Positions 1 to 64,000 of a stretch of DNA of 64,000 nt are shown here, piece by piece. Made by a program: the position numbers and the translations under genes. Source of the DNA: Allocoleopsis franciscana PCC 7113 (lineage in GTDB: Bacteria > Cyanobacteriota > Cyanobacteriia > Cyanobacteriales > Coleofasciculaceae); NCBI RefSeq assembly GCF_000317515.1, contig NC_019738.1, positions 6,846,001-6,910,000 on the forward strand. The letters run 5' to 3'. The number at the start of each line of letters is the position of its first letter. The first letter of the stretch is position 1. Under the pieces are notes generated by a model. It saw nothing but the letters and a program-made list of their open reading frames with translations, ran no database searches and had not been told where the DNA came from.

Positions 1-1
1 G

Positions 2-163
2 GAAACCCCCGATTTTGAAGCGACAGAACCTACCATTAATGTCAATATTCGTCCCCATCAAGATTACGTGGAGATGGAATGGGATGTCGTGGGGTGCCTG
101 AGCTTTAAGCAAGAAACCGGAAAATGGGCTAAGCTGCGTCCGGGTGAGCTGGTGCCCACTTAA
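2..163 (+). CDS. C-terminal end of an unrecognised protein (partial)
   Basis: An open frame enters from the left edge at base 2 and stops with TAA at 161-163. It gives about 53 residues ending LRPGELVPT and rich in charged and aromatic residues. I do not recognise a family. No membrane segment is visible. The gene body lies outside the window, so function cannot be assigned. Confidence 0.6.
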   Translation, partial: ETPDFEATEPTINVNIRPHQDYVEMEWDVVGCLSFKQETGKWAKLRPGELVPT

Positions 164-324
164 AGACGATTAAGGCATGTCTAGGGTGTGTGACGGTGAG
201 CCAAAACCACTTGGTGGCGATCGCTCAGAATTATATGCGCCTAATACACCCTGCTTCATTGACACAATTCTGGGGAGCGCGTCAAGATGAGAGAAGTGAT
301 GAACATTTGTAAAGGCTAAGCTGG

Positions 325-978
325 ATGTCTTTTGAGTTTCTGTCACTGGAGACAATCCAGGAAATTGCACGGCACTATGGCTACTGGGCTGTTTTTTTTG
401 GAATCGCCCTGGAAAGCTTAGGAATTCCTATACCTGGGGAAACAATTACCATCGTAGGGGGTTTCCTGGCAGGTAGTGGAGAACTCGATTATTGGTTGGT
501 ACTGGGTACGGCAAGCAGCGGTGCTGTTGTGGGCAGCAGCGCTGGTTATTGGATTGGCAAACTGGGCGGCTGGGCTTTGTTGGGACGAGCGGGGCGTTTG
601 TTTCGCATCAGTGAAGCGCAACTAATGGAAGTGAAAAGGGAATTTGGGGAAAATGCGGGTAGAGCTGTATTTTTCGGCAGATTTGTAGCATTTCTGCGGA
701 TTTTAGCCAGTCCAATGGCGGGAATTGTGGAAATGCCCTTCCCGCAATTCATGTTGTTCAATATAGCTGGTGCTACCGTTTGGGCTTCAGTAATGGTGAC
801 TTTATCGTTCTTTCTCGGACGAATTGTGCCACTCGAGCAATTAATCTCTTGGGTTGCTAAATTTGCGATCATTGCTCTGATCCTGGTGGTTGCTTGGTTT
901 GTGGTTCCAGGATGGTTAGAGTCACGAAAGCTGAAACAATCATCGGTTAGCGAGCAGCCTCCAGCACCAGGGGAGTAA
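325..978 (+). CDS. DedA family (VTT/SNARE-associated) membrane protein
   Basis: The 217-residue product has the DedA layout. An N-terminal amphipathic stretch is followed by ESLGIPIPGET (about residues 30-40), the family signature with its conserved acidic residue and prolines. A glycine-rich re-entrant region follows, then FFGRFVAFLRILASPMAG, the conserved arginine/proline motif, and two C-terminal membrane helices. DedA proteins are inner-membrane proteins linked to lipid flipping (polyprenyl-phosphate or phosphatidylethanolamine) and to the proton motive force. The substrate here is unknown. Length is normal for the family. It stands alone, with a hairpin downstream at 1040-1068 that may end its transcript. 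The ATG at 325 leaves a complete signature domain. Confidence 0.9.
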   Translation: MSFEFLSLETIQEIARHYGYWAVFFGIALESLGIPIPGETITIVGGFLAGSGELDYWLVLGTASSGAVVGSSAGYWIGKLGGWALLGRAGRLFRISEAQLMEVKREFGENAGRAVFFGRFVAFLRILASPMAGIVEMPFPQFMLFNIAGATVWASVMVTLSFFLGRIVPLEQLISWVAKFAIIALILVVAWFVVPGWLESRKLKQSSVSEQPPAPGE

Positions 979-1039
979 GACTGGGAATCTGGTAATTATT
1001 GAATCAGGGTGGCGAGTGCTAATTATTTGTGAAGACAAA

Positions 1040-1068
1040 ATTCCCGACTTATCTAATAAATCGGGAAT
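1040..1068. terminator. Inverted repeat between convergent genes, probable bidirectional terminator
   Basis: A 12-base arm starting ATTCCCGA pairs with TCGGGAAT, with one mismatch, around a 5-base loop. It lies between dedA (plus strand) and the methyltransferase (minus strand), which converge. No long T-run follows, so it is a weak intrinsic-terminator candidate. The remainder of the 979-1354 gap shows no gene I can support. Confidence 0.45.
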
Positions 1069-1354
1069 TAAGGTCGTTTGAGTTTGATTCGTGTGAATAA
1101 GGCTTGAATCTGGAACGGATGCTATCCCTATTCTCATAATTCCATGAACATGACCTTAGGAGACGCCCTACACAGCGCTTTTTTTTAATTACGATTGATT
1201 CTTTGATGCCGGAGGTTTCCTCTGTTTAGGGATGGGCGAATTGAGAGTAATCCACACTGAAAGATCTCTAGTATTCAGCGGTCGTGAATCACTGGTGTTC
1301 TGTCCCTGATGACGCAATGCCAATGTACAGATTTTGCACATATTTTTTCTTTTC

Positions 1355-2428
1355 TTAATTCTTCTTAACGATGTAAAAATTATTCATGAAATCATGGTCA
1401 AGCTGCTGAATGGTCACACGAGAAAATCCTGCATCTTTTAACATTTCTAGAGCTTTTTCTTCACCCCAAACTGCACCCAGTCCCATGCCGTCGGCGGCGA
1501 GTGATACTGTCATACAGTGCAGGCAAGAAATCGTGTAGAGTAATGGTGCGATGGGATGATCTAAATTGCCGTGAACATTGCTGGATGCACGAATATCTTG
1601 CATTAAGTAGGTGCCATCCGGGCGCAACGCCTGGTAAATCCCACGCAAAACGATATCGGGTTTGGCTTGGTCATGAATCGAATCAAACGTGCAGATCAAG
1701 TCATACTGTTCCACTTCATTCAGTTTGGCAGCATCTTTGACCTGAAACTGAATGTTGGTGAGTCTTAGATTATTGGCTTGCGCTTGAGCTGCTGCGATCG
1801 CCTCTTCCGAGAAATCGTACCCTTTGAAGCGACTGTTGGGAAATTGCTTCGCCATTTCGTTGAGAGCACGACCACTTCCACAACCCACATCAAGCACATC
1901 AATTCCCCCTTCCAAAGCTTTCGTTAAATCGGGAATTAGGGGAAGAATATGCTCTTCGAGTGCCGCAACGACCGTTTGCCCACTATCTTCCGCCATAACT
2001 TGATGGAAGCGCTTGTAAGCAGAGTAGGGAACGCCGCCGCCTTTATAGAAGCATTCGATCACCTGATCTTCTACCGCTCCCAGTAAGGGAAGGAATTGTG
2101 TAGTGACAGCAATGTTATTAGGACTCGCATCTCGTGTCAGAAATGCGGCATGTTCAGGAGGCAGGGAGTAGACACCGGCAGTCGGCTCATATTCCACGAA
2201 ACAACCTGTCACCATCGAACCTAACCACTCCCGCACGTAGCGCTCATTCAATCCGGCAGCATCGGCAATTTGCTGACTTGTGGAGGGTGGCAGTTGAGCC
2301 AAGGTATCAAATAATCCGGTGCGGTGCCCAATGGATGTCATCAGCACGATTGCTCCGTTATTGAGAATGTCCAACATCCGTTGAGCGAACAGGTCGGCTT
2401 TGGTTTGATCGAGGGTCTGCATGGTCAC
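1355..2428 (-). CDS. Class I SAM-dependent methyltransferase with N-terminal winged helix (Rv2258c-like)
   Basis: The 357-residue protein has an N-terminal helical/winged-helix part (about 10-100) of the type that dimerises small-molecule methyltransferases. A Rossmann domain follows, with the SAM-binding motif [10 protein letters not shown] at about 176-185 and an acidic ribose-binding position after GYDFS. The motif LMQDI at about residue 290 corresponds to the strand preceding the active site. The architecture matches Rv2258c-like methyltransferases, whose substrates are mostly unknown. Neighbours give no pathway clue: dedA converges from the left and a 460-bp gap lies upstream. ATG at 2428 is the first good start. 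The family assignment is firm; the substrate is not. Confidence 0.85.
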
Positions 2429-2891
2429 GATTCCTTATCTTTAACAGACTAGTCGGTAGATGAACAACAAAAAACCATCCTGTCAATCTACCAAGGAGCA
2501 GAACCGTTTTAAGAGAAGAGACCTCTCTCGCAAAAGTTCTAGCTATTGACATATCAGCCCTTTGCTTGTGATTTATGCAACAAGTCTTCTAAAAACGGAA
2601 TCGTAACTATATTGAACTTCTCTTTTCAACAACACTTTGATTGAAGAGGTAAGTGGTAATGGGTAATAGGTAATGGGTCGAGAATGTTTCTAAGTTTGTC
2701 AGGTAGTGGAGCTTAACCCTAAGGCAAAATTACCTAGACGACTTCGCGATCGCCCTCACTTTGTACCTCACTTCTGGTTCCCCCTCTAACTAGGAACGAC
2801 TGACAGATTTTTTAAATATTTCGTAAGGAAGATGCTTTTTTTGTAAATTTACTACTTATCTTCAAGATTTTCAGAGACTACGCTATAGCAG
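2429..2891. other. Non-coding gap between divergent genes
   Basis: This 463-bp stretch separates the methyltransferase (minus) from the GGDEF protein (plus) and should hold both promoters. A run of TAATGGGTAATAGGTAATGGG (three imperfect 7-bp steps near 2656-2674) is a simple tandem repeat of a kind common in cyanobacterial spacers. A HIP1-like GCGATCGC lies near 2747. I see no RNA gene or ORF worth calling. Confidence 0.5.
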
Positions 2892-3917
2892 ATGACTTAT
2901 TATGAAATACCGCTTGTAGTGCAAAGAGCGGTATCTAAAAAACCAATGGTTAGTGAAATATCGGCCGATCGGTGTACCCCTATCCAACAGACTTCCCCTC
3001 TCATTTTAGTGGCAGATGATGACAAAATAACGCGATTGATGTTACATAAAGTTTTAAAAAGGGAAGGATATTCGGTTGTAGAAGCCTCTCAAGGAGATGA
3101 GTGCCTAGAAGTTTATAAACACACCCAACCCAGCCTGATTCTCTTAGATGCCATGATGCCAGTTATGGATGGTTTTGAGTGCTGCACAACCCTGCAATCC
3201 TTCCCAGGCAGCGAACACATCCCGGTGTTAATGATTACAGCACTAGACGATCAAGCCTCAGTCGATCGCGCTTTTGAAGTTGGTGCTAGCGATTACATTA
3301 CAAAGCCAATTAACTTAGCTGTGCTGCGTCAACGGGTGCGAATTCTGATCGAAAAGTCTCGACTTTATCGAGAGTTAGAACAAGCGAATCAAAAATTACT
3401 CCATTTAGCAACCATTGATAGCCTCACCCAGGTGTCTAATCGTCGCTCCTTTGATGAGTACTTAAGCCGGGAGTGGCAGCGAATGGCACGAGAGTTCTCC
3501 CCAATTTCGCTAATTTTGTGTGACGTTGACTTTTTCAAAAATTATAACGATACCTATGGTCATCCTTGCGGAGACGCCTGTTTAAAAGCCGTAGCGCGTA
3601 CTATCTCCGAGTCGGTAAAGCGTCCCGCTGATTTAGTGGCACGTTACGGTGGAGAAGAATTTGCCGTAATTCTGCCGAATACAGAAGGGATCGGTGCTGC
3701 TCATATCGCTCACAACATTCAGTCTAAGATTAGGGCTTTGAAAATTCCTCATGCCAATTCCGATGTGAGTGAATATGTCACCGTGAGTATCGGAATTGCT
3801 AGCCTCTTTCCCACATCTGAGTCTATCGCTGATACACTCATTGCGGCTGCCGATCGCGCCCTCTATCGGGCAAAAGCCCAAGGACGGAATTGTCTCATCT
3901 TCTCAACAAATTGTTAA
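2892..3917 (+). CDS. Response regulator with GGDEF diguanylate cyclase output domain
   Basis: The 341-residue protein begins with a receiver domain (about 36-155). It shows the acidic pocket ADDDK (41-45), the phosphoacceptor Asp86 in LLDAMMP, and a conserved T/K pair. A short coiled linker (about 155-175) leads to a GGDEF domain (about 175-340). GGEEF (253-257) is the active-site form, and RPAD (244-247) lies five residues upstream as the inhibitory I-site. It is therefore predicted to make cyclic di-GMP under phosphorylation control with product feedback. No EAL domain and no partner kinase lie next to it. An alternative start at Met19 (2946) would give a shorter N-terminus before the receiver. 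Confidence 0.93.
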   Translation: MTYYEIPLVVQRAVSKKPMVSEISADRCTPIQQTSPLILVADDDKITRLMLHKVLKREGYSVVEASQGDECLEVYKHTQPSLILLDAMMPVMDGFECCTTLQSFPGSEHIPVLMITALDDQASVDRAFEVGASDYITKPINLAVLRQRVRILIEKSRLYRELEQANQKLLHLATIDSLTQVSNRRSFDEYLSREWQRMAREFSPISLILCDVDFFKNYNDTYGHPCGDACLKAVARTISESVKRPADLVARYGGEEFAVILPNTEGIGAAHIAHNIQSKIRALKIPHANSDVSEYVTVSIGIASLFPTSESIADTLIAAADRALYRAKAQGRNCLIFSTNC

Positions 3918-4143
3918 CTTAGGCAAAAAGCGATCTAGAAAATGGACAGCGAGATGCACAGAGGGCTTTTCATCACTTCTGGGTGTAATCTCATATATCA
4001 TGTCTCAATCGAGTTCTTAACACAAGCACTTCTGTTGGATATTAACCTAATCAAGGGGCACCCTTGAGAGGCGCTACCCCAAAGCAAGTAGGATCGAAAT
4101 TACTTACCCTACTCAAGCGCCTCAACATTAGAGGAAATCATTT

Positions 4144-4743
4144 ATGGCATATTACTGGTTTAAAGCATTTCACCTGATTGGCGTTGTCGTTTGGTTTGCC
4201 GGGTTGTTCTACCTGGTGCGTCTTTTTGTCTATCATGCAGAGGCTTCCCAAGAACCGGAACCCGCTCAAACGATTCTCAAAAAGCAATATGAGCTGATGG
4301 AGAAGCGGCTTTACCGCATTATTACCACGCCAGGAATGCTGGTGACAGTCGCGATGGCGATTGGTTTACTGACGACTGAACCAGAAGTTCTCAAAAGCAG
4401 TTGGTTACATTTTAAGCTAGCGTTCGTTGCGGTTTTGCTGGCTTATCATCATTACTGCGGTCGGATTATGAAGAAACTGGCAGCAGGAGAATGTCAGTGG
4501 AGTGGACAGCAATTTCGAGCGCTGAATGAAGCGCCGACAATCTTGTTGGTGGCGATTGTCTTACTCGCCGTGTTTAAGAATAATCTACCGACCGATATCA
4601 CCGCCTGGGTCATCTTTGGCTTAATTATTAGCATGGCAGTCACGATTCAGCTCTACGCAAAAAAACGCAAACGGGATAAAGAAAAACTTCTGGCAGCCAC
4701 TCAAGGCAAAGATGAGGAAATAGCTGGACAATTGCCTGTTTAA
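4144..4743 (+). CDS. hemJ: Protoporphyrinogen IX oxidase HemJ
   Basis: The 199-residue protein has four membrane segments and the HemJ pattern: His10 in the first helix (YYWFKAFHLIGVVVWFAG), a conserved MEKRLYRIITTPGM loop, and HFKLAFV/HHYCGR in the third helix region. HemJ is the cyanobacterial membrane enzyme that oxidises protoporphyrinogen IX to protoporphyrin IX in haem and chlorophyll synthesis. The C-terminal tail is charged (KKRKRDKEK). The ATG at 4144 is preceded by GAGGAAATC, a usable ribosome-binding site. It converges with the cheW gene, and a large hairpin lies between them. Confidence is high from the overall pattern. Confidence 0.9.
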   Translation: MAYYWFKAFHLIGVVVWFAGLFYLVRLFVYHAEASQEPEPAQTILKKQYELMEKRLYRIITTPGMLVTVAMAIGLLTTEPEVLKSSWLHFKLAFVAVLLAYHHYCGRIMKKLAAGECQWSGQQFRALNEAPTILLVAIVLLAVFKNNLPTDITAWVIFGLIISMAVTIQLYAKKRKRDKEKLLAATQGKDEEIAGQLPV

Positions 4744-4800
4744 ACGAGTAAGTGTGATTGCATCTAATGTAATCAAAAATCTTCTGAATAAAAGCGTTTG

Positions 4801-4862
4801 AGTACTAGAATATCACTTCTTTGTTTCTCATTTTGGAATTAATGAAGTGGTGTTCTAGTACT
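4801..4862. terminator. Long inverted repeat between hemJ and cheW
   Basis: Two 19-base arms (4801-4819 and 4844-4862) begin and end with AGTACTAGA/TCTAGTACT. They match at 17 of 19 positions, and both mismatches are G-T compatible in RNA, across a 24-base loop. The hairpin lies midway between convergent genes and would work on either transcript. It could also be a small repeated element, since it is longer than a usual terminator. Confidence 0.55.
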
Positions 4863-4893
4863 GATTTAACCGCTAAAAACCGAGACCATTTCT

Positions 4894-5382
4894 TCAGGAC
4901 GGCATTAAAGATAATAGATTATTAATTGGAATAGCATTACTCAGGGTTCGCTTCATATCCAACACAAGAATCGTTATTGTACCTTCTTGAGCAGATATAA
5001 CAGCCCCATGACTAACCAGTTGAAACATACCCGATTGATGGTTAGATCTCGGTATAATTTGTAAGCTCTCTTGAGCTAACTCCATCAAATTAGGTGGCTC
5101 ATCCACTAAAATTCCGCACAGTTCCCCCTCGCCATTGCGAGTAATGACTAAAAAAGATTGCTCACCTGGTAATTCGGTCAAATCTTCTGAGCCTAACGAT
5201 TGATGAAAATCTAAAACCTTAACCATGTACTGGCCTAGCTGGACAATACCCATGGTTCTCAGGTTTCTGTTGTCTGTAAGAGAACAAGTGATTACCTTCA
5301 GAACATCATTAATGGAGAGACCGAAGAGATAGTCTGCAATTTTAAAAACGATGAATTTTTCTATGTTTAATTCGTCTTGCAT
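4894..5382 (-). CDS. CheW-like coupling protein, last gene of the Pix-type operon
   Basis: A CheW-fold protein (about 162 residues) with the usual start of the beta-barrel (EKFIVFKIADYLFGLSI) and the central IVQLGQYMVKVLDF motif. It should link the hybrid CheA encoded just upstream to a receptor. I chose ATG 5382 rather than the upstream start at 5433, because the longer form would overlap the cheA end by 35 bp and lacks homology there. A purine-rich AGGGGG lies about 12 bases before the ATG. It is the distal gene of the minus-strand operon. Having two CheW proteins in one operon suggests either two receptors or two signalling states. Confidence 0.8.
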   Translation of the reverse strand: MQDELNIEKFIVFKIADYLFGLSINDVLKVITCSLTDNRNLRTMGIVQLGQYMVKVLDFHQSLGSEDLTELPGEQSFLVITRNGEGELCGILVDEPPNLMELAQESLQIIPRSNHQSGMFQLVSHGAVISAQEGTITILVLDMKRTLSNAIPINNLLSLMPS

Positions 5383-5398
5383 GATTGCTCTTAACCCC

Positions 5399-8300
5399 CT
5401 ATCTAGAACTAGAATTGAGACTACTTTTCTCAAGTACAGCCGTTACCCTCGCCAACATATTGTGTTCTATAAAGGGTTTGGTGATATAATCATTAGCCCC
5501 TAATTCTGAAGCAATTAAACGATGTTTTTCGCCACTTCGAGAAGTCAGCATGATGGTCGGAATATTGACCAAAGTAGGGTCTTGTTGACGGTGTTTGAGA
5601 AACTCGAACCCATTCATTCGAGGCATCTCAATATCACAGATAACTAAACCGATATTGTTGGCCTGGTGCCGGAGTTGTTCAATGGCTTCATAACCATCTT
5701 TTGCCTGAAGAACTTGATAGCCAGCCTTCTGTAAGGTCAAAGCCAGGGTTTGGCGTAAGGTGATTGAATCATCAACCAGAAGAATCATTTTGCCTGGTTT
5801 TGCCAATAAATCCGGAGCGGGTGTTCCGGGTAAAGCCGCACGCATCCCAGTGGGCAATTGTCGTTGCCCTTGGCTGGGTGGGAGGAGATGGGGCGTGGCA
5901 TGGGGCAATTGGGGTAGAGTATAGCGATCTTGTTTCCTGAAGGGTAAGGTAACGAGGGTGTCATCTGTCTGCCGTGCAATTGCATATTCCATTAATACCG
6001 CTCCATCGATGACCAACGTCAGCCGACCATCAGCCAGAATGCTGCCACCATAAACATAAGCGGGTGGTACAATCATTTCCCCCAAAGGGCGAATCACCAA
6101 TTCTTGTTCCCCAAGCAGTTGGTCTACTTCCAAGCCCAAAAGCCTCTCCTGGCAACGGATGAGAATGATGGGGAACTGTTGACCCTCAGCCGCGACGGGA
6201 TACTGAGATGGAGAGGGCAATGCGTCGGGGAGCAATGAGCAGTAATCCAGAACGTCCGAGAGTCGGTGTACCGCAATAAGTTGCTCGTGAGTATCCTTGC
6301 CCCACCGGATGACTTTGCCACCTTCCCAACACCGGATTTGGTGAGATTGAGGAATGAGAATTTGCTCGATCGCATCCGTGAGCAAGGCATAGCTGCGGTT
6401 GCCTGCTTGAGTGAGGAGCAATTTGGCAATGGTTAAGCTCAAAGGAATTTGCAGTACGAACCGAGTCCCCCGGTTGGGTTCTGAATCAACCGCGATCAAA
6501 CCTTGGAGGGCTTGCAACTGAGCACGAACCAGATCCAGACCAATCCCGCGCCCAGATAAGTCGTTCACCTGAGAGGTTGTCGAAAAACCCGCCTCAAATA
6601 GGAAATTCGTTAACTGCACTTCATTCAGACGCACCGCCTGTTCCGGTGAGACAAGTTGGCATTCTACCGCCCGTTGGCGAATCAGCTCAAAATCTAACCC
6701 TTGACCATCATCCCGGACTTCAATCACCAGGAATTTACCTTGATGGTAAGCAGAAATTTCAATCTGACCGATTTTGGGCTTGCCCTGCTGTTGCCGGACT
6801 GTAGGGGACTCAATGCCGTGGGCAAAAGCATTGCGAACCAGGTGCAGCAAAGGAGCATACAGCTTCTCGGCTACCACTTTATCGACTAGAACTTCTGTCC
6901 CCCCGAATTCCAATCCGACTGGCTTGTTATGCAACGCTTCCAACTGCTGTAAGACACGAGGGAAGCGACTGAAAATCTCTCCCAAGGGCAACATCCGGGC
7001 TTCCATCAGGGCATCACGGGTGCTGGTCAACAACCGACGTTGTTTTTCCAAAGTCTGATTGGACTGATGAGCAAACAAGTCAACCGCCTCGGCAGCTTCT
7101 GATAATTGCACAGCGTCTTCCAGAAGCAACTGAACCAAGATTTGAGATTCACTATAGCGATCGAGTTCCAGAGAATCAAAGCGATTTTGGATTTTGGCAG
7201 CGCCACTGATTAAGGGAGAGGATGGATTTTGGATCGGGTGGTTTGGATGGAAAGCAGGCTTACTTATTCCCCATTGCTCAATTTGCTGTTTTTCTGACAC
7301 AACGGATAGGTGGTCAGACCAATCCTGTAGTTGACCCAGCAGTTGTTGATGTTGCTTGAGGCGGGTGAGGAGTGAACGAACTGCTGTCTGTAACTGTTCA
7401 TTCTGGAGTGACTGGTGGTTTTGATTCGTGAGCAATTCCCCAATTGAGTAATTCAGGTGATTTAAGTGTTCAACTTCGATCCGCACAGTTTGAGACACAG
7501 ACACCTGTTCTTTCTGGGGAATGGCTGTTGCTTCGCTGACTTCGGCTGTCAGGATGGGAGGGTAATCACTATCTGTTTTAGCTCCAGAATGGGATACACT
7601 AACTGGCTCGGCAGATGAGGTTTCCAGAGTTGCTTTTGCGCCTACAGACTCAGGAGGAGTAGATGCTTGGCTATCAGTTAGATTCACTTTCTCCTCAGCA
7701 GGGGAAGTTGCATACACAGAGTCTGCCGGTGCTAAAGCATCTTGCTCAAAACTTTGGAACTCTGGGATGCCTACTCCACCCCAAATTAACTCCAAAAGAG
7801 GGTTGACTGATTCATCGTTTTGTGGATCAGTCACACTTAAGTCTAAATCCGATGTATCGGTTACCCCGTCCAATTCCGGTTGAGTCCCGTCAAGATCATC
7901 GTGAAGTTCGCTCACATCGCCGGTGAAACCTGCAAGTTGTTGCAAATCAAGGGAGGGTTGACCGCCTTGGCTGCGATCGCCATTGAGCACCGCTGCCTGT
8001 CCAGCTTGAAAGTCGCCTAGAGCGATCTGAGCAATCCGCAGCACCTGATCGGGATGAGCGTCTAGAGCCTTTGTTGCCGCCTGAGCAATGGCTTCAAACC
8101 CTGATAAATTAAGCGATTCCGCCAAGCCTTGGAAAATTTCGCACTGAGTCCGAAGCGTAATGGCAACGGACTGAGGGTCGCCTAAGGCGACAACAGCGGC
8201 AATTTCGTCTAAGCGTTGAGTGACACCCACCTCAAAGATGGACTGTGTCACATCAAAACCCAATTCGACGGAGTTGGGGATGTGAGCTTCCTCACCAAAA

Positions 8301-8707
8301 CAGTTTCCTAGCTTATCTTGGAGTTGAGTAAAAATAGCGGCGGTGCGATCGAGAATCTCAGCATCATTCACTTGTCCCCCTGTAAGTTCAGCCGTAAGGG
8401 GTAAGCGCAGACACTCATAACCCTCAAAAAGTAAGGCTTCAACTTCCGCATCAATGGACAATTCGGGATTAAATAAGGCTTTGAAAATATCCTCTAAAGA
8501 GTGAGCAACTGTTTTGATGGTTTCCAACCCAATACTCGCGGCGGCTCCTTTTAAGGTGTGGGTTGTTCGCATCAAATTGTGGACTTTGTTGATACTGTAA
8601 TCTTCTCGAAGAGTGAGCAATTCTTGCTCTAAAACCTGTAAGAGTTCCGGCGCTTCCTGGAGAAAGTAGCGGTAGCTTTGTTCGCGAATTGTCGGGTCAT
8701 TAGTCAT
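5399..8707 (-). CDS. Hybrid CheA-type histidine kinase (PixL/TaxAY-like)
   Basis: The 1102-residue protein has, in order: an Hpt domain with phosphorylatable His50 (TTHTLKGAA); a long variable acidic linker (about 140-400); a dimerisation helix pair; an HATPase domain with the N-box HLVRNAFAHGIE, G1 DDGQGLD and G2 GRGIGLDLV; a CheW-like domain; and a C-terminal CheY-like receiver (LVDDSITLRQ, phosphoacceptor Asp in VICDIEMP near residue 1030, ITKPF). This is the arrangement of cyanobacterial PixL and related kinases of phototaxis or pilus control. A 194-bp spacer carrying an 8-bp tandem repeat separates it from the receptor gene upstream. The gene appears intact. Whether the signal is light or a chemical cannot be read from this gene. 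Confidence 0.92.
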   Translation of the reverse strand: MTNDPTIREQSYRYFLQEAPELLQVLEQELLTLREDYSINKVHNLMRTTHTLKGAAASIGLETIKTVAHSLEDIFKALFNPELSIDAEVEALLFEGYECLRLPLTAELTGGQVNDAEILDRTAAIFTQLQDKLGNCFGEEAHIPNSVELGFDVTQSIFEVGVTQRLDEIAAVVALGDPQSVAITLRTQCEIFQGLAESLNLSGFEAIAQAATKALDAHPDQVLRIAQIALGDFQAGQAAVLNGDRSQGGQPSLDLQQLAGFTGDVSELHDDLDGTQPELDGVTDTSDLDLSVTDPQNDESVNPLLELIWGGVGIPEFQSFEQDALAPADSVYATSPAEEKVNLTDSQASTPPESVGAKATLETSSAEPVSVSHSGAKTDSDYPPILTAEVSEATAIPQKEQVSVSQTVRIEVEHLNHLNYSIGELLTNQNHQSLQNEQLQTAVRSLLTRLKQHQQLLGQLQDWSDHLSVVSEKQQIEQWGISKPAFHPNHPIQNPSSPLISGAAKIQNRFDSLELDRYSESQILVQLLLEDAVQLSEAAEAVDLFAHQSNQTLEKQRRLLTSTRDALMEARMLPLGEIFSRFPRVLQQLEALHNKPVGLEFGGTEVLVDKVVAEKLYAPLLHLVRNAFAHGIESPTVRQQQGKPKIGQIEISAYHQGKFLVIEVRDDGQGLDFELIRQRAVECQLVSPEQAVRLNEVQLTNFLFEAGFSTTSQVNDLSGRGIGLDLVRAQLQALQGLIAVDSEPNRGTRFVLQIPLSLTIAKLLLTQAGNRSYALLTDAIEQILIPQSHQIRCWEGGKVIRWGKDTHEQLIAVHRLSDVLDYCSLLPDALPSPSQYPVAAEGQQFPIILIRCQERLLGLEVDQLLGEQELVIRPLGEMIVPPAYVYGGSILADGRLTLVIDGAVLMEYAIARQTDDTLVTLPFRKQDRYTLPQLPHATPHLLPPSQGQRQLPTGMRAALPGTPAPDLLAKPGKMILLVDDSITLRQTLALTLQKAGYQVLQAKDGYEAIEQLRHQANNIGLVICDIEMPRMNGFEFLKHRQQDPTLVNIPTIMLTSRSGEKHRLIASELGANDYITKPFIEHNMLARVTAVLEKSSLNSSSR

Positions 8708-8741
8708 CTGAAATCTGAAGTATTGTAAGCGAAGCGGCGCA

Positions 8742-8805
8742 GGGGAGCTGGGGAGTTGGGGAGCGGGGGAGCTGGGGAGCTGGGGAGCTGGGGAGCGGGG
8801 GAGCC
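8742..8805. repeat. Eight exact-length tandem copies of an 8-bp unit (GGGGAGCT)
   Basis: Eight consecutive 8-mers, all GGGGAGNN and half of them GGGGAGCT, fill 8742-8805 in the spacer between the receptor gene and cheA. On the coding (minus) strand this is a polypurine/polypyrimidine switch, CT-rich, just upstream of the cheA start at 8707. Such tracts expand and contract by slippage. An effect on cheA expression is possible but not shown. Confidence 0.9.
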
Positions 8806-8866
8806 TTGAGATATAAACTATCCTTACCCTTCTTGAAATTTGCTAAATTTGCACAGTTGGGATACT

Positions 8867-8904
8867 CCCCATTACCTATTTCCCCATTACCTATTTCCCC
8901 ATTA
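8867..8904. repeat. 15-bp direct repeat (CCCCATTACCTATTT) at the receptor stop codon
   Basis: Two full units (8867-8881 and 8882-8896) and a partial third (CCCCATTA) reach into the stop codon of the receptor gene at 8902. This family of short repeats (CCCATTACCCATTACC-like) recurs elsewhere in the window, for example near 19900 and 2656. It behaves like a dispersed simple repeat rather than a gene feature. Confidence 0.75.
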
Positions 8905-11900
8905 ATCAACCTTGAACTGGTCTGCACTTGCTTGTAGGTTTTGAGCCATTGCCAACAGTTCTTTAAAGGATGTGGAAATCTCCACCGAATCCTCTGAGGT
9001 CTTGTTAGCGATCGCAGCCACATCAGTCATGGTTTGGGTTACTGACTGAAACTGATCGGTTTGGAGCTGGGTTGCTTGGGTAATACCCTCTACAAGCTGG
9101 CTAATTTGACTGGTGGCTTCCACGATCGCATTTAGATTTTGGCGAGCATTGGTAACCAAATGAGTTCCTTGAGCCACCTGCTGAATGCCGGTTTCCATTG
9201 CGACGGAAACCTCCGCCGTACCCTCCTGAATCTCTTGAACTAGCTGCGCGATTTCGGTCGTCGCTTCAGCCGATTGACGCGCTAGAGAGCGCACCTCATC
9301 CGCAACCACAACAAAACCCCGTCCATATTGACCCGCTCTGGTAGCTTCAATTGCCGCGTTCAGTGCTAACAATTGGGTCTGGGTTGTAAAATTGCTAATC
9401 AGGTTCACCACCCTGGACACCTTCTGGGACGATTCACTCAAGCGCTTGAGGCGTTTGCTGGTTTCCGCTACGGTTTCGCGAATCGCTAGAATGCCATCTA
9501 CGGTATGGTTCATGGCGGCATCCCCTTCCCGAACCGTCTGGTTCGCCTGCTGTACCGCCAAGTTGACCTGTTGAGCGTTGGTGCTCACCGCATTGGTGGA
9601 ATTGACAAGAGTCTGAATTTGCTCCAGGGTGCGCTCTAGGAACTGGAATTGCTGCTGAGCTTGTGACGCCAAACCGGCGATCGAGGATTCACTGTCTTGG
9701 GAGGTTTGAGCGACTTGTCTCGACGCAGTCTGTACCTGCTTCACGATACCGCGCAGGCTTTGCAGAGTATTGTTGTAAGCATCGGCAATAGTCCCCACTT
9801 CATCTTCCGTCACAGGAGCGCGAACGGTGAGGTCTCCTTTCAGTGCCGGTCGCACCGCCGTCAGTAATTGAATTACCTCTCGTTGGAGTTGCTCTTTTGC
9901 CCCTCGTTCCCGTTCGGCTGACTCGGTCAATTGCTGCGCTTGGGTTCTCAGTTGTTCTAAGTATTCCGCTTGTTGCAGAGCCAGACCAATTTGCACACCC
10001 ACTTGAGCGAGTAGGTTTACGTCCATCTGCTCCCAGTGACGGGGTTCATCATTTTGATAGGCTCCTAATAGACCCCAGAGTTGGTCACCCTTAAAGATGG
10101 GGGCAATCATGTAGGCTTTTACGTCCCATTGCTCCAGCAATTGGACGTGGCATTCCTGATGCCCAATCGTGTAGACATCGTCTACGCTGAACGTTTCTCG
10201 CCGACGATAGCGACCACCCCTGGTTTCTTGGAGGTGGGTATCTTCAACTATCGCTAGGTCTGTGCCTACGAGTTTCGTCCAATCGCTGCCCACATCCTCG
10301 ACGATAAACTGACCACTCCAGTCTGGATTAAATTGATAAATACCGACGCGATCGCACTTTAACTGTTTGCGTAATTCCAGAAGCGCCAGTTGTAACACAT
10401 TATCCAGGGAAAAATGCTCCTGAATCAGCGCACTTCCTAGTCTGTAGATCAGTCGGCTATAAACGGCTCCTCGATCCACGGACTTGGCTAACTGTTGGGA
10501 CTGCACGCGCATTTCCTCGATATACTCAGCCTGTTGTAGAGCTAAGCCGAGTTGAGCCCCAATTTGAGCCAGCAACTTGACTTCACCCTCTTCCCAATGC
10601 CGGGGTTTGCTGTGTTGAAACGCCGACACCAATCCCCATAGATGTTGCCCTTGCAAGATAGGAGCCACGAGGCAGGATTTGATTGCAAAGAATTCTAAGG
10701 CTTCTACATGACAATCCGTCATCTCCGTCTTGTAGATATCATCCACGACGAAGACTTCATTGTCGCGGAAGCGACCCCCTTTGTGTTCTTGTAAATAAGG
10801 GTCTTCCCAACCACTGCCCACGAGTTTAGGCCAACCTCCAGACTCCGACTCCACTACAAAGTCGCCGAAGTAGTCTGGGCGAAATTTGTAAATTGTTACC
10901 CGTTCTACATTCAGGACTTTTCGTACTTCCTGCACCGTCGTCTTGAATACGGTGTCGATGTCAGAAGATTTAAGAATCTTTTCCAGGATGCTGGCGACAA
11001 TTCTCTCTCGCTCTGCACCTTTGGCGATTTGAGCGGATTGCTCCTTGACCTGTGCTACATATTCTGCTTGCTGGATGGCTAAGCCCAGTTGAGCGGCGAT
11101 TTGAAACAGCAACTTGACTTCATTGTCTTGCCAATGCCTGGAGCCACTGTGTTGAAAGGCACTGAGCAATCCCCACAACTTCTTACCTTGGAAGATGGAC
11201 ACCACCATGCAGGATTTCACCCCGAAGTATTCCAAGGCTTCTACATGGCAATCCGTGAGACCGCCATTGTAGACATCATCAACCACCAGAGGTTCGTTAT
11301 TGCGGAAGCGACCGCCTTGGTTTTCCTGCAAATAAGGGTCTTCCCAACCACTACCCACCAGTTTGGGCCAACCTCCCGTCTCCGACTCCACCATGAAATC
11401 GCCGAAATAGTCGGGACGGAACTTGTAAATTGTAATCCGCTCTACATCGAGCAGTCGGCGGACTTCTTGTGCCGCGACTCGGAAAATGGCATCCATATCC
11501 GAGCTTTGACGAATTTTATCAATCACGCGGGCGATCGCTCGCTCTCGTTCTGCCTCTTTACCCATTTGCTGGGTTTGGGATTGCAGTTTTTCTAAGTACT
11601 CCGCCTGCTGTAGCGCTAACCCCAGTTGAGCGGCGATTTGAGAGAGCCATTTGACTTCATTGTCTTGCCAATGCCTGGGGCCGCTGTGTTGAAAGGCACT
11701 CAGCAATCCCCACAACTTCTTGCCTTGGAAGATGGACACTACCATGCAGGATTTGACGCCGAAGTCTTCCAACGCTTCCACATGACAATCCGTGAGACCG
11801 CCATTGTAGACATCATCAACCACCAGAGGTTCGTTGTGGCGGAAGCGACCGCCTTGGTGTTCTTGTAAATAAGGGTCTTCCCAGCTACTACCCACTAGTT

Positions 11901-12960
11901 TGGGCCAGCCTCCCGTCTCCGACTCCACTACAAAGTCGCCGAAATAGTCGGGACGGAATTTGTAAATTGTGATGCGTTCGATATCTAAGAGTTTGCGGAC
12001 TTCTTGGGCGGTTGTTGCCAAAATGGTGTTGATGTCGAGGCTCTTGCGAATCTTTTCAATTACCAGATTCACGGCTCGCTCTGCTTGAGCTTCTTTAGCC
12101 GCTGCCTCCGCCTGTTTTTGAATTTGAGCCTGAAATTCCCAGAACTGTAAGCATGTCGTCATCTCGGTGACAACTTGGTAAAGCAGACGAATTTCAGTTT
12201 CCTGCCACCGTCGGGAAAGTCCAGAACACTGTTGCACGGTGAGTAAGCCCCACACTTGCCCCTCGATGAAAATAGGCAAACTTAAGCTGGCTTTAACTTG
12301 AAACTTTTGCAGCAATTGGAGTTGATAGGGCGTCGGAGCTTTTTGGTAGACATGCTCTAGGGTGATGACTTGCTGTTGTTGGTAGTCCTGTCTGTTCTGG
12401 GCACCAAATGCGATCGCACTCAGAGTTTCTCCCAATGTCGGCGTATAGCCACCCGCCATCAACTCGGCTACGACCGTACCCTGAGTATCGGTGTGGAATT
12501 GGTAAATCAACGCTCGATCAACCTGTAAATGCTGATGAATCTCTGTGACTGTTAACCTGAGCAAGGTATCTTGATCGGTCGCTTGGCGCATCTGATTCGC
12601 CAGGGTTGACAACCACTGCCTTTCATGCTTTAGATGTTGCTTGTCAAAATGACCTTTGAATCTTACAGATGTTTGATCGTTTTGAGGGTGACTGGGTGAT
12701 GAATCGAGTTGGGACTCAACAGGGGGCATCGCCAGGGAGCGATCGCGTTCTGACGAGATTAGCGCTAGCTCCTCTAGGGTTAGTTCTTGCTCCCTCCCCA
12801 ATCTCGACTGCGCCGTAGCTGCGGTATTCGGTTCAGTCGCCCGGTTAAAAACATCGGCGCTAGGGTTAGCAACCTCTGAAGCGTCAACGGCATCGGAGGT
12901 AACAGGAATTCCGTTCGGGTGATTGCTATTAAAAGGATGAGTGTGGCTGAGATCTGTCAT
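8902..12960 (-). CDS. Methyl-accepting receptor with five tandem GAF domains (PixJ-like)
   Basis: The 1352-residue soluble receptor has an N-terminal disordered region, five GAF domains (about 115-1000), a HAMP-like stretch ([20 protein letters not shown]) and a C-terminal methyl-accepting signalling domain with a typical hairpin tip ([20 protein letters not shown]). No membrane helix is seen. GAF2 to GAF5 contain a Cys-His pair ([14 protein letters not shown]) at the place where cyanobacteriochromes attach bilin, but the usual DXCF motif is absent (DPYLQE instead). GAF2 and GAF3 are nearly identical, also at DNA level. It sits in a Pix-like operon, so light sensing is plausible, but redox or small-molecule sensing by these GAFs is equally possible. 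Confidence 0.88.
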
Positions 12961-13129
12961 AGTTTATTGGCTTCTAGATTCAAAGGGTGGAAAGAAAGCA
13001 CAGCAAGCTCCAACAGCAGCCCAGCGTTTTTTGCGGCTAACTGTTGTTTTTGGATATCAGGGATAGGTAATTTTCGAGTGGAAAGAAAGTGAAAACGTGG
13101 GAGCCTAAAAGCTTCTGCCTTCTGCTATA

Positions 13130-13678
13130 TCAGGAATGCCTCTGCCACAAGGGATACTGAGTAATGGCTATGACATCTAAGACGGTACCGTTGTCCCCGC
13201 GCAGTGCCCCCAAGACAAAAGGCAAGAGTTTAGCCGGAAATAAACCAGGGGCAACGGGCTGGAGTTGCTGTAAGTCGTGTAACTCGATGTCGTTGACTTG
13301 TTGCACCACAAGGCCAACCGACTGACCCTGAACCTGAACGACCATGACTGTCGGAGGCACCAACAGGGATTGTTGGCGAAACAGGGGGGGACATCCCACC
13401 AGATAATTGAGGTCTATCAGCCAAATCATTTCTCCCCGCCAATTGCAAATTCCTAATACCTGACTGGGCATTTCAGGAACTGGGAGAATTTCTGCTACAT
13501 TCAGCCTAAAAATTTCGGTAATTTGTTCTAGGGGCAGCAGAGCACTGTCTTCCACACCCAGAGGAAAGCGAAGCAATCGTTGGCGTGTTTCTGGAGGTAG
13601 CGGAGCTTCAGACAGGAAGTCTAAGGTTAGCCCGTCAAGGCTGTTTACTGTTTGCCCAAAGTCAAGCGAGTTCAGCAT
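13130..13678 (-). CDS. CheW-like protein (PixI-like)
   Basis: The 182-residue CheW domain protein has a barrel start at LPLEQITEIFRLNVAEILPVPEMP and the core motifs VLGICNWRGEMIWLIDL and VGLVVQQVNDIE. It couples the multi-GAF receptor to the CheA kinase. Its place between the CheY-like gene (20 bp upstream) and the receptor gene (169 bp downstream) is the pixH-pixI-pixJ order of Synechocystis. The family is clear; the gene name is by synteny only. Confidence 0.85.
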   Translation of the reverse strand: MLNSLDFGQTVNSLDGLTLDFLSEAPLPPETRQRLLRFPLGVEDSALLPLEQITEIFRLNVAEILPVPEMPSQVLGICNWRGEMIWLIDLNYLVGCPPLFRQQSLLVPPTVMVVQVQGQSVGLVVQQVNDIELHDLQQLQPVAPGLFPAKLLPFVLGALRGDNGTVLDVIAITQYPLWQRHS

Positions 13679-13698
13679 GAATTCCTTTTCCTCTTCAC

Positions 13699-14067
13699 CT
13701 AATAAACGGAAGTCAATTGCTGGATGGTTTGCATCAGTGCTTGCTGATCAACGGGCTTAGGGATGTAAGCATCGGCTCCCAGCATCGAACCCCAAAGTTT
13801 ATCGGCTTCGGTTCCTTTGGTTGAGCAAATCACGACGGGGATGGCTTGGGTACTGGTATTCGTCTTGATTTCGCGGCACAGTTCAAACCCGCTTTGACCG
13901 GGCAAAATCACATCGAGAATCACCAAATCGGGTTTTTGCGACTGAAGTTGAATACGGGCTTCTTCACCACTGGTGACACTGATTACATTTAGACCCGCCT
14001 GTCTCAGGTGACGGGTAATCACTTCGGTTTCTGTGAGACTATCTTCAACCAACAGAATTGTAGTCAT
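13699..14067 (-). CDS. CheY-like response regulator (PixH-like)
   Basis: A stand-alone receiver domain of about 122 residues, with MTTILLVEDSLTETE at its start, phosphoacceptor Asp in LVILDVILPGQSG, the conserved Thr/Ser in VVICSTKG, and Lys in YIPKPVD. I chose ATG 14067 because the receiver fold begins immediately there. The upstream start at 14100 would add eleven residues with no homology. It is predicted to be phosphorylated by the hybrid CheA of this operon and to act on motility or pili. Confidence 0.85.
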   Translation of the reverse strand: MTTILLVEDSLTETEVITRHLRQAGLNVISVTSGEEARIQLQSQKPDLVILDVILPGQSGFELCREIKTNTSTQAIPVVICSTKGTEADKLWGSMLGADAYIPKPVDQQALMQTIQQLTSVY

Positions 14068-14161
14068 ATAAACAAGCTTTTGTGAGATAACGTGGGTCAA
14101 ATTCAGGGCTTTGGGTTTTAAATCAACGGCAAGAGACTCATCCTGCCAATTTTGCAGTCTC

Positions 14162-15436
14162 TTAGGATGGAGCCGGTTTTTTTACTGTCAGATACTTTTG
14201 CAAAGTACTCAACACTTTTTCCTGCCCGATGGGCTTGGCTAAAAAGCCCGTAGAGCCAACCATCTTGGCTCGTACTCGGTCTACAATTCCGTCATTACTG
14301 GTGAGAATAATCACAGGCGTATCTTGGAATACTGAAATTCGACGAATTTGTGAACAGATTTCATACCCGTTGGTAACGGGCATAATCAGATCCAAAAAGA
14401 TTAGGTCAGGTTTATGCTCTAGCAAGAGTGGCAGGGCTTGCACGGGGTCTTGAATTAGGATGCACCGATAGCCAGCTTGGGCGAGAATATGATTCATCAT
14501 CTGGCAATCGAGTCGGCTGTCATCGATATAAGCCACCAGGGGACTTGTCTGTTGGGATTGAACCGGCCTTACCCGTGAACCGAAGGCTGGGGGTTGAGGA
14601 TGAGTTGTTGGCTTGACGGTATAGTTCAAGTCCCCAACTTCGAGTACTTCAATCAACCCTTTACGGATATAGGGCATGATTGACAGGGTTAGGGGTAACA
14701 GGTTCTGTTTTAACTTGACGGCTAAATCCCTGAATGTCTGATGACCATCCACAAGGGTGATCAGGTTTTGGTAAACTTTGGGCGGAGTTTGCCAACGCAA
14801 TTCCTCAGCTTTGGAGATTGCGGGAGCAAGGTTGGGGGAAATCTCAGCTAAGGCGTCCTGTTGCCAAGCCTGCCAAGCCTGAATGGCTTGCTGCCAAATC
14901 GGCTCAACTTGAATCGAAATCAGTGTGGCATCGAATGAATTTAAGGTGTCTGGAGGAAGGGATCGGTAAGTCAGTTGCAAGGCTGAACGATAGCGAAATC
15001 GATCCCATCGTTGATGGATATCGAACAGTATTTCGGTAATGTAACCTTCAATGATCGCCGACATTTGCGATCGCCTAACTTTCCCTTGTTTCACCAACTC
15101 GACTAAAAAGCGGTAGTCTCCATCCTGAGGCTGAACTGCTTCTTGAGAGATAGTAGACACTCGTGTGGCAAGCTGGCGCTGTTTACATAGACTGGCTAAG
15201 GCATTGCTATCGATCGCAACTTGCGGACAGTACATCGATAACTGTCGCAGCAATCGGCGGATGGGATGTATTTCATCAGCACCCCAAATCAAACAACCTT
15301 GGCGGAAATACAGACTCCAACGCTGAACTTTGGGTTCTTTAATCGCCAAATCCAACTGACCTGTAAATCCCTGTTCACTGCAAGCCAGAATCTGCTTTGC
15401 CAGTTCGGCGGTGGTCACGACCTCCTGAGTTGCCAT
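14162..15436 (-). CDS. PatA-like response regulator (PATAN + receiver; PixG-like)
   Basis: About 424 residues: an N-terminal PATAN/DUF4388-type region (GFTGQLDLAI, WSLYFRQGCLIWG), a central helical region, and a C-terminal receiver (VAYIDDSRLDCQMM, Asp in LIFLDLIMP, FLAKPI). PatA-type regulators interact with pilus-extension motors and are the first gene of pix and pil chemotaxis operons in cyanobacteria. ATG 15436 is preferred over the longer start at 15481 because an AAAGGAG ribosome-binding site lies about 6 bases upstream of it. It opens the minus-strand operon. Its promoter must lie in the long non-coding stretch upstream. Confidence 0.88.
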   Translation of the reverse strand: MATQEVVTTAELAKQILACSEQGFTGQLDLAIKEPKVQRWSLYFRQGCLIWGADEIHPIRRLLRQLSMYCPQVAIDSNALASLCKQRQLATRVSTISQEAVQPQDGDYRFLVELVKQGKVRRSQMSAIIEGYITEILFDIHQRWDRFRYRSALQLTYRSLPPDTLNSFDATLISIQVEPIWQQAIQAWQAWQQDALAEISPNLAPAISKAEELRWQTPPKVYQNLITLVDGHQTFRDLAVKLKQNLLPLTLSIMPYIRKGLIEVLEVGDLNYTVKPTTHPQPPAFGSRVRPVQSQQTSPLVAYIDDSRLDCQMMNHILAQAGYRCILIQDPVQALPLLLEHKPDLIFLDLIMPVTNGYEICSQIRRISVFQDTPVIILTSNDGIVDRVRAKMVGSTGFLAKPIGQEKVLSTLQKYLTVKKPAPS

Positions 15437-16996
15437 TGGAAACTCCTTTAAACATGAACTAACAAATGAAGAAGTAAGCATTGCTCACTACCTTAGATAA
15501 AATGGCAAAGTCCAAAAGACTCAATAAAGGTTCAAGAAATGACAGACACGAAGTCTCTGATCAATCTCTACTGTTAAAAGACAATACTCCAAGCCATACT
15601 AGGCGCTGAAAACAGTATCTTGTTCTAATACAGGGTTTTATCGCCTAATGATTATTCAATTCTTTTGAAGAGTTTATAATTCTATTCCACAGGCTTTTTC
15701 TACATCGAGTGGATTGTTTTTGGCGTCGTCGCTATTAGAATTTGAAGTCAAATTCTATCGATGAACCTTATCCTCTATGGGCAAATAGAGATGTTTATAC
15801 CATACAACCCACTCATGCTGTTGAACTTTCTTAATATCTGTTTATCGTGTGTAGTTCTGGTGAACTACGTGGCTTTTAACTCTTCTGTGCAAATAGCCAT
15901 AACTTACGATTAGAATTGCAAGATTTGGAATGAAAGCACCCTAGATATGGCTTTCATTCAATATTTATGCAACGCTGGTGCGAGTAAGTCGGATAACTAT
16001 GAAGCCTTGGTAGATTGCTTAGGTTGGTCAGCACCCAATTTTATGGCTTCTTCTGCTGAGGTTATGGAAAGGTTAAAAACACCCTTAATCTACCGGAACT
16101 CCCTTCTCATCTGCTCTATCTTTACCCTGACTCAGCGTAGGAGCATCCAAGTTCCATGATTCAGACCTCGAAACCAGGTTCGGCTTGAGAGCAAGCCTGA
16201 AAATACAAATTGGCTCCCTGTATTACATGTATAACATTATATTCCTGTGTATGTAGTTATGCAAATAGTCTTTATCTCGTTACAGTGAACGTTTTTAGAC
16301 GTTTTAGATGGAAGCTTCACACAGAACATGATCACTCCTGTATTACACAGCCCTGTCAATTTATTACTTCCTCTCCATATCAAATCAGGTTAATCAGCGA
16401 TTAATTTTTTGAATTTCACTCGATTTTCCTCTGACCAGAATGATTGAAACCGAGAAGATATAGCTGGAGATAGTGACAATCGTGGGACTCATGATGGTAT
16501 ATGTCAGTCGGAAAAATATTAACCCTTTGAAAATTCTATGAAGTGTTGATGCATAAATCTTCGTTTCAGCTCTCTTTTTTTGGCTAAGTACCCTTTGACA
16601 ACAGGAACAAAATGGATTTGAAAGAATATATGCTATGCCAGTATCAAGTGCTAATCGATGTTTAAATGATCGTTTTTTGTATCAAGATTTACAAAAAATG
16701 AGTCAACTAAGGTTGAGAGTGGAAGGCTTAAATGTTGGTCATGTCTAAGTAGATTGCCAATCTCTCTACGAGCGCCTTAACTCTTGTCAACACGTAACAG
16801 CGATCGCTTGGGGAAGAGGAGTTAATTGAGGTGAATGAGTGCGATCGCAACAGGCTAGATATTCGCAATAGGTAGCATTATATGACCGATTATCTGGGTC
16901 TGTCTTCACCCAAACGGTTCACCTCAATAGAGGAATTGCACTGGCTTTGAGCCATTGTAAGGTGGTTCCAGTGTATCGGCAATTCTCCAATTTAAT
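15437..16996. other. 1.5-kb stretch without a convincing gene
   Basis: This AT-rich region separates the divergent Pix-type operon and the pentapeptide gene at 16997. Small open frames exist (for example near 15947-16159) but lack homology, good starts or codon bias. Visible structure includes a perfect palindrome AGAATTTGA-AG-TCAAATTCT at 15737-15756, a small hairpin GTAGTTC-TGGT-GAACTAC at 15852-15869, and HIP1 sites near 16800 and 16843. It may hold promoters, an operator, or a small RNA. I cannot identify one. Confidence 0.55.
15737..15756. promoter_or_regulatory. Perfect palindrome, possible operator
   Basis: Nine-base arms AGAATTTGA / TCAAATTCT flank AG. It lies 300 bp upstream of the PatA-like start. 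The form resembles a dimeric transcription-factor site, but no regulator is identified and it could be chance in AT-rich DNA. Confidence 0.3.
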
Positions 16997-17446
16997 ATGA
17001 AATTCCAAGGGATAACAGCGATAACTCTCCTGGCAACCGTTGGATTTAGCTCTGTTGTTTACGCCGCATCCAGCGAACACTTTCAAACATTGCAGCAGAC
17101 GGGCGATTGTATTCGATGTGACTTAAGAGGTGCACCCCTGAGTCAGGCTAACCTGAGTGGTGCCAATCTTAAAGGGACTCAACTGAGTTCCGCTTCCCTG
17201 AAGAAAGCTCAACTGACGAATGCCAACTTGAGTGGTGCCAATCTCAAAGGAGCGGATTTAGAGAATGCTGATCTGCGAGGGGCTAATCTCAAGGGAGCTA
17301 ACTTAGAGTTGGCAAATTTGAGTGGTGCCAATCTAGAAGGGGCGAACCTTCAGGGGGCGAAACTGGAAGGTGCCTTAATTAATGGAGTCAACTTTTGTCG
17401 TGCCAATGTACCGGAACGCTATCACTCATTGCGAAGCTGTCGGTAA
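16997..17446 (+). CDS. Secreted pentapeptide-repeat protein
   Basis: The 149-residue protein has a signal peptide (about residues 1-24, ending VVYAAS), a short segment with two cysteines (CIRCDLRG) and then about 16 A(N/D)LXX pentapeptides forming a right-handed beta-helix. It ends with a cysteine-containing cap (NFCRANVPE...LRSCR). Cysteines at both ends suggest disulfide capping in the periplasm or thylakoid lumen. Many such proteins occur in cyanobacteria, with function mostly unknown. The ATG at 16997 has a weak upstream site. It converges with the selD fusion, with only 2 bp between stop codons. Confidence 0.85.
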   Translation: MKFQGITAITLLATVGFSSVVYAASSEHFQTLQQTGDCIRCDLRGAPLSQANLSGANLKGTQLSSASLKKAQLTNANLSGANLKGADLENADLRGANLKGANLELANLSGANLEGANLQGAKLEGALINGVNFCRANVPERYHSLRSCR

Positions 17447-17448
17447 AT

Positions 17449-19824
17449 TTAAATTGTTGCGATCGCAACGGGCTTAACCTCTTCCACACGAGGTATCACA
17501 CAACCCACAATTCGACTCTGGGCATAACCTCTGGCTTGCAGTGTGGCTAAACATAAGTCGGCTTGCCCAGCCGGCACCGCAGCGAGAAGTCCACCAGAGG
17601 TTTGGGGGTCAAACAAGAGTGGGTATTTAGGAGAAGTGCTAACTTCAGGTAAGTTGTTGATGTAATACGAGGCTCTTAGATTCTGGGGTTGCAGAGAACT
17701 CATAATTCCCTTTTCCAGAGTTTCGAGTGCCCCTTCCAATACTGGAATTGCCTCTAAATCCAACTCAACAGCCACACCCGAAGCTTTCACCATTTCCATC
17801 AGGTGCCCCAACAAACCAAACCCTGTGATATCCGTGCAGGCTGTCGCCCCATATTCCACAAACACGTTAGCGGCTTCCTGGTTAGATAGCAACATGGAGT
17901 GAACCGCCTGATCAATCCATCGCCCCTTCACCTGCAAGCGCATATCAGCGGCGAATAGTGTCCCCGTGCCTAGGGCTTTCGTGAGAATCAGCACTTGACC
18001 GGGCTGCATCCCCCCTTTCTTGAGCAACTTCTCCGGTGCTGCCAGTCCATTACAAGCCAGTCCAAAGGCTAATTCTGCCCCTTCGGTGGTATGACCCCCG
18101 ATTAATTGCGCCTGTGCTTGGTAGAGTACATTCATCGCACCCGATAAGAGTTGATAGAGCGTTTCTTCTACTTTGTCTTCGCTGGCATAAGGAACACTTA
18201 CCATTGCCAAGGCACTCTGAGGGGTTGCGCCCATGGCAAAAATATCACTTAAGCCGTGATGAGTACTAATTTGACCAAAAATATAAGGGTCACTAAGTAA
18301 GGCGGGAAAATAATCAATACTCTGCACCATCACTTGACCGGCGGGGACTTGTATTACCGCTGCATCATCAGGCGTTCCCAATCCGATGAGAATATCCTCT
18401 CGTTGCGTCCAATTTGGGGTTTGCAGTTGCAGCCGTTGCAATACTCGCTCTAGGGTAGAACTACCAACTTTAGACCCGCAACCTGCACAACGCATCGTCG
18501 GATTTGGGCTTCCTTCCTTGACCCCCCTTACTCCTCCCTTATTAATGGGGGAAGATAAGAAAAGACTGTTAGAGACTAAGGGTAAGATGGATTTGGAATT
18601 TGGGATTTTATGCTCTTGCCCATTCCCCATGGGTGACAAGTCGCTAAAGCGCTGCATGAATTTGCGATCGATGTAATCTTTCCAGCGCCAGAGTAACGGG
18701 GATTGCCAGCACAAAGCCCCCCAAGATGCGATAGCGGAGCGGGGCGTGCTAGCGTCCTTCGCTTCTCCATCCCCTGTACCAATTAATCCTAAAAATTGCT
18801 GCTGCGGTTTGTAAGGCTTTAAGGGTTTTTCTAGTAAGAATGCCGTCAAATTTTCAAACAGCGGCTTTCCCTGACGTACGGCAAAAACCCCAGCTTTGGG
18901 ACGCGGATGATTCACCATCGTAGCAATGTCACCTGCGGCAAAAATATGAGGATGAGACAGGGATTGCAAGGTGTCCCCTACTAAAATAAAGCCGTCTGAA
19001 TCGGTCTTCAGTCCAGATTCCTCAATCCATTGGGGTGCTGAGGCATTTGTGACCCAAAAGGTATAATCGCACTCTACCTGTAAACCGGATTCACAGTGAA
19101 TTTTGTCCGGTAAAACCTCACTGACGGTTTCCTCTAAATGTACCTGAACACCCCGATTCATCAGCAGGTTGTAGAGGTGTCGGCGTACCCAAGAATTATG
19201 GTTGGGCATTAATTGAGCACCACGCTGGAATAAATGAATTTGTGGTTGCTCTTGTTGTGGGTGTTCTTTGGCTTGAAGGATTTGATGCAGACGTCCTTGC
19301 ATCGTCAGTGCGAGTTCCACGCCGCCAGCACCACCCCCCACAATACCCAAATGCATGGGTTGTTGGGGATTGTTGGCAAAGTCTTCAACGAACTGATTCC
19401 AGTGTTGTAAAAATTGGGGAACTGGCTTGGCGGGAATGGCATATTGGGCGGCACCGGGTACATCCACTTTGGCTGGAGTGCTGCCAATATCGATGGATAA
19501 GACATCGAAGGCGACGGGTGGATGATTGGCACAGAGAACTTTGTTGTTTTTTAAGTCAAGACCGACGGCGCGATCAATATAAAGTTGAGCTTGGGCAAAC
19601 TGAGCGAGGTGTCGCAGATCAATGTGGCATTCGTCAAAGTCATAGTAACCCGCAACATGACCGGGCAACATCCCAGAATAAGGGGTGTGGGAGGTGTCGG
19701 TAATTAGAGTAATGCGTAATCCGGGCAACTGATTCATGCCCAACATGCGGAGTGCGATCGCATGGGTATGACCGCCACCTATCAATACTAAGTCTTTCAC
19801 AATGGGATGGGTTACTGGCTGCAT
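17449..19824 (-). CDS. selD: Selenide, water dikinase SelD fused to an N-terminal NADH-dehydrogenase-like flavoprotein domain
   Basis: The 791-residue fusion has an N-terminal FAD/NAD(P)-binding oxidoreductase domain (about 1-390; GGGHTHAIALR start, GGGAGGVELALT second dinucleotide fold, HIFAAGDIA). A variable linker follows, then SelD (about 442-791), starting at MRCAGCGSKVG, whose cysteine is at the catalytic Cys/Sec position. Later motifs are DDAAV and GGHTTEGAELAFG. SelD makes selenophosphate from selenide and ATP; the flavoprotein half may supply reduced selenide. This fusion is known in cyanobacteria. The linker includes a segment (SSPINKGGVRG) encoded by a dispersed C-rich/TTAATGGGGG repeat. 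No selenocysteine tRNA or selenouridine gene is visible nearby. Confidence 0.92.
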   Translation of the reverse strand: MQPVTHPIVKDLVLIGGGHTHAIALRMLGMNQLPGLRITLITDTSHTPYSGMLPGHVAGYYDFDECHIDLRHLAQFAQAQLYIDRAVGLDLKNNKVLCANHPPVAFDVLSIDIGSTPAKVDVPGAAQYAIPAKPVPQFLQHWNQFVEDFANNPQQPMHLGIVGGGAGGVELALTMQGRLHQILQAKEHPQQEQPQIHLFQRGAQLMPNHNSWVRRHLYNLLMNRGVQVHLEETVSEVLPDKIHCESGLQVECDYTFWVTNASAPQWIEESGLKTDSDGFILVGDTLQSLSHPHIFAAGDIATMVNHPRPKAGVFAVRQGKPLFENLTAFLLEKPLKPYKPQQQFLGLIGTGDGEAKDASTPRSAIASWGALCWQSPLLWRWKDYIDRKFMQRFSDLSPMGNGQEHKIPNSKSILPLVSNSLFLSSPINKGGVRGVKEGSPNPTMRCAGCGSKVGSSTLERVLQRLQLQTPNWTQREDILIGLGTPDDAAVIQVPAGQVMVQSIDYFPALLSDPYIFGQISTHHGLSDIFAMGATPQSALAMVSVPYASEDKVEETLYQLLSGAMNVLYQAQAQLIGGHTTEGAELAFGLACNGLAAPEKLLKKGGMQPGQVLILTKALGTGTLFAADMRLQVKGRWIDQAVHSMLLSNQEAANVFVEYGATACTDITGFGLLGHLMEMVKASGVAVELDLEAIPVLEGALETLEKGIMSSLQPQNLRASYYINNLPEVSTSPKYPLLFDPQTSGGLLAAVPAGQADLCLATLQARGYAQSRIVGCVIPRVEEVKPVAIATI

Positions 19825-20050
19825 TGGAAGGCCATATCTCGACTAAACAACCCTGACACCATGATAATTGTCCTTAATTTTTCCCTACCGAGTCAAAAAT
19901 TCCCATTACCCATTACCCATGACCCAAAAATAGAGTTTTCCACCACAAGTCTGGGAGAACCAACCTAGTTTCTAAAACTGTAACCCATCGGACTTCACGC
20001 CAATTTGGATGCCAGATTAGGAACAGTTAATCCACCTAGTAAGCCAAAAG

Positions 20051-20812
20051 ATGAACAGCTTCCTGTATTCCTCGTTGAATCCCTGCGATCGGTTGAAGAC
20101 ATTATTATTAGTGGGTAGTTTGCTCACTCTCACCTCCTGCCAAGCTGTTTCGAGTAACGCCCAAACGCCCAATTTAGCCTCTGCCGCTAGAACCCTCACG
20201 GTATCAGGTACCGGCACGGTTAACATTCCCACAACCTTGACGTTTGTGCGTTTGGGTGTTGAGATTCAGGGCAAAACGGCTCAGGACGTACAACAGCAGG
20301 TCGCCAAGCGATCGCAAATGGTGGTGGAACTGCTGAAATCCCGTAAGGTAGAGAAGCTGGAAACCACGGGTATTAGCCTGACGCCTAACTATACTTACAC
20401 AGATGGGAAGCAACGCATTAATGGTTATACAGGCACGAACACCGTCAGCTTTCGGATTGATACCGATAAATCCGGGACGCTGTTAGATGAGGCGATCAAC
20501 GCCGGCGCAACACGGATTGATGGTGTGAGTTTTGTGGCTTCTGATCATGCGATCGCACAAGCTCAACAGCAAGCGATTCAGAAAGCGGCTGACGATGCGA
20601 AAAAGCAGGCTGATGCGGCCTTAAGATCACTCAATCTCAACCAACGGGAAGTGATGGGCATTCAAATTAATGGAGCCAACCCACCTCAACCCATCATTTA
20701 TCCCGCTGTTGCCAATATGCCTAAAGCCGCAACAGAGCAAGCGGCTGACACGCCCGTTGTTGGGGGTGAGCAGAAGGTGCAACAATCCGTGACGCTGCAA
20801 ATTCGCTACTAA
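20051..20812 (+). CDS. SIMPL-domain (DUF541) lipoprotein
   Basis: The 253-residue protein has a lipoprotein signal with lipobox LTSC (cysteine at about residue 30), then a SIMPL/DUF541 domain (TLTVSGTGTVNIPTTLTFVRLGV at its start, TGISLTPNYTY, INGYTGTNTVSFRI, GATRIDGVSF). SIMPL proteins form oligomeric periplasmic rings and are mostly uncharacterised; some bacterial members are tied to oxidative stress. The C-terminus ends with the strand VTLQIRY, typical of the family. It stands between two minus-strand genes, so it is probably monocistronic. Confidence 0.87.
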   Translation: MNSFLYSSLNPCDRLKTLLLVGSLLTLTSCQAVSSNAQTPNLASAARTLTVSGTGTVNIPTTLTFVRLGVEIQGKTAQDVQQQVAKRSQMVVELLKSRKVEKLETTGISLTPNYTYTDGKQRINGYTGTNTVSFRIDTDKSGTLLDEAINAGATRIDGVSFVASDHAIAQAQQQAIQKAADDAKKQADAALRSLNLNQREVMGIQINGANPPQPIIYPAVANMPKAATEQAADTPVVGGEQKVQQSVTLQIRY

Positions 20813-20902
20813 CCGTAAGCTAACGCGCATTTAAATGGCATCTTCTGAAAACAGGATAAAATCGATCAATTCCTCTCCCTAGCTCCCCAGCTTATCTGAG
20901 CG

Positions 20903-21928
20903 TTAATACCGAATACGCGGGTCAATCAAAGCATTGATAATATCGATCGCCATGCTAGCCACGACAACAATTGAGCCAAAAAATACCATAATTCCCTGCA
21001 CGGTTGGGTAATCCCGTTCGGAAATCGCCGCATACAAGCGATTGCCTAAACCAGGCCAAGAAAAGGTGACTTCGGTTAACACGGCTCCTCCCAGCAAGGA
21101 AGCCAGCGTTAGTCCCAACACGGTAATCACGGGAATCATCGCATTCTTCAGAGCGTGGGCGACGACAATTCGAGCTTCGGGAATACCCCTGGCTCTGGCA
21201 GCTTCCACATAATCGGCTTTCAGGGTTTGTTTCAGGTTCACTCGCACAATCCGCTCAAAAATCCCACTGAGCAGTACTCCCAATGTAATACTTGGTAACG
21301 CGAGATAATAGAGGGCGGTAAAAAACTGGTTCAGGTTGCCGCTGAGCAGGCTATCAAGGGTATAAAGACCCGTGAACCCAACAGGAGCGGGGATGGAAAT
21401 TGGGAAGCGTGTTCCCAGAGGAAACCAATTGAGTTGCACCGCAAAAATTAATTGTAAAATCATCCCCACCCAAAACAGGGGTAGGGAATAGGTAATGATC
21501 CCAAATAGGCGTCCGCCAATATCAAAAACAGTGCCACTGCGGGAGGCGGCGAGAGTCCCAATGCTAACACCCACGAGAAAAGCCACTATAATCCCAAATA
21601 CCGCCAATTCCATGGTGGCGGGGAAATGAAGCTGAATAATTTCCCATACTTTTTGACCCTGACTGGATATAGAGCTACCTAAGTCGAAATGCAGTAAGCT
21701 TCCTAGATAGCGAAGGTATTGCAACCACAAAGGGTCGGATAACCCTAACTGTTGTCGGAGTTTGTTCTTCTCTTCATCGGGAGCACGACCGCCAAGAATC
21801 GCATCAACGGGGTCTCCTGGCGTGGCTCTGAGCAGGAGAAACACGAGGGTTGTAATCGTCCACAGCATCAAAGGGGCTAGGAGTAGACGCGTCAGGACGT
21901 AATATTGTAGAGCTTTGGCACGAGACAT
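20903..21928 (-). CDS. ABC transporter permease, DppB/OppB type
   Basis: The 341-residue protein has six predicted membrane segments. The conserved N-terminal block is LLRATPGDPVDAILGGRAP and the EAA-type cytoplasmic loop is YVEAARARGIPEARIVVAHALKNAM, which docks onto the ATPase. It matches peptide/nickel permease subunit B by length and order. The companion DppC permease, ATPase and binding protein are not adjacent, as is common in cyanobacteria, so the substrate cannot be told. ATG 21928 gives the full first helix. Confidence 0.9.
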   Translation of the reverse strand: MSRAKALQYYVLTRLLLAPLMLWTITTLVFLLLRATPGDPVDAILGGRAPDEEKNKLRQQLGLSDPLWLQYLRYLGSLLHFDLGSSISSQGQKVWEIIQLHFPATMELAVFGIIVAFLVGVSIGTLAASRSGTVFDIGGRLFGIITYSLPLFWVGMILQLIFAVQLNWFPLGTRFPISIPAPVGFTGLYTLDSLLSGNLNQFFTALYYLALPSITLGVLLSGIFERIVRVNLKQTLKADYVEAARARGIPEARIVVAHALKNAMIPVITVLGLTLASLLGGAVLTEVTFSWPGLGNRLYAAISERDYPTVQGIMVFFGSIVVVASMAIDIINALIDPRIRY

Positions 21929-22124
21929 AAATCAGGATGCAGTGTGAAGTCTGAAGTATGCAGTATAGGAAACTTTGCTTCAGTTCGCACTGGGACTGCC
22001 CGTATAAGATCGTCTCCAACTGCATAATTTTTTGACTTCATCCCAATCATAAAGCAGTAGACCCAATAACAAAGTGTCAAACCTTTGTCGCTAGTCTACA
22101 GGGTTCAATCGAAGTCTTGCATAA

Positions 22125-23681
22125 GTGGCACAGCTAACAGAGATAAGTACTACTGCTAGATCACAACACTTGAATGAGAGCAAGTGGTCTAATCGAGTTG
22201 CTCCGGTTACCGTCATGCCATTGGAATGTTTTTACACCTTACCTGACAGGCTAGAAGAACATCGCATTATTTGGCGAATTGAGCCACGGTTGCGCGATCG
22301 CATTAATGAGTTGTGTCAAAAAATAGATCCATTAGCAGAACTTGATGAAAAAATACTAACTTCCAGAATAGCTCGCTATTTATTTGAGATGTTACAGCAG
22401 CATCCAGAGCATGAACTCCTGCAAAGCCATTGGATCGCTTTTCTAGAAAGACGGTGTGAAAAAGTCGCTACCAGACTTGCTCATTTCAATCCTAGTTACT
22501 TTCGCGATTTAGTTTTAATAGGAGCTGAATTGGCAAACCATCCCGTCAATTTTTTTGAAAATTTTGATAGTCAACGTTCTCAATTTGAATATTGGTATCC
22601 TACCTTAAAGCGATTTGTCGATGCTAAAATTAAGTATCTAATAATTCCCAAATTTCGAGAATTAACAGGGATAGATACCCTGGGTCGAACCCCCTTAGGG
22701 TTAGCTGCACGTTCGACGCGGAAACAAGTTAAAGAAGCTTTGCATTATCTAGGTTACACTCAAGCAGAATTATCAAAATATCTGCTGGCTTGGCAGTGCT
22801 TTCAAGAAATCAGACATTCCATTAAATTGGGAGTCAATCAATTTAAAATCGAACATTTTCAGAATGTTGCCAAGCGGTATTGTGAATTTAGAGATCAACT
22901 CGCATTACCTGAGGGTCATAATCGAGATATTAATGGAGAGGAGATTAAAACTTGGCTGGAAAATATCGGAATAGCAATCCGAAAACTTTTAGACCCACCC
23001 CTTGATTCTCTCGATACATCTTTACCCGCGACGACCGATGAAAATACATCTTTATTAGAAAATATTCCTGGTCAACTCAAAGAAGATGAGGAAATGCAAC
23101 AAACTGTTGTTGCTTTTAGGGACTTTATTGCTCATTTGCTGGAAGGATTGCCAGAAACTCAAGAAAAACAATTGCTGTTTCTCAGGTATGGCTTAGAACT
23201 TAAACAAAGCCAAATGGGTAAAGAATTTAGGGGTCAAGCACAATACCAAATTAGTCGCCTGCTTCAGCGGTTGAATCAACGTATCTTAACTCAAATTTTG
23301 AATTGGGTAAAACAACATTTGGAGCTTGAACCCAGTTCCGAATGCCTGAAGGAAATTGAAGTCGTGTTATATCAATACTATTCTGATCAGATTGATGTTT
23401 TTTTTGAAAAAACCATTCAGGTTTTGGGAACCCAGAGCCGGGAGGTATTAAAATTATTTTATATTTTTCAATTGAAGCCTTCAGGGATTGGGACGAGACT
23501 TCATAAGTCGGAGGCGGAAGTAAAGGAGTTATTAGAGGTGATAAAGCAATGGGTATGCAGCAGTATAACTGAGAAAATCAAAGCTGAAATTCAACTTGAG
23601 TTGCAATCTCAAGGTGCAGCTCAAAAGAGAATAACTACCGTCACCGAAACCCGGTTAGAAACTATTCTGCAACTTTATTGA
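22125..23681 (+). CDS. Sigma-70-region-4-like protein, first gene of the CHAT/DUF1822 cassette
   Basis: The 518-residue protein has no complete sigma factor. Its later part (about 340-390) reads LPETQEKQLLFLRYGL...SQMGKEF...QYQISRLLQRL, which looks like a sigma region-4 helix-turn-helix. A second, weaker copy lies near 430-480. The N-terminal two thirds are helical and unrecognised. In cyanobacteria, proteins of this kind sit beside DUF1822 genes, which is the case here (22 bp gap). It may regulate the cassette or have lost polymerase function. The ATG at 22125 has no strong ribosome-binding site. Confidence 0.65.
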   Translation: MAQLTEISTTARSQHLNESKWSNRVAPVTVMPLECFYTLPDRLEEHRIIWRIEPRLRDRINELCQKIDPLAELDEKILTSRIARYLFEMLQQHPEHELLQSHWIAFLERRCEKVATRLAHFNPSYFRDLVLIGAELANHPVNFFENFDSQRSQFEYWYPTLKRFVDAKIKYLIIPKFRELTGIDTLGRTPLGLAARSTRKQVKEALHYLGYTQAELSKYLLAWQCFQEIRHSIKLGVNQFKIEHFQNVAKRYCEFRDQLALPEGHNRDINGEEIKTWLENIGIAIRKLLDPPLDSLDTSLPATTDENTSLLENIPGQLKEDEEMQQTVVAFRDFIAHLLEGLPETQEKQLLFLRYGLELKQSQMGKEFRGQAQYQISRLLQRLNQRILTQILNWVKQHLELEPSSECLKEIEVVLYQYYSDQIDVFFEKTIQVLGTQSREVLKLFYIFQLKPSGIGTRLHKSEAEVKELLEVIKQWVCSSITEKIKAEIQLELQSQGAAQKRITTVTETRLETILQLY

Positions 23682-23702
23682 CAATAATCAACAGACAGAG
23701 CC

Positions 23703-25085
23703 ATGACATTAACGCTTCAAACCTTAAGCAGCCTTTATTCTGAGCATCTCTGGTTAGAACTTTCGGATAGTGATTTAGAACAAGCTAAATTAGCTTCTCA
23801 AGGTTACTCTAATGAAACGGGTTGTAATTATGCCTATCTCAATTCCCTGTGCCTGAATTGCTTTTTGAATTGGCTACAAAAGAATTTAAACTTAGAAGTT
23901 TATCCGAGTGCATTTCCCAATGAGCAACTCTTGCCGCAGATTTGGGAATTCGTGAGTGGATGTGGGATTAATTGGGGTAATAAACGGCTGGTACTGATTC
24001 CTAGTGATGCTATTGATATGGCTGATTTCGTCGTGTCTCAAGAATGGGTCGATATCCCCACTTTGGCAGCGGATTATTATTTACCGATACGAGTAGATTT
24101 AGAAGAGCGATATCTTCATGTTTGGGGTTTTGTTTCCCGGAAGACTTTGAAAGCTAAAGCCGATTATGACCCAATTTATCGGGTCTATTATCTTGAGCAA
24201 GATTGGGTTGTTCCAAACTTAGAGGTAATGGAACTTGCATCTAACTTTTGTTTTGACGAAAAAGGTGACGTAATGCCTTTGCCAAAATTATCAGAGACGG
24301 AAGCAAAAAATTTGATAGAAGAACTGAGCAAACCTTCGCCTTATTCTCCTCGCCTAAAGGCAACATTTGAAAAATGGGGGGCATTATTAAATGAGAGTCA
24401 TTGGTTACAGGAGTTATATAAACGACGGGTGCAGTCAGTTTCACCCACTATATCAGCTCTCAGTCTATGGCTAGATGGTGTTTTGGAAGCCGGGTGGCAA
24501 ACCTTTGAAGAGTTATTTCAGTCTAAGAATTTGGCTCCAGGATTTCGGATGAAACAAGTGAGAGGGATTGAACTAGAAACAGCAGAAAAAGTTAGACGAG
24601 CGGTGAAACAATTGTATAACAGTCAAAGTGAAATAATTTTCCCGTCCCATATTGAAGAGCTAGATGCGTTAGTTTATCTCATACAGAATACTCAAGATGA
24701 AAGCCTTCGCTGGAAAGCGGCTGAATATTTATGGACAATTGCTCCAAACTATCCAGGTTCGGCTATGAGAAGGGTGATGGATTTAGGCGTTCAGCTAATG
24801 GGGCATCCCATCGCTTTAATGGTCGCCGTTTTACGTAAACTGGATGGTAAAGTTGCCGTATTGCTGCGAGCTTATCCCATGCATAATCGCGGTAAATTAC
24901 CACCCAGTTTACGCTTAATTGGACTGGATGAAAATGGTGCATCTATTCCGGGTTTAGAAGCTGTAGCGAGAAGCGAACCGCAAGATGATTATATTTCTTT
25001 GTACTTTAGTGCTTATGTGGGCGAACGATTCAGTGTTCGTCTGACGTTAAAAGATACTAGCATTACCGAACAATTTGTAGTTTAA
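23703..25085 (+). CDS. DUF1822 family protein
   Basis: The 460-residue protein matches the cyanobacterial DUF1822 pattern: an N-terminal domain with YLNSLCLNCFLNWLQ and LVLIPSDAIDMADFVVSQEWVDIP, a middle region, and a C-terminal domain ending with ISLYFSAYVGERFSVRLTLKD. Function is unknown. It follows the sigma-like gene after 22 bp, so the two are probably co-transcribed and perhaps interact. The C-terminal domain looks like a beta-rich fold; this is inference. It lies just upstream of the CHAT sensor. Confidence 0.8.
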   Translation: MTLTLQTLSSLYSEHLWLELSDSDLEQAKLASQGYSNETGCNYAYLNSLCLNCFLNWLQKNLNLEVYPSAFPNEQLLPQIWEFVSGCGINWGNKRLVLIPSDAIDMADFVVSQEWVDIPTLAADYYLPIRVDLEERYLHVWGFVSRKTLKAKADYDPIYRVYYLEQDWVVPNLEVMELASNFCFDEKGDVMPLPKLSETEAKNLIEELSKPSPYSPRLKATFEKWGALLNESHWLQELYKRRVQSVSPTISALSLWLDGVLEAGWQTFEELFQSKNLAPGFRMKQVRGIELETAEKVRRAVKQLYNSQSEIIFPSHIEELDALVYLIQNTQDESLRWKAAEYLWTIAPNYPGSAMRRVMDLGVQLMGHPIALMVAVLRKLDGKVAVLLRAYPMHNRGKLPPSLRLIGLDENGASIPGLEAVARSEPQDDYISLYFSAYVGERFSVRLTLKDTSITEQFVV

Positions 25086-25280
25086 CTCTAAACGAAGTTA
25101 GGTCAAAATGAGATGAATTAACCTGATTATATCCGCTAGCCTGAAGTGAGCGATCGCTCAAGCTAACCTACTACTTTAAAATAGATGATTGACGTTTGTA
25201 GATAGCTTAACAATGTCTTTTCTTTATTGGATTTTCCCAGTATTATATGGCTTAAGAAATCCACATAAAGGAAGCTCAAT

Positions 25281-27791
25281 ATGAGCAAGCGAGTTATATT
25301 CAGAATTGACCAAGGTGATTTTGAACAAGGGTTTTCTGTAACCTTAACAATTAAGGAAAATGGGGAGATTTGCGCTCCAGAAATCAAGGGAAAACTTGCG
25401 CCAGCAACACAAATTATTGACCGTTATAATGACTGGCAACAAGCTTACTACTCTTGGGGGCAAAGCCACCGCTGGTGGAGACGGAGGCTAGAGGTTCCAG
25501 ACCAAATCAATACAAACTATTCAAGTGCTGACAGCGAGAATAATGCTACCATTTATGCTTCCCAGTTTGAAGGGGAGCTAAATGACTGGCTAGATCGTTC
25601 GGACTTAGGAGAGTTAAGAGAGGAACTGCTACATACCGTTAACAGAAATGATTCTGTAAGCTTCATCGTCCAAACGGATAACAAAGAATTACAGAGGCTA
25701 CCCTGGGAGCTATGGCGTTTACTTAAAAATCGTTATCATCAGGCTGAAGTAGCGATAAGCAGCAGAAGTGCACCCAAAAAAGGAGCTTTGAGAAGTTCAG
25801 TTAAAATTCTAGTGATTTTGGGTAGCGATGATAAAATTGATATTCAAACCGACTGGACTATTCTTAGAGAGAAACTGCCAAATGACGAATTAGTATTGGT
25901 GGAAAAACCTAGAGCCGATGAATTTAGAGAAATTCTCATAAATCAGCCTTGGGATATTATTTTCTTTGCCGGACACAGTTCGACTCACGCCGATGGAAAT
26001 GATGCCAAAATTTGGCTTAATGAGCAAGAATATTTATCACCTCAAAAGCTAAGGAATTCTCTGGAAAAAGCCGTTAGGAATGGGTTAAAACTGGCGATTT
26101 TTAACTCCTGTGATGGATTGGGATTAGCACGACAATTGGAAACTCTGCAAATTCCTCATATCATCGTCATGCGGGAGCCGGTTCATGATGAAGTTGCACA
26201 AAAATTTTTGAATGGTTTTCTCACAAGCTTTGCTGAAGGTGCTTCTTTACATGAAGCGGTGCGCGAAGCGCGTGACCAATTAAGGTTAATAGAAAATCGC
26301 TCTCCTAATGCCTCTTGGTTACCTGTAATTTTTCAAAATCCCGAAGAACCCCCGCTATTTTATCCTGTAGAAGAGTCAGCACCGGAATTAGGAAAAGAAC
26401 CGCTAGAAAGTTCAGGAAGTAGAGCAAAGCTTAAGAAAATAGCCTGGTGTGGAATGGGTGCGATCGCACTCTGCACTCTTACTTTGGAAATCTATAAAAT
26501 CATCGATCTGCGTAAAGATTCTACCTTAGCGTCAGGAATTAGCTTGGGAGAAGAAATTCTAAGCGAAAAAAATACCACTTCTGAAAAACAAGCTGGTGTG
26601 AAAGCCTTTGGCAATGGTAACTATTCCAAGGCAGTGGCAAATTTTAAATCGTCTCTAGAGAAAAATCCTAATGATCCAGAGTCACGAATTTATTTAAACA
26701 ACGCCAAAACCGCTAATAACAAACAAACCATTAAAATTGCCGTCAGCGTACCCCTTGGCAGTAACCCATCCATAGGCGAGGAAATTTTGCGAGGTGTCGC
26801 AGAAGTGCAAGAGGAAATTAATCGCGACTACCAGATTAATGGCTTACCCTTACAGGTGGTACTCGCTAATGATAATAATGACGGTAATCTAGCTCAAGCC
26901 GTTGCTCGTAAGTTTGTCAAAGATACCAGTATTTTTGCAGTTATTGGACATAATGCGAGTAATGCTTCTACTGCGGCAGCTCCGATCTATAAAGATGGGA
27001 AATTAGCCATGATTTCCCCAACAAGCTTTGCTAACCAATTGAAAGAACCATCCTATATTTTTCGCATGGTTCCCCAAATTACTTTTTTTGCCGCGCAATT
27101 ATCTCAAGGACTTGGCAGAGCCGTTCCTAACCCCAAAGTTGCCATTTGTGTAGATAATGTATCCCCGGATCAGGAATCCTTTAGAAATGAATTTAAGTAC
27201 GTTGTTTCAGCTTATAAAGGACAGCATATTGATCTAGGCTGTAACCTTGCCGACCCAAATTTTAATCCGATTGCTGTGGTCGAGACAATTAAAAAGAACA
27301 ATGTTAATAGTTTGATGGTGGCACCCTATGTTAATAACCTGCCCAAAGCGATGGAACTCTTCAAGGCGGTTCGAGAAAGTCAGTTACCCATCAAGATGTT
27401 TGGCAGTCCAACTTTGTATAACGATAAAACCATTGAGTGGGGAGGAGAAGCAGTAGAAGGTTTGACATTATCCGTTCCCTACTTCCCTGATGAGAGAGAA
27501 AAGAATTCGTTTCGGGAACTCTGGAAGACAGAACTAAACACCTGGCGATCGCCAATGTCTAAGGATACAACAAGAGCGATTGCAACGGGTTTACAACAAC
27601 TCCTGAAATCACCACAACCAAATCGCCAGGAATTAGACAATATATTAAGAAATTCGAGTTTTAAGGTGAAGGGTGTCACGGGAGAATTCAAGTTCACAAG
27701 CAACACAGGTGAACGGGAATTTCTCTTTCAAAAAGAACGTACCGATGCTTTAATCCAAGTTAAAAACGGTAAATTTGTAAAGATTGAATAG
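25281..27791 (+). CDS. CHAT (caspase-like) protein with membrane anchor and periplasmic ligand-binding domain
   Basis: The 836-residue protein has a cytoplasmic N-terminal half with a CHAT peptidase domain (about 140-360) and the catalytic pair His232 (FFAGHSST) and Cys277 (FNSCDG). A membrane helix follows at about 385-405, then a TPR-like stretch (GNYSKAVANFKSSLEKNPND) and a type I periplasmic-binding domain (about 482-836; IKIAVSVPLG..., VIGHNASNASTAAAPIY) of the Leu/Ile/Val-binding family. The layout suggests a transmembrane receptor: an amino-acid-like ligand outside controls a protease inside. Its C-terminal part is paralogous to the protein at 30359. The start at 25281 follows AAAGGAAGC. 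Confidence 0.88.
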   Translation: MSKRVIFRIDQGDFEQGFSVTLTIKENGEICAPEIKGKLAPATQIIDRYNDWQQAYYSWGQSHRWWRRRLEVPDQINTNYSSADSENNATIYASQFEGELNDWLDRSDLGELREELLHTVNRNDSVSFIVQTDNKELQRLPWELWRLLKNRYHQAEVAISSRSAPKKGALRSSVKILVILGSDDKIDIQTDWTILREKLPNDELVLVEKPRADEFREILINQPWDIIFFAGHSSTHADGNDAKIWLNEQEYLSPQKLRNSLEKAVRNGLKLAIFNSCDGLGLARQLETLQIPHIIVMREPVHDEVAQKFLNGFLTSFAEGASLHEAVREARDQLRLIENRSPNASWLPVIFQNPEEPPLFYPVEESAPELGKEPLESSGSRAKLKKIAWCGMGAIALCTLTLEIYKIIDLRKDSTLASGISLGEEILSEKNTTSEKQAGVKAFGNGNYSKAVANFKSSLEKNPNDPESRIYLNNAKTANNKQTIKIAVSVPLGSNPSIGEEILRGVAEVQEEINRDYQINGLPLQVVLANDNNDGNLAQAVARKFVKDTSIFAVIGHNASNASTAAAPIYKDGKLAMISPTSFANQLKEPSYIFRMVPQITFFAAQLSQGLGRAVPNPKVAICVDNVSPDQESFRNEFKYVVSAYKGQHIDLGCNLADPNFNPIAVVETIKKNNVNSLMVAPYVNNLPKAMELFKAVRESQLPIKMFGSPTLYNDKTIEWGGEAVEGLTLSVPYFPDEREKNSFRELWKTELNTWRSPMSKDTTRAIATGLQQLLKSPQPNRQELDNILRNSSFKVKGVTGEFKFTSNTGEREFLFQKERTDALIQVKNGKFVKIE

Positions 27792-27804
27792 CTAGATCTA
27801 ACAG

Positions 27805-27860
27805 AACTGCATATTTCTCTCACTCTATCCCAATACCTTATCGGACGGGTTAGAAGTGAG
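27805..27860 (+). promoter_or_regulatory. Duplicated leader element, copy 1 (upstream of the kinase)
   Basis: This block begins AACTGCATATTT, continues CTCACTCTATCCCAAT and ends GTTAGAAGTGAG. It recurs at 29351-29406, almost unchanged except for a central variable piece. CTCACT-CTA near the start can pair with TAG-AAGTGAG at the end, giving a hairpin whose right arm carries the ribosome-binding GTGAG just before the start codon. That could mask translation. Its duplication before two genes of the same cassette suggests common control. Confidence 0.6.
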
Positions 27861-27867
27861 AGCAGCT

Positions 27868-29343
27868 ATGTTAGAAGAAGAACAGGTATTACACCACCGC
27901 TATCACATTCAACGTCAGTTGGGACAAAATGCTGGACGGCGTACCCTACTGGCTCAAGATTTACATACCCAGGAACTCGTTGTCCTCAAAATTCTTAGTT
28001 TTAGCAGTGACTTCCGTTGGGAAGATTTGAAATTGTTTGAAAGAGAAGCCGAAACCCTCAAATCTCTATCCCATCCAGCGATTCCCCACTATCTTGATTA
28101 TTTTGAATTACACTTACCCAATTGTCGGGGATTTGTCCTTGTGCAAAGTTACATTGATGCCACCTCATTGCAGGAATGGATTAAGCGAGGGCGAACATTT
28201 AGTGAGGATGAAGTTAAACAAATTGCTAAGGCGTTACTCAATGTATTGAGCTACTTGCATGAGCGCAATCCTCCTGTAATTCATCGCGATATCAAGCCCA
28301 GCAATATTTTACTCAAAGGCGATCGCTCGGCTCATCAGGTAGGAGACTTATACTTAGTTGATTTTGGTTCTGTGCAAACGGCTGTCCGAGAAATTGGGAC
28401 GATGACGATTGTGGGAACCTATGGCTATATGCCACCCGAACAATTTAGCGGACGTGCCTTCCCAGCTTCCGATTTGTATAGTTTAGGTGCAACGTTAATC
28501 TACTTGGTAACAGGGATGCATCCGTCTGATTTGCTGCAAGAAAATTTGTTGCTTGAATTTGAACCCGTGACGCATCTTTCTCCAAACTTTGTGCAATGGC
28601 TCAAGCTTTTGACGCATCCCAACCGCAAGCAACGATTGAGTTCAGCGACGGTTGCATTGAAAGCGTTAGAACAGCCTTTTGTTCAATCCCAACTGATTGA
28701 ATCATCAACTACATCAACTCCTTTAACTCTGCAAAAACCTGTTGACAGTAAAGTCTCTCTGTACAAGGATGAAGAAACTTTAGAGATATACCTACCTCCA
28801 GAAAAATTGGCTGAAGGCGTAGGAGCAATAGGTTGTTATTTCCTCATGTTCTGCTTTTTTACTGTCATGTCGCTGAGTTGGTTATCTGTCTCTGTACCTA
28901 GTGGTAACTGGTTCGTTACCTCAATTGGCTTGATGTTCTTCTGTATCGGAATTTATTGTCTGTGCCAACCTGCTTTCGCCGCAAATGAACACACACGCAT
29001 CCATATTGATCAAAAATCAGTGACTGTAACTAAAACAGCATTTGGAAGACGGCAGCAGGTTTTTCATGCCAGTCGCAATAACCTGTATAAATTAACCTAT
29101 GTTAAACGCCTCTATCGTCAAGGTAGTGAAGGGGACATTGAAGAGGTATCACCAGAGTTAAAAATTTGGGCGAGACAGATTGCTACTTATAGTGGTCATT
29201 ACCAAGACATCAGCTATCGCATCGGGCAATCGGTGAGTGCGGACAACAAAACCCGCTTTTATGGTCGTCTAACAACCCCAGAACTCGATTGGTTGGCACA
29301 AGAATTAAGTAACTGGTTGGGTTTACCCATTTCAAGAGATTAG
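27868..29343 (+). CDS. Ser/Thr protein kinase with C-terminal double membrane segment
   Basis: A Hanks-type kinase of about 491 residues. It has the glycine-loop region LGQNAGRRTLLA, Lys41 in VVLKIL, HRDIKPSN (139-145), DFG (165-167), GTYGYMPPEQF and a conserved arginine near the lobe end. After the kinase domain (about 10-270) comes a linker, then two adjacent membrane helices (about 325-375) and a cytosolic tail of about 115 residues of unknown fold. I chose ATG 27868 over GTG 27856 because the GTGAG in that stretch is best read as the ribosome-binding site. It follows the CHAT gene and shares its leader with the next gene. Confidence 0.88.
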   Translation: MLEEEQVLHHRYHIQRQLGQNAGRRTLLAQDLHTQELVVLKILSFSSDFRWEDLKLFEREAETLKSLSHPAIPHYLDYFELHLPNCRGFVLVQSYIDATSLQEWIKRGRTFSEDEVKQIAKALLNVLSYLHERNPPVIHRDIKPSNILLKGDRSAHQVGDLYLVDFGSVQTAVREIGTMTIVGTYGYMPPEQFSGRAFPASDLYSLGATLIYLVTGMHPSDLLQENLLLEFEPVTHLSPNFVQWLKLLTHPNRKQRLSSATVALKALEQPFVQSQLIESSTTSTPLTLQKPVDSKVSLYKDEETLEIYLPPEKLAEGVGAIGCYFLMFCFFTVMSLSWLSVSVPSGNWFVTSIGLMFFCIGIYCLCQPAFAANEHTRIHIDQKSVTVTKTAFGRRQQVFHASRNNLYKLTYVKRLYRQGSEGDIEEVSPELKIWARQIATYSGHYQDISYRIGQSVSADNKTRFYGRLTTPELDWLAQELSNWLGLPISRD

Positions 29344-29350
29344 GGAAATA

Positions 29351-29406
29351 AACTGCATATTTTTCTCACTCTATCCCAATCCTAAATTAGATGCGTTAGA
29401 AGTGAG
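29351..29406 (+). promoter_or_regulatory. Duplicated leader element, copy 2 (upstream of the PspA-like gene)
   Basis: Second copy of the block at 27805-27860: AACTGCATATTT, CTCACTCTATCCCAAT, then a diverged central 15 bases, then GTTAGAAGTGAG ending 7 bases before the ATG at 29413. The conserved ends and diverged centre suggest selection for pairing or for protein binding at the ends. Confidence 0.6.
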
Positions 29407-29412
29407 GAACTC

Positions 29413-30186
29413 ATGAAACCGACTAACTCTACTCAGAATAACCTGAACTCGCCTAAGCAGTGGCTTGTGCCATTAGTTCTCACTATCCTTACGGGTTTAG
29501 GTTTTAAGTTAATTTGGACAAAATCTGGACGTACCCTCATGGCAATCTGGAATTGGTTGTGGGGTATTCCTATTGAATCCGGCGGCAAAATTGCGGTAGA
29601 AGCAGCGTGGGACTCTGTAAAATCGATGCAACAATCCGTCGCTCAACTGGCTGAATCTGTTGCGACAGCCGTTGCTGCTTATGAGAAAGTTAAATCGAAA
29701 TATGCAGCCAAACAGCAAGAATTTAAACAGGCTGAAAATCAAGCTTTACTCGCTTATAAACAAGCTAATGAAGAAGCGGCAAGACTGGCAATGAGTCGGG
29801 CTATTGCAATTGAACGGCTACTCCCGAAAATGGGTGAACAAGTCAGTCAAGCTGAAAAAGTTGTCGTATCTGCCAAAGCAAAACTGCATCGAGAACGAGA
29901 AAAATTAGAAGCCTATCAAACAGAGATGCAAAATCTTAAGGCTTTAGCAGAAATCAACGAAGCATTAGAAACAATTGCCCAAGTTGATAGTACTTTAGAT
30001 ATTAATTCAGCTCGCTATCAATTTGAATCAGCACAAGCAGCCGTCGAAGAGCGATATTTCAAAGCAAATGCCCACGCGGAACTCATTGAAAATCCTGCTG
30101 AAAGGCTGCAAGCAGATTTAGATCATTTGACACTTAACGATGAAATTTCCCGCCGCCTCGCCCAATTGAAAGGCGAACGAGGCTGA
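29413..30186 (+). CDS. Membrane-anchored coiled-coil protein, PspA/IM30-like
   Basis: The 257-residue protein has one N-terminal membrane helix (about 17-35, VPLVLTILTGLGFKLIW) followed by a long alanine-, glutamate- and lysine-rich coiled coil (about 70-205). The C-terminal part (ARYQFESAQAAVEERYFKAN) recalls PspA/Vipp1 helices. A membrane anchor is not usual for PspA, so this may be a distant relative or a convergent coiled coil. Its position in the CHAT/kinase cassette and the shared leader suggest a role in membrane sensing or repair downstream of the receptor. The function is inferred. Confidence 0.6.
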   Translation: MKPTNSTQNNLNSPKQWLVPLVLTILTGLGFKLIWTKSGRTLMAIWNWLWGIPIESGGKIAVEAAWDSVKSMQQSVAQLAESVATAVAAYEKVKSKYAAKQQEFKQAENQALLAYKQANEEAARLAMSRAIAIERLLPKMGEQVSQAEKVVVSAKAKLHREREKLEAYQTEMQNLKALAEINEALETIAQVDSTLDINSARYQFESAQAAVEERYFKANAHAELIENPAERLQADLDHLTLNDEISRRLAQLKGERG

Positions 30187-30358
30187 TTATAGATTTGGGA
30201 GGCAAGGATTTTAGATTAAAAAAGTATTCCCTTATTTACTCCCGCTAAAATCGTTAATTCCATTATCAGAAATCAACTCCCAAGTCGAGAATCTGCTGGC
30301 TTTATGGCATCACCTCCGTTTCTCTCCAAATCGAACTGTAGAAAGAATCTAAACTATT

Positions 30359-31720
30359 ATGGAAACCACAGAAGCCGTCAGAGTTAAAAAACGCCGAATT
30401 CCTCCCATTTTCTATATTCTGATGGTAGGATTAAGCTTAATTTCAGCTCCTCGATTTTTAGGTACTTTTAAAAGCGGGTCTAGGAGCGGAAGTATTGGCA
30501 ATTATTTGCTAATTTCCGAAAAGGTAACTTCCGATAAAAAACAGGGAATTGAAGCCTTTGCTAAAGGAGATTACCAACAAGCGATCGCATCCTTTAAAAA
30601 CTCCCTTCTCCAACAACCAAACGACCCGGAAACGCTCATCTACTTAAATAACGCCCAAGCCGGAAATGATGCCCTGAAGATAGCAGTAAGTGTACCCATT
30701 GGTAGCAACTTAAACGTAGCTCAAGAAATCCTGCGGGGGGTGGCTACAGCCCAGGCTGAAATTAACAAAAATGGCGGGATTAACGGACAGAAATTGCAAG
30801 TTCAGATTGTCAATGATGAAAATGACCCAAAAATTGCCCGAAAACTAGCTCAGGATTTAGTTAACGATCCACAAGTTCTTGGGGTTTTGGGACACAATTC
30901 CAGTGATGCCTCTCTCGCGGCTGCTCCGATCTATCAAAAAAAGGGATTGGTGATGATATCTGCCACCTCATCAGCCAATAATCTCTCTGGATTTGGTAGC
31001 TATATTTTTCGCACCGTTCCCGCAGCGAATGTAATGGCAGAAACTTTAGCCGACTATGCGATTAAAACGGCCCGCAAAACCAAAATTGCCTTTTGTTACG
31101 ATTCCCAAACACAGAGCAATGTTTCGTTCAAAGATGAATTTTTGGCGGCGTTAGTAAGCAAGGGAGGGCAATTAGTACCAACCGTTTGTGACTTATCAGC
31201 TCCTAACTTTAACCCCTCTACGGCGGTGACTCAAGCTATTAACAGTGGTGCTGATGGGTTGTTTATTTCCAGCCACATTGATCGCATAGAATCTGCGATC
31301 GCGCTGGCAAAAGCCAATCAAGGCAAATTAGCTCTATTTAGCAGCCCCACATTATATACCGTCAAAACCTTACAAGCTGGGCAGCAGGACGTTAAGGGAT
31401 TAGCCCTCGCCGCCCCTTGGCATCCCCAAGTTAACCCGTCTTTTGCACAAAAAATGACTCAACAGTGGCGCGGAAAAGTTAGCTGGCGCACTGCTACCGC
31501 CTATGATGCTACCCAAGCCATGATTGCAGGGTTGCAGCAAAGTCAAAACCGTGAAGGTTTACAGCAAGCGTTGCACAGTCAGGGGTTTAGCGTCCAGGGA
31601 GCCAGTGGTGCTGTCAGATTTGCTCCTAGTGGCGATCGCATCAGTCAGCCAGTCATTGTCCAAGTTCAGTCTAAGGGTGTTGATCACGACTTCGTGATGC
31701 TACCGACAACAGACCCCTGA
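30359..31720 (+). CDS. Membrane-anchored periplasmic ligand-binding protein (paralogue of the CHAT receptor's sensor half)
   Basis: The 453-residue protein has an N-terminal basic stretch (KKRR), one membrane helix (about 15-33), a TPR-like motif (AKGDYQQAIASFKNSLLQQPND), and a Leu/Ile/Val-type binding domain (about 105-450) with IAVSVPIGSN and LGHNSSDASLAAAPIY. These motifs align directly with residues about 430-836 of the CHAT protein at 25281. It lacks any peptidase or other output domain. It may be a decoy or co-receptor that competes for the ligand, or the ancestral sensor. No ABC permease or ATPase genes adjoin it, so a transport role is unlikely. Confidence 0.85.
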   Translation: METTEAVRVKKRRIPPIFYILMVGLSLISAPRFLGTFKSGSRSGSIGNYLLISEKVTSDKKQGIEAFAKGDYQQAIASFKNSLLQQPNDPETLIYLNNAQAGNDALKIAVSVPIGSNLNVAQEILRGVATAQAEINKNGGINGQKLQVQIVNDENDPKIARKLAQDLVNDPQVLGVLGHNSSDASLAAAPIYQKKGLVMISATSSANNLSGFGSYIFRTVPAANVMAETLADYAIKTARKTKIAFCYDSQTQSNVSFKDEFLAALVSKGGQLVPTVCDLSAPNFNPSTAVTQAINSGADGLFISSHIDRIESAIALAKANQGKLALFSSPTLYTVKTLQAGQQDVKGLALAAPWHPQVNPSFAQKMTQQWRGKVSWRTATAYDATQAMIAGLQQSQNREGLQQALHSQGFSVQGASGAVRFAPSGDRISQPVIVQVQSKGVDHDFVMLPTTDP

Positions 31721-31843
31721 ACAGTTCAACCTATACCCTATACTTTCCTATCCAATAGGAATGAACTGAAAATCAGAGCCAAAAACTCTGCGTCTCTTTG
31801 CGAAAACCTCCGTGACCTCTGCGTTAAAAAACCAATTACTCCG

Positions 31844-32431
31844 ATGCTAACGGATTCGATATCAGTTGGAAACCAAGTTTTGTCCTCGTCAGCTCAAACC
31901 TTCTTGCAAAAGCTAAAACAGCTTGACTTGGAGTCAATCGAAAAGCGACTCATGCAATCCGGGTGGACTCGCCAGCAAGCCACATTGGCGATTAACCGCT
32001 ACAAAATGTTCTTATCTGTAGCCTATCTGCATCCCCACATTCCGCTAGTCCCGTCTCAAGAAATCGATCGGGTCTGGCATTACCACATTTTGCATACACG
32101 CAAGTATTATCAGGATTGTCAGATGCTGTTCGGTCGTTTCCTTCACCATGAACCTGATGTAGAGTACTGGCATCAGCCAAACCCAGTTTCGCTGAATACC
32201 GCTTTTGCTCAAACCACAGCACTCCTGGTGCAGTACTTCGGTAACACAGCGTTAGGAGATGCCCGCTTGGAGCAACCTGACAGCCTCTTAATTTCAGAAA
32301 ACTTGCCTCAACAACAGCCATTATCTGAAAACGGTGACTTCCACCTGCATCCTAGTGCCTGTGGCAGACCGACAAGCCGCCTACTGGAAACATCCGACTT
32401 GAGACCAGCCACAAATTGCCCAAACCTTTGA
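31844..32431 (+). CDS. Glycine-rich-domain-like (DUF1399) protein
   Basis: The 195-residue protein has the N-terminal helical domain seen in glycine-rich-domain-containing proteins, with EIDRVWHYHILHTRKYYQDCQMLFG (about 66-90) as the signature. Its histidines suggest a metal site. The C-terminal 60 residues are low complexity and proline/serine rich. Function is unknown in bacteria. The upstream spacer (about 31785-31835) carries the dispersed CTCTGCG...CCTCTGCGTT sequence common in cyanobacteria. The ATG at 31844 fits the domain start. Confidence 0.7.
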   Translation: MLTDSISVGNQVLSSSAQTFLQKLKQLDLESIEKRLMQSGWTRQQATLAINRYKMFLSVAYLHPHIPLVPSQEIDRVWHYHILHTRKYYQDCQMLFGRFLHHEPDVEYWHQPNPVSLNTAFAQTTALLVQYFGNTALGDARLEQPDSLLISENLPQQQPLSENGDFHLHPSACGRPTSRLLETSDLRPATNCPNL

Positions 32432-32544
32432 AATCAATAGATTTTAAGCGGCTACGTCGCTAAATTTAACCTAAAACTAGGAAAAGAACTTCCCGCCAAA
32501 GAAACCCGCGCCATACCATCTCAGTGGTTGGCGCTAGGACTCCA

Positions 32545-34059
32545 TCAGGAAGCCAAGGTTAGACCTGTGGCAGGTGTGGCAGAGGGAACATTAACCTGAG
32601 ACACCTCAGTTCCCCAAGGACTAGGCAGTTGCGCCGACCACAGCCGTTCGTCCAGAAGCGACTGCGCCAGTAAGCGGCGGTAAAGGTTACTCAACTCAAT
32701 GGCTACCCCACTCCAGCTAAAATTCTGACGCACTCGAACAGACGCTTGCTCTTTGAGTTGGGTTGCCCACAATTCATCGGTTAAGATGCGATCGATCGCC
32801 GCTGCAAAGGCCGCCTTATCCTGAGCAGGAACAAGCAACCCGGTTTCCTCCGGTATCACCGTGAACTTCAATCCTCCAACATCTGAGGCCACCACAGGCG
32901 TACCACAAGCCATTGCCTCGATCGCCACCAACCCAAACGGCTCATAATGGCTGGGAATCACACAAACATCGGCGGCGGCGTAGTAAAGGGGCAGCACATC
33001 GTGACCCAAACGCCCGGAAAACAGCGTTTGTTGGGTCAGCCCAACCTCCTGTACAATTTTCTCAATTCGTTGGCGTTCTTGTCCATCTCCCAGTTCGGCA
33101 TCGCTGCCGCCAGCCATCACCAAGCGAACATTGCCTTTGACTCTCGCCTGGGACATCGCCACTGCACGCACCAGCGTTTCAATGCCTTTGCAAGGGTCAA
33201 ATCGTCCCACATACAGAATAATCTGCTCGGTTGGATCAAGTCCTAACTGCTCTCTAGCCTCCATTTTCGGGATGATGCGGAAATTCTCCAAGTCAGTCCC
33301 ACAAGGAACCATTTCGATGCAACCCTGCTCAGAAACCAGGGATTGCAAGGTTTCCCGCTCTTGAGGACTCGTCGCCACCACACAACTGGCTTGCTCCAAA
33401 ATCTGCCGTTCAACCGCCAACCGTATCTGCTGCATGGGCGATCGCGCAGCCAGCGCTTTGTATTTGACGGCTCCCAGTGAATGATAGGTGTGAATTAGTT
33501 GAATATTGCTTTCGGCTTGTAGTTGCAAGCCAACCCAAGCGGAAAGCCAGTAATTCGTATGAACTAAGGGATAATTCGTGCCTTCTTTACTCTGAAATTT
33601 TTGGAAGGCCTCCACAAATTGGGGCATGTATTCAAACAACTCCTGTCGCGCAATGAAGGCTTGAGGTCCGGCAACCAAGCGAATCGTGCGACAGTGGGGG
33701 GAATGCTGCACAATTGGCTCATCGTCTGGATGAGTTTTGCGGGTGAATATATCCACCTGCCACCCTAATTTCGCCAAAGCTTCGCCCACTTGGCGCACGT
33801 AAACATTTTGACCCCCAGCTTCTTGTGCCCCCACTTCAGTCGCGGCATCGCCATGAGCCAAAATCAGAGCAATAGGCTGCCTGCCAGGAATCGCTGGACG
33901 GGTAGAGTGGAAAGGTGAGGCGCTACTCTGCGCTTGATTTAAGCCAACAGATGCAGGAGAGTCCTGATTTTTTTTCAACATTAAAGAATTTTCCTCTTGC
34001 TGTGCGATCGCCTTGTGCGATGCCTCTTCGGTAATCGGCTGCCCATCCAGATGTGACAT
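32545..34059 (-). CDS. GT4 family glycosyltransferase (GT-B fold)
   Basis: The 504-residue protein has a disordered N-terminus (about 1-60), then a GT-B fold. HGDAATEVGAQEAGGQNVYV is the acceptor-side glycine loop seen in sucrose-phosphate synthase and MshA-like enzymes. Further motifs are ILYVGRFDPCKGIETL and the donor-site EPFGLVAIE with the E-x7-E motif. It transfers a sugar from a nucleotide sugar with retention of configuration. The acceptor is unknown; sucrose phosphate, a glycolipid or a polysaccharide are possible. It is monocistronic, with an AT-rich spacer of 234 bp upstream. Confidence 0.85.
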   Translation of the reverse strand: MSHLDGQPITEEASHKAIAQQEENSLMLKKNQDSPASVGLNQAQSSASPFHSTRPAIPGRQPIALILAHGDAATEVGAQEAGGQNVYVRQVGEALAKLGWQVDIFTRKTHPDDEPIVQHSPHCRTIRLVAGPQAFIARQELFEYMPQFVEAFQKFQSKEGTNYPLVHTNYWLSAWVGLQLQAESNIQLIHTYHSLGAVKYKALAARSPMQQIRLAVERQILEQASCVVATSPQERETLQSLVSEQGCIEMVPCGTDLENFRIIPKMEAREQLGLDPTEQIILYVGRFDPCKGIETLVRAVAMSQARVKGNVRLVMAGGSDAELGDGQERQRIEKIVQEVGLTQQTLFSGRLGHDVLPLYYAAADVCVIPSHYEPFGLVAIEAMACGTPVVASDVGGLKFTVIPEETGLLVPAQDKAAFAAAIDRILTDELWATQLKEQASVRVRQNFSWSGVAIELSNLYRRLLAQSLLDERLWSAQLPSPWGTEVSQVNVPSATPATGLTLAS

Positions 34060-34293
34060 ACTTTTTCTCTCCTACACGAGGAATTCATGATTCCAATGTT
34101 TTAACCCGCTTGCACTCCATTCCGCCAGGGTAGAAAAAGGTGGATACTCTATGCTCCACTTCACGTTTATACTCTCATCCGATTTCGGAAGTGACCGTCT
34201 ATACTTTGTCTTGCTCCAGTCAACATACAAATTAGAAACGTCAAGGAAAAGAATAAAAATCCCTGTCCCCTAACCCCTGAGTTGTATTTTTAC

Positions 34294-35292
34294 TTAGCCA
34301 AAGCACACCAGCCACACAGGTAGCATCAGCAGCAATCCCACAAAACTCAAGGCAATACTACTCGCTAGTAATTCCCGGTCTAGCTCATAAACTTCTGCTA
34401 ATATCAGCACCGAAAGTCCCGTGGGCGTTCCCGACATGAGCACTAGTGTTAGACGAGAGTCGCCAGTTAATCCGAAATAAGTAGCACCTAATCCTACGAG
34501 CATCGGTACGATGACAACTTTTAACAACGTTGGCATCCAGGCTCGTTTCAAACTTCGCCATCCATGCACAGACCCCAGTCGCAGACCAACCAACAATAAA
34601 GCAAAGGCAATCACGACCCAGACGGCTTGCTCTAATCCTGTTTCCAGACTAGAAGGTAGTTCTATATTTCGAGTACTAAAGCCAATGATAAAAGCCCATA
34701 GGGTCGGAACCGTCAGCACATCTCGCAACTGAATCCACCAATGATTTTTGCTGTCACTACGACCAAAATAACTGGCAATAAACACAGCAATGCCATAGTT
34801 GCCCACAACATTACTAGTAACGCTAAATAACACAGGCCAGCTAATATTTTCCGTACCAAAGAGAACCTGTGTCAGTGCCAAACCAATAAACCCTGTATTG
34901 CCTAACATGGAAGCCAGGATGAAACTTCCAAGACTTGCCCGCCCCAGCTTGTTAATATTAGAAAATGAGAAATCAAGCAGGGAATTTTTTGGGCTTTCTG
35001 GAGATGACTCGGTGGTGTTTCCACGGCTTAACCCTGGCAATCCCCACCAACTCAACAGGGCTAAGCCCATACTCAGCAGCAATACTCCGACTGCTACCAA
35101 AGGAATCAATTCCCCCCCATGGGATAACTCTGTCTGCCGCCCTAAAACAAGAAGTTGTAGTGGCACTCCCACCCAATAAAGCGCAAGACCGAGTAGCTTG
35201 GGAAAACGTTCTGGAATAAACCGAAAGAGTACGAACCCTAACCCTGACCAGAAGATCAGAGGGGCGTAGGCGTGGAACAAAGAGTCAATCAT
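34294..35292 (-). CDS. AEC (auxin efflux carrier) family transporter
   Basis: The 332-residue protein has about ten membrane segments in two five-helix halves. Family motifs include FILASMLGNTGFIGLAL (unwound helix of the first half) and LMSGTPTGLSVLILAE (second half). AEC members in bacteria export small organic acids or similar anions, and the substrate cannot be predicted. The ATG at 35292 gives a full first helix. A cyanobacterial origin is typical and nothing adjacent is related. Confidence 0.85.
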   Translation of the reverse strand: MIDSLFHAYAPLIFWSGLGFVLFRFIPERFPKLLGLALYWVGVPLQLLVLGRQTELSHGGELIPLVAVGVLLLSMGLALLSWWGLPGLSRGNTTESSPESPKNSLLDFSFSNINKLGRASLGSFILASMLGNTGFIGLALTQVLFGTENISWPVLFSVTSNVVGNYGIAVFIASYFGRSDSKNHWWIQLRDVLTVPTLWAFIIGFSTRNIELPSSLETGLEQAVWVVIAFALLLVGLRLGSVHGWRSLKRAWMPTLLKVVIVPMLVGLGATYFGLTGDSRLTLVLMSGTPTGLSVLILAEVYELDRELLASSIALSFVGLLLMLPVWLVCFG

Positions 35293-35529
35293 AGACGGTA
35301 GAATGGCAATCTTGTCTAGGTGAAATTAGGCCGTGAACGCCATGTAGTTTACGGAACAATTTTTGCCATTCGCATCAATTCCAAGGGGGTGCAACTGTTT
35401 CCAGGGTAGCAAGGACACTAGAACTAGCTTTCTACCCAGAAGGATTAGATGCACTTCGCGTTCCGCTCACCCTCATCTTGACTTGAAATCAGCTTTAGAG
35501 GCAAGTCTTCTGCAAGAGATAGAAAAATG

Positions 35530-35558
35530 AACCCCTCTCCTGGGTAAGGGGAGGGGTT
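35530..35558. terminator. C-rich/G-rich inverted repeat (dispersed palindrome)
   Basis: AACCCCTCTCC and GGGGAGGGGTT pair around a 7-base loop in the 394-bp gap between the AEC gene and hsp20. Translated, the surrounding sequence gives the familiar NPSPYPGEGF repeat seen in many cyanobacteria, so it is probably a mobile palindromic repeat that may also terminate transcription. The rest of the gap (35293-35686) shows no gene. Confidence 0.55.
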
Positions 35559-35686
35559 CTTGGTATGGATGGAAGAGATCCTCATGAACGGTAGCTCACT
35601 ACCCAGGATGAAAATAGAATAGGAAACCATTGGGTGCCGTTTCAGCCTCTATTTTCAAGAAGGGTTTATTCCATCGTCACTGAAGA

Positions 35687-36127
35687 TTAACCGATGTTTA
35701 CTTTGACAACTTTAGTCTTTTCGTCTTCAGCTTTCGGTAGAGTCAGACTCAGGATGCCATCTTTGTATTCGGCTTGCACTTGATCATTTTGAATTCGAGT
35801 CGATAACGGAATCACTCGCCGAAACTGACCATAGCGAAATTCAGTGCGCGTGACACCTTTTTCTTCAGTTTTGGTTTCTTCTTTTCGCTCACCGCTAATC
35901 GACAGAGAATCAGCCGTCACTTGCACATCCAAGTCTTTAGCTTCTATCCCAGGAACTTCTAGTTTTAGGTGGATCGCTTCAGGGGTTTCATGCAATTCCA
36001 CTGGCGGGATAAAGGCAAGTCCTAAATTTTCCCCATCAGTAGTGTGTGTCAGGCTATCAAACAGACGGTTCATTTGCCGTTGTAGGGTGTCAACTTCCCG
36101 GAAGGGTTCCCAACGAATGAGTTGCAT
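35687..36127 (-). CDS. Small heat-shock protein Hsp20 (alpha-crystallin)
   Basis: The 146-residue protein has the N-terminal WEPFREVDTLQRQMNRLF, an alpha-crystallin domain (about 40-130) with EVPGIEAKDLDVQV and GERKEE, and YKDGILSLTLPKAED near the end. This is the usual form of cyanobacterial HspA (16-17 kDa). It binds unfolding proteins and protects membranes and photosystems under heat and light stress. A strong AGGAGGT site lies 8 bases before the ATG at 36127. The 5' leader contains a small GGTC-GACC hairpin but no convincing RNA thermometer. The classical C-terminal IXI motif is present only in degenerate form (VVKVNIG). Confidence 0.92.
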   Translation of the reverse strand: MQLIRWEPFREVDTLQRQMNRLFDSLTHTTDGENLGLAFIPPVELHETPEAIHLKLEVPGIEAKDLDVQVTADSLSISGERKEETKTEEKGVTRTEFRYGQFRRVIPLSTRIQNDQVQAEYKDGILSLTLPKAEDEKTKVVKVNIG

Positions 36128-36274
36128 AGTTGTTACCTCCTAAGATTGACTTTTCGGTTGAAAGAGATAAATTATCAGGGTCTCTTTTTGACCTTTTTCT
36201 AATATTTAGGATATTTAAAATAACGGTCAACGGAAGTTCGGCTTTGTGATCAGAGGGTGTAGCAATTTCCGAAC

Positions 36275-38515
36275 TCAATCTAGGGTGATTCGTTCGAGTC
36301 GTTCGCAAACCGTATTTTTGCCAGCCTCTACTTGCTCTTGACTGAGCTCAAAGAATTCGGAACTCTCTCCAAACTGAGCATGGCTAATATCGGCGCTGTT
36401 GAGATTGGTACTGAACAAGTTAGCACCTCTGAGATCAGCATCTCTCAAGTCAGCGCCACTGAGGTTGACGTGACGTAAAAGAGCATCGCTCAGATTGGTA
36501 CCTCTGAGATTGCCACCAATCAACTCAGCATGACTCAAGTCTGTATCCCGCAAATTAGCACCCATCAAGCTAGCATGGCTCATTCTGACGTGACGCAGTA
36601 GCGCTCCCTGGAGATTGGCACCCCGCAGGTTTACCGACTCCAAATCAGCGCGGCTGAGATTGGCTTGAGTGAGTTTAGCACTGTGGAGGTTGGCATGGGC
36701 TAGATTAGCATTTTGCAGGTTAGCACCGCTCAAATTCGCCCCGCTCAAGTTAGCATTACTCAAGTCTGCATACTGGAGGTTAGCACCGCTCAAATTCGCC
36801 TGGTTGAGATTGGTATGGCTGAGGTCAGTATACTGAAGGTCTGCTTCTCGCAGGTCGGCACCACTTAAATTAGACGCATTGAGTGTTGCACGGTTCAGTA
36901 TTGCATGGGTCAGATTTGCCTGATGTAAGTCAGCATGACGTAATTTGGTGGCGATCAGCCTCGCACTGCTTAAATTGGCATGATTCATATCCGCCGCAAT
37001 CAACTCTGCCTCATTAAGAATGGCAAAACTCATGTTGGCGTTACTCAGTTTAGCAAGACTCAGGTCAGCCTGAGTGAGATCGGTACCGCACAGATTAGCC
37101 TCACGCATATCAGCCGCGCTCAGGTCGCTATGGCGTAAATCGGTATGGTTTAAGTCATTTCCTCGTAAGTCAGCTCCTTTGAATTGAGAAAAGACTCGGT
37201 AGCTATCTGAATCCCCAACAGGCTGATTATCGGAATGATTATCTCTTACTTTAACGAGGTTGTACTGAACATTTTCCGTATAAATAGCCATTACGAGGTT
37301 AAAAATTTCCAAGAAATTAATAAACCACTGGCATTCCTTTTCGGGATAGTTTTCGTAATAGCGAATCAGTTTGGCAATGCAAACTTCTAGATAAGTCCGA
37401 ACATATTGGCAAATCAAAATAGTTTTGAGTAGAATGACCACGAGAGTCAGCGTATTGCCTTGGGTCGTCAACAAAATGAATAGGTAAGAAGGCTCTTCAC
37501 CATCTTCTGTGGTTAACCATTCAATGATTTGCCGACAGGTTCTTAGCAAAAGGTCAACATTTAAGCTATCTTGATTATGAGATTCATAAAGGTTATCGAG
37601 TTTTTCATACAGCTTAGTTGGGAGAGATTCTGATAAGCCTTTCTGGTGAATGCTAACCCCTAAATATCTCTTTAATCTGTATTTAAATCTAAGATAATTT
37701 AGTTCCCTGGTTTGCTGTAAAAAAATATGAGCTTGGTTGGTATAATCAAATAAGGTGGTTCGAGTAATAACTTTTTTGATTAAACGAATCACTCCCTCTC
37801 CGAGCTTCGTAGGATTAGAGAGTTCTTGGTTTTGAGCTATGGGAGAATTACAGCGAGCGGTATACATTGCCAAATCAAATTTGAACTTTTCTTTCAACCG
37901 CTGAGAAAGATTTCGGGCAATTTCTCGCTGTTCTTTAGGATTCCGAGAATCTAGATATTGGGGTACTAATAAATAGGAGGTATAACGATGACTCCAATAG
38001 CCTCGATCTTGAGAGAGGTGAGGTGCAGCGAATAATTTTAGTTCTTGATAATCTTCTTGATCAACAAAATTAGTAATCCAGCTTTTGAGGCGCTTGAGGC
38101 TGGGTGAAAGAGGGGTTGGCGTTTCCTTGGCATCCGCTAAAATTTCAATTAATTCTTGTATAGATGCAAATTTTCTTTGGGAAGCCCAGTTATTAATTAA
38201 GATGTAACATGAGCGTTTTAAAGTATTTTTAAACTCTTCTTCGTCATTATTCAAAACAATTCGATAAAGAGCCTGCAATCCCTCTGAATTAATGCTACTG
38301 TCGCCAGAAATGAATAAATGTTTAAATTCGATAAGTACTGTTTCTGGGGGCTGGCTATTGACAAGACCTTTCAAAAATTTATAGATTAATTCCTGAGCCT
38401 GCTGGAGACTTTCCGGGTTTGACAAATTGGCCTCTGTAGACCGATCCAGTTCATCAGCATTTAGAAAGATGCGCCCTGTCATATCAAAAAATAGTTTCTG
38501 CCCAGTGTTGGTCAA
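36275..38515 (-). CDS. Large pentapeptide-repeat protein with an unrecognised helical N-terminal domain
   Basis: The 746-residue protein has an N-terminal portion of about 440 residues with no family I recognise. It is mostly helical with charged loops and contains two hydrophobic stretches around 355-390 (LLTTQGNTLTLVVILLKTIL), possibly membrane-associated. From about 450 to 725 it has around 50 A(D/N)LXX pentapeptides forming one long beta-helix, and a short acidic C-terminal tail. Function is unknown. Pentapeptide solenoids often serve as protein-binding scaffolds. It is not in an operon. Confidence 0.75.
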   Translation of the reverse strand: MTNTGQKLFFDMTGRIFLNADELDRSTEANLSNPESLQQAQELIYKFLKGLVNSQPPETVLIEFKHLFISGDSSINSEGLQALYRIVLNNDEEEFKNTLKRSCYILINNWASQRKFASIQELIEILADAKETPTPLSPSLKRLKSWITNFVDQEDYQELKLFAAPHLSQDRGYWSHRYTSYLLVPQYLDSRNPKEQREIARNLSQRLKEKFKFDLAMYTARCNSPIAQNQELSNPTKLGEGVIRLIKKVITRTTLFDYTNQAHIFLQQTRELNYLRFKYRLKRYLGVSIHQKGLSESLPTKLYEKLDNLYESHNQDSLNVDLLLRTCRQIIEWLTTEDGEEPSYLFILLTTQGNTLTLVVILLKTILICQYVRTYLEVCIAKLIRYYENYPEKECQWFINFLEIFNLVMAIYTENVQYNLVKVRDNHSDNQPVGDSDSYRVFSQFKGADLRGNDLNHTDLRHSDLSAADMREANLCGTDLTQADLSLAKLSNANMSFAILNEAELIAADMNHANLSSARLIATKLRHADLHQANLTHAILNRATLNASNLSGADLREADLQYTDLSHTNLNQANLSGANLQYADLSNANLSGANLSGANLQNANLAHANLHSAKLTQANLSRADLESVNLRGANLQGALLRHVRMSHASLMGANLRDTDLSHAELIGGNLRGTNLSDALLRHVNLSGADLRDADLRGANLFSTNLNSADISHAQFGESSEFFELSQEQVEAGKNTVCERLERITLD

Positions 38516-38712
38516 TTTTTGTGGTTTTCTCGGATTGGTAATTGAAGACGTAGTCTCAACTTTTATCCATGCTCCAAGTGCCAGTCCTAGGGTTTAACTT
38601 CTATCATACTAAGAAACTCGTGCCTAAAGATTTAAAAAAACTAAATAGAGAGCCAACGGGGTGAGCCTTACCCACCCTTAACAACTGAACTCCCGGATAC
38701 TTCAAAGGCGTG

Positions 38713-39054
38713 CTATTTTTCTTTCTCGTTAGCTTCTGCTGCGCCTTGCCAAGACTTTTCAAAGACCATTCGCTGTTGAGCATTGTGCAAAAAATAGCCA
38801 CTCATCATCGCAGACGACAGCAACCGACCAAGCTGTTCGCGACTTGTGGTGATTGTAACGCCAAAGTGCTCATGAGGTAAGTGTCCTAACATACTAACAA
38901 GATTGCGTTCCATCACCTGCACTACTTCTAAAGGAGGCTGGGAGAGTTGAGCAACTATCTCTGGGTGTAAAGATTGAACGTATTGCCATAGCAAGTTACT
39001 GCGTTCCTTTTCGCTGTCAAAGAGCTCGGAACCTGAATTTGACAGATTGTTCAT
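38713..39054 (-). CDS. DUF760 family protein
   Basis: A protein of about 113 residues with the DUF760 core: SNLLWQYVQSLHPEIVAQLSQP, then VMERNLVSMLGHLPHEHFGVTITTSREQLGRLLSSAMMSGYFL. DUF760 is found only in cyanobacteria and plastids; some plant members affect light-stress or pigment regulation, but function is unsettled. ATG 39054 is preferred to the upstream TTG-initiated extension (39069). The C-terminal tail is charged (AANEKEK). Confidence 0.82.
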   Translation of the reverse strand: MNNLSNSGSELFDSEKERSNLLWQYVQSLHPEIVAQLSQPPLEVVQVMERNLVSMLGHLPHEHFGVTITTSREQLGRLLSSAMMSGYFLHNAQQRMVFEKSWQGAAEANEKEK

Positions 39055-39339
39055 GGTAGTAACCGCCAATTTGTAAAGTTGTTACGATTTCTATTCACTA
39101 ATTTAGTAAAAGCAGACTTGCAACCCAGGGAGTACAACCGAACTGTCAGAAGACGGATTCTTCTACAATCCAGCGATCAAACGCGGATCGCAACTTAAGC
39201 CACGAATGGGGCGCGATCGCAAATTAAGTCCAAAGAATGAGGGACACTTGACTGATTAATGCTGACACTCGCTGAATAGAGAGACTAGGATCGCGGAAAC
39301 CGTGCTTATTTTTACTCTCTATTTTACCGTGACTGCCTT

Positions 39340-40119
39340 ATGAACCGCCCAGACTATCGAATCCCTTCAGATTACCGCATTTCTGAAGATAAAGCTGAGG
39401 AAGTTTTTACTCTTGCAGCTCAATTGTACGCTCAGCACAATCAGAGCTATTCTGTCAAAGAACTGATGGACGCTGGAACAGAGGCAAGAATTCCGCCAGA
39501 GTTTATTCAACAGGCGATCGATCAGCTTCAGATTCAGCATTCGCCCACCCCAAAACCCGTACCCATGGCGCAAAATAAAAAATACCTGATTGGTCTGGCG
39601 ATCGGGTTACCACTCCTTGCCGCCATTGCTGGGATCGGATGGCTTCTTGCCAGGAATGCTGCCACCAATGCACAGGTTCAACCACCATCCCCACCTGTAG
39701 AGCAACCGATTACAAGCCAACCTCCACTGACTAACCCCAATCCGGTGGTGACTAATTTCAAATGTGCAGGTTTAACTCTTTCAGGACAGAATTTTAGTGG
39801 CAAGAATCTGAGTCAAGCCGATTGCACCAGAGCGAATTTGACTAATGCTAATTTGAGTAAGACCAATCTGCAAAGCTCTAACCTGAGTAAGGCTGATTTA
39901 AGCAACGCTAACTTGCAAGGTGCAGATCTCAGGGGAGCCAATTTAGCTGAAGCCGATTTAAGCAACGCCAATTTGAGTGGTGCGAACCTGGAAGGTGCCA
40001 ACTTGAGCAAGACAGATTTGCGGGGGGCGAATCTGAATAATGCGAACATCAACAGAACCGATTTAACTGAAGCCAAGTTAGACGGTGCAAACGTCAACTT
40101 AAATGGCACTAAACAATAG
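39340..40119 (+). CDS. Membrane-anchored pentapeptide-repeat protein
   Basis: The 259-residue protein has an N-terminal helical domain (about 1-68; DKAEEVFTLAAQLYAQ...YSVKELMDAGTEARIPPEFIQQAI) seen before single membrane helices in cyanobacterial proteins. A membrane helix follows at about 82-104, then a proline-rich linker and about 20 pentapeptides (about 145-255). The repeat domain would lie outside the cytosol if the N-terminal domain is inside. Function is unknown. The only cysteines (KCAGLTL and QADCTRA) lie at the start of the repeat, possibly a cap. Confidence 0.8.
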   Translation: MNRPDYRIPSDYRISEDKAEEVFTLAAQLYAQHNQSYSVKELMDAGTEARIPPEFIQQAIDQLQIQHSPTPKPVPMAQNKKYLIGLAIGLPLLAAIAGIGWLLARNAATNAQVQPPSPPVEQPITSQPPLTNPNPVVTNFKCAGLTLSGQNFSGKNLSQADCTRANLTNANLSKTNLQSSNLSKADLSNANLQGADLRGANLAEADLSNANLSGANLEGANLSKTDLRGANLNNANINRTDLTEAKLDGANVNLNGTKQ

Positions 40120-40505
40120 AGTTAAGTCAAAGTCTGGAAAAGGGTGCAAGACTCGCTTCAAGTCCTGTGGACGCATGGTGCTGATGAAAAAGCTTTGAGT
40201 GGGGATGAACTGTTTCAAACACTTCAGAGAGCGATAAGCTGCGGCGCATCTAAATTGGATATGAAAATTTTTGAAAGGGGTGTGGGGTGTAGGGTGTGGG
40301 GTGTGAAGGTATACAAATTAAATGCGTAACAGCTTACATGGCAAGAGTCATCCCCGCTGGTTGACTGACAAAAGTGGGAAACAGAAGACGCAAGCTCAAT
40401 GGTAATAAGGAATACAGACGATAAGCAACCCGTGATGAACATCAGGAATTGTTCGCGCTAATATGTCGCGAACAGAGTACCCACCTCCCTCTCGCTGTTA
40501 CTCAG
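40120..40505. other. Non-coding spacer with a GTGTGGG tandem repeat
   Basis: This 386-bp gap separates the pentapeptide gene and the IS-rich zone. A run of GGTGTGGGGTGTAGGGTGTG and its continuation (40278-40303) is a short tandem repeat of 7-8 bp steps. No gene or RNA is evident. Confidence 0.5.
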
Positions 40506-40913
40506 TTACTCACGGCGTGTCGATTGACCAGAATCTTCCTTTGTAGAATACAAGTCCGCCCAACTTTGTTTGAGAGAGTCAATAGCCCTTTGCAACTCAT
40601 CAATTTGGACTCTTCTAGCTACCTGAATCACGCTATCGACGTGAGCACAACTACCAGCTTTTCCTAGATGTTTGTATCGAGAAGGCTTGTCCTTAGTAGG
40701 AAAAATCGGCTCGGTTGCCTGTAACTTGTAGTACCAGTAAGCTGCTCGTTTTCCTCGTGCTTGGTAACGAGCCACATAACATCCCTTGGGAGCGACTTCC
40801 CCCTCTTGCATAATTTGGCGAATTTTAGATTCGAGAGTTGTAATGGCTGCCTGTATTCGCTCAGCTCGGTCGGCTGTTTCCTGTTGTTTTTGATTGAGAG
40901 TAGGGACTGGCAC
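40506..40913 (-). CDS. Hypothetical protein with coiled N-terminus
   Basis: The 135-residue protein has a helical N-terminus rich in Gln, Ala and Glu (ETADRAERIQAAITTLESKIRQIM), a compact middle (GCYVARYQARGKRAAYWYYKLQA) and a helical C-terminus. The middle resembles small cyanobacterial proteins that occur beside insertion sequences, but I cannot name a family. It lies in a zone of transposase fragments. The basic, aromatic centre might bind nucleic acid; that is only inference. Confidence 0.5.
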   Translation of the reverse strand: MPVPTLNQKQQETADRAERIQAAITTLESKIRQIMQEGEVAPKGCYVARYQARGKRAAYWYYKLQATEPIFPTKDKPSRYKHLGKAGSCAHVDSVIQVARRVQIDELQRAIDSLKQSWADLYSTKEDSGQSTRRE

Positions 40914-41126
40914 AGTGGTTGCGCTCCTGCATAAAATAATACAGTTTCAGTTTAGTTCGCGACCATAAATCGCGAACAATTACCCAACCCAGCAATCGGC
41001 TCGGCTCTCCCGTATTTATGGTGATAAGTTTTTATAATATAATTCCAGAGATTCTTGACTTTTGTCTGGACTCGGAGCGATAGCGGAGAGTCTAGACAAC
41101 TTCTGCAATATTTGCCTTCCCTGGAT

Positions 41127-41664
41127 TCATGAATTTTGATAATCAAATAAACAAGCTAATAGTTTTTCCCGCAGAGAATCAAAATTTTTAAAGCCATAAC
41201 TTTGACGAATAATTAACTTAATTTTGTTGTTGATTCCCTCCATCACCCCACTGGTTGTACGATTGATAAAGTAATGACAAATTTCCGGCAGATGAGCTTC
41301 CAGGGTATCGGCTGTCTTCCCTAAAATGATCCGGGCATAAGTCAGCCACTTTTGCATCCGTCTTAAGCCCATTTTTAAGCTGCTACTCGTTTCATAAATA
41401 TCTCTTAATTCTTCTTTGAGTTCATAGGCAATCCTTAAGCAAGCCGACTGATTTAATAAGTGGTCTAGCTCAATTTTTTCTTCGAGGGTTAAGTCTTGAC
41501 TATTCTTGAGAAGCAAACAACGATTTTTTCACCCTTTCAAGTTTAATAGGAGACGAATTTGATTCAGAGCTTTGTTAACTAATTGCATCACATGAAATCT
41601 GTCAATTACTGTGAGAGCATTAGGAAAAACCTCCTTGATAACTTTTTGAAATCCTCCCCACATA
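41127..41664 (-). pseudogene. ISL3 family transposase remnant, truncated by IS630
   Basis: The longest piece (41127-41516) encodes the C-terminal part of an ISL3-type DDE transposase: ARIILGKTADTLEAHLPEICHYFINRTTSGVMEGINNKIKLI. Upstream in another frame (to about 41664) lies WGGFQKVIKEVFPNA and IDRFHVMQLVNKALNQIR, also ISL3. A frame change separates them, and the N-terminal half is absent. The remnant is cut exactly at the left end of the IS630-type element at 41665. Not functional. Confidence 0.8.
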
Positions 41665-42619
41665 TAGCAATCCTAAATGATTCGTGAACATGAGTTATAC
41701 ATAAAGATTTTCGGAAAATCGAAGACTTGATGATGAGTAATGAGTTCAAATAATCTCTTGACTGCCGCGAAGGATTTACATAAGTGGTAAAACTCTCTCA
41801 CAAATCTTTTGGCATACAGCCAAATGTCTTCCACAGGATTTTGTTCTGGGTCATTGGGAGCAAACTGAATACAAGTAACTTTCCATTCGTTCTCATCAAG
41901 TCCTTGATTTACGGAATCTAAGTACGCTCTAAATTCAACCGAACGATGATAGCTGGCTCCATCCCTCTCTCAAGGCAATACGGCTTTGAGGATACTGCCT
42001 GAGTAAGTATTGCACGAAGGCAATCGCGCTCTGTGAATTCCCCTGTTTATAAGGCTTAACCCAAAATTCCTGTGTGTAATAGTTAAGCGCACCAAAATAC
42101 GTCTGTCTTTGCCGCTCGTTGATTACGAGAACTTCAATTCGTTCTTTTGTATTACCCCAGACATAACCACAGATGTCCCCCCATAACAGAAGTTTGTAGT
42201 AGCTCTGGTTTGATTCATACACCACGCCAAAACTATCTTCGACGTGTTCCTTTAGTTCGTCTAAATGCCAGTAATTCTTTTGTTTGAGCCAGCTAATAAC
42301 TGTTTGTTTTTGCACATCATTAAGATAACCTCTCGACCCTTGATGCTTAAGTCTCAATCCGACAATGCCCTGTGACAAAAACGCATATTTCCACTTATTG
42401 ACAAATCCTACAGACACGCGCAAAATCTCTCCAATCTGAGCATGAGTGTAGTTTTGCATTACCATCTGCACAGCCAGCGCTCGTTTTAGTTCCCTGGAGT
42501 CTGGGTTTCCTTGAATGAAATCCATCAACTCTTCCATTGCTCAACAACGCCTCCTCCTGCTATGGCTTATTTAAGCATATCGATGAGTCTGAGTTTTCAC
42601 AAATGATTTAGGATTGCTA
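41665..42619 (-). mobile_element. IS630-type insertion sequence, 955 bp, frame-disrupted
   Basis: Terminal inverted repeats beginning TAGCAATCCTAAAT face each other at 41665 and 42619, with TA at both borders, the IS630 target duplication. The transposase starts at 42537 on the minus strand. It has an N-terminal helix-turn-helix (MQNYTHAQIGEILRVSVGFVNKWK). The frame breaks at about 41935. The downstream frame then supplies DGASYHRS with the second catalytic Asp and PNDPEQNPVEDIW with the catalytic Glu. A +1 shift would join the two parts. It may be a decayed copy or a programmed frameshift; IS630 elements are known for the latter. Confidence 0.85.
41690..42537 (-). pseudogene. IS630-type transposase in two frames
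   Basis: Frame 1 (42537 to 41935, 200 residues) contains the winged helix-turn-helix, LKQKNYWHLDELKEHVE and the start of the DDE domain (NERQRQTYFGALNYYTQEFW). Frame 2 (about 41955 to 41690) contains DGASYHRSVEFRAYLDS and the NDPEQNPVED motif. No homopolymer lies at the junction, which weakens the case for programmed slippage. Confidence 0.75.
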
Positions 42620-42799
42620 TATTTGCGGATTGGTTGGAATTGGGTGAAAACAGCTTTACTCAGAGGTTGGAAGTTGTTTGAGACTTTTTGTTTAACCGGC
42701 AATTTTGACCCCTCTCCAGCTATCGCTTCTCGAAAACAACATCAGCAAAGCCTCTATACTTTGGAGTTTCAAGTACGCTCCTTTGATTATGCTTGTTGA
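42620..42799 (+). pseudogene. Possible C-terminal fragment of another transposase
   Basis: An open frame reads GWNWVKTALLRGWKLFETF and PAIASRKQHQQSLYTLEFQVRSF before a stop at 42799. Its tail resembles the C-terminal end of a cyanobacterial transposase, perhaps IS4-like, but I cannot be certain. The 5' part is absent, cut at the IS630 border. Confidence 0.3.
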
Positions 42800-42927
42800 G
42801 TTTTGTCAGTCAACCAGGTCATCCCCGAATAGCTGATCAAGTGAATTTTCCATCTGTAGGGTGTGTTAACGGAGTGTAACGCACCCTACTTTAAGTGCAT
42901 GTTTAATGGAGCAAAGACCCCTAATAC

Positions 42928-43725
42928 TTAATAGCCGTTTGCGCCTGTATACAGTTCATAGGCGTATTTTACTCGTTCAACTTGGGTGTTGAAGGAGCCA
43001 TCGGGATAGAGGTTGATTAAGCGAAATCCGGGGTTGGTGTTGTCCAAGGCAAAGTTGTCACTTTTGGGCATAAACTGAAAGCAAGTTGAGGGACAACCCA
43101 GGTAGTGAACACCGTGACGCGATCGCTCAAATTCCTGATGAATATGACCAAAGACGACCAAACGCACCTGTGGATGGCGATCAATAATGGCAAACAGCTC
43201 ATCCGCATTCCTTAGGGAAAAGCGATCAAGCCAATCGGAATGGACTGAAAAGGGTGGATGATGGAAACTAATGAGAGTCGGTTGTTCAGGGTTCTGTTGT
43301 AACTGTAGTTCGAGCCAAGCTAAACTTTCGGGTGATAGCTGACCATAGACATGTCCTGAAACGGCTGAGCTTAGTAACAGAAACTGCCAGCCTCCGGCAG
43401 AGAAAGACTTTTTTGGGGAAATCGGAGCCTGATTGAACACTTGAGCAATTACTGAAGGTTGGTCATGGTTACCGGGTAGCCAGTAGGTTGGGATTCCTAA
43501 AGGTTTGAGCCTGTCTTGCAGATACTGATAAGATTCCGGTGTCCCATCTTGAGATAAGTCTCCCGTGAGCAGCAGGAGATTGGGTTGGGGTAACAATTTT
43601 TGCAATTGTTCGATAACGGCATGGAAAGACTTCGCTGTCGGAAGTCCTAAGAGTTCTTGGCTGGGATTGGCAAACAGGTGAATATCTGTAACTTGAGCAA
43701 TTAGTAATGGAGAGGCTTGGGTCAT
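42928..43725 (-). CDS. cpdA: Cyclic-nucleotide phosphodiesterase CpdA-like metallophosphoesterase
   Basis: The 265-residue protein has the full set of metallophosphoesterase motifs: D-x-H (TDIHLF, about residue 14), GD (LTGDLSQD), GNHD (LPGNHDQP), HHPP, and GHIH (VFGHIHQEF). The layout and length match CpdA, which hydrolyses 3',5'-cAMP and may act on other phosphodiesters. It is monocistronic and located 340 bp from tRNA-Cys. cAMP signalling is important in cyanobacterial motility, but nothing here links it to the Pix-like operon. ATG 43725 gives the full first strand. Confidence 0.85.
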   Translation of the reverse strand: MTQASPLLIAQVTDIHLFANPSQELLGLPTAKSFHAVIEQLQKLLPQPNLLLLTGDLSQDGTPESYQYLQDRLKPLGIPTYWLPGNHDQPSVIAQVFNQAPISPKKSFSAGGWQFLLLSSAVSGHVYGQLSPESLAWLELQLQQNPEQPTLISFHHPPFSVHSDWLDRFSLRNADELFAIIDRHPQVRLVVFGHIHQEFERSRHGVHYLGCPSTCFQFMPKSDNFALDNTNPGFRLINLYPDGSFNTQVERVKYAYELYTGANGY

Positions 43726-44038
43726 ATCAGGCTCAACGTAAAAGGAATCTGACTCACGACCTGAACATAGATATTCAGGAAATATCTGGCACCCAGATTG
43801 TAGTTGTCACTCAATCGAACAGGGTGTTTTTCGTGGCACATCTACATAGATGTGATCAGTAGCAATAATTTTAGGTGTATAGCAATGCAACAGTATTTCT
43901 ACATAATTTATACATAATTTCTGATGGGTACCAGGATAATCTTATGACTGAGAGTTCACCGGGGATGATAAACTAGACTGGATGTGACTCAGTTGGTACC
44001 GATTTATTGCCACAGAGCTAGAAAAAACTAGCATCTGG

Positions 44039-44047
44039 TGATATAAT
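44039..44047 (+). promoter_or_regulatory. Extended -10 promoter of tRNA-Cys
   Basis: TGA-TATAAT at 44039-44047 forms an extended -10 element. Transcription would begin near 44054, about 10 bases before the tRNA. No good -35 box is seen at the right spacing. Confidence 0.6.
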
Positions 44048-44063
44048 AGAAAGCCAAGCTTAC

Positions 44064-44135
<72 letters not shown>

Positions 44136-44141
44136 TTTTGT

Positions 44142-44210
44142 TGTACATTTGTCCATTAAAGAGTTATTTGTCAGTTTTAAAGACTTAATGTCCAAAACTG
44201 CGAGTTTTGG
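44142..44210 (+). repeat. tRNA-side transposon end with TnsB-type binding repeats
   Basis: Starts TGTACA, the tip seen in V-K elements, followed by TTTGTCCATTAA, GAGTTATTTGTCAGTTTTAA and GACTTAATGTCC in series. These are repeated (T)TGTC...TTAA units. The order and spacing match the other end (57971-58035) read in reverse. A small perfect hairpin CCAAAACT-GCG-AGTTTTGG follows at 44192-44210. Confidence 0.85.
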
Positions 44211-44255
44211 TCGTTTCAGGTTCTTACATTACTTCATCTCAACCAAAAATCAGTA

Positions 44256-45403
44256 GACATCTCCGAAATATAATTAAAAACCGAAAATAAAGTGGTAATA
44301 TTATAATTTACTTTTTAATTTTTACAGTAAAATGAGTAATATACCAGAGTACCTTGAAAAAAATCAACAAGAAAGTAAACGATTAATTGGACTAGAGTAC
44401 GAACAGTTACAGCAATTAATAGCTGCCGCTGAATTATTACATCAACAGAAAGATATCGAGATTGAGCAAAGAAAAGTAAGGATAAACAAGGCAGGAGGAG
44501 GTAGAAGACCAAAACTATCAGTCAAAGACCAAATAATATTAACTTTGGTATATCTACACCCGGAGCCAACATTCCAGATGCTAGGAGTCCAGTTCGGAGT
44601 TAGTGAATCAACAGCGAATGACATATTTCACTACTGGTCAGAGCTATTGAGGGAATTGCTGCCTGCTAGTCTGCTGGAACAAGTAAAAAAAATCCCGGTG
44701 AGTATAAATGGGTGCAAGAAATTCTCGCCGAGTTGGAGTTAATAGTGGATAGCTGTGAACAGCCAATACCGAGACCCAAGGACTATCAAGAACAAAAAAA
44801 GTTTTATTCAGGCAAAAAGAAAAACCATACTTTGAAAAATCAATTAATTGTCACACCAAATGGACAAGAGATTGTAGATGTTATAGTGGGAAAGCCAGGG
44901 CCGACTAGCGACATAAATATTTGGAGAGAAGGTCAATCCAAGTTAGCTCCAACACAAAAATTCAAAGGAGATAAAGGCTATATAGGAGAAGTCCAAATAG
45001 AAACTCCTCAAAAAAAGCCGAGAGCCAGGGAATTAAGCCAAGAAGAAAAACAAAAAAATCGAGAGAAAGCGAGTGAGAGAATATTTGTTGAACACGTAAT
45101 TAGATTACTAAAGATTTTCCGTGTAGCCCAAGAAAGGTTTCGCCTAAGAGCCAAGAGTTATCAGAGAATAATTCTTCTAGTGTGTGGATTAGTCAGATTA
45201 AGGATTGGGACGTTATTTATAAATAGCTCAGTCTGCGACTAAATCGATAAACATTTTAGATAAAAAATAGATATATTTGGGATAATTATTGATTTGAATT
45301 AGCTGTAGCCCTAATAAAAACGTTGAAATGGTTCAAATTACCCGGCTGCGTTAAATACTTCAAAAGCAGTCAGAGACTGCTTTTGGCTATTTTCGGAGAT
45401 GTC
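44256..45403 (+). mobile_element. IS5-type insertion sequence, 1148 bp
   Basis: Inverted repeats GACATCTCCGAAAT (left) and its near-perfect match at the right border 45403 are each flanked by TA, a 2-bp target duplication. It lies 114 bp inside the tRNA-side transposon end. A hairpin CAAAAGCAGTC-AGA-GACTGCTTTTG sits just inside the right end (45361-45385) and may protect the transposase gene from outside transcription. Confidence 0.85.
44332..45242 (+). CDS. IS5-type transposase in two frames joined at an A-run
   Basis: Frame 1 (44332-44742) has a helix-turn-helix (LSVKDQIILTLVYLHPEPTF, GVSESTANDIFHYW). Frame 2 (to 45242) has the DDE_Tnp_4-like domain (SGKKKNHTLKNQLIV, GDKGYIG, ERIFVEHVIRLLKIF). 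At 44684-44691 an A8 run in GTAAAAAAAATCCC lets a -1 shift join the two into EQVKKNPGEYKWVQEIL, a natural reading. It may therefore be expressed by slippage rather than broken. The combined length of about 305 residues fits the family. Confidence 0.75.
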
Positions 45404-45722
45404 TAATAAGACTCCCCTGACGGCGAAGACAAATAAGTTGCTAGGGGGAAAGGCTCCATCGGAGTATCTGGCGAATTTGGAGGCGCAGGGGATGTCAAGA
45501 CAGCGGATTGATGAGATTTTGCGATCGCATTTAATTGAGCCGGAGACATTGCGGAATGATGATTTTGAGGGGTTTTTTGAGGCGAGGACACAGGCGTTGT
45601 TGGCAATGATTGGTAAGGCGATGGGTAAGAGCTCGACGGTAGAGGCGTCTGAAGGGCTGGCAAATGGCAAGGCACAGCAAAATGGATTTTATTCTCACAA
45701 TGGGATGGGGGAATTGAGCTAA
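45399..45722 (+). pseudogene. C-terminal stub of a DUF262/GmrSD-like protein
   Basis: The open frame gives NKTPLTAKTNKLLGGKAPSEYL and DEILRSHLIEPETLRNDDFEGFFEARTQALL, the C-terminal signature seen in DUF262-containing proteins, some of which are modification-dependent restriction enzymes. The 5' part is missing, and the ATG at 45399 is supplied by the IS right end (GATGTCTA). A short further frame (about 45744-45876; GETWEEEELVDIRLAEDL) is another unidentified remnant. Not functional, but it shows that defence genes were once carried here. Confidence 0.65.
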
Positions 45723-45969
45723 ATCCAGCTTTTAGTCTGGCGATAGCTCGTCCGATGCAGAACTGCAAAAACTCGGTCAACGACTTGTTAAACCAAATGG
45801 CGAAACGTGGGAGGAGGAAGAACTGGTGGATATTCGATTGGCTGAAGATTTGAAGCGGAGACAACAAAAAAGGTGATCGGGTTGACTGCACCAAGCGTGG
45901 ATGTGATGCAGTTTGCCACTAAAGAGCGCTTTTTATGGGGCTATCCCAACTTTGACAACGTTAGCTGGA

Positions 45970-46296
45970 TTAGCTCTGTGACAGACTCTCAGAGACTGGA
46001 TCAAGCCTGTTTTCTGGGAGTGATACAGTTTTGTATGCCTGATAAGGGTGATTCGGTTGATCTGGGTATCTAAGTTCCAGCAAACCCTCCGTTAGTAAGA
46101 AGTCCAGATGATGAGTCCGAATAGTGTGTGTGCTACGGTTCAACAGTTCAGCCAAGGTCTTGAGTGGCAGATAACGTCCTGAACAAAGTTCTAGAATAAC
46201 GCGCTGCACTAACTGCGGTTCTGCTCGTTTCGTTTCGCGAACAGGGGTAGCAACTTTCCATAACTGGGGTTTGCTGTAAAAACCGGAAACCCTTAG
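45970..46296 (-). pseudogene. C-terminal remnant of an AlbA_2/ATP-binding type protein
   Basis: The minus-strand frame reads LCSGRYLPLKTLAELLNRSTHTIRTHHLDFLLTEG and ELRYPDQPNHPYQAY. This is the C-terminal winged-helix part found in Schlafen-like AlbA_2 ATP-binding proteins. It can be followed upstream to about 46296 (FYSKPQLWKVATPV), where the next IS begins. Everything upstream is lost. A different relative of the same family lies at 47923-51211. Confidence 0.6.
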
Positions 46297-46317
46297 CTAT
46301 AAATAGTTTGAGCGGTC

Positions 46318-47828
46318 TTGAAAGTTGTTCAGCTCCCAGGAAATCTGGTAGAATCCCACAAAATCCTTGTACCAAGAGCAGGGAAAATGTACAGAAAAGC
46401 TTCCTCAAGCCCGACCCCACCGGAAAACTTTGAGCTGCCCTTTGAGGGAAAGTTATCACAAGATAACCGTTGGGTAATCATGGCAAATCTGATACCCTGG
46501 GATGAATTTGAAGAGGAATACGCCAAAATTTTTTCTATTGATATGGGGGCACCTGCGCTGCCATTTCGGATGGCATTGGGTTCATTAATAATCAAAGAAA
46601 GATTAGGAATAAGCGATCGGGAAACAGTAGAACAAATAAAAGAAAACCCTTACTTACAATACTTTATAGGGAGAAAGCATTACAGCAACGAAGCCCCTTA
46701 TGATGCCTCACTTTTGGTAAGATTTAGAGAAAGGATAAATGTTGATTTAGTAAATCAAATAAATCAAAGAATGGTAAAGAAGATTCAGGAAGAAACAGAG
46801 GAGGAATCTAAAAAAAAAGCTCACTCTCAGAAAGGCAAGAAACAAGAGAAAGCCCGAATCAAGGGAAATTAATTCTGGATGCTACCTGTGCGCCAGGAGA
46901 TATCAGCTATCCCAATGACTTGGGTCTATTAAATCAAGCCAGAGTCAAAACGGAAAAGATAATAGATACTCTCTATAAGCCCCTAAAAGGGAGACTAAAG
47001 AAAAAGCCAAAAACTTATAGAAACCTCGCTCGGAAAGATTACTTGAAAGTCGCCAAAAAACGGAGATCGTCAAGAAAAGAGAGAAGAAAAGCTATAAAAA
47101 AACAACTGAAATATATAAAAAGAAATTTATCACACATTGACCAGCTCCTTCAGACAGGAGAAGCACTTGAGGGTTTGAGCATCTCTCAATATAAGAGCTT
47201 GCTGGTGGTGGCGGAAGTTTACCGTCAACAGCAATGGATGTATGAGAATAAAGCCCAGAGAATTGACGACAGAATAGTCAGTTTAAGTCAGCCCCATATC
47301 CGTCCAATTGTGAGAGGAAAAGCCGGAAAACCTGTAGAATTTGGAGCTAAACTAGCAGCAAGCGTCAGAGATGGATATGTCTTTTTAGACCGTATAAGCT
47401 GGGATAACTTTAATGAAGCCGGAGACTTAAAAGCCCAAATAGAAGCATTTAAACAGCACACAGGAGTCTATCCCGAATCAGTACATGTAGATAGAATTTA
47501 TCGAAATCGCGAGAATCGAGCATTCTGTAAAGAAAGAGGGATTAGAATAAGTGGCCCCCCCTTAGGCAGACCTCCAGCTAATGTCAGCTCAGACAAAAAG
47601 AAACAAGCCTTAGACGACGAGAAGGTTCGCAATGCTATTGAAGGAAAATTTGGCATCTCAAAGCGAAGATTTAGCTTGAATCGCGTCATGGCTAAACTGC
47701 CTCATACTTCTCAAACGGCTATTGCTATCACTTTTTTAGTCATGAATCTTTCCACCCTGCTACGGCAGTTTTTTTGTCTTTTTTTGTGCAATACACAACA
47801 TCACGCCTTTTTTCTCGATAACTATTAA
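46318..47828 (+). mobile_element. IS5/IS1182-type insertion sequence with transposase in two frames
   Basis: Frame 1 (46318-46872; probable start ATG 46387) has the DUF772-type N-terminus (FRMALGSLIIKERLGISDRETVEQIKENPYLQYFIG). Frame 2 (read from about 46820 after the shift, to 47828) carries the DDE domain (VHVDRIYRNRENRAFCKERGIRISGPPLGRP). An A9 run at 46810-46818 allows a -1 shift, after which the frame reads NQGKLILDATCAPGDISYP, the family norm. This points to slippage or programmed frameshift. I could not locate convincing terminal repeats, so element borders are only roughly 46300-47870. Confidence 0.75.
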
Positions 47829-49570
47829 TTCGGCTTATGCTTGTGGGAATTAACAACAACAAAAGCTCATTATTATTCCAGGATTAAATAACTGATTAAT
47901 CCATCGGTTGTTTTTCGCCGACTTATTCAGCAAGCCCTAACTGAAAATCTTCGCTATCCTCTAAACGAGGCTCGTTATGCTCGGAGTGAGGCTCGTTATG
48001 CTCAGAGGGTAGCGCCTTATGCTCGGAGCTAAATACCTTATGCTCGGAGCTAGAGGCATTATGCTCGGAGCCTGAGAGTAATGAAAACAAATCCGGTTGC
48101 TCTTGGTTTGGCAAATTGTAGTGAGTTCCGCGACCGCGACCAGATTGTTGTAACCAACCATTTCTCACAAGACGCTTGAGACATTCGCCTATTTCTCTAG
48201 GATGTTCCTGCCTATAACATTGAATGTCAGTATTAGTGATTTCTCCAAGTCGATGCGCTAGCACCAAGACAATCCGGTCTAGCTCAGTCAGGCTGCAATA
48301 AGAATCATTACCTACAATTTCCCTTAATTCTTTCTCAACATTTTCGGGAATCAAGCTGACCATTGGTAGAACAACTAATGTCATATCTAGGTCTAATTTT
48401 TCTGACACCAAGGGTCTAAACCATTGCTGTTCTCTCCAAGCGCGGAGAATCTTCTGAAAGCCAGAGCCTGCTTTTTCCCCCAGACCGAGCATTTGAAACA
48501 TTCTTTGCAGATTAGGGTTGCGAGGATCGGTATAACCACCCTCGTAAAGGCGCTGAAGCGGGATTCTAAGGCGACCCGGATTAGAGAATAAAAAACCTTC
48601 TTTACGTTTGATAACTAAGATAGGGCGAGTAGATTGATGAAATGCATGAATAAGAGTGTTTACCAAAGCTTCACGTAAGGCTTCATGCACATGGGTTTCA
48701 CCCTGACGTACAGCATCTTTGTCAAGTTTAAATGGAACATCTAGGTCATTAACTAGACGACCATAAACACGATAGTAAAAGTTGAAAAGATTAGGCTCCC
48801 ATTTGCCGTCAAGCGTCAGTCGATACGTCCATCGTGTTTCTGGATTTTCAGACAACTGCTCCTGATAATCAAGCTGGTGGTGAGGAAGAGCATCTAGGAG
48901 ACTGCGTTCCCGACCAAACATGAGCAGACCCGCTAGTGTCAGTCCTTCTGTACCTGTGCTGCGATTGCGACGCCAACCACCTAGCTGACAGAGCAGATTC
49001 CGATCATCTAGTGCCAGCCAAGGGTGATCGGGTTCCCTAGAACTAAACCGTTGACGAAAGGATTTCAGTGTCTCTGGGTCGAGGTCAGTCAAGTCAAACC
49101 CTTCTAAAATCTGAAAGTCTTGAGGGTCATTACTGGCATCCCGTAGCATCTGCTGCACTTCCTCTGGAGTGCAACGGTAATCTCCCTCATGATTACGCTT
49201 GTAGGTACCAGTCATGGGGTTATTGTTGATATACACAGGTCGCTGGGTACGTGTGGCTCTGGATACCCAAATAGTGACTAGGCTGTATCCATCAACTTTT
49301 ACAACTTGCACATCAGAGTTAGAACAGATTGGGGCATTGAGCTTTTGTAGGTTGTTATGAATATCCCAGAAGTTTTTCTGTGCGCCATTGGGGTTGCGTA
49401 CCCCAGAAATTACGAGCCTACCCTTACTCTCGCTTACACCGAGAACAATATAGCCTCCATCTGTATTGGCAAAGGCGGATACCGTTTCCCACAAATCTTT
49501 TGGTAATCCTCCATCGGCAGACTTGAACTCAATGTCTTGGTCTTCTCCGATGTCTAGACGTTGTAGTAAC

Positions 49571-51189
49571 GGAAGTTCCCCTTTGACAAAAAACTACAAC
49601 CTATGCTGTGAGAGAGGGAGAGACTCAACTCCTCGGCTGTTACTGGGTACAAATTAAGGAAACTTCTAACAAATCTAACGCTTTTTGTTGGAGTGGAGTC
49701 GGTTGAGTAATTTTCTCAAACATTAGAGAAGTCTCCAGACCACTAGACTGGAATTTATTTTTGACAATCGTTGCTAAATCAGTCATTAAAGTCCGAAAAC
49801 TATGGACAGGAAGCTTTTCAGGTGTCTTTTTAGTCGCTGCCTTAGCGCGGGCTTTCTTTGAACGCTTAGATGGAGCAACAATTGAACTTTTTCCCTCCGG
49901 TTCAACTGTGACTTTTTCATCGTCAAACAGCAGTGGAGCTAAAGCTTTCCTCATGTGCCACTCCACATAATAAGCCAGCATACACAAGAAGACGTGAGCT
50001 TTGACGCGCTGTTCTAAACGGTGATAAATTGGACGTACTTTCAAATCGATAGTTTTATAACTGCGGAAAGCTTGTTCGACAGTAGAAAGGCTTTTATAGG
50101 TTCTCACCGTTTGAGCCGCATCTAAAGTCTCCGGTTTGACTGAAGTCCGAATAATATAGACTCCATCCAAAGCCGAATCATTGGCGATAGCCGCTTCATT
50201 CAATGAGTAAGAAAAACTTGTCTCAGTGATGGCAATATTAAAGTATTTCCCCACACATGTAGCATTGAGAACTCGCCCCACTCTCAGTCCAATCTGGTCG
50301 GCTCCTTTGAGGGCGCGTTTATCTCGTGAAGTGGCGATAACAATCTTATTGAGTTCCTGCTGTGTCGCCTGTAATAAAGCAATTCTAGTCAAAGACTTTT
50401 CTTGAGCAAGCATCGGGTTGCGACAAGCAATTAGCCGCTCACTGGGGTAATCAGAACAAGAAAATTCTACTAAGTCAGTTTCATCAAATAATGAGAGTTG
50501 AACAGCTTCTTGTTCAAGAAGTTTCCGAAGCTCCTTCGGATAGATGTCTTAGGGCTAACTCATTTTCGATTAATTCTTGTTTGGATACCAGCCAATCCAT
50601 TGCTTCATACAATTCATCTTCATCGGCTTTTTCTAAGCCCAACAGTTCACTTAACGATGAATTGCACGTTTCGCTGTGCAATCCTCTCGCTGTGGCTAAC
50701 TTGGAACGAGGGTCAAGGAGACGCGCCACGATCATCGCCAAAACTAGAGCTCGTTTTCTCGAATTTGAGGGTGAGATTAGATGGTGCAAAGACAGTTTTT
50801 TGATTGTTCCTAAAACCGCAGCTACATGACCATGAGGTAGACTTCTTTCTACAGAGAATGATTCGGAGAGATTTTCAATAGCTGCGCCGCCTTTGAGCAC
50901 TATTCTCAAGTTATCAATGACAGTATCCGGTAATTTTGACAGGTTAGCTAAAGTTCTTTTACGGATTTTACCCCCTTCACGATAGGACTCTCGTAGGAGG
51001 ACAGCGGGGGGTGAATTTCTGTTAGGGACTCGTTCAATATACATGGCTACTATTGTCCCAGAAATCTCCCCGCCAAAATCTTAAAAAATTCTTAAAAACA
51101 TGGGTACGGCTTTCTGGGAGTAAATGGCTCTAGTTCCCGTCACTCAAGCTTTTTCTCCCTTTGTAGTTCATCTGTACGGGGGAACTTCC
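49571..51189 (-). mobile_element. IS1634-type insertion sequence, 1619 bp, internally deleted
   Basis: Inverted repeats GGAAGTTCCCC / GGGGAACTTCC lie at the borders. An exact 8-bp direct repeat GTAGTAAC flanks both (49563-49570 and 51190-51197). Removing the IS and one copy restores the AlbA_2 reading frame exactly. The transposase inside is deleted in the middle. The clean duplication implies a fairly recent insertion. Confidence 0.92.
49640..51044 (-). pseudogene. IS1634-type transposase, missing its central part
   Basis: The N-terminal part (51044-50514) reads YIERVPNRNSPPAVLLRES and ends ELALRHLSEGASET, just before where the first catalytic Asp should lie. The next piece joins directly to EAVQLSLFDETDLVEFSCSDYP and continues to LEVSLICTQ (49640). 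Roughly 100 or more residues are missing, including the first catalytic Asp, so this copy cannot move by itself. Confidence 0.85.
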
Positions 51190-51376
51190 GTAGTAACGTT
51201 TCTACATCCATTCAATTGAAAAATAGGTGATAGACGCTCCAGGCAACAAAGATTGCCTTCTATCATTCTAGTTTCAGCCTCTGGTTGAGTGCTGGTTCCT
51301 TCTCCAAAGGGGAAGCTATTTTCGAGTTCAGAGCGTGTACTACCTCATCGTCCTACTCTATTCCTGGTATCGTTAG

Positions 51377-52783
51377 CTAGATGGGTTCTGTGTCTTGCTG
51401 TTTTGCTTTCGTGCCACCATACTCAGCAGCATCACCCATCGTCTGAGTAGCGGCTTTGGCTTCCGCTTCGGCTTGTGCCTGTTCTGCGCCAATCTGTTCT
51501 AATAAGAGGGATGCAGGCTCATCATTGGAGTCTTGAGGAGTCAGTTCACCTCGAAAAGCACGATGCAGCAGGGTTTGAAATAAATGCTCTGCTTGGCGAG
51601 CGCCTTCCCGTTGTTGGGTGCGGATGCGTTCAAATTTCTGGACGATTTGGGCAAATTTTTCTTGGAGGGGGAGGGGGGGAATGGGAACAATACACTGTTT
51701 TACGATACCCGTACTAATAGTGTTTAATCCACTCGTAGTATTGCTTGAGGTATGAAAGTATTTTTGACCACCTGAATTATTTATATAGTGACTGAGATAG
51801 GCACTATTGACAATTTTAAGATTCACACGAACACGAATCAAATGGTTTTGATGTACACAATCTTTTATAGAGCCATCCCAGACTGCACACCTTCCAATCT
51901 CCGCAGCATTTCCGTGTCCTTCAACAATCAAGATGTCATCTTTTTGAAGCTTGACACGTATAAATTCTTCTTTTGTTAAACCTATTATTTTTATTTCTGA
52001 TAAATCTAGTTTGTTTCTATAAACATTGGCGACTCGGAGATAGGGTAACTTAAGTTCAAGATTATCTCTTTTCTGACTTAGTTGAAGTCCACCCTGTACT
52101 TCACTGATTTCATCTAATAATTTTGTTTTCCATCCTTTCGGATTAGCGATTGGGTCGCCGAACATCTCCAAAAAGACGGATCGCAGGTAGGTGTCGCTGA
52201 GTTGTAGGGCGTAGCGTCGGGTGCGTCGGAGTCTGTCGGCTTTTTGTGCGATCGCAGCAATCCGCTTTTGTTCCGCTAACGGCGGCAAAGGAATTTCTAC
52301 GTCCTTTAGCTTGGTCAGGCTAAGAAATGTACGAACAGTATCGGTAATTTCTTGCTTGAGTTGTGATTGAACAATATCGCTATTTAGACAAATTTCAAGG
52401 TATTTTGCGTTTACTTGACTTAAGTCAGGTGTAATTTTATTGAAATTTTGAGACATGATTGCTCGTGGAAGAGATTCAGGAATTTGAAAAGCAAGCCCTG
52501 AAGCTCCAACCGCTACAACAACGACATCCCCTGGCTTAACTTCGCTTCGCGCCAGCTCTTTAGCCTTTTCTTCACTAATAAATTTCAAATCCTCTAAGCT
52601 CAACTGACCATCAGATATATTCAGTCCTCTTAATACAGGTACTCCTGTATTTTGGTAATGTGCCGATGTCAGGTTTGAACCGAAAGGACCACTGGAAAGT
52701 GCATAATGAGATTTATCGGCGATTTCCTCCAACTTGACCCATCGCCATCCATTGGGTAACTTATTTGCTTTGGCTATCGACAT
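51377..52783 (-). CDS. hsdS: Type I restriction-modification specificity subunit HsdS
   Basis: The 468-residue protein has two target-recognition domains, each followed by a conserved helical repeat: TRD1 (about 1-165) then IPLPPLAEQKRIAAIAQKADRLR, and TRD2 (about 205-370) then IPIPPLPLQEKFAQIVQKFERIR. This is the full bipartite HsdS layout, apparently intact. However, the neighbouring hsdR and hsdM are collapsed, so it has no partner in this window. It might serve a methylase encoded elsewhere and change its specificity. It starts 14 bp after the upstream remnant. Confidence 0.9.
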   Translation of the reverse strand: MSIAKANKLPNGWRWVKLEEIADKSHYALSSGPFGSNLTSAHYQNTGVPVLRGLNISDGQLSLEDLKFISEEKAKELARSEVKPGDVVVVAVGASGLAFQIPESLPRAIMSQNFNKITPDLSQVNAKYLEICLNSDIVQSQLKQEITDTVRTFLSLTKLKDVEIPLPPLAEQKRIAAIAQKADRLRRTRRYALQLSDTYLRSVFLEMFGDPIANPKGWKTKLLDEISEVQGGLQLSQKRDNLELKLPYLRVANVYRNKLDLSEIKIIGLTKEEFIRVKLQKDDILIVEGHGNAAEIGRCAVWDGSIKDCVHQNHLIRVRVNLKIVNSAYLSHYINNSGGQKYFHTSSNTTSGLNTISTGIVKQCIVPIPPLPLQEKFAQIVQKFERIRTQQREGARQAEHLFQTLLHRAFRGELTPQDSNDEPASLLLEQIGAEQAQAEAEAKAATQTMGDAAEYGGTKAKQQDTEPI

Positions 52784-52796
52784 ACTGCAAATAATC

Positions 52797-53676
52797 TCAC
52801 TCTGACTTCACGCATTGCATGATTTCTTGCATTTCCGTCGTCATAATATGCTCTAACTTCAATAACCGCTCCATCGTCACCTGTGGTGACTCATAAAACG
52901 GCTCATCCTGCTCAATTTGACGGTAACGACTCGCTGAAAGGTCGTATTTATTCGCCTTCACCTGCGCCTTTGTCACCCAAAACTGGCGATTCAATTGATT
53001 GATTTCCGCTTGCAGGGGTGCCATTTGCTCGTGCAGTTGTGCTAATTGTTGCCTATCTGCTTCCAAAGCGAGGCGAGTTGGCTCATCATCGGCAGGTGCA
53101 ACAGCATTCTCAAATGTCAGGCGATTGATTTCCTTGAGCAGCTTCAACCGTTCAGCCTTCATCGGTGCAACTTCAGATTCTAACTCACTCAACTGACGCT
53201 GGCTAATAAACTCCTCAAAATTCCGCCTCACCACCTCCTGATAATCTGGCAGTGCCTCAATCTCCATCAACTCCCGCAAAAACGCCAGCAAACTATTCAC
53301 CTTCAAATTAAACGCCTTGCGAATATTCGACTCCGATAACTGCACATTCCCCCCACCCAACTCTTGCCGCAGCGTTCTCTCCAACGCCACCAGTTGCAAA
53401 TCCGTCACCGCTTCCCCATTCCGAATTGCCGCAATCGTCGGGTGATTTTCCACAATCTCCAACACCTTCCCCTCAACCCGCTGGCGGTATTCCTCAATAT
53501 AAACTTGCTCTCCCCCCTCACCCAACGTGATATAACCACTGGTAGCAATCCGGTCTGCCAAGTCAATCTCAACAAACGAACTGGGACGCTGACGCCGATT
53601 CTTCATCTGACTTGCCAAATCCGCAATAACCCGATTCAACTATTTCTTTTCTAGTATTCGCTTCGTTGCGAGACAT
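52797..53676 (-). pseudogene. Collapsed hsdR-hsdM fusion (type I restriction remnant)
   Basis: Three pieces are joined. From ATG 53676 come about 13 codons typical of an HsdR start (MSRNEANTRKEIVESG). In another frame from 53639 follows the HsdR C-terminal domain (GYITLGEGGEQVYIEEY, NIRKAFNLKVNSLLAFLREL, DYQEVVRRNFEEFI). This then runs in frame into the C-terminus of HsdM (RQFWVTKAQVKANKYDLSAS, YRQIEQDEPFYESPQVTMERL). The HsdR nuclease and motor domains and the HsdM NPPY methylase core are gone. Two deletions would explain this. The HsdM tail normally contacts HsdS, so a short product might still bind HsdS; that is inference. Confidence 0.8.
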
Positions 53677-53841
53677 TCAATACTTCCGAGAACTGGCTAG
53701 AGCGATCGCGTTACTCTCTTAGTGTTCCCACTAACTGAGCATAAATCACTGCTAACTAGTTTGGCATTGCACTTGATTTTTTGCAGGCAATATGCATACC
53801 TATTCTCTGTCTAAACCTATGGAGAGAGAACGATGCCCCAC

Positions 53842-54303
53842 TCATTCGCCAATGAGCTTTTCATCAATGTCCCTTGCTAGTTCTTTAACGGTGTTAGCCC
53901 ACTGCCAACTTTTATCGCCTCCCATCAGAAGCCAGCGAATCCAGTCAACAGAAGGATACTGTTGATTGCCCCACCCTGGCTTTTCCTGATCTATTTCGGC
54001 ATTTTCAAAAAAATCCAGTATCTCATCAATATCTTGGAACGTGATTCGCTTGCCATCTGCAAGGGCTTGAGGCAACCTTAATTTTTCGCTCCCTCCATAT
54101 CGCTCATAGAGACTAAGACCTAACTTCGCCGGACTTTGCACTGAAACTGGCGCAATCACGCTATGTTCTCCCTCCTGGCGGCTGGCAAGCAGGATAGACA
54201 AGGATAGGGCTGCAATTTGGATGGGAATGATACTAGATGCAAGCATTTTCAGTTGCCAGGATGGAGGACACGAAAAGCAGTAAGCAAATTTGTTGTAGTA
54301 CAC
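53842..54303 (-). CDS. Unknown protein directly downstream of tniQ
   Basis: Up to 153 residues; the true start may be Met20 (54246). A hydrophobic segment (LASSIIPIQIAALSLSILLA) near the N-terminus is followed by a folded region with LGLSLYERYGGSEKLRLPQALADGKRITFQDIDEILDFF and a tryptophan-rich end (SVDWIRWLLMGGDKSWQW). I know no family. It begins 16 bp after tniQ in the same direction, so it is probably co-transcribed with the transposition genes and could have a role in targeting or regulation. It is not a MerR-type V-K repressor. Confidence 0.55.
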   Translation of the reverse strand: MYYNKFAYCFSCPPSWQLKMLASSIIPIQIAALSLSILLASRQEGEHSVIAPVSVQSPAKLGLSLYERYGGSEKLRLPQALADGKRITFQDIDEILDFFENAEIDQEKPGWGNQQYPSVDWIRWLLMGGDKSWQWANTVKELARDIDEKLIGE

Positions 54304-54319
54304 TCACTATAAAACTAGG

Positions 54320-54883
54320 CTAGACGCTTTTCGAGTCAGACCTAATGCCTAATCGCTTAGCCCTTTTTTCCTTTGCTATGATTTGCCGTTTTTTCATGGA
54401 AGTAAACTTCATGCCACAGCGTTGACAGTTGCCATCTTTCCACTCTGATGGCAGTGGGAATTTCTCATCACAGGCAGGGCATCGTGATATCAGTGGTAAT
54501 TGATGTTTCTCACAGTATTCGGTTGATTGGAACTGCCAATGAATGCGGTGATAGGGAGCTTCACGATAACATACTGCACATAGGCGAGTTGAGCAAGTCA
54601 CCATTAGCACACCCTTTGGCGGACACAAGGCTTCAAGCTTACTGACTTCTACACCAATCAGCTTAGCCATTGCCTCCAATTCTTTCTGAGTCGGGCGCGG
54701 ATTAAACCGAAACTTCTCCCATCGAGATAGAGCCGTCCCAATCCCTGCTTTTCTGCTCAAACTTCCCGGAGCGGATATATTCACAATTTCCTGACGGCGA
54801 AAGCGTCCGAAGTAGTGGCTGATGCTTTCTCCTTCAAACGGCTCAAGATACCAGGGTGGATGTTGGGGGGCTTCAGTTTCCAT
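54320..54883 (-). CDS. tniQ: TniQ, short type V-K form
   Basis: The 187-residue protein starts with PWYLEPFEGESISHYFGRFRR, then the helix-turn-helix part (GIGTALSRWEKFRFNPRPTQKELEAMA). A double zinc-binding region follows with LCAVCYREAPYHRIHWQF, YCEKHQLPLISRCPACDEKF and CQRCG, all cysteines and the histidine present. This closely follows the small TniQ of V-K transposons (about 167 residues). There it caps TnsC filaments and contacts Cas12k and tracrRNA. A basic tail of about 20 residues (KKRQIIAKEKRAKRLGIR) is longer than usual. It lies 42 bp after tnsC and is probably in one operon. Confidence 0.93.
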   Translation of the reverse strand: METEAPQHPPWYLEPFEGESISHYFGRFRRQEIVNISAPGSLSRKAGIGTALSRWEKFRFNPRPTQKELEAMAKLIGVEVSKLEALCPPKGVLMVTCSTRLCAVCYREAPYHRIHWQFQSTEYCEKHQLPLISRCPACDEKFPLPSEWKDGNCQRCGMKFTSMKKRQIIAKEKRAKRLGIRSDSKSV

Positions 54884-54925
54884 TTCTTGAACCTACGAAT
54901 ACTTTCAATAAACGGAAGTTTTGAA

Positions 54926-55897
54926 TTAAACCTGTTTAAGCTTGGATATCGGTTGAAATTGAATGCCTAATGCTTGGGATATATTTTGAGAGTTAATTTG
55001 AGCCTTAGGATGGTCAAGCTTCCAAATAGCAATCTCCCGAAGATTTTCATATAAGGGTCTGAGCTGACCTTGAGAAGCCTCGTGCAGCAGCGCAACGATC
55101 TCAGGATTAGAGGCCAAGTTCAATGGCTTTGACCACTTTAACCCTGATTTTTCCCACTCTCCGATTACAGTCGCTGTATCCTGCCTAGACAGTAGATTAA
55201 AGGGGTGATACTTCAAAAATGTATTATGTATATTGATGTATCTTTTCTTTTTATTAGAGTTTGGATCGAGAATATCGTTTAAGTAAGGAGGACCTGTCAA
55301 AATCACCGAAATCTTCAGTTTTTCCGAAATTCTTACAAGCTCATTAAAAGCTGCAAATGATAATAACTCTGCCTGATTGACAATCAAGATTTTGACCCCA
55401 TACCCATTAAGGGTTCCCCATGTCCGCGCACGCAAATCTCGTAGGGGTCTACAATCAAAAGGATTGGAAAGAAACTCCAGAATCAGGAGAAATAAATCGG
55501 TAGGGCTGCCATGTTGTTCCATCTCAATATAGGCAACTGGGGCAGGAAGCTGTAAAAAATCACCTCGACGCTTTACACGTTGCTTCGTGTAGTAATCTAA
55601 CGCTTTTGATAAACCCAACCGATCAAAGGTAGTGACACGGGCACAGATTTTGAGGTCACGCCAGTAATCCAGGCGCTCAAATAAATTCTGATCTCGTTGC
55701 ACTCCTACATACGTATCAATCCGACCAATTCGCTCAACCTCGGCTTGTTGTTCAGGCGATCGACTTGGTTGCAGCCCAGGCTGCTGGATAGCTACATTCG
55801 CCTGAGTATTGCCAGCCCTTTGAGCATCCACTTTTTGCTGGGGCGAGTGGCGCGGTTCCTCCTCCGATGGCTGGATGGCTGTGTTGGATTTGCTCAT
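54926..55897 (-). CDS. tnsC: TnsC-like AAA+ protein with lost ATPase motifs
   Basis: The 323-residue protein aligns along its length with V-K TnsC. At the Walker A position (GESRTGKT in ShTnsC) it reads TTFDRLGL (about 89-96). At Walker B (LIIDEAD) it reads LIVNQAE (171-177), with Asp to Asn and Glu to Gln. Sensor 1 is ILTGPPYL, and the arginine-finger stretch (ERFRAHLRF) is NTFLKYHPF. The fold and flanking helices are kept. A 32-residue N-terminal duplication (SPQQKVDAQR / SPEQQAEVER) is extra. The gene has no stop or frameshift. It is predicted not to hydrolyse ATP. The start is 6 bp after tnsB. Confidence 0.88.
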   Translation of the reverse strand: MSKSNTAIQPSEEEPRHSPQQKVDAQRAGNTQANVAIQQPGLQPSRSPEQQAEVERIGRIDTYVGVQRDQNLFERLDYWRDLKICARVTTFDRLGLSKALDYYTKQRVKRRGDFLQLPAPVAYIEMEQHGSPTDLFLLILEFLSNPFDCRPLRDLRARTWGTLNGYGVKILIVNQAELLSFAAFNELVRISEKLKISVILTGPPYLNDILDPNSNKKKRYINIHNTFLKYHPFNLLSRQDTATVIGEWEKSGLKWSKPLNLASNPEIVALLHEASQGQLRPLYENLREIAIWKLDHPKAQINSQNISQALGIQFQPISKLKQV

Positions 55898-55903
55898 CTT
55901 CGT

Positions 55904-57805
55904 TTACCAGTTGTCTTCCATGAACTCATCCCAGTCAGGAACTACAAATAGAGCCGGCTTGACTGGCATTTCAGTTTGTTCATATACAGACTCTACACCC
56001 TCAGTAGGCTCCGAAGCGATCGCTTCGTTAACAGTTTTTCCCTTCTTTTTGCCTTTTGAAGAATCCTCTGGATGTAACTCCACAACCTTGGAATGAGTGG
56101 ATTTACTTGTAATGCGACGTTGTTCAGACTTTCGCCGTCCTTTTACAGTTTTTGCTTGCTCAATCGAAGAGGTGTACAAATCCCGTTGCTGTGCCAAGAT
56201 TGACGACTGATCGATCACTTTACCCTCATCACGAATTTTCTTCTTGCGATCTTCCCACTCCTTCAAAGACAACCGCTCCTCCTCTAAGTCCCTAGCCCTG
56301 ATACTACCTAGATACTTCGAGGGTTGACCGTTCTTCTCCCGCGTGTAGACGAGAATGTAAACGATATTGCTCGGATTGTATCTAAGCGTGACCTGGTAGC
56401 CTTCGTACTCTTCTAGGAAATTCGCATTTTTGTCGTATCGCCAATAGCCATCCTCATCTCTGCTCAAACTAGCCGTATACACTAGCCCTACAAACTCTAT
56501 ACATCCACGCTCTTGGACTTTTCGCTTTGCCTCCTTCATCAAACAGATATCGAGTTCTCGCTCACTGTCAGGCATTCTTGGCTTTCCACCCAGCAAGCCA
56601 GTCCACCATCGTTCTAGGCGGCGTGTTTGCTCCTTGTCTTTTCGGACTCTGGGATAAAAATGGTAATTGTGGTGGTCTACAAACTGCCGAACCAATTTCC
56701 TCTCATATTCTTCATAGACAACACAAGCCTTCTTCTCTGGATTCTTTGGGCGCTCCTGCAAGGAACCTCCCTTAAAACCCAGTACCAGTGCGGCAAATTC
56801 GGTCTTCAGTTCTAAAAATAATCGCTCTACCACTCCACCTTGCTCAGTATAGAGACGAAGGCGCATCTTGAAGCCCAAATCTGCTGCAATGTGTTTTAGA
56901 TGTGCAGACTTAAATTCCTTGGCTCTGTCAGTGACAACATACTCCGGTAGCCCACAAACCTCCCACTTTTCTCGGAGTTGGTACTCTTCACCGTAATGTT
57001 TTGGCAAAATGGCATGTCGGAGTGCTAAGGCAACTTCATGGGAACCTGGAGATTCAAAGCCAATGTGATACCCCATTACACAACCTGAGAAGGTATCGAT
57101 GACTGCGGTAATCCAAGCACAATTGACTAGCTCCCCATTGGCGTCTACCAGTAAGTTATCCAACTTGGTATGGTCAATCTGCCAAACTTGGTTGCTGCGC
57201 TCAACAACGATATCGCCATCAGTTGTTTTGACGATGAGTCCTGGTCCTTGCCCTGGATTCCGAACTTTGCGATTCTTTTTCTCGATAATCGGGTTGAGAA
57301 CTTTATACACAAACATATGCGAAGGGTATTCACCCTCTTTCAACCCTAACTCCAGTTCAGCATGTCCCTTGACTTGGTTATAGACAAGGTTTGGGGTCAT
57401 GCCTAGACCCGCTTTTTTAGCCTGCTTATAAGTATTGGTGATGAACTCTATCCAGTACTCAACACTATGCTTCCACCGTTTATAGCCTTTGAGTTGACCT
57501 GCATCAGAACGAGTAGTTCTAGCTATTGCAGCTAAACCCTTTTTCTCAACCTTCTCTAACCACCGCGTTATCGTTCTAGGATGCTTTTCCAGCCGGTCTG
57601 CCCACTGTTTGATTTTCTCTTGCTTGAGTTCGTCAGCAGCTTGGAGAATCTCCTCGAGCGCCTCAACCTTACGCATCACCTCCCGTTTCTCATCCAGGTC
57701 TTCAATCAGCTCAATTAGGATGTTGTATTCCTGAGTTGGTGGCTGTTCTTGGTCTGTTTGAGCAGCTTCGGTATCTTGAGTCGGTGAGATTTTCGCTGAT
57801 TCCAT
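55904..57805 (-). CDS. tnsB: TnsB, DDE transposase of type V-K-like Tn7 element
   Basis: The 633-residue protein has N-terminal DNA-binding domains (about 45-170; KQWADRLEKHPRTITRWLEKVEKKG is a helix-turn-helix). The RNase H-like catalytic core has Asp211 (WQIDHTKLD), Asp293 (VVTDRAKEF) and Glu327 (GGVVERLF), with spacing equal to that of ShTnsB as I recall it. A beta-barrel (about 420-530) and a disordered basic tail follow. It ends with FVVPDWDEFMEDNW, which resembles the C-terminal hook that ShTnsB uses to bind TnsC. Catalysis therefore appears intact. Its start lies 230 bp inside the pyrC-side transposon end. Confidence 0.95.
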   Translation of the reverse strand: MESAKISPTQDTEAAQTDQEQPPTQEYNILIELIEDLDEKREVMRKVEALEEILQAADELKQEKIKQWADRLEKHPRTITRWLEKVEKKGLAAIARTTRSDAGQLKGYKRWKHSVEYWIEFITNTYKQAKKAGLGMTPNLVYNQVKGHAELELGLKEGEYPSHMFVYKVLNPIIEKKNRKVRNPGQGPGLIVKTTDGDIVVERSNQVWQIDHTKLDNLLVDANGELVNCAWITAVIDTFSGCVMGYHIGFESPGSHEVALALRHAILPKHYGEEYQLREKWEVCGLPEYVVTDRAKEFKSAHLKHIAADLGFKMRLRLYTEQGGVVERLFLELKTEFAALVLGFKGGSLQERPKNPEKKACVVYEEYERKLVRQFVDHHNYHFYPRVRKDKEQTRRLERWWTGLLGGKPRMPDSERELDICLMKEAKRKVQERGCIEFVGLVYTASLSRDEDGYWRYDKNANFLEEYEGYQVTLRYNPSNIVYILVYTREKNGQPSKYLGSIRARDLEEERLSLKEWEDRKKKIRDEGKVIDQSSILAQQRDLYTSSIEQAKTVKGRRKSEQRRITSKSTHSKVVELHPEDSSKGKKKGKTVNEAIASEPTEGVESVYEQTEMPVKPALFVVPDWDEFMEDNW

Positions 57806-57970
57806 AAGATAAATTAATAAATTAAAGCGATTAATGGGAAAAAGGCATTTATCGGTTTAAAATAATTTTGGTCGATTTTCAGGGAAAAGGCAAATAGCTA
57901 TTTAAACTTGGTGAGAAAATAAAGAGAATACAAAAAAGCTTGAAGCTTAGTTTCAGTAAGCGTTTCAAGC

Positions 57971-58035
57971 CACAAATTTAGCGTGACACTAAGTGTTTAA
58001 ACTCGACAAATATCTCGTTAATGGACAACATTAAA
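57971..58035 (-). repeat. pyrC-side transposon end with TnsB-type binding repeats
   Basis: Read on the minus strand from the outside: TTGTCCATTAACGAGATATT, then TGTCGAGTTTAA, CACTTAGTGTCACGC and AATTTGTGGC. The first three units match the tRNA-side end in order and spacing. The outer 5-8 bases (TTTAATGT) differ from TGTACATT, so the exact tip is uncertain (58030-58035). The tnsB promoter must lie between here and 57806. Confidence 0.78.
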
Positions 58036-58072
58036 TAAAATGAATAGCGTGTCTATTACACGATCATCTAAA

Positions 58073-59125
58073 TCAATTAGCTTCAGCCATGCTAGCGTCA
58101 AGCATTTGCCACGTCATCTCCTGACCTGCCCGTAAGGGCACAAGTCCGGATTCAGTAAATGGCACTTCATCGGGAACGCGCCAGGTCGTTCTGCCCAAAG
58201 TAATTTGTTCAGTATTGCGCGGGAGTTGATAAAAATCTGGCCCATAGAAGCTGGCGAAAGCTTCAAGTTTATCGAGTGCATCAACGCTCTCAAAAGCTTC
58301 TGCGTATAACTCCATCGCGTGCAGAGCCGAGTAGCAACCCGCGCAGCCACAGGAACTTTCTTTGCCATTGCGAGGATGGGGAGCGCTATCGGTGCCAAGA
58401 AAAAACTTAGGATTGCCAGAGGTTGCTGCTTGCAGAAGGGCGAGGCGATGCTCCTCACGTTTCAAAATTGGCAAGCAATAGAAATGGGGGCGAATGCCAC
58501 CTTGAAATAGGATATTGCGGTTAAATAACAAATGTTGTGGGGTGATCGTTGCAGCGATGTTGTTCGCAGACAGGACATACTGCACAGCATCTGAGGTGGT
58601 AACGTGCTCAAGCACCACGCGCAGGTTGGGAAATCGCTGCTTGAGGGGGATCAAATGTCGCTCGATAAATACCTTCTCGCGATCAAACATATCGACACTT
58701 TGATCGGTCACTTCCCCGTGCAGTAGTAAAGGCATGTCTACCTGCTGCATCGCTTCAAAGACGCGATCGCACTTACGAATGTCTGTCACACCGGAGTCTG
58801 AATTGGTCGTTGCACCCGCTGGGTAGTACTTTACCGCTTTGACAAACTGGGATTCTTTAGCCCGGATAATTTCTTCGGGGCTGGTGTTGTCGGTGAGGTA
58901 GAGCGTCATCAGTGGCTCGAACCGTTGGTCAGCCGGAATCACTGCGAGAATGCGATCGCGATAAGCCGCAGCATCAGCCACTGAGCGTACTGGGGGCTTC
59001 AAGTTCGGCATGATGATAGCGCGGGCAAACTGACGCACTGTATGGGGCAGAACCGCTTTCAGCGCCGCACCGTCGCGTAGATGCAGATGCCAGTCGTCAG
59101 GCCGGGTCATAGTAAGCTTTTGCAT
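58073..59125 (-). CDS. pyrC: Dihydroorotase PyrC
   Basis: The 350-residue protein has [13 protein letters not shown] (metal-binding H-x-H at about 16-18), the carboxylated-lysine region [34 protein letters not shown] and GTDSAPHPR (final Asp). This is class II dihydroorotase of pyrimidine synthesis. It interconverts N-carbamoyl-L-aspartate and dihydroorotate. The gene is complete. The Tn7-like element ends about 40 bp past its stop codon, so its original terminator has probably been replaced. ATG 59125 is in the usual context. Confidence 0.96.
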
Positions 59126-59402
59126 CTCTCAATTATAAAACGGCGAGTGCTCTGTTCCAGGAAGACACAAACTAACAACCCCCATGCACGCCGACCGCCG
59201 AGATTTAGTTGGCTATGATGCAAAGGTTATCTACGGTGGGTGATGGGCAGCGTTAGGTGGCATCTGCCTATTCGATGCCGCCGCGATCGCCCTGAATCTG
59301 TCCCCCGGAAAATGTCGAGAGAGACCCGTTTACTTTAGAGTGAATGGGTTAGTTAAGCGTGAATAAAGATTAGAGCATTCCCTTTCTCAGGGAATTAATA
59401 AT

Positions 59403-60461
59403 GTGCTCAGTATTGAGGGAGTCTCAAGAATGCGGGAGCGATCCAAGCAGTGGCAGCGAAAGATAAGGAGCAACAAATGGTGGGTGATTGGAGTGATCGC
59501 GACTCCAGCCCTTATTGGGATCGTGTGGTGGCTGGGGTTACTCTCCGAGCGTAGACTTCAGCCGGATGGCTCACGCCTATCCCACAACGAGAGCGCGACC
59601 CTTGCTCACCCACACCGTGAAACCCTCATCAGCGGTATGGGGGCGATTGTGATGGTTGCCGGTGGAGTCTTCCTGTTGCTCAATTTTCGCAAGGCCAACA
59701 GAAATACAGAAACAGCCGACCTCAGCGGTGCACAGATCAGCGGTGCCGACCTCATCAATGCCAATCTCAGTGGTGCCGACCTCAGCGGTGCTGATCTTAT
59801 CAATGCTGATCTTATCAATGCCAATCTCAGTGGTGCCGACCTCAGCGGTGCTGATCTTATCAATGCCGACCTCAGTGGTGCTGACCTTATCAATGCCGAC
59901 CTCAGTGGTGCCGACCTCAGCGGTGCCGACCTCATCAATGCCAATCTCAGCAGTGCACAGCTCTGTGGTGCCGACCTCATCAATGCCAATCTCAGTGGTG
60001 CCGACCTCATCAATGCCAATCTCAGCGGTACTGACCTTATCAATGCCAATCTCAGTGGTGCCAACCTCAGCGGTGCCAACCTCAGATATGCCAACCTCAG
60101 TGGTGCCAACCTCAGTAGTGCCAACCTCAGTGGTGCCAACCTCAAATATGCTAATCTTAGCGGTGCCGACCTCAACTGTACCTTACTCAGCGATGCCAAC
60201 CTCAGCAATGCTAACCTCAGTGGTGCCTTGCTATTTTTTGTAAATTCACGCGAAGTTCGGAATCTTGAACCGCTTCAACTACAGGCGCAACGTTCGCCTT
60301 TTTTATGTAATGTTGCACTGCCTTCCTACTCCCATCAACGAAAAGTGAATCCCAATCGCGACTGCGATCGCATTCCCCAACTTTTGAGCGATCGCTACAA
60401 TATTTCACTCGAAGAGGCTCAAGGGATAGTCAATGAAGCTCGACAACACCGATGGGACTAA
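59403..60461 (+). CDS. Membrane-anchored pentapeptide-repeat protein with near-identical DNA repeats
   Basis: The 352-residue protein has two membrane helices (about 25-45 WWVIGVIATPALIGIVWWLG and 80-97 IVMVAGGVFLLLNF). About 34 pentapeptides follow (about 103-280), mostly (D/N)LSGA and DLINA, then an unrelated C-terminal domain of about 70 residues rich in Asn, Arg and Gln. The repeat is unusual at DNA level: units GGTGCCGACCTCAGC, GGTGCCAACCTCAGT and ATCAATGCC recur almost exactly, suggesting recent expansion or gene conversion. It may use Met10 (59430) as the true start. Function is unknown. Confidence 0.8.
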   Translation: MLSIEGVSRMRERSKQWQRKIRSNKWWVIGVIATPALIGIVWWLGLLSERRLQPDGSRLSHNESATLAHPHRETLISGMGAIVMVAGGVFLLLNFRKANRNTETADLSGAQISGADLINANLSGADLSGADLINADLINANLSGADLSGADLINADLSGADLINADLSGADLSGADLINANLSSAQLCGADLINANLSGADLINANLSGTDLINANLSGANLSGANLRYANLSGANLSSANLSGANLKYANLSGADLNCTLLSDANLSNANLSGALLFFVNSREVRNLEPLQLQAQRSPFLCNVALPSYSHQRKVNPNRDCDRIPQLLSDRYNISLEEAQGIVNEARQHRWD

Positions 60462-60485
60462 CCAAAGCGGTCAAGGTTCCTCACC

Positions 60486-60923
60486 TTGGGGTGTGGTCAA
60501 AAGCCGTTGGTGGCTAATGAGAATGAGAATCAAACTGAAGAGGGATGGGTGAGCATCGCTCACCCATCCCTAGCTGCTACCTTGGTTTATGGCTTAGCTG
60601 ATGGGTGTAATGGCTTACGAGAAGCACTGGAAGAAGAATTTTCTCATTTTCAGTTTATTCTAGACCGACCTCATCTCAAACAGCATCTTTATGCTATGGC
60701 TGAGGCAATGGAACTGACAGGTAAGATACGTTTGATTTGGCTCAGGAGAAATTGAAAGCGCCCATCGCTACATTCCGCAAAAACGTTTAAAACTTCCCGG
60801 AGCCACTTGGCACCCGGATACTATCAATCCTATGTTAGCTTTGAGAGTTATTCGTGCCAATGATTGGTGGCATGATTTTTGGGAGCAGTTAAGTCTAGAT
60901 AAAAATCAACTAATCAGTTGCTG
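60486..60923 (+). pseudogene. ISKra4 family transposase remnant
   Basis: An open frame (to 60755) gives VYGLADGCNGLREALEEEFSHFQFILDRPHLKQHLYAM. A second frame follows with HRYIPQKRLKLPGATWHPDTINPMLALRVIRANDWWHDFW, ending TGA at 60921-60923. These are the C-terminal portions of an ISKra4 transposase (DRPHLKQH and the GATWHP block). There is a frameshift between them, and the N-terminal half is absent. Confidence 0.75.
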
Positions 60924-61298
60924 ATAGTATTACAAGATAGCTTGGCACAGAGCTTTTTTGTTTTAGTAATAACTGATTAACAATGTGCTGATAACCCTTA
61001 GAGGAAAGGGGCAAGCCTTGCTTGCCCCCGGCTGTCTTTAATTATCATTCTCTTCAATGACTCCTGAAAGTTAGGAAAGTTAGGTGAGCCAAGGGGGTGG
61101 TTTTTGCGATAGCGTTAGCGAAGCGAGGCGTTAGCCTAGCGCTGCTGCAAAGCGCAGATCGCATCTACCAACGGCTTTTGACTACACCCGATCAGCTTAT
61201 TTAACAAATATTGTGTCGAAATGGTCAAATAATTTGTCGCCCTACACCTTCCGAGGCGAGAGACATTAAGTGTATGTGAATGTGTCAGGCCGTCAGGA
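60924..61298. other. Non-coding spacer with terminator-like hairpin and short repeats
   Basis: GGGGCAAG-CCTTG-CTTGCCCC at 61008-61028 forms a perfect GC-rich hairpin. Further on, GCGATAGCGTTAGCGAAGCG and GCGTTAGCC (about 61108-61138) belong to a family of dispersed cyanobacterial repeats. No gene is seen. Confidence 0.55.
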
Positions 61299-61571
61299 TC
61301 AACACTCTAGGGGCAGTAAGCCAGCATTTAGATAATACCAAGTCTGGGAATCAACAATTCCCTCCATCCCTAAACCGTTCATTTTTTGAAATTCTTTCAC
61401 CGCCTCTTGGGTATGTGGATTAAATTCGCCATCGATCTCAAGGTTAAAGCCTTTAAAATTGAGTAACTGCTGTAGAACTCTGACGGTACTACCAGAACTA
61501 CCGGGACGCAGAACCGGAAGCTTGAGGGAAGCTTTTTGAGCAGGGGCTTGAGAGATATAGGCTGTAGACAT
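61299..61571 (-). CDS. Small peptidoglycan-binding (PG_binding_1) protein
   Basis: The 90-residue protein is essentially one PG_binding_1 domain (about 18-85): LRPGSSGSTVRVLQQLLN, DGEFNPHTQEAVKEFQKMNGL, and GIVDSQTWYYL. No signal peptide is present, which is odd for a cell-wall binder; stand-alone cytosolic forms occur in cyanobacteria. A strong AAGGAGG lies 9 bases before the ATG, so it should be well translated. The C-terminus contains one cysteine (LLPLEC). No partner hydrolase is nearby. Confidence 0.85.
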   Translation of the reverse strand: MSTAYISQAPAQKASLKLPVLRPGSSGSTVRVLQQLLNFKGFNLEIDGEFNPHTQEAVKEFQKMNGLGMEGIVDSQTWYYLNAGLLPLEC

Positions 61572-62138
61572 TTATAATCCTCCTTGAGTTAGATTTTTAC
61601 GGATTTAAGTTAGGAGAAAGGACGGTTCTTGGAATTCCTTCTATCAGGGGAATTTAGCATAAAGCTAATGCATTTGTTTGAGGGGGGGTAATCACCATGA
61701 CGTTTAGGGTGAGCCGTCGGCTTTGAAAATATGTTATTCTGCCATAAAATAAGTTGAAATACCTCTACCTAAAGCATTAATCTGAGTCCATCTCTCCTAG
61801 GGCGCTATATTCATATCACTCTTGAGCTGAAGATTTATGCAACAGTCTTAGGAAATAACTTTTTCATCGCATCACTCTTTTCTTCCTTGGTGGAAAACTT
61901 TTCAGTCTCTATCTCTTTCTTCAAAAATTTTGAAGTATTCTCATCCACAAAACACAATAGTGCAAGAGGACAGAAGGGATATTGCCTGTACAGTAAGCTT
62001 TTTCAGCTTTTTCAACTGGATACTTATTTCCGCCACGCTGTAATAGTATCCTCAAGTAGTATGAGCAAACAGCTATATAGAAAACCAATAATACTCTCTT
62101 AAACAAAGACCTCTTGGCAGGAAGATAGGTACATCATT
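61572..62138. other. Non-coding gap
   Basis: This 567-bp AT-rich stretch lies between two minus-strand genes. It should hold the promoter of the peptidoglycan-binding gene and the terminator of the regulator. I see no RNA gene, repeat or credible ORF. Confidence 0.5.
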
Positions 62139-62822
62139 TCATGATTTAGCTAACAGTTCGGCTGCCACTAATCCTTTTTGAACCGCTAAAATAGCTGCTT
62201 GGGTGCGATCGCGAACTTCCAGTTTTTGCAAGATAGCGTGGACATGTACCCGCACTGTACCTGTAGCAATGTGCAGCATTTCGGCAATTTCCTGATTCGT
62301 CTTCCCTGCGGCAATCAGTGCCAATATTTCTTGTTCCCGATGAGTGAGGAGATTTTGTGACTCCCCAGCCGTCTTTATCTGTACAGGTAGATTGCCTGTC
62401 ATTGCTGCACGAATTTCTGCCGTGACGGTTTGATCCCACCACGACGCCCCCGCCGCTACCGATCGCAGTGCTAAAATTAATAGCTCCGCTTCAATTCCTT
62501 TAAGACAATATCCAGAAGCACCAGCTGCAATTAGCCGCTCAATTAGCTGCTTTTGAGAGTGAGAGGTTAGAACTAAAACGGGCATCTGTGAATGGTGCTG
62601 TTTAATTTGACGACAAGCCTCAACACCCCCAACCCCCGGCAATCCCACATCCAACAGTACGACATCAGGTAGGTGCTGATTGGTCAGTTCTATAGCCGTT
62701 TCGCCATCGACTGCCTCAGCGATAACTTCCAATCCGGGCTCTTTAGACAGCCGCATGGAGAGTCCTAAGCGGAACAGTTCGTCATCTTCTACTAACAAAA
62801 TCCGCATTGGTGCTGGTTTCAT
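62139..62822 (-). CDS. NarL/FixJ-type response regulator
   Basis: The 227-residue protein has a receiver domain (about 6-125) with LLVEDDELFR, phosphoacceptor Asp in VVLLDVGLPGVGG, and SGYCLKGIE at the lysine site. A LuxR-type helix-turn-helix follows (about 160-215; LTHREQEILALIAAGKTNQEIAEML, TGTVRVHVHAILQKLEVRDRTQA). It is therefore a DNA-binding transcription regulator controlled by phosphorylation. No histidine kinase is adjacent in the window. Met6 (62807) is an alternative start closer to the receiver core. Confidence 0.92.
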   Translation of the reverse strand: MKPAPMRILLVEDDELFRLGLSMRLSKEPGLEVIAEAVDGETAIELTNQHLPDVVLLDVGLPGVGGVEACRQIKQHHSQMPVLVLTSHSQKQLIERLIAAGASGYCLKGIEAELLILALRSVAAGASWWDQTVTAEIRAAMTGNLPVQIKTAGESQNLLTHREQEILALIAAGKTNQEIAEMLHIATGTVRVHVHAILQKLEVRDRTQAAILAVQKGLVAAELLAKS

Positions 62823-63182
62823 CTCAGATACAGTGAGGGATTTGAGGCAGGCACCGCAGGGAAGTCAAATCAAAATAATGTCCCCTGAGGTTTCAGGCTC
62901 TCTGTCCAAATTGTACCGCGTCAGCCTCAACGGTCTGATAGGTCAGGTAGGATACCTAGGCTAAACTTACGGCAAGGCGATCGCTCAGACATTTTTGCAC
63001 TTATAGTTCATCCTCCTTTAGGAGCCGTTTAGGAAGCCGTTATAGTTACTTAAGAAACTAGATATATATATTTTAATATAGACAAATTACAGCTTGCATT
63101 ATAAGTTGTAAATGCTCAAAAAAGCTACCATATTAATTACAATTCTAAGAAACTTAAACCAAGAGTTTGGTTTGTTCTAAAA
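62823..63182. other. Non-coding gap between divergent genes
   Basis: This 360-bp spacer lies between the NarL-type regulator (minus) and the small membrane protein (plus). It holds a HIP1-like site near 62979 and an AT-rich block (63060-63130) where promoters are likely. No gene is seen. Confidence 0.5.
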
Positions 63183-63473
63183 ATGGTTTTGCAACCAAAA
63201 CTAGTTGCAGTAATATTGTTATCTCTATTTGGCTTCGTAATTATTTGGGTAACTATCTTTTTTGCCATTAAGATTGCTGGCAAAGTTTTCCCAAAAGTAA
63301 AGCGCTATTCCTTTAAGCGAGTTTCTTGTAAGGGTTGTCGATTTTTTACAAACAACCCTTATCTTAAGTGTACAGTACATCCCTCCACAGTTCTAACGAA
63401 ACAATCTCTTAATTGCCCTGATTATCAGTCTGATGAGCCGCGTGTAATTGAATTCCGAGAAGAAAAGAAATAA
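63183..63473 (+). CDS. Small membrane protein with a cytosolic four-cysteine motif
   Basis: The 96-residue protein has one membrane helix (about 7-32) and a basic stretch (KVKRYSFKR). A C-x2-C...C...C pattern follows (CKGC, LKC, LNC; about residues 49-80) with a nearby histidine (TVHP), suggesting a metal site. Similar small proteins occur widely in cyanobacteria, with no known role. It is preceded by an AT-rich region and has a weak ribosome-binding site. The orientation rule (positive inside) places the cysteine motif in the cytosol. Confidence 0.65.
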   Translation: MVLQPKLVAVILLSLFGFVIIWVTIFFAIKIAGKVFPKVKRYSFKRVSCKGCRFFTNNPYLKCTVHPSTVLTKQSLNCPDYQSDEPRVIEFREEKK

Positions 63474-63819
63474 TTCAATGAATTTATATTGGAATTGGAT
63501 ATCTAACATCAGATATATATCAAGACAGGATAATAAAATTGCTCTATATATGCAGGGAAATATATTGTTTTTCCCGCCGGACGGCAGTACATTAATTGTT
63601 ATCAGCAAGATTCAAGTCAGCCTAATCCAGCATTTCACTCTGAAAATTATCCATTGGAGCCTGGGGTAGGAAAGCTAGCCATTTTGACTCTTTCTACTAG
63701 TTATTGGATTCTTCGCCACATGAATGTCAAAGATAAGGACGAATAAAACCTTTCACAGACAACCAGCAAAGTAACGTAAAAATGAAAAGAACATCAAAGA
63801 CGAATTTTCCAATAAAGCT
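63474..63819. other. Non-coding gap
   Basis: A 346-bp AT-rich stretch with only short, unconvincing open frames. No repeat or RNA gene is visible. Confidence 0.45.
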
Positions 63820-64000
63820 ATGACAAACGTATCTGATTTTTTGTATAGTCGTAGTCGCTACTATGGAGCTGTCAAGCCAGAGAACTTGGTGTTTAACGCC
63901 AATTTGCAAGAATTTGCACAGAGAGTTACTTATATTAGCTGTTTAGAAACCGCAGGGAAGTTGACACCAGAAGAAGCTTACAAACAAATTCAGTCGCTCT
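63820..64000 (+). CDS. Start of a conserved cyanobacterial protein (partial, possibly DUF7219-like)
   Basis: The frame opens at ATG 63820 and runs off the window after 60 residues: MTNVSDFLYSRSRYYGAVKP, then NLVFNANLQEFAQRVTYI and AGKLTPEEAYKQI. This resembles a small conserved cyanobacterial family of unknown function (DUF7219, from memory). The ribosome-binding site is weak. The C-terminus is outside the window. Confidence 0.65.
   Translation, partial: MTNVSDFLYSRSRYYGAVKPENLVFNANLQEFAQRVTYISCLETAGKLTPEEAYKQIQSL

What the first reader, a model, noticed from the sequence alone, without database searches (positions are those of the whole stretch)
25281..31720. A caspase-like protease wired to an external ligand sensor, with a separate sensor paralogue and kinase
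The CHAT protein joins a cytosolic His232/Cys277 protease to a membrane helix and a Leu/Ile/Val-type binding domain. Two genes later comes a Ser/Thr kinase, then a membrane coiled coil, then a second anchored copy of the same sensor without the protease. This looks like a transmembrane receptor system in which an outside metabolite controls proteolysis, possibly leading to stress response or regulated death, with the free sensor as decoy or co-receptor.
Basis: partly seen in the sequence, partly recalled or inferred. Interest (0 to 1): 0.78.

Follow-up and report, generated by a model that had tools for sequence, protein, structure and literature searches.

The report
Caspase-like receptor with external solute sensor
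A cyanobacterial gene cassette encodes a caspase-like protease that spans the membrane and carries a nutrient-binding-type sensor outside the cell, and beside it a relative of the ESCRT-III membrane-remodelling proteins paired with a second anchored sensor; this suggests that bacteria may wire outside solutes to both proteolysis and membrane remodelling.

Summary
The cassette is real. The protease (25281-27791) is an EACC2-CHAT receptor: cytosolic CHAT domain with invariant His/Cys, one membrane helix, TPR-like stretch, type I periplasmic binding protein (PBP). It belongs to a published kind of system (EACC2 + caspase + DUF1822 + sigma factor, variable C-terminal sensor); I did not find the PBP variant described. 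The 'membrane coiled coil' is a PspA/IM30 (ESCRT-III superfamily) protein. It and the free sensor, not the kinase, are the recurring partners. In most genomes the PspA-like protein sits beside an N-terminally anchored PBP of either of two unrelated folds, both with the same 'PPI(V/F)(F/Y)I' anchor. In 30 testable loci examined after this prediction was written down, 25 had an adjacent PBP and 24 of those the anchor. PBPs beside kinases carry another anchor. So the free sensor is best read as the sensor of the PspA-like protein, not as a decoy. Best model: one envelope cue, two outputs (protease/transcription and membrane). Ligand, substrate and phenotype are unknown; death is not shown.

The parts
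22125..23681 (+). sigma-70-like protein, 518 aa, strongly diverged
   Evidence: TIGR02937 37.3 bits (cut-off 42.9), Sigma70_r4_2 16 bits (cut-off 25.7): both below cut-off; same place in the cassette in L044-L047, L050, L051, L225
23703..25085 (+). DUF1822 protein, 460 aa
   Evidence: PF08852 268.4 bits; next to CHAT-PBP in 22 of 24 loci outside the window
25281..27791 (+). EACC2-CHAT-TM-TPR-PBP receptor protease, 836 aa
25281..25640 (+). N-terminal alpha+beta domain (residues 1-120), assigned to EACC2
   Evidence: model strands 2-13, 17-26, 35-39 then helices 43-62, 85-106, 110-119; residues 1-358 are 45% identical to a CHAT-CHASE2 protein of the same genome
25662..26300 (+). CHAT protease domain (residues 128-340)
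   Evidence: PF12770 54.3 bits
25974..25976 (+). codon of His232 (FFAGHS)
   Evidence: invariant 21 of 21
26109..26111 (+). codon of Cys277 (NSCDGLG)
   Evidence: invariant 21 of 21
26424..26513 (+). membrane helix (model helix 382-411), with RAKLKK before its hydrophobic stretch
   Evidence: N-in orientation inferred from the positive flank
26727..27713 (+). type I periplasmic binding domain (residues 483-811)
   Evidence: PF13458 81.1 bits; Foldseek 3hut E 3e-19, also GABA-B receptor 7c7s E 8e-13
27856..29343 (+). Ser/Thr kinase with two C-terminal membrane helices (optional member)
   Evidence: Pkinase 132.3 bits, HRDIKPSN and DFG motifs present, hydropathy peaks at 322-340 and 352-370; near 3 of 19 type I loci, common elsewhere
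29413..30186 (+). PspA/IM30 (ESCRT-III superfamily) protein, 257 aa
   Evidence: PF04012 52.5 bits; model hairpin 57-116/120-195, Foldseek best hits Vipp1 and PspA; profile to Vipp1 E 6e-13
29545..29586 (+). conserved N-terminal segment IWNWLWGIPIESGG of the PspA-like protein
   Evidence: W46, W48, G51 invariant in 30 sequences
30359..31720 (+). free anchored sensor TM-TPR-Peripla_BP_6, 453 aa
   Evidence: PF13458 139.4 bits
30401..30418 (+). anchor motif PPIFYI at the start of the membrane helix
   Evidence: only match of the coded pattern in the whole own genome, both strands
31774..31790 (+). terminator-like stem just after the free sensor
   Evidence: the number of such sites is not above shuffles (13 found, mean 10.8)

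Best explanation
The cassette is a Venus-flytrap variant of the EACC2-CHAT systems, joined to an ESCRT-III-like output. Step 1 (inferred from the fold): a small solute outside the plasma membrane closes the type I binding domain of the 836-aa receptor. Step 2 (inferred): the closure passes through the TPR-like stalk and the single helix and switches on the cytosolic CHAT protease, which acts on itself or on its DUF1822/sigma-like partners and so changes transcription. Step 3 (inferred; the gene pairing itself is shown): the free anchored sensor is the sensing arm of the PspA-like protein. Its PPI(V/F)(F/Y)I anchor docks the conserved WNWLWG segment of the PspA-like protein, so the same or a related cue also controls a membrane-remodelling coat. 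Step 4: the kinase is an optional extra. Shown: architecture, conserved dyad, co-occurrence, ESCRT-III membership of the coil by sequence and predicted fold, and an anchor that follows the partner gene rather than the PBP fold. Not shown: ligand, substrate, physical contact, phenotype.
For: Receptor: domains and helix; dyad 21 of 21 plus 8 of 8; fold of the sensor. Same TPR-PBP exodomain on other effectors: caspase C14 in L058 and L059, AAA_35 and a kinase in L056. CHAT is also fused to the unrelated type II PBP (PBP_like_2) in 5 of 386 genomes. System: own-genome paralogues are CHAT-CHASE2 with DUF1822-like neighbours, as Kaur et al. 2021 describe (PMC8195603, section 9 read). PspA pairing: 36 of 38 intact anchored PBPs within 1.6 kb of a PspA-like gene carry the anchor, 14 type I and 22 type II; 0 of 24 same-strand PBPs near a kinase without PspA do. 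Written-down test: 25 of 30 testable new loci had an adjacent PBP, 24 of 25 with the anchor, 7 type I and 17 type II. Anchor follows partner: the own-genome PBP type II in a kinase locus has the kinase-type anchor although its domain lies in the PspA-type clade. G278 carries one open frame that joins PspA-like, anchor and PBP type II.
Against: No ligand, substrate or contact is shown. The fused and free sensors of the window belong to different clades (39% identity), so the same ligand is not shown; fused and local free sensor fall in one small clade in only three loci, L229, L245 and L057. In the type II fusions the fused sensor belongs to the kinase-type clade, not to the adjacent PspA-type clade. 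10 of 24 CHAT-PBP loci outside the window have no PspA-like gene nearby (L009 and L218 are short contigs). The sigma-like protein is below every family cut-off. Loci are related, so the p-values overstate independence.
Confidence: 0.55

Rival explanations
1. One reading: the free sensor is a decoy or co-receptor that tunes only the CHAT receptor; the PspA-like protein is incidental.
For: The free sensor is close to the fused one in L229 (74%), L245 (83%) and L057 (58%); both are encoded together in the window and in L010, L043-L047, L050, L051, L225.
Against: The anchored PBP is paired with PspA-like proteins in many loci without a CHAT gene beside it, and then often with an unrelated PBP fold. 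In the window the two sensors are only 39% identical.
Confidence: 0.15
2. Neighbourhood only: PspA-like and anchored PBP form an old membrane housekeeping pair (often between fabD and plsC), and EACC2-CHAT cassettes happen to land beside it.
For: Many PspA-PBP type II pairs sit in a fabD/plsC context without CHAT; 10 of 24 CHAT-PBP loci outside the window lack PspA.
Against: Adjacency with CHAT-PBP recurs in several families and in different gene orders, although a genome usually has a single PspA-like copy. The CHAT neighbours carry PBP sensors of type I or II.
Confidence: 0.2
3. Envelope immunity: the binding domain detects an invader product or damage signal rather than a nutrient, and the protease triggers dormancy or death (conflict system as in Kaur et al.).
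For: EACC2 systems are proposed conflict systems in multicellular bacteria (PMC8195603, passages and section 9); many CHAT matches in the own genome (54); sensor domains are exchanged between loci.
Against: No model of PADLOC-DB beyond weak or generic kinase matches; the sensor fold is that of solute-binding proteins and keeps the S79-equivalent serine in 81 of 82.
Confidence: 0.3
4. Orphan transport proteins: the sensors feed an ABC transporter.
For: Family name and fold.
Against: None of the named cassette genes is a permease or ATPase (the nearest, a permease at 20903-21928, is on the other strand and of another family); N-terminal membrane anchors; fusion to protease, caspase, AAA and kinase domains.
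Confidence: 0.04

Closest known systems
EACC2-caspase systems (Kaur et al. 2021, eLife, PMC8195603)
   Same: Constant N-terminal alpha+beta domain plus caspase-like domain, variable C-terminal sensor with membrane helix, DUF1822 and sigma-factor genes next door (section 9 read)
   Different: The main text names CHASE2 and unspecified small-molecule-binding domains; 'peripla' does not occur in it. PspA-like protein and free sensor are not mentioned in the passages I read. Its figures and supplements were not seen.
PspA/IM30/Vipp1 (ESCRT-III superfamily)
   Same: PF04012 above cut-off, helical hairpin, closest solved folds Vipp1 and PspA
   Different: Conserved WNWLWG segment and frequent pairing with an anchored binding protein. 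A PspA/Snf7 operon with AAA+ ATPase, ABC transporter and a PBPB-OmpA protein is in print (PMC11237479, passages) but is a different arrangement.
GlnH-GlnX-PknG of actinobacteria (PMC9769921, PMC6069109; search listing with start of abstracts)
   Same: A periplasmic binding protein used as a signalling sensor for a cytosolic effector
   Different: There the effector is a kinase reached through a separate membrane protein; here sensor and protease are one chain.
HetF (cyanobacterial CHAT protein; PMC8406250, search listing)
   Same: CHAT protein of cyanobacteria (recalled); weak NCBIfam match, 17.3 bits
   Different: Far below the cut-off of 1200 bits; no PBP domain mentioned in the listing.
Class C GPCRs (GABA-B, glutamate receptors)
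   Same: Type I PBP fold as an external receptor domain (7c7s E 8e-13)
   Different: Different transmembrane and effector parts; analogy only.

Membership tests
[quoted passage not shown]
   Secondary structure of the model, CHAT above cut-off, 45% identity over residues 1-358 to a CHAT-CHASE2 paralogue. No EACC2 profile was available, so the domain itself was matched by position and kinship.
EACC2-caspase system | variable C-terminal sensor or effector domain, may be extracellular with TM helix | tested here: met
   PBP type I in the window; PBP type II and CHASE2 in relatives
EACC2-caspase system | DUF1822 gene next door | tested here: met
   PF08852 268.4 bits; 22 of 24 other loci
EACC2-caspase system | ECF sigma factor gene next door | tested here: inconclusive
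   518-aa sigma-like protein, best family scores below cut-off
EACC2-caspase system | protease activated by sensed stimulus | not testable with these tools
   dyad conserved; activity not measured
PspA/IM30 (ESCRT-III superfamily) | PF04012 above curated cut-off | tested here: met
   52.5 against 33.9 bits
PspA/IM30 (ESCRT-III superfamily) | long helical hairpin, fold of Vipp1/PspA | tested here: met
   helices 57-116 and 120-195; Foldseek E 1.1e-4 to 6zvr; model of middling confidence (pLDDT 75, pTM 0.51)
PspA/IM30 (ESCRT-III superfamily) | polymerises on membranes | not testable with these tools
   no assay here
Leu/Ile/Val-binding protein (amino-acid binding) | type I PBP fold | tested here: met
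Leu/Ile/Val-binding protein (amino-acid binding) | acidic residue for the ligand amino group (LIVBP E226, recalled) | tested here: not met
   proline in both window sensors
Caspase proper (Peptidase_C14) | C14 domain | tested here: not met
   the window protein hits CHAT, not C14; C14 is fused to the same sensor in L058 and L059

The most novel reading that the evidence does not exclude
Cyanobacteria use a modular envelope-signalling scheme in which an N-terminal anchor sequence, not the binding domain, decides the output: solute-binding domains of two unrelated folds are plugged onto a PPI(V/F)(F/Y)I anchor to control an ESCRT-III-like (PspA) membrane remodeller, onto a KNET-type anchor to control a Ser/Thr kinase, or directly onto caspase-like proteases (CHAT or C14). 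The window cassette couples two of these outputs, so that an outside solute would gate both proteolysis and membrane remodelling.
Probability: 0.35. Interest if true: 0.86.

Novelty: new variant of a known kind. Interest (0 to 1): 0.63.

Why it matters
What stimulates bacterial caspase-like proteases is largely open (my knowledge of the field). Here the sensor is a tractable, soluble-type binding domain outside the membrane, so the ligand can be found by direct binding assays. If the anchor rule holds, it gives a way to predict the output of many anchored binding proteins of unknown role. It would also put an ESCRT-III-like protein under a solute sensor, a form of control that my searches did not turn up.

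Tried and rejected
Kinase as core member: rejected. A kinase lies near 3 of 19 type I loci and relatives 70-74% identical lie on other contigs or in a genome without a PspA-like match.

Same-sensor rule (fused sensor always a copy of the local free one): rejected as a rule. In three loci the fused sensor falls in the clade of the local free one (L229 is its sister; L245 and L057 share a clade with it and one more free sensor), not in the other loci with a local free sensor, nor in the type II fusions.

Leucine-type ligand: not supported by pocket residues.

Known defence system: no specific PADLOC hit. Kinase matches to PD-T4-6 models are generic kinase similarity in my judgement; the BovA match of the CHAT protein is weak, 15.3 bits.

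Promoter and terminator scan: counts not above shuffles.

Literature: no paper held both CHAT domain and Venus flytrap, nor PspA, ESCRT-III, cyanobacteria and substrate-binding protein, nor CHAT domain, cyanobacteria, periplasmic binding and caspase. DUF1822 with CHAT gave one paper; EACC2 gave three, one relevant. Three further searches gave no description of this cassette in the listings. The passages read in PMC10907252 and PMC13051332 did not describe it. Subscription journals are mostly not held.

In one search the two non-P intact cases are L073 (one-letter variant GPSPIVFI) and a second PBP in L095; L095 was left out of the Fisher table. One P-anchored PBP with a kinase on the opposite strand (L033) stands outside the 24 kinase neighbours; the second table counts it against the rule. 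Misses of the prospective test: no adjacent PBP in L246, L258, L259, L260 and L268; a PBP with another anchor in L265.
Full report
Setting. The window lies in an 8-Mb cyanobacterial genome (G000; named relatives that carry the fusion: Iningainema, Phormidium, Microseira). The genome has 54 matches to the CHAT family, so a CHAT protein as such is ordinary here.

The observation. The 836-aa protein carries CHAT and Peripla_BP_6 above cut-off. AlphaFold gives an alpha+beta N-terminal domain, the CHAT region, a long helix 382-411, three TPR-like helices and the binding domain, mean pLDDT 83. Foldseek finds LivJ-type proteins first (3hut E 3e-19) and also the GABA-B receptor. His232 and Cys277 are invariant in 21 of 21 aligned fusions, and the H and C are present in 8 of 8 more. 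Corrections: the kinase is the next gene; the coiled coil is PspA/IM30 family; the free sensor is a relative (39%), not a copy; the cassette begins at 22125.

What it belongs to. Kaur et al. 2021 (PMC8195603; [quoted passage not shown] The window fits: residues 1-358 are 45% identical to an own-genome paralogue that is CHAT-CHASE2 with a DUF1822-like neighbour, one of the architectures in that paper. DUF1822 lies beside CHAT-PBP in 22 of 24 loci outside the window. The main text of the paper does not contain 'peripla'. So the kind is known and the sensor is a variant that I did not find in print (searches).

The sensor as a portable receptor part. The TPR-PBP exodomain is fused to CHAT in the window and, at full length, in 11 of 385 other genomes, to a C14 caspase (L058, L059), to AAA_35 and to a kinase (L056). 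CHAT is also fused to the unrelated type II PBP_like_2 in 5 of 386 genomes. On a tree of 94 type I domains the CHAT label needs at least 8 changes by starred branches. In L229 the fused sensor is sister to the local free sensor (74% identity, support 100); in L245 (83%, support 82) and L057 (58%, support 97) it shares a clade of three with the local free sensor and one more free sensor. In the other loci with both, including the window, it is in a separate clade. Sensors have therefore been exchanged, but the window's pair is not a recent copy.

The PspA-like protein. PF04012 52.5 bits. The model has a hairpin of helices 57-116 and 120-195. Foldseek's first 15 hits are Vipp1 or PspA entries, E 1e-4 to 5e-3; the profile finds Vipp1 at 6e-13 and yeast Snf7 at 0.016. 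A conserved WNWLWG segment precedes the hairpin. It was found in 40 of 386 genomes of the phylum sample, mostly one copy each, two of these (G089, G227) only at about 1e-9. Only the best few candidates of a genome were scored, so this is a lower bound.

The pairing rule. Of 40 PspA-like genes in the fetched loci, 33 have as next gene downstream an N-terminally anchored PBP, of type I (as in the window) or of type II, the latter often in a fabD/plsC context. Both types share the anchor motif PPI(V/F)(F/Y)I at the membrane helix although the domains are unrelated folds. Of 38 intact anchored PBPs within 1.6 kb of a PspA-like gene 36 carry it (14 type I, 22 type II); of 24 same-strand PBPs near a kinase without PspA none does, and most of these carry a KNET-type anchor, again on both folds. 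A Fisher test gives 4e-16, but the loci are related, so the number is only indicative. The DNA pattern for PPI(x)(F/Y)I has one match in the own genome, the free sensor; in 13 genomes it has 24 matches, 8 in frame in an open reading frame, and the 6 of these near an N-terminus before a membrane helix are anchored PBPs, one of them cut by a contig end and identified only by its start.

Prospective test. Before looking, I wrote down the prediction for 32 new loci. One was the known Microseira contig and one ended at the PspA-like gene. Of 30 testable, 25 have a PBP within 450 bp, and 24 of these 25 carry the anchor, 17 type II and 7 type I. Five have no adjacent PBP (L246, L258, L259, L260, L268); in L265 the anchor differs. 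CHAT-PBP fusions or an EACC2-CHAT gene lie nearby in 5 of the 31 (L245, L246, L248, L250, L265).

Anchor follows partner, not domain. In the own genome, outside the window, L233 encodes kinase, anchored PBP type I and anchored PBP type II, both with KNET anchors; yet that PBP type II domain falls in the clade whose other members mostly have the PPI anchor and sit beside PspA (support 99). In genome G278 a single open frame holds most of the PspA-like protein, the anchor and PBP type II. It may be a deletion or an assembly error, but it is in frame.

Mechanism. The anatomy shows a one-pass receptor with the sensor outside and the protease inside; the orientation rests on the positive flank before the helix and on the domain types. 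That ligand binding switches the protease is inferred. The likely targets are the protein itself and its DUF1822/sigma partners, in line with the proposal of Kaur et al. The pairing data suggest that the free sensor serves the PspA-like protein, so the cassette has a transcription/proteolysis arm and a membrane arm. Whether both arms see the same ligand is open: S79 of LIVBP is kept in 81 of 82 domains, E226 is not, and the window sensors differ at several pocket positions (contacts recalled).

Against the reading. The kinase is not core. Ten of 24 CHAT-PBP loci outside the window have no PspA-like gene nearby. In the type II fusions the fused sensor is of the kinase-type clade, not of the adjacent PspA-type clade. 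No function was measured. A PspA/Snf7 operon with transporter genes and a PBPB-OmpA protein is already described (PMC11237479, passages), so a PspA-PBP link is not wholly without precedent.

Verdict. A real, conserved, multi-gene receptor system; a new variant of the EACC2 kind, with an unexpected ESCRT-III-like partner and an anchor rule that can be tested directly.

Noticed in passing
own genome G000:C1:608001-626000 (locus L233), outside the window: Kinase, anchored PBP type I and anchored PBP type II in a row, both PBPs with a KNET-type anchor; the same kind of arrangement in L219-L223, and without the type II protein in L224. Looks like a PBP-to-kinase signalling locus.
   Followed up: partly
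L116:9440-10840 (genome G278): One open frame joins the PspA-like protein, the PPPIVFI anchor and a type II PBP; natural fusion, deletion or assembly error.
   Followed up: partly
L010:2346-12556 (Microseira wollei): Four CHAT-PBP receptors in tandem before the PspA-like and free-sensor genes; a subtilase gene lies where the kinase is in the window.
   Followed up: no
L011:10001-13030 (Iningainema tapete): CHAT-PBP is split into two open frames and the PspA-like frame is short (112 aa): decay or sequencing errors.
   Followed up: no
window 31844-32431; L225:8710-10152; L250:4463-6028: Proteins of similar start or with a shared IDxVWHxHxLxTRxY motif, weak match to GRDP-like in the window, in or beside the cassette in three genomes; a possible further optional member (read by eye).
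   Followed up: no
L058:8999-11524 and L059:8038-10545: The same TM-TPR-PBP exodomain on a Peptidase_C14 caspase: a second caspase-like family given the same sensor.
   Followed up: partly
L239, L240, L241, L228: Another kinase gene sits between fabD and the PspA-like gene in these housekeeping-type loci.
   Followed up: no

Follow-up and report, generated by a model that had tools for sequence, protein, structure and literature searches.

A TnsC lacking the residues of the ATP site appears to mark a selected branch of type V-K CASTs

In current models of V-K CAST specificity, TnsC filaments are cleared from wrong DNA by TnsB-stimulated ATP hydrolysis. A tnsC gene in the window, the 64,000-nucleotide stretch of Allocoleopsis franciscana PCC 7113 analysed here, raises the question of whether a TnsC can serve its transposon once the nucleotide site has been lost. 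The preliminary description had presented the gene as full length and in frame, with every ATPase motif replaced. The reading frame is indeed uninterrupted from 55897 to 54926 on the minus strand, and the plus strand of the same segment contains 17 stops. The product matches the Pfam families AAA_22 (7e-11) and TniB (1e-5), and it aligns with ShTnsC (PDB 7m99/8rdu) over residues 35-302 (E 4e-21; 1.9e-79 with the family profile); its N-terminal extension, roughly 45 aa long, has no counterpart in ShTnsC.

In this alignment, the Walker A motif GESRTGKT corresponds to TFDRLGLS, in which the second Gly is kept while Lys66 has become Leu and Thr67 has become Ser. The Walker B motif IIDEAD corresponds to IVNQAE, and the arginine-finger stretch (R189/R191 of ShTnsC) reads NTFL, with both Arg gone. 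The Walker A register proposed earlier (TTFDRLGL) was one residue off; the replaced Walker B motif and the lost arginine finger and P-loop Lys were recovered as described. AlphaFold models of the window TnsC and of a relative from Scytonema NIES-4073, built from shallow alignments, are poor (pLDDT 52 and 54, respectively), and a fold search with the low-confidence TnsC model, which returned ShTnsC structures as top matches (E 5e-7), lends weak support. Judged by its sequence, the protein is a TnsC of the V-K CAST type, with the homology and AAA+ fold of that family, from which the P-loop Lys and Thr, the Walker B acids and the arginine finger are missing. We refer to this form as pTnsC.

The gene lies in an element of 13,878 bp (44150-58027) bounded by the inverted ends TGTCCATTAA at 44150 and 58027, with AATGT duplicated at both flanks (Table 1). 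As in V-K CASTs, its TnsB is of the V-K type with a DDE triad, its TniQ is short, and no TnsA was recognised among its ORFs. A tblastn search with two Cas12k queries found no Cas12k in the element, and no CRISPR repeat or array was found there. Because both are gone, the window copy is no longer a working CAST; it is a decayed CAST derivative. By analogy with relatives that carry tRNA-matching guides, the layout points to the adjoining tRNA-Cys gene as the putative homing target, with 66 nt from the protospacer start (the base that follows the D-loop GGTA) to the element end. The window genome holds no guide for this tRNA at <=2 mismatches over 19 nt, and in 20 relatives no junction of pyrC with tRNA-Cys, as an empty site would show, was found. 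The copy may still have been a CAST when it inserted next to tRNA-Cys, with Cas12k and the guide lost later.

Table 1. Features of the window element and loci of the two-gene mini-elements (positions are those of the window unless a locus is named)
Feature	Position	Strand	Remarks
tRNA-Cys (GCA), putative homing target	44064-44135	+	ARAGORN; adjoins the 44150 end
D-loop GGTA (PAM GTA)	44080-44083		putative protospacer start 44084
Target-site duplication, copy 1	44145-44149		ACATT on +, AATGT on -
Transposon end, former cas12k side	44150-44223	+	TGTCCATTAAAGAGTTATTTGTC...; inverted match to tnsB-side end (24 bp); 90% to G001 end over 74 bp
Decayed cargo	44224-53640		IS fragments, chimeric hsdR/hsdM remnant, hsdS (ORFs, Pfam)
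Unknown protein, 153 aa	53842-54303	-	two homologues each in G000 and G001, next to tniQ; no Pfam/NCBIfam match
tniQ	54320-54883	-	187 aa, short V-K type with zinc ribbon; Pfam TniQ 3e-7
Degenerate tnsC (pTnsC)	54926-55897	-	323 aa; K66L, T67S, D144N, E145Q, R189T (ShTnsC numbering)
tnsB	55904-57805	-	633 aa; DDE motifs DHTKLD, VTDRAKEF, GGVVE; C-terminal TnsC-binding hook DWDEFMEDNW kept; ShTnsB E 1.5e-101
Transposon end, tnsB side	57980-58027	-	TGTCCATTAACGAGATATTTGTC...
Target-site duplication, copy 2	58028-58032		AATGT on -
Mini-element, G534	L127:8140-12114		
Mini-element, G482	L129:7839-11843		
Mini-element, G482	L130:7384-11388		

Two further observations concern the genes of the element. 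Within the cargo, the C-terminal segment of the restriction subunit HsdR is fused to that of HsdM in an ORF at 52797-53639, the mark of a deletion in type I restriction genes of which genome G001 retains a fuller set. The protein encoded just downstream of tniQ, small (139-153 aa) and of no assigned family, recurs at this position in V-K elements of the window genus (also at L038:8108-8527, L039:11104-11535 and L033:13254-13688), where it accompanies canonical and degenerate TnsCs alike.

Relatives of the window TnsC were sought by whole-genome searches, using both the protein and a profile as queries. The scan of genome contigs with the window protein alone gave no match, and an alignment of a subclade used instead gave 22 named loci. 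Full-length intact members of the clade scored 295 to 607 bits, whereas ordinary TnsCs scored up to 146 bits. The motifs were read in an alignment of 77 distinct TnsCs, 19 from the clade and 58 from outside it. Lys66, Glu145 and Arg189 are lost in all 19 clade members and Asp144 in 18, whereas GK[ST] is kept in each of the 58 others; such a distribution is therefore not due to chance. With the motif columns removed, the tree still recovers the clade as one group (support 100/98), the members of which diverge down to about 40% identity with mostly intact frames. The clade is spread across cyanobacteria, and its named hosts include Scytonema sp. NIES-4073, Nostoc linckia FACHB-104, Calothrix membranacea, Hassallia byssoidea and MAGs labelled Crocosphaera. 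The TnsC of G278, which retains one Walker B Asp (LIVDDAE), looks from its sequence like an intermediate. Six members are broken (G344, G477, G278, G511, G524 and G065); stops or frameshifts occur in some relatives.

Pairwise dN/dS was calculated by the Nei-Gojobori method with our own script. Nine of the eleven countable pairs gave 0.09-0.17 and one pair with a rearranged C-terminus gave 0.26; the TnsBs gave 0.12-0.22. The direct comparison of the window with G001 gave 0.52, from 12.5 synonymous and 22.5 nonsynonymous differences (35 changes), which is below 1 at p = 0.037. Within one subclade of eight members, the ratio is 0.036 (0.008-0.075) over the three former motif windows combined, 0.093 over the remaining core and 0.345 over the N-terminal extension; between the window and G001 the motif windows show no amino acid difference. 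That no part of the protein is better kept than the altered site in this subclade points to a pocket that was rebuilt, not abandoned. The preliminary description had proposed a selective loss of the nucleotide site, to be given up if no other genome carried the degenerate form or if dN/dS was near 1. The form occurs in many genomes, and the ratio of about 0.1 in the family bears out the proposal, although the window-G001 pair taken alone does so less clearly. On this comparative evidence, pTnsC is a distinct, selected branch of the type V-K CASTs and not a decaying one-off. Between the window and G001 (L033), synonymous divergence is 0.28 in tnsB and 0.06 in tnsC, a mismatch that suggests recombination or gene conversion.

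The branch has also been mobile. The G001 element, which encodes a TnsC 93% identical to that of the window together with TniQ, type I restriction genes, Cas12k (5e-195) and a three-repeat array, sits at a different site from the window element; thus, at least one transposition took place after the nucleotide site was lost. Bounded CASTs with perfect 5-bp duplications were found in G001 (TCTTT), G507 (TATGG), G485 (TATGG), G572 (AAACT) and G255 (ACAAT), and all five combine TnsB, TnsC, TniQ, Cas12k, a CRISPR array and a guide matching the flank. In G572, tniQ is split over two frames, and in G255 the guide match falls beyond the end of another element. The short guide that follows the degenerate repeat has its counterpart in the flanking DNA outside the cas12k-side end: the match is exact in G001, G507 and G490 and has one mismatch in G485, G572 and G521, and GGTA lies on the PAM side of each. 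The distance from the PAM side to the element end, duplication included, is 54 in G507, G485, G490 and G521, 66 in G572 and the window, and 71 in G001, as compared with 58-62 in five canonical V-K elements measured in the same way. The distance varies by subclade, with 66-71 in the branch of the window, and the spacing ruler seems to have changed in this clade, in both directions. In a separate observation, several V-K elements of both the canonical and the degenerate kind lie near tRNA-Pro in the region G255:C3:3040001-3120000 (L070-L073), either nested or adjacent to one another, and they share one short guide.

The TnsBs of pTnsC elements form one clade (support 100), separate from those of canonical elements, and they keep the DDE residues and the TnsC-docking hook. 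In all the elements read, tnsB and pTnsC are neighbours and co-inherited. Monophyly of the Cas12k proteins of pTnsC elements was not recovered: they form separate groups scattered among the canonical ones, which suggests an exchange of Cas12k modules. The TniQ of G004 (L036:2143-2727) and that of the window are 90% identical, and the adjacent TnsCs are 40% identical. To judge from these comparisons, tnsB-tnsC and tniQ-cas12k are shuffled as modules, and the Cas12k interleaving together with the identity mismatch indicates that the TnsB-pTnsC pair is a unit combined with different target modules.

The pair also occurs in mini-elements, which consist of tnsB, pTnsC and one ORF of about 197 aa in the opposite direction. 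G482 carries two 100% identical copies of 4,005 bp on two contigs, with the duplications AATGC and CCAGG, and G534 carries three copies at 99.95%, one with the duplication ACTTG. These elements have moved and multiplied recently. Neither tniQ nor cas12k was found in the mini-elements of G482 and G534, and the G534 genome showed no Cas12k and no other TnsC; TnsB and pTnsC therefore appear to be sufficient among the Tns proteins. Since the mini-elements lack TniQ, bridging to TniQ, as in the fixed TnsB/TniQ adaptor suggested in the preliminary description, cannot be the only role of pTnsC.

Based on these data, we propose, with a probability of roughly two in three, that pTnsC acts as an ATP-independent scaffold of AAA+ fold. 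The protein would keep the fold and its scaffolding function without ATP; at the target, TniQ and guide-bound Cas12k would seed a short oligomer of pTnsC, onto which TnsB would dock through its C-terminal hook. Target choice would result from weak, nucleation-dependent assembly in place of the hydrolysis that strips filaments off wrong DNA, and in the mini-elements the TnsB-pTnsC pair would insert guide-free. In ShCAST, the non-hydrolysable analogue AMP-PNP leaves transposition in place and abolishes targeting, and the same outcome is seen with TnsB mutants defective in stimulating hydrolysis (PMC9876797). A TnsC without an ATP site would thus be expected to insert without targeting, yet pTnsC CASTs sit at guide-matched sites; the simplest account would be an ATP-free assembly that forms only where TniQ and Cas12k nucleate it. 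RNA-guided insertion may thus be possible without an ATP-driven control step. On balance, we favour the wider view that a natural branch of RNA-guided transposons chooses its targets without ATP, its AAA+ adaptor now being a rebuilt scaffold that is free of nucleotide and has a changed spacing ruler, and that the same branch gave rise to two-gene elements that move without TniQ and Cas12k. Several points count against the scaffold: the ShCAST filament requires ATP binding, and ShCAST is severely impaired once the Walker B Glu is lost (PMC11406308); to these are added the ratio of 0.52 in the window-G001 pair, the six broken members, the low-pLDDT models and the draft state of several genomes.

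A scaffold free of nucleotide is not the only way to read a conserved, altered pocket. pTnsC might hold ATP or another nucleotide through relocated residues, namely the Lys of GLSK and a VKRRG patch, and switch without hydrolysis. The Lys at position 68, two positions on, is kept in nearly all members and the RRG patch is conserved across the clade, and the strong conservation of the site in one subclade would fit such a use; however, the Walker B Asp, the P-loop Thr and the nucleotide-sensing Arg189 are lost as well, and the intermediate G278 has no Lys68. We regard this reading as unlikely. Alternatively, pTnsC could be a mixed-filament subunit or adaptor that relies on other V-K elements in the same genome to supply an ATPase-competent TnsC. 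The preliminary description had noted that an intact TnsC elsewhere would weaken its case, and the window genome does contain two intact V-K TnsCs; further TnsCs accompany pTnsC in G001, G125, G255 and G485. Against this, no canonical V-K TnsC was seen in G534, despite its three copies, or in G507, G514, G552, G572 and G583, several of which are incomplete draft assemblies; G534, G514 and G552 showed no other small TniB-family protein; and the TnsBs of the two kinds form separate clades. Because several genomes lack a canonical TnsC, we consider help in trans improbable.

It is very improbable that pTnsC is a regulator or immunity protein and that TnsB moves the element alone: the mini-elements do without TniQ and Cas12k, as this would allow, but they retain exactly tnsB and pTnsC as their Tns genes, the TnsB hook is kept, and the two genes stay adjacent and co-inherited. 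Least credible is a pseudogene in early decay, which the lost Cas12k and guide and broken cargo of the window element, its ratio to G001 and the damaged relatives might suggest, but which is contradicted for the family by one degenerate site shared among 19 distinct proteins, the low dN/dS and recent transposition.

The scaffold that we favour would set pTnsC apart from its known counterparts. The complete pTnsC relatives resemble ShCAST of Scytonema hofmannii (TnsB, TnsC, TniQ, Cas12k) in gene order, TnsB hook, short TniQ, Cas12k and CRISPR array, and they share with ShCAST-type V-K CASTs the delocalised short guide to a tRNA, the GTN PAM and the 5-bp duplication. They differ in having no ATP-site residue in TnsC and in a spacing of 54 or 66-71, and the window copy differs further in its lack of Cas12k. 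MuB, IstB of IS21 and TnsC of prototypic Tn7 are likewise AAA+ partners that link a DDE transposase to target DNA, but they depend on ATP, unlike the proposed pTnsC. If the scaffold is correct, a conserved CAST branch homes without an ATP site and hydrolysis would not be essential for RNA-guided targeting; pTnsC CASTs would then be natural compact candidates for genome engineering with a different target discipline. Since the ends, guides and PAMs of complete elements are known, the idea can be tested in E. coli.

The preliminary description knew of no Tn7-like system with such a TnsC, a statement that does not hold: a review mentions multiple V-K TnsCs without canonical Walker motifs, some lacking a typical Walker A and others the catalytic Glu (PMC11406308, section 2.5). 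The phenomenon is the same, but the review mentions it in a single sentence that names no members and does not address phylogeny, selection or mobility, whereas here a clade is defined. The literature searched, which covers subscription journals thinly so that an earlier description may exist, held no further treatment, and the structure, selection and mobility of the clade appear to be uncharacterised so far. A second non-canonical group comprises four TnsCs with an intact P-loop (GPRxVGKS), a Walker B Asp-Asn and no arginine finger; they form one clade with its own TnsB (L035:758-1612 in G125, L081 at about 3022-3756 in G001 C6, L067 and L068).
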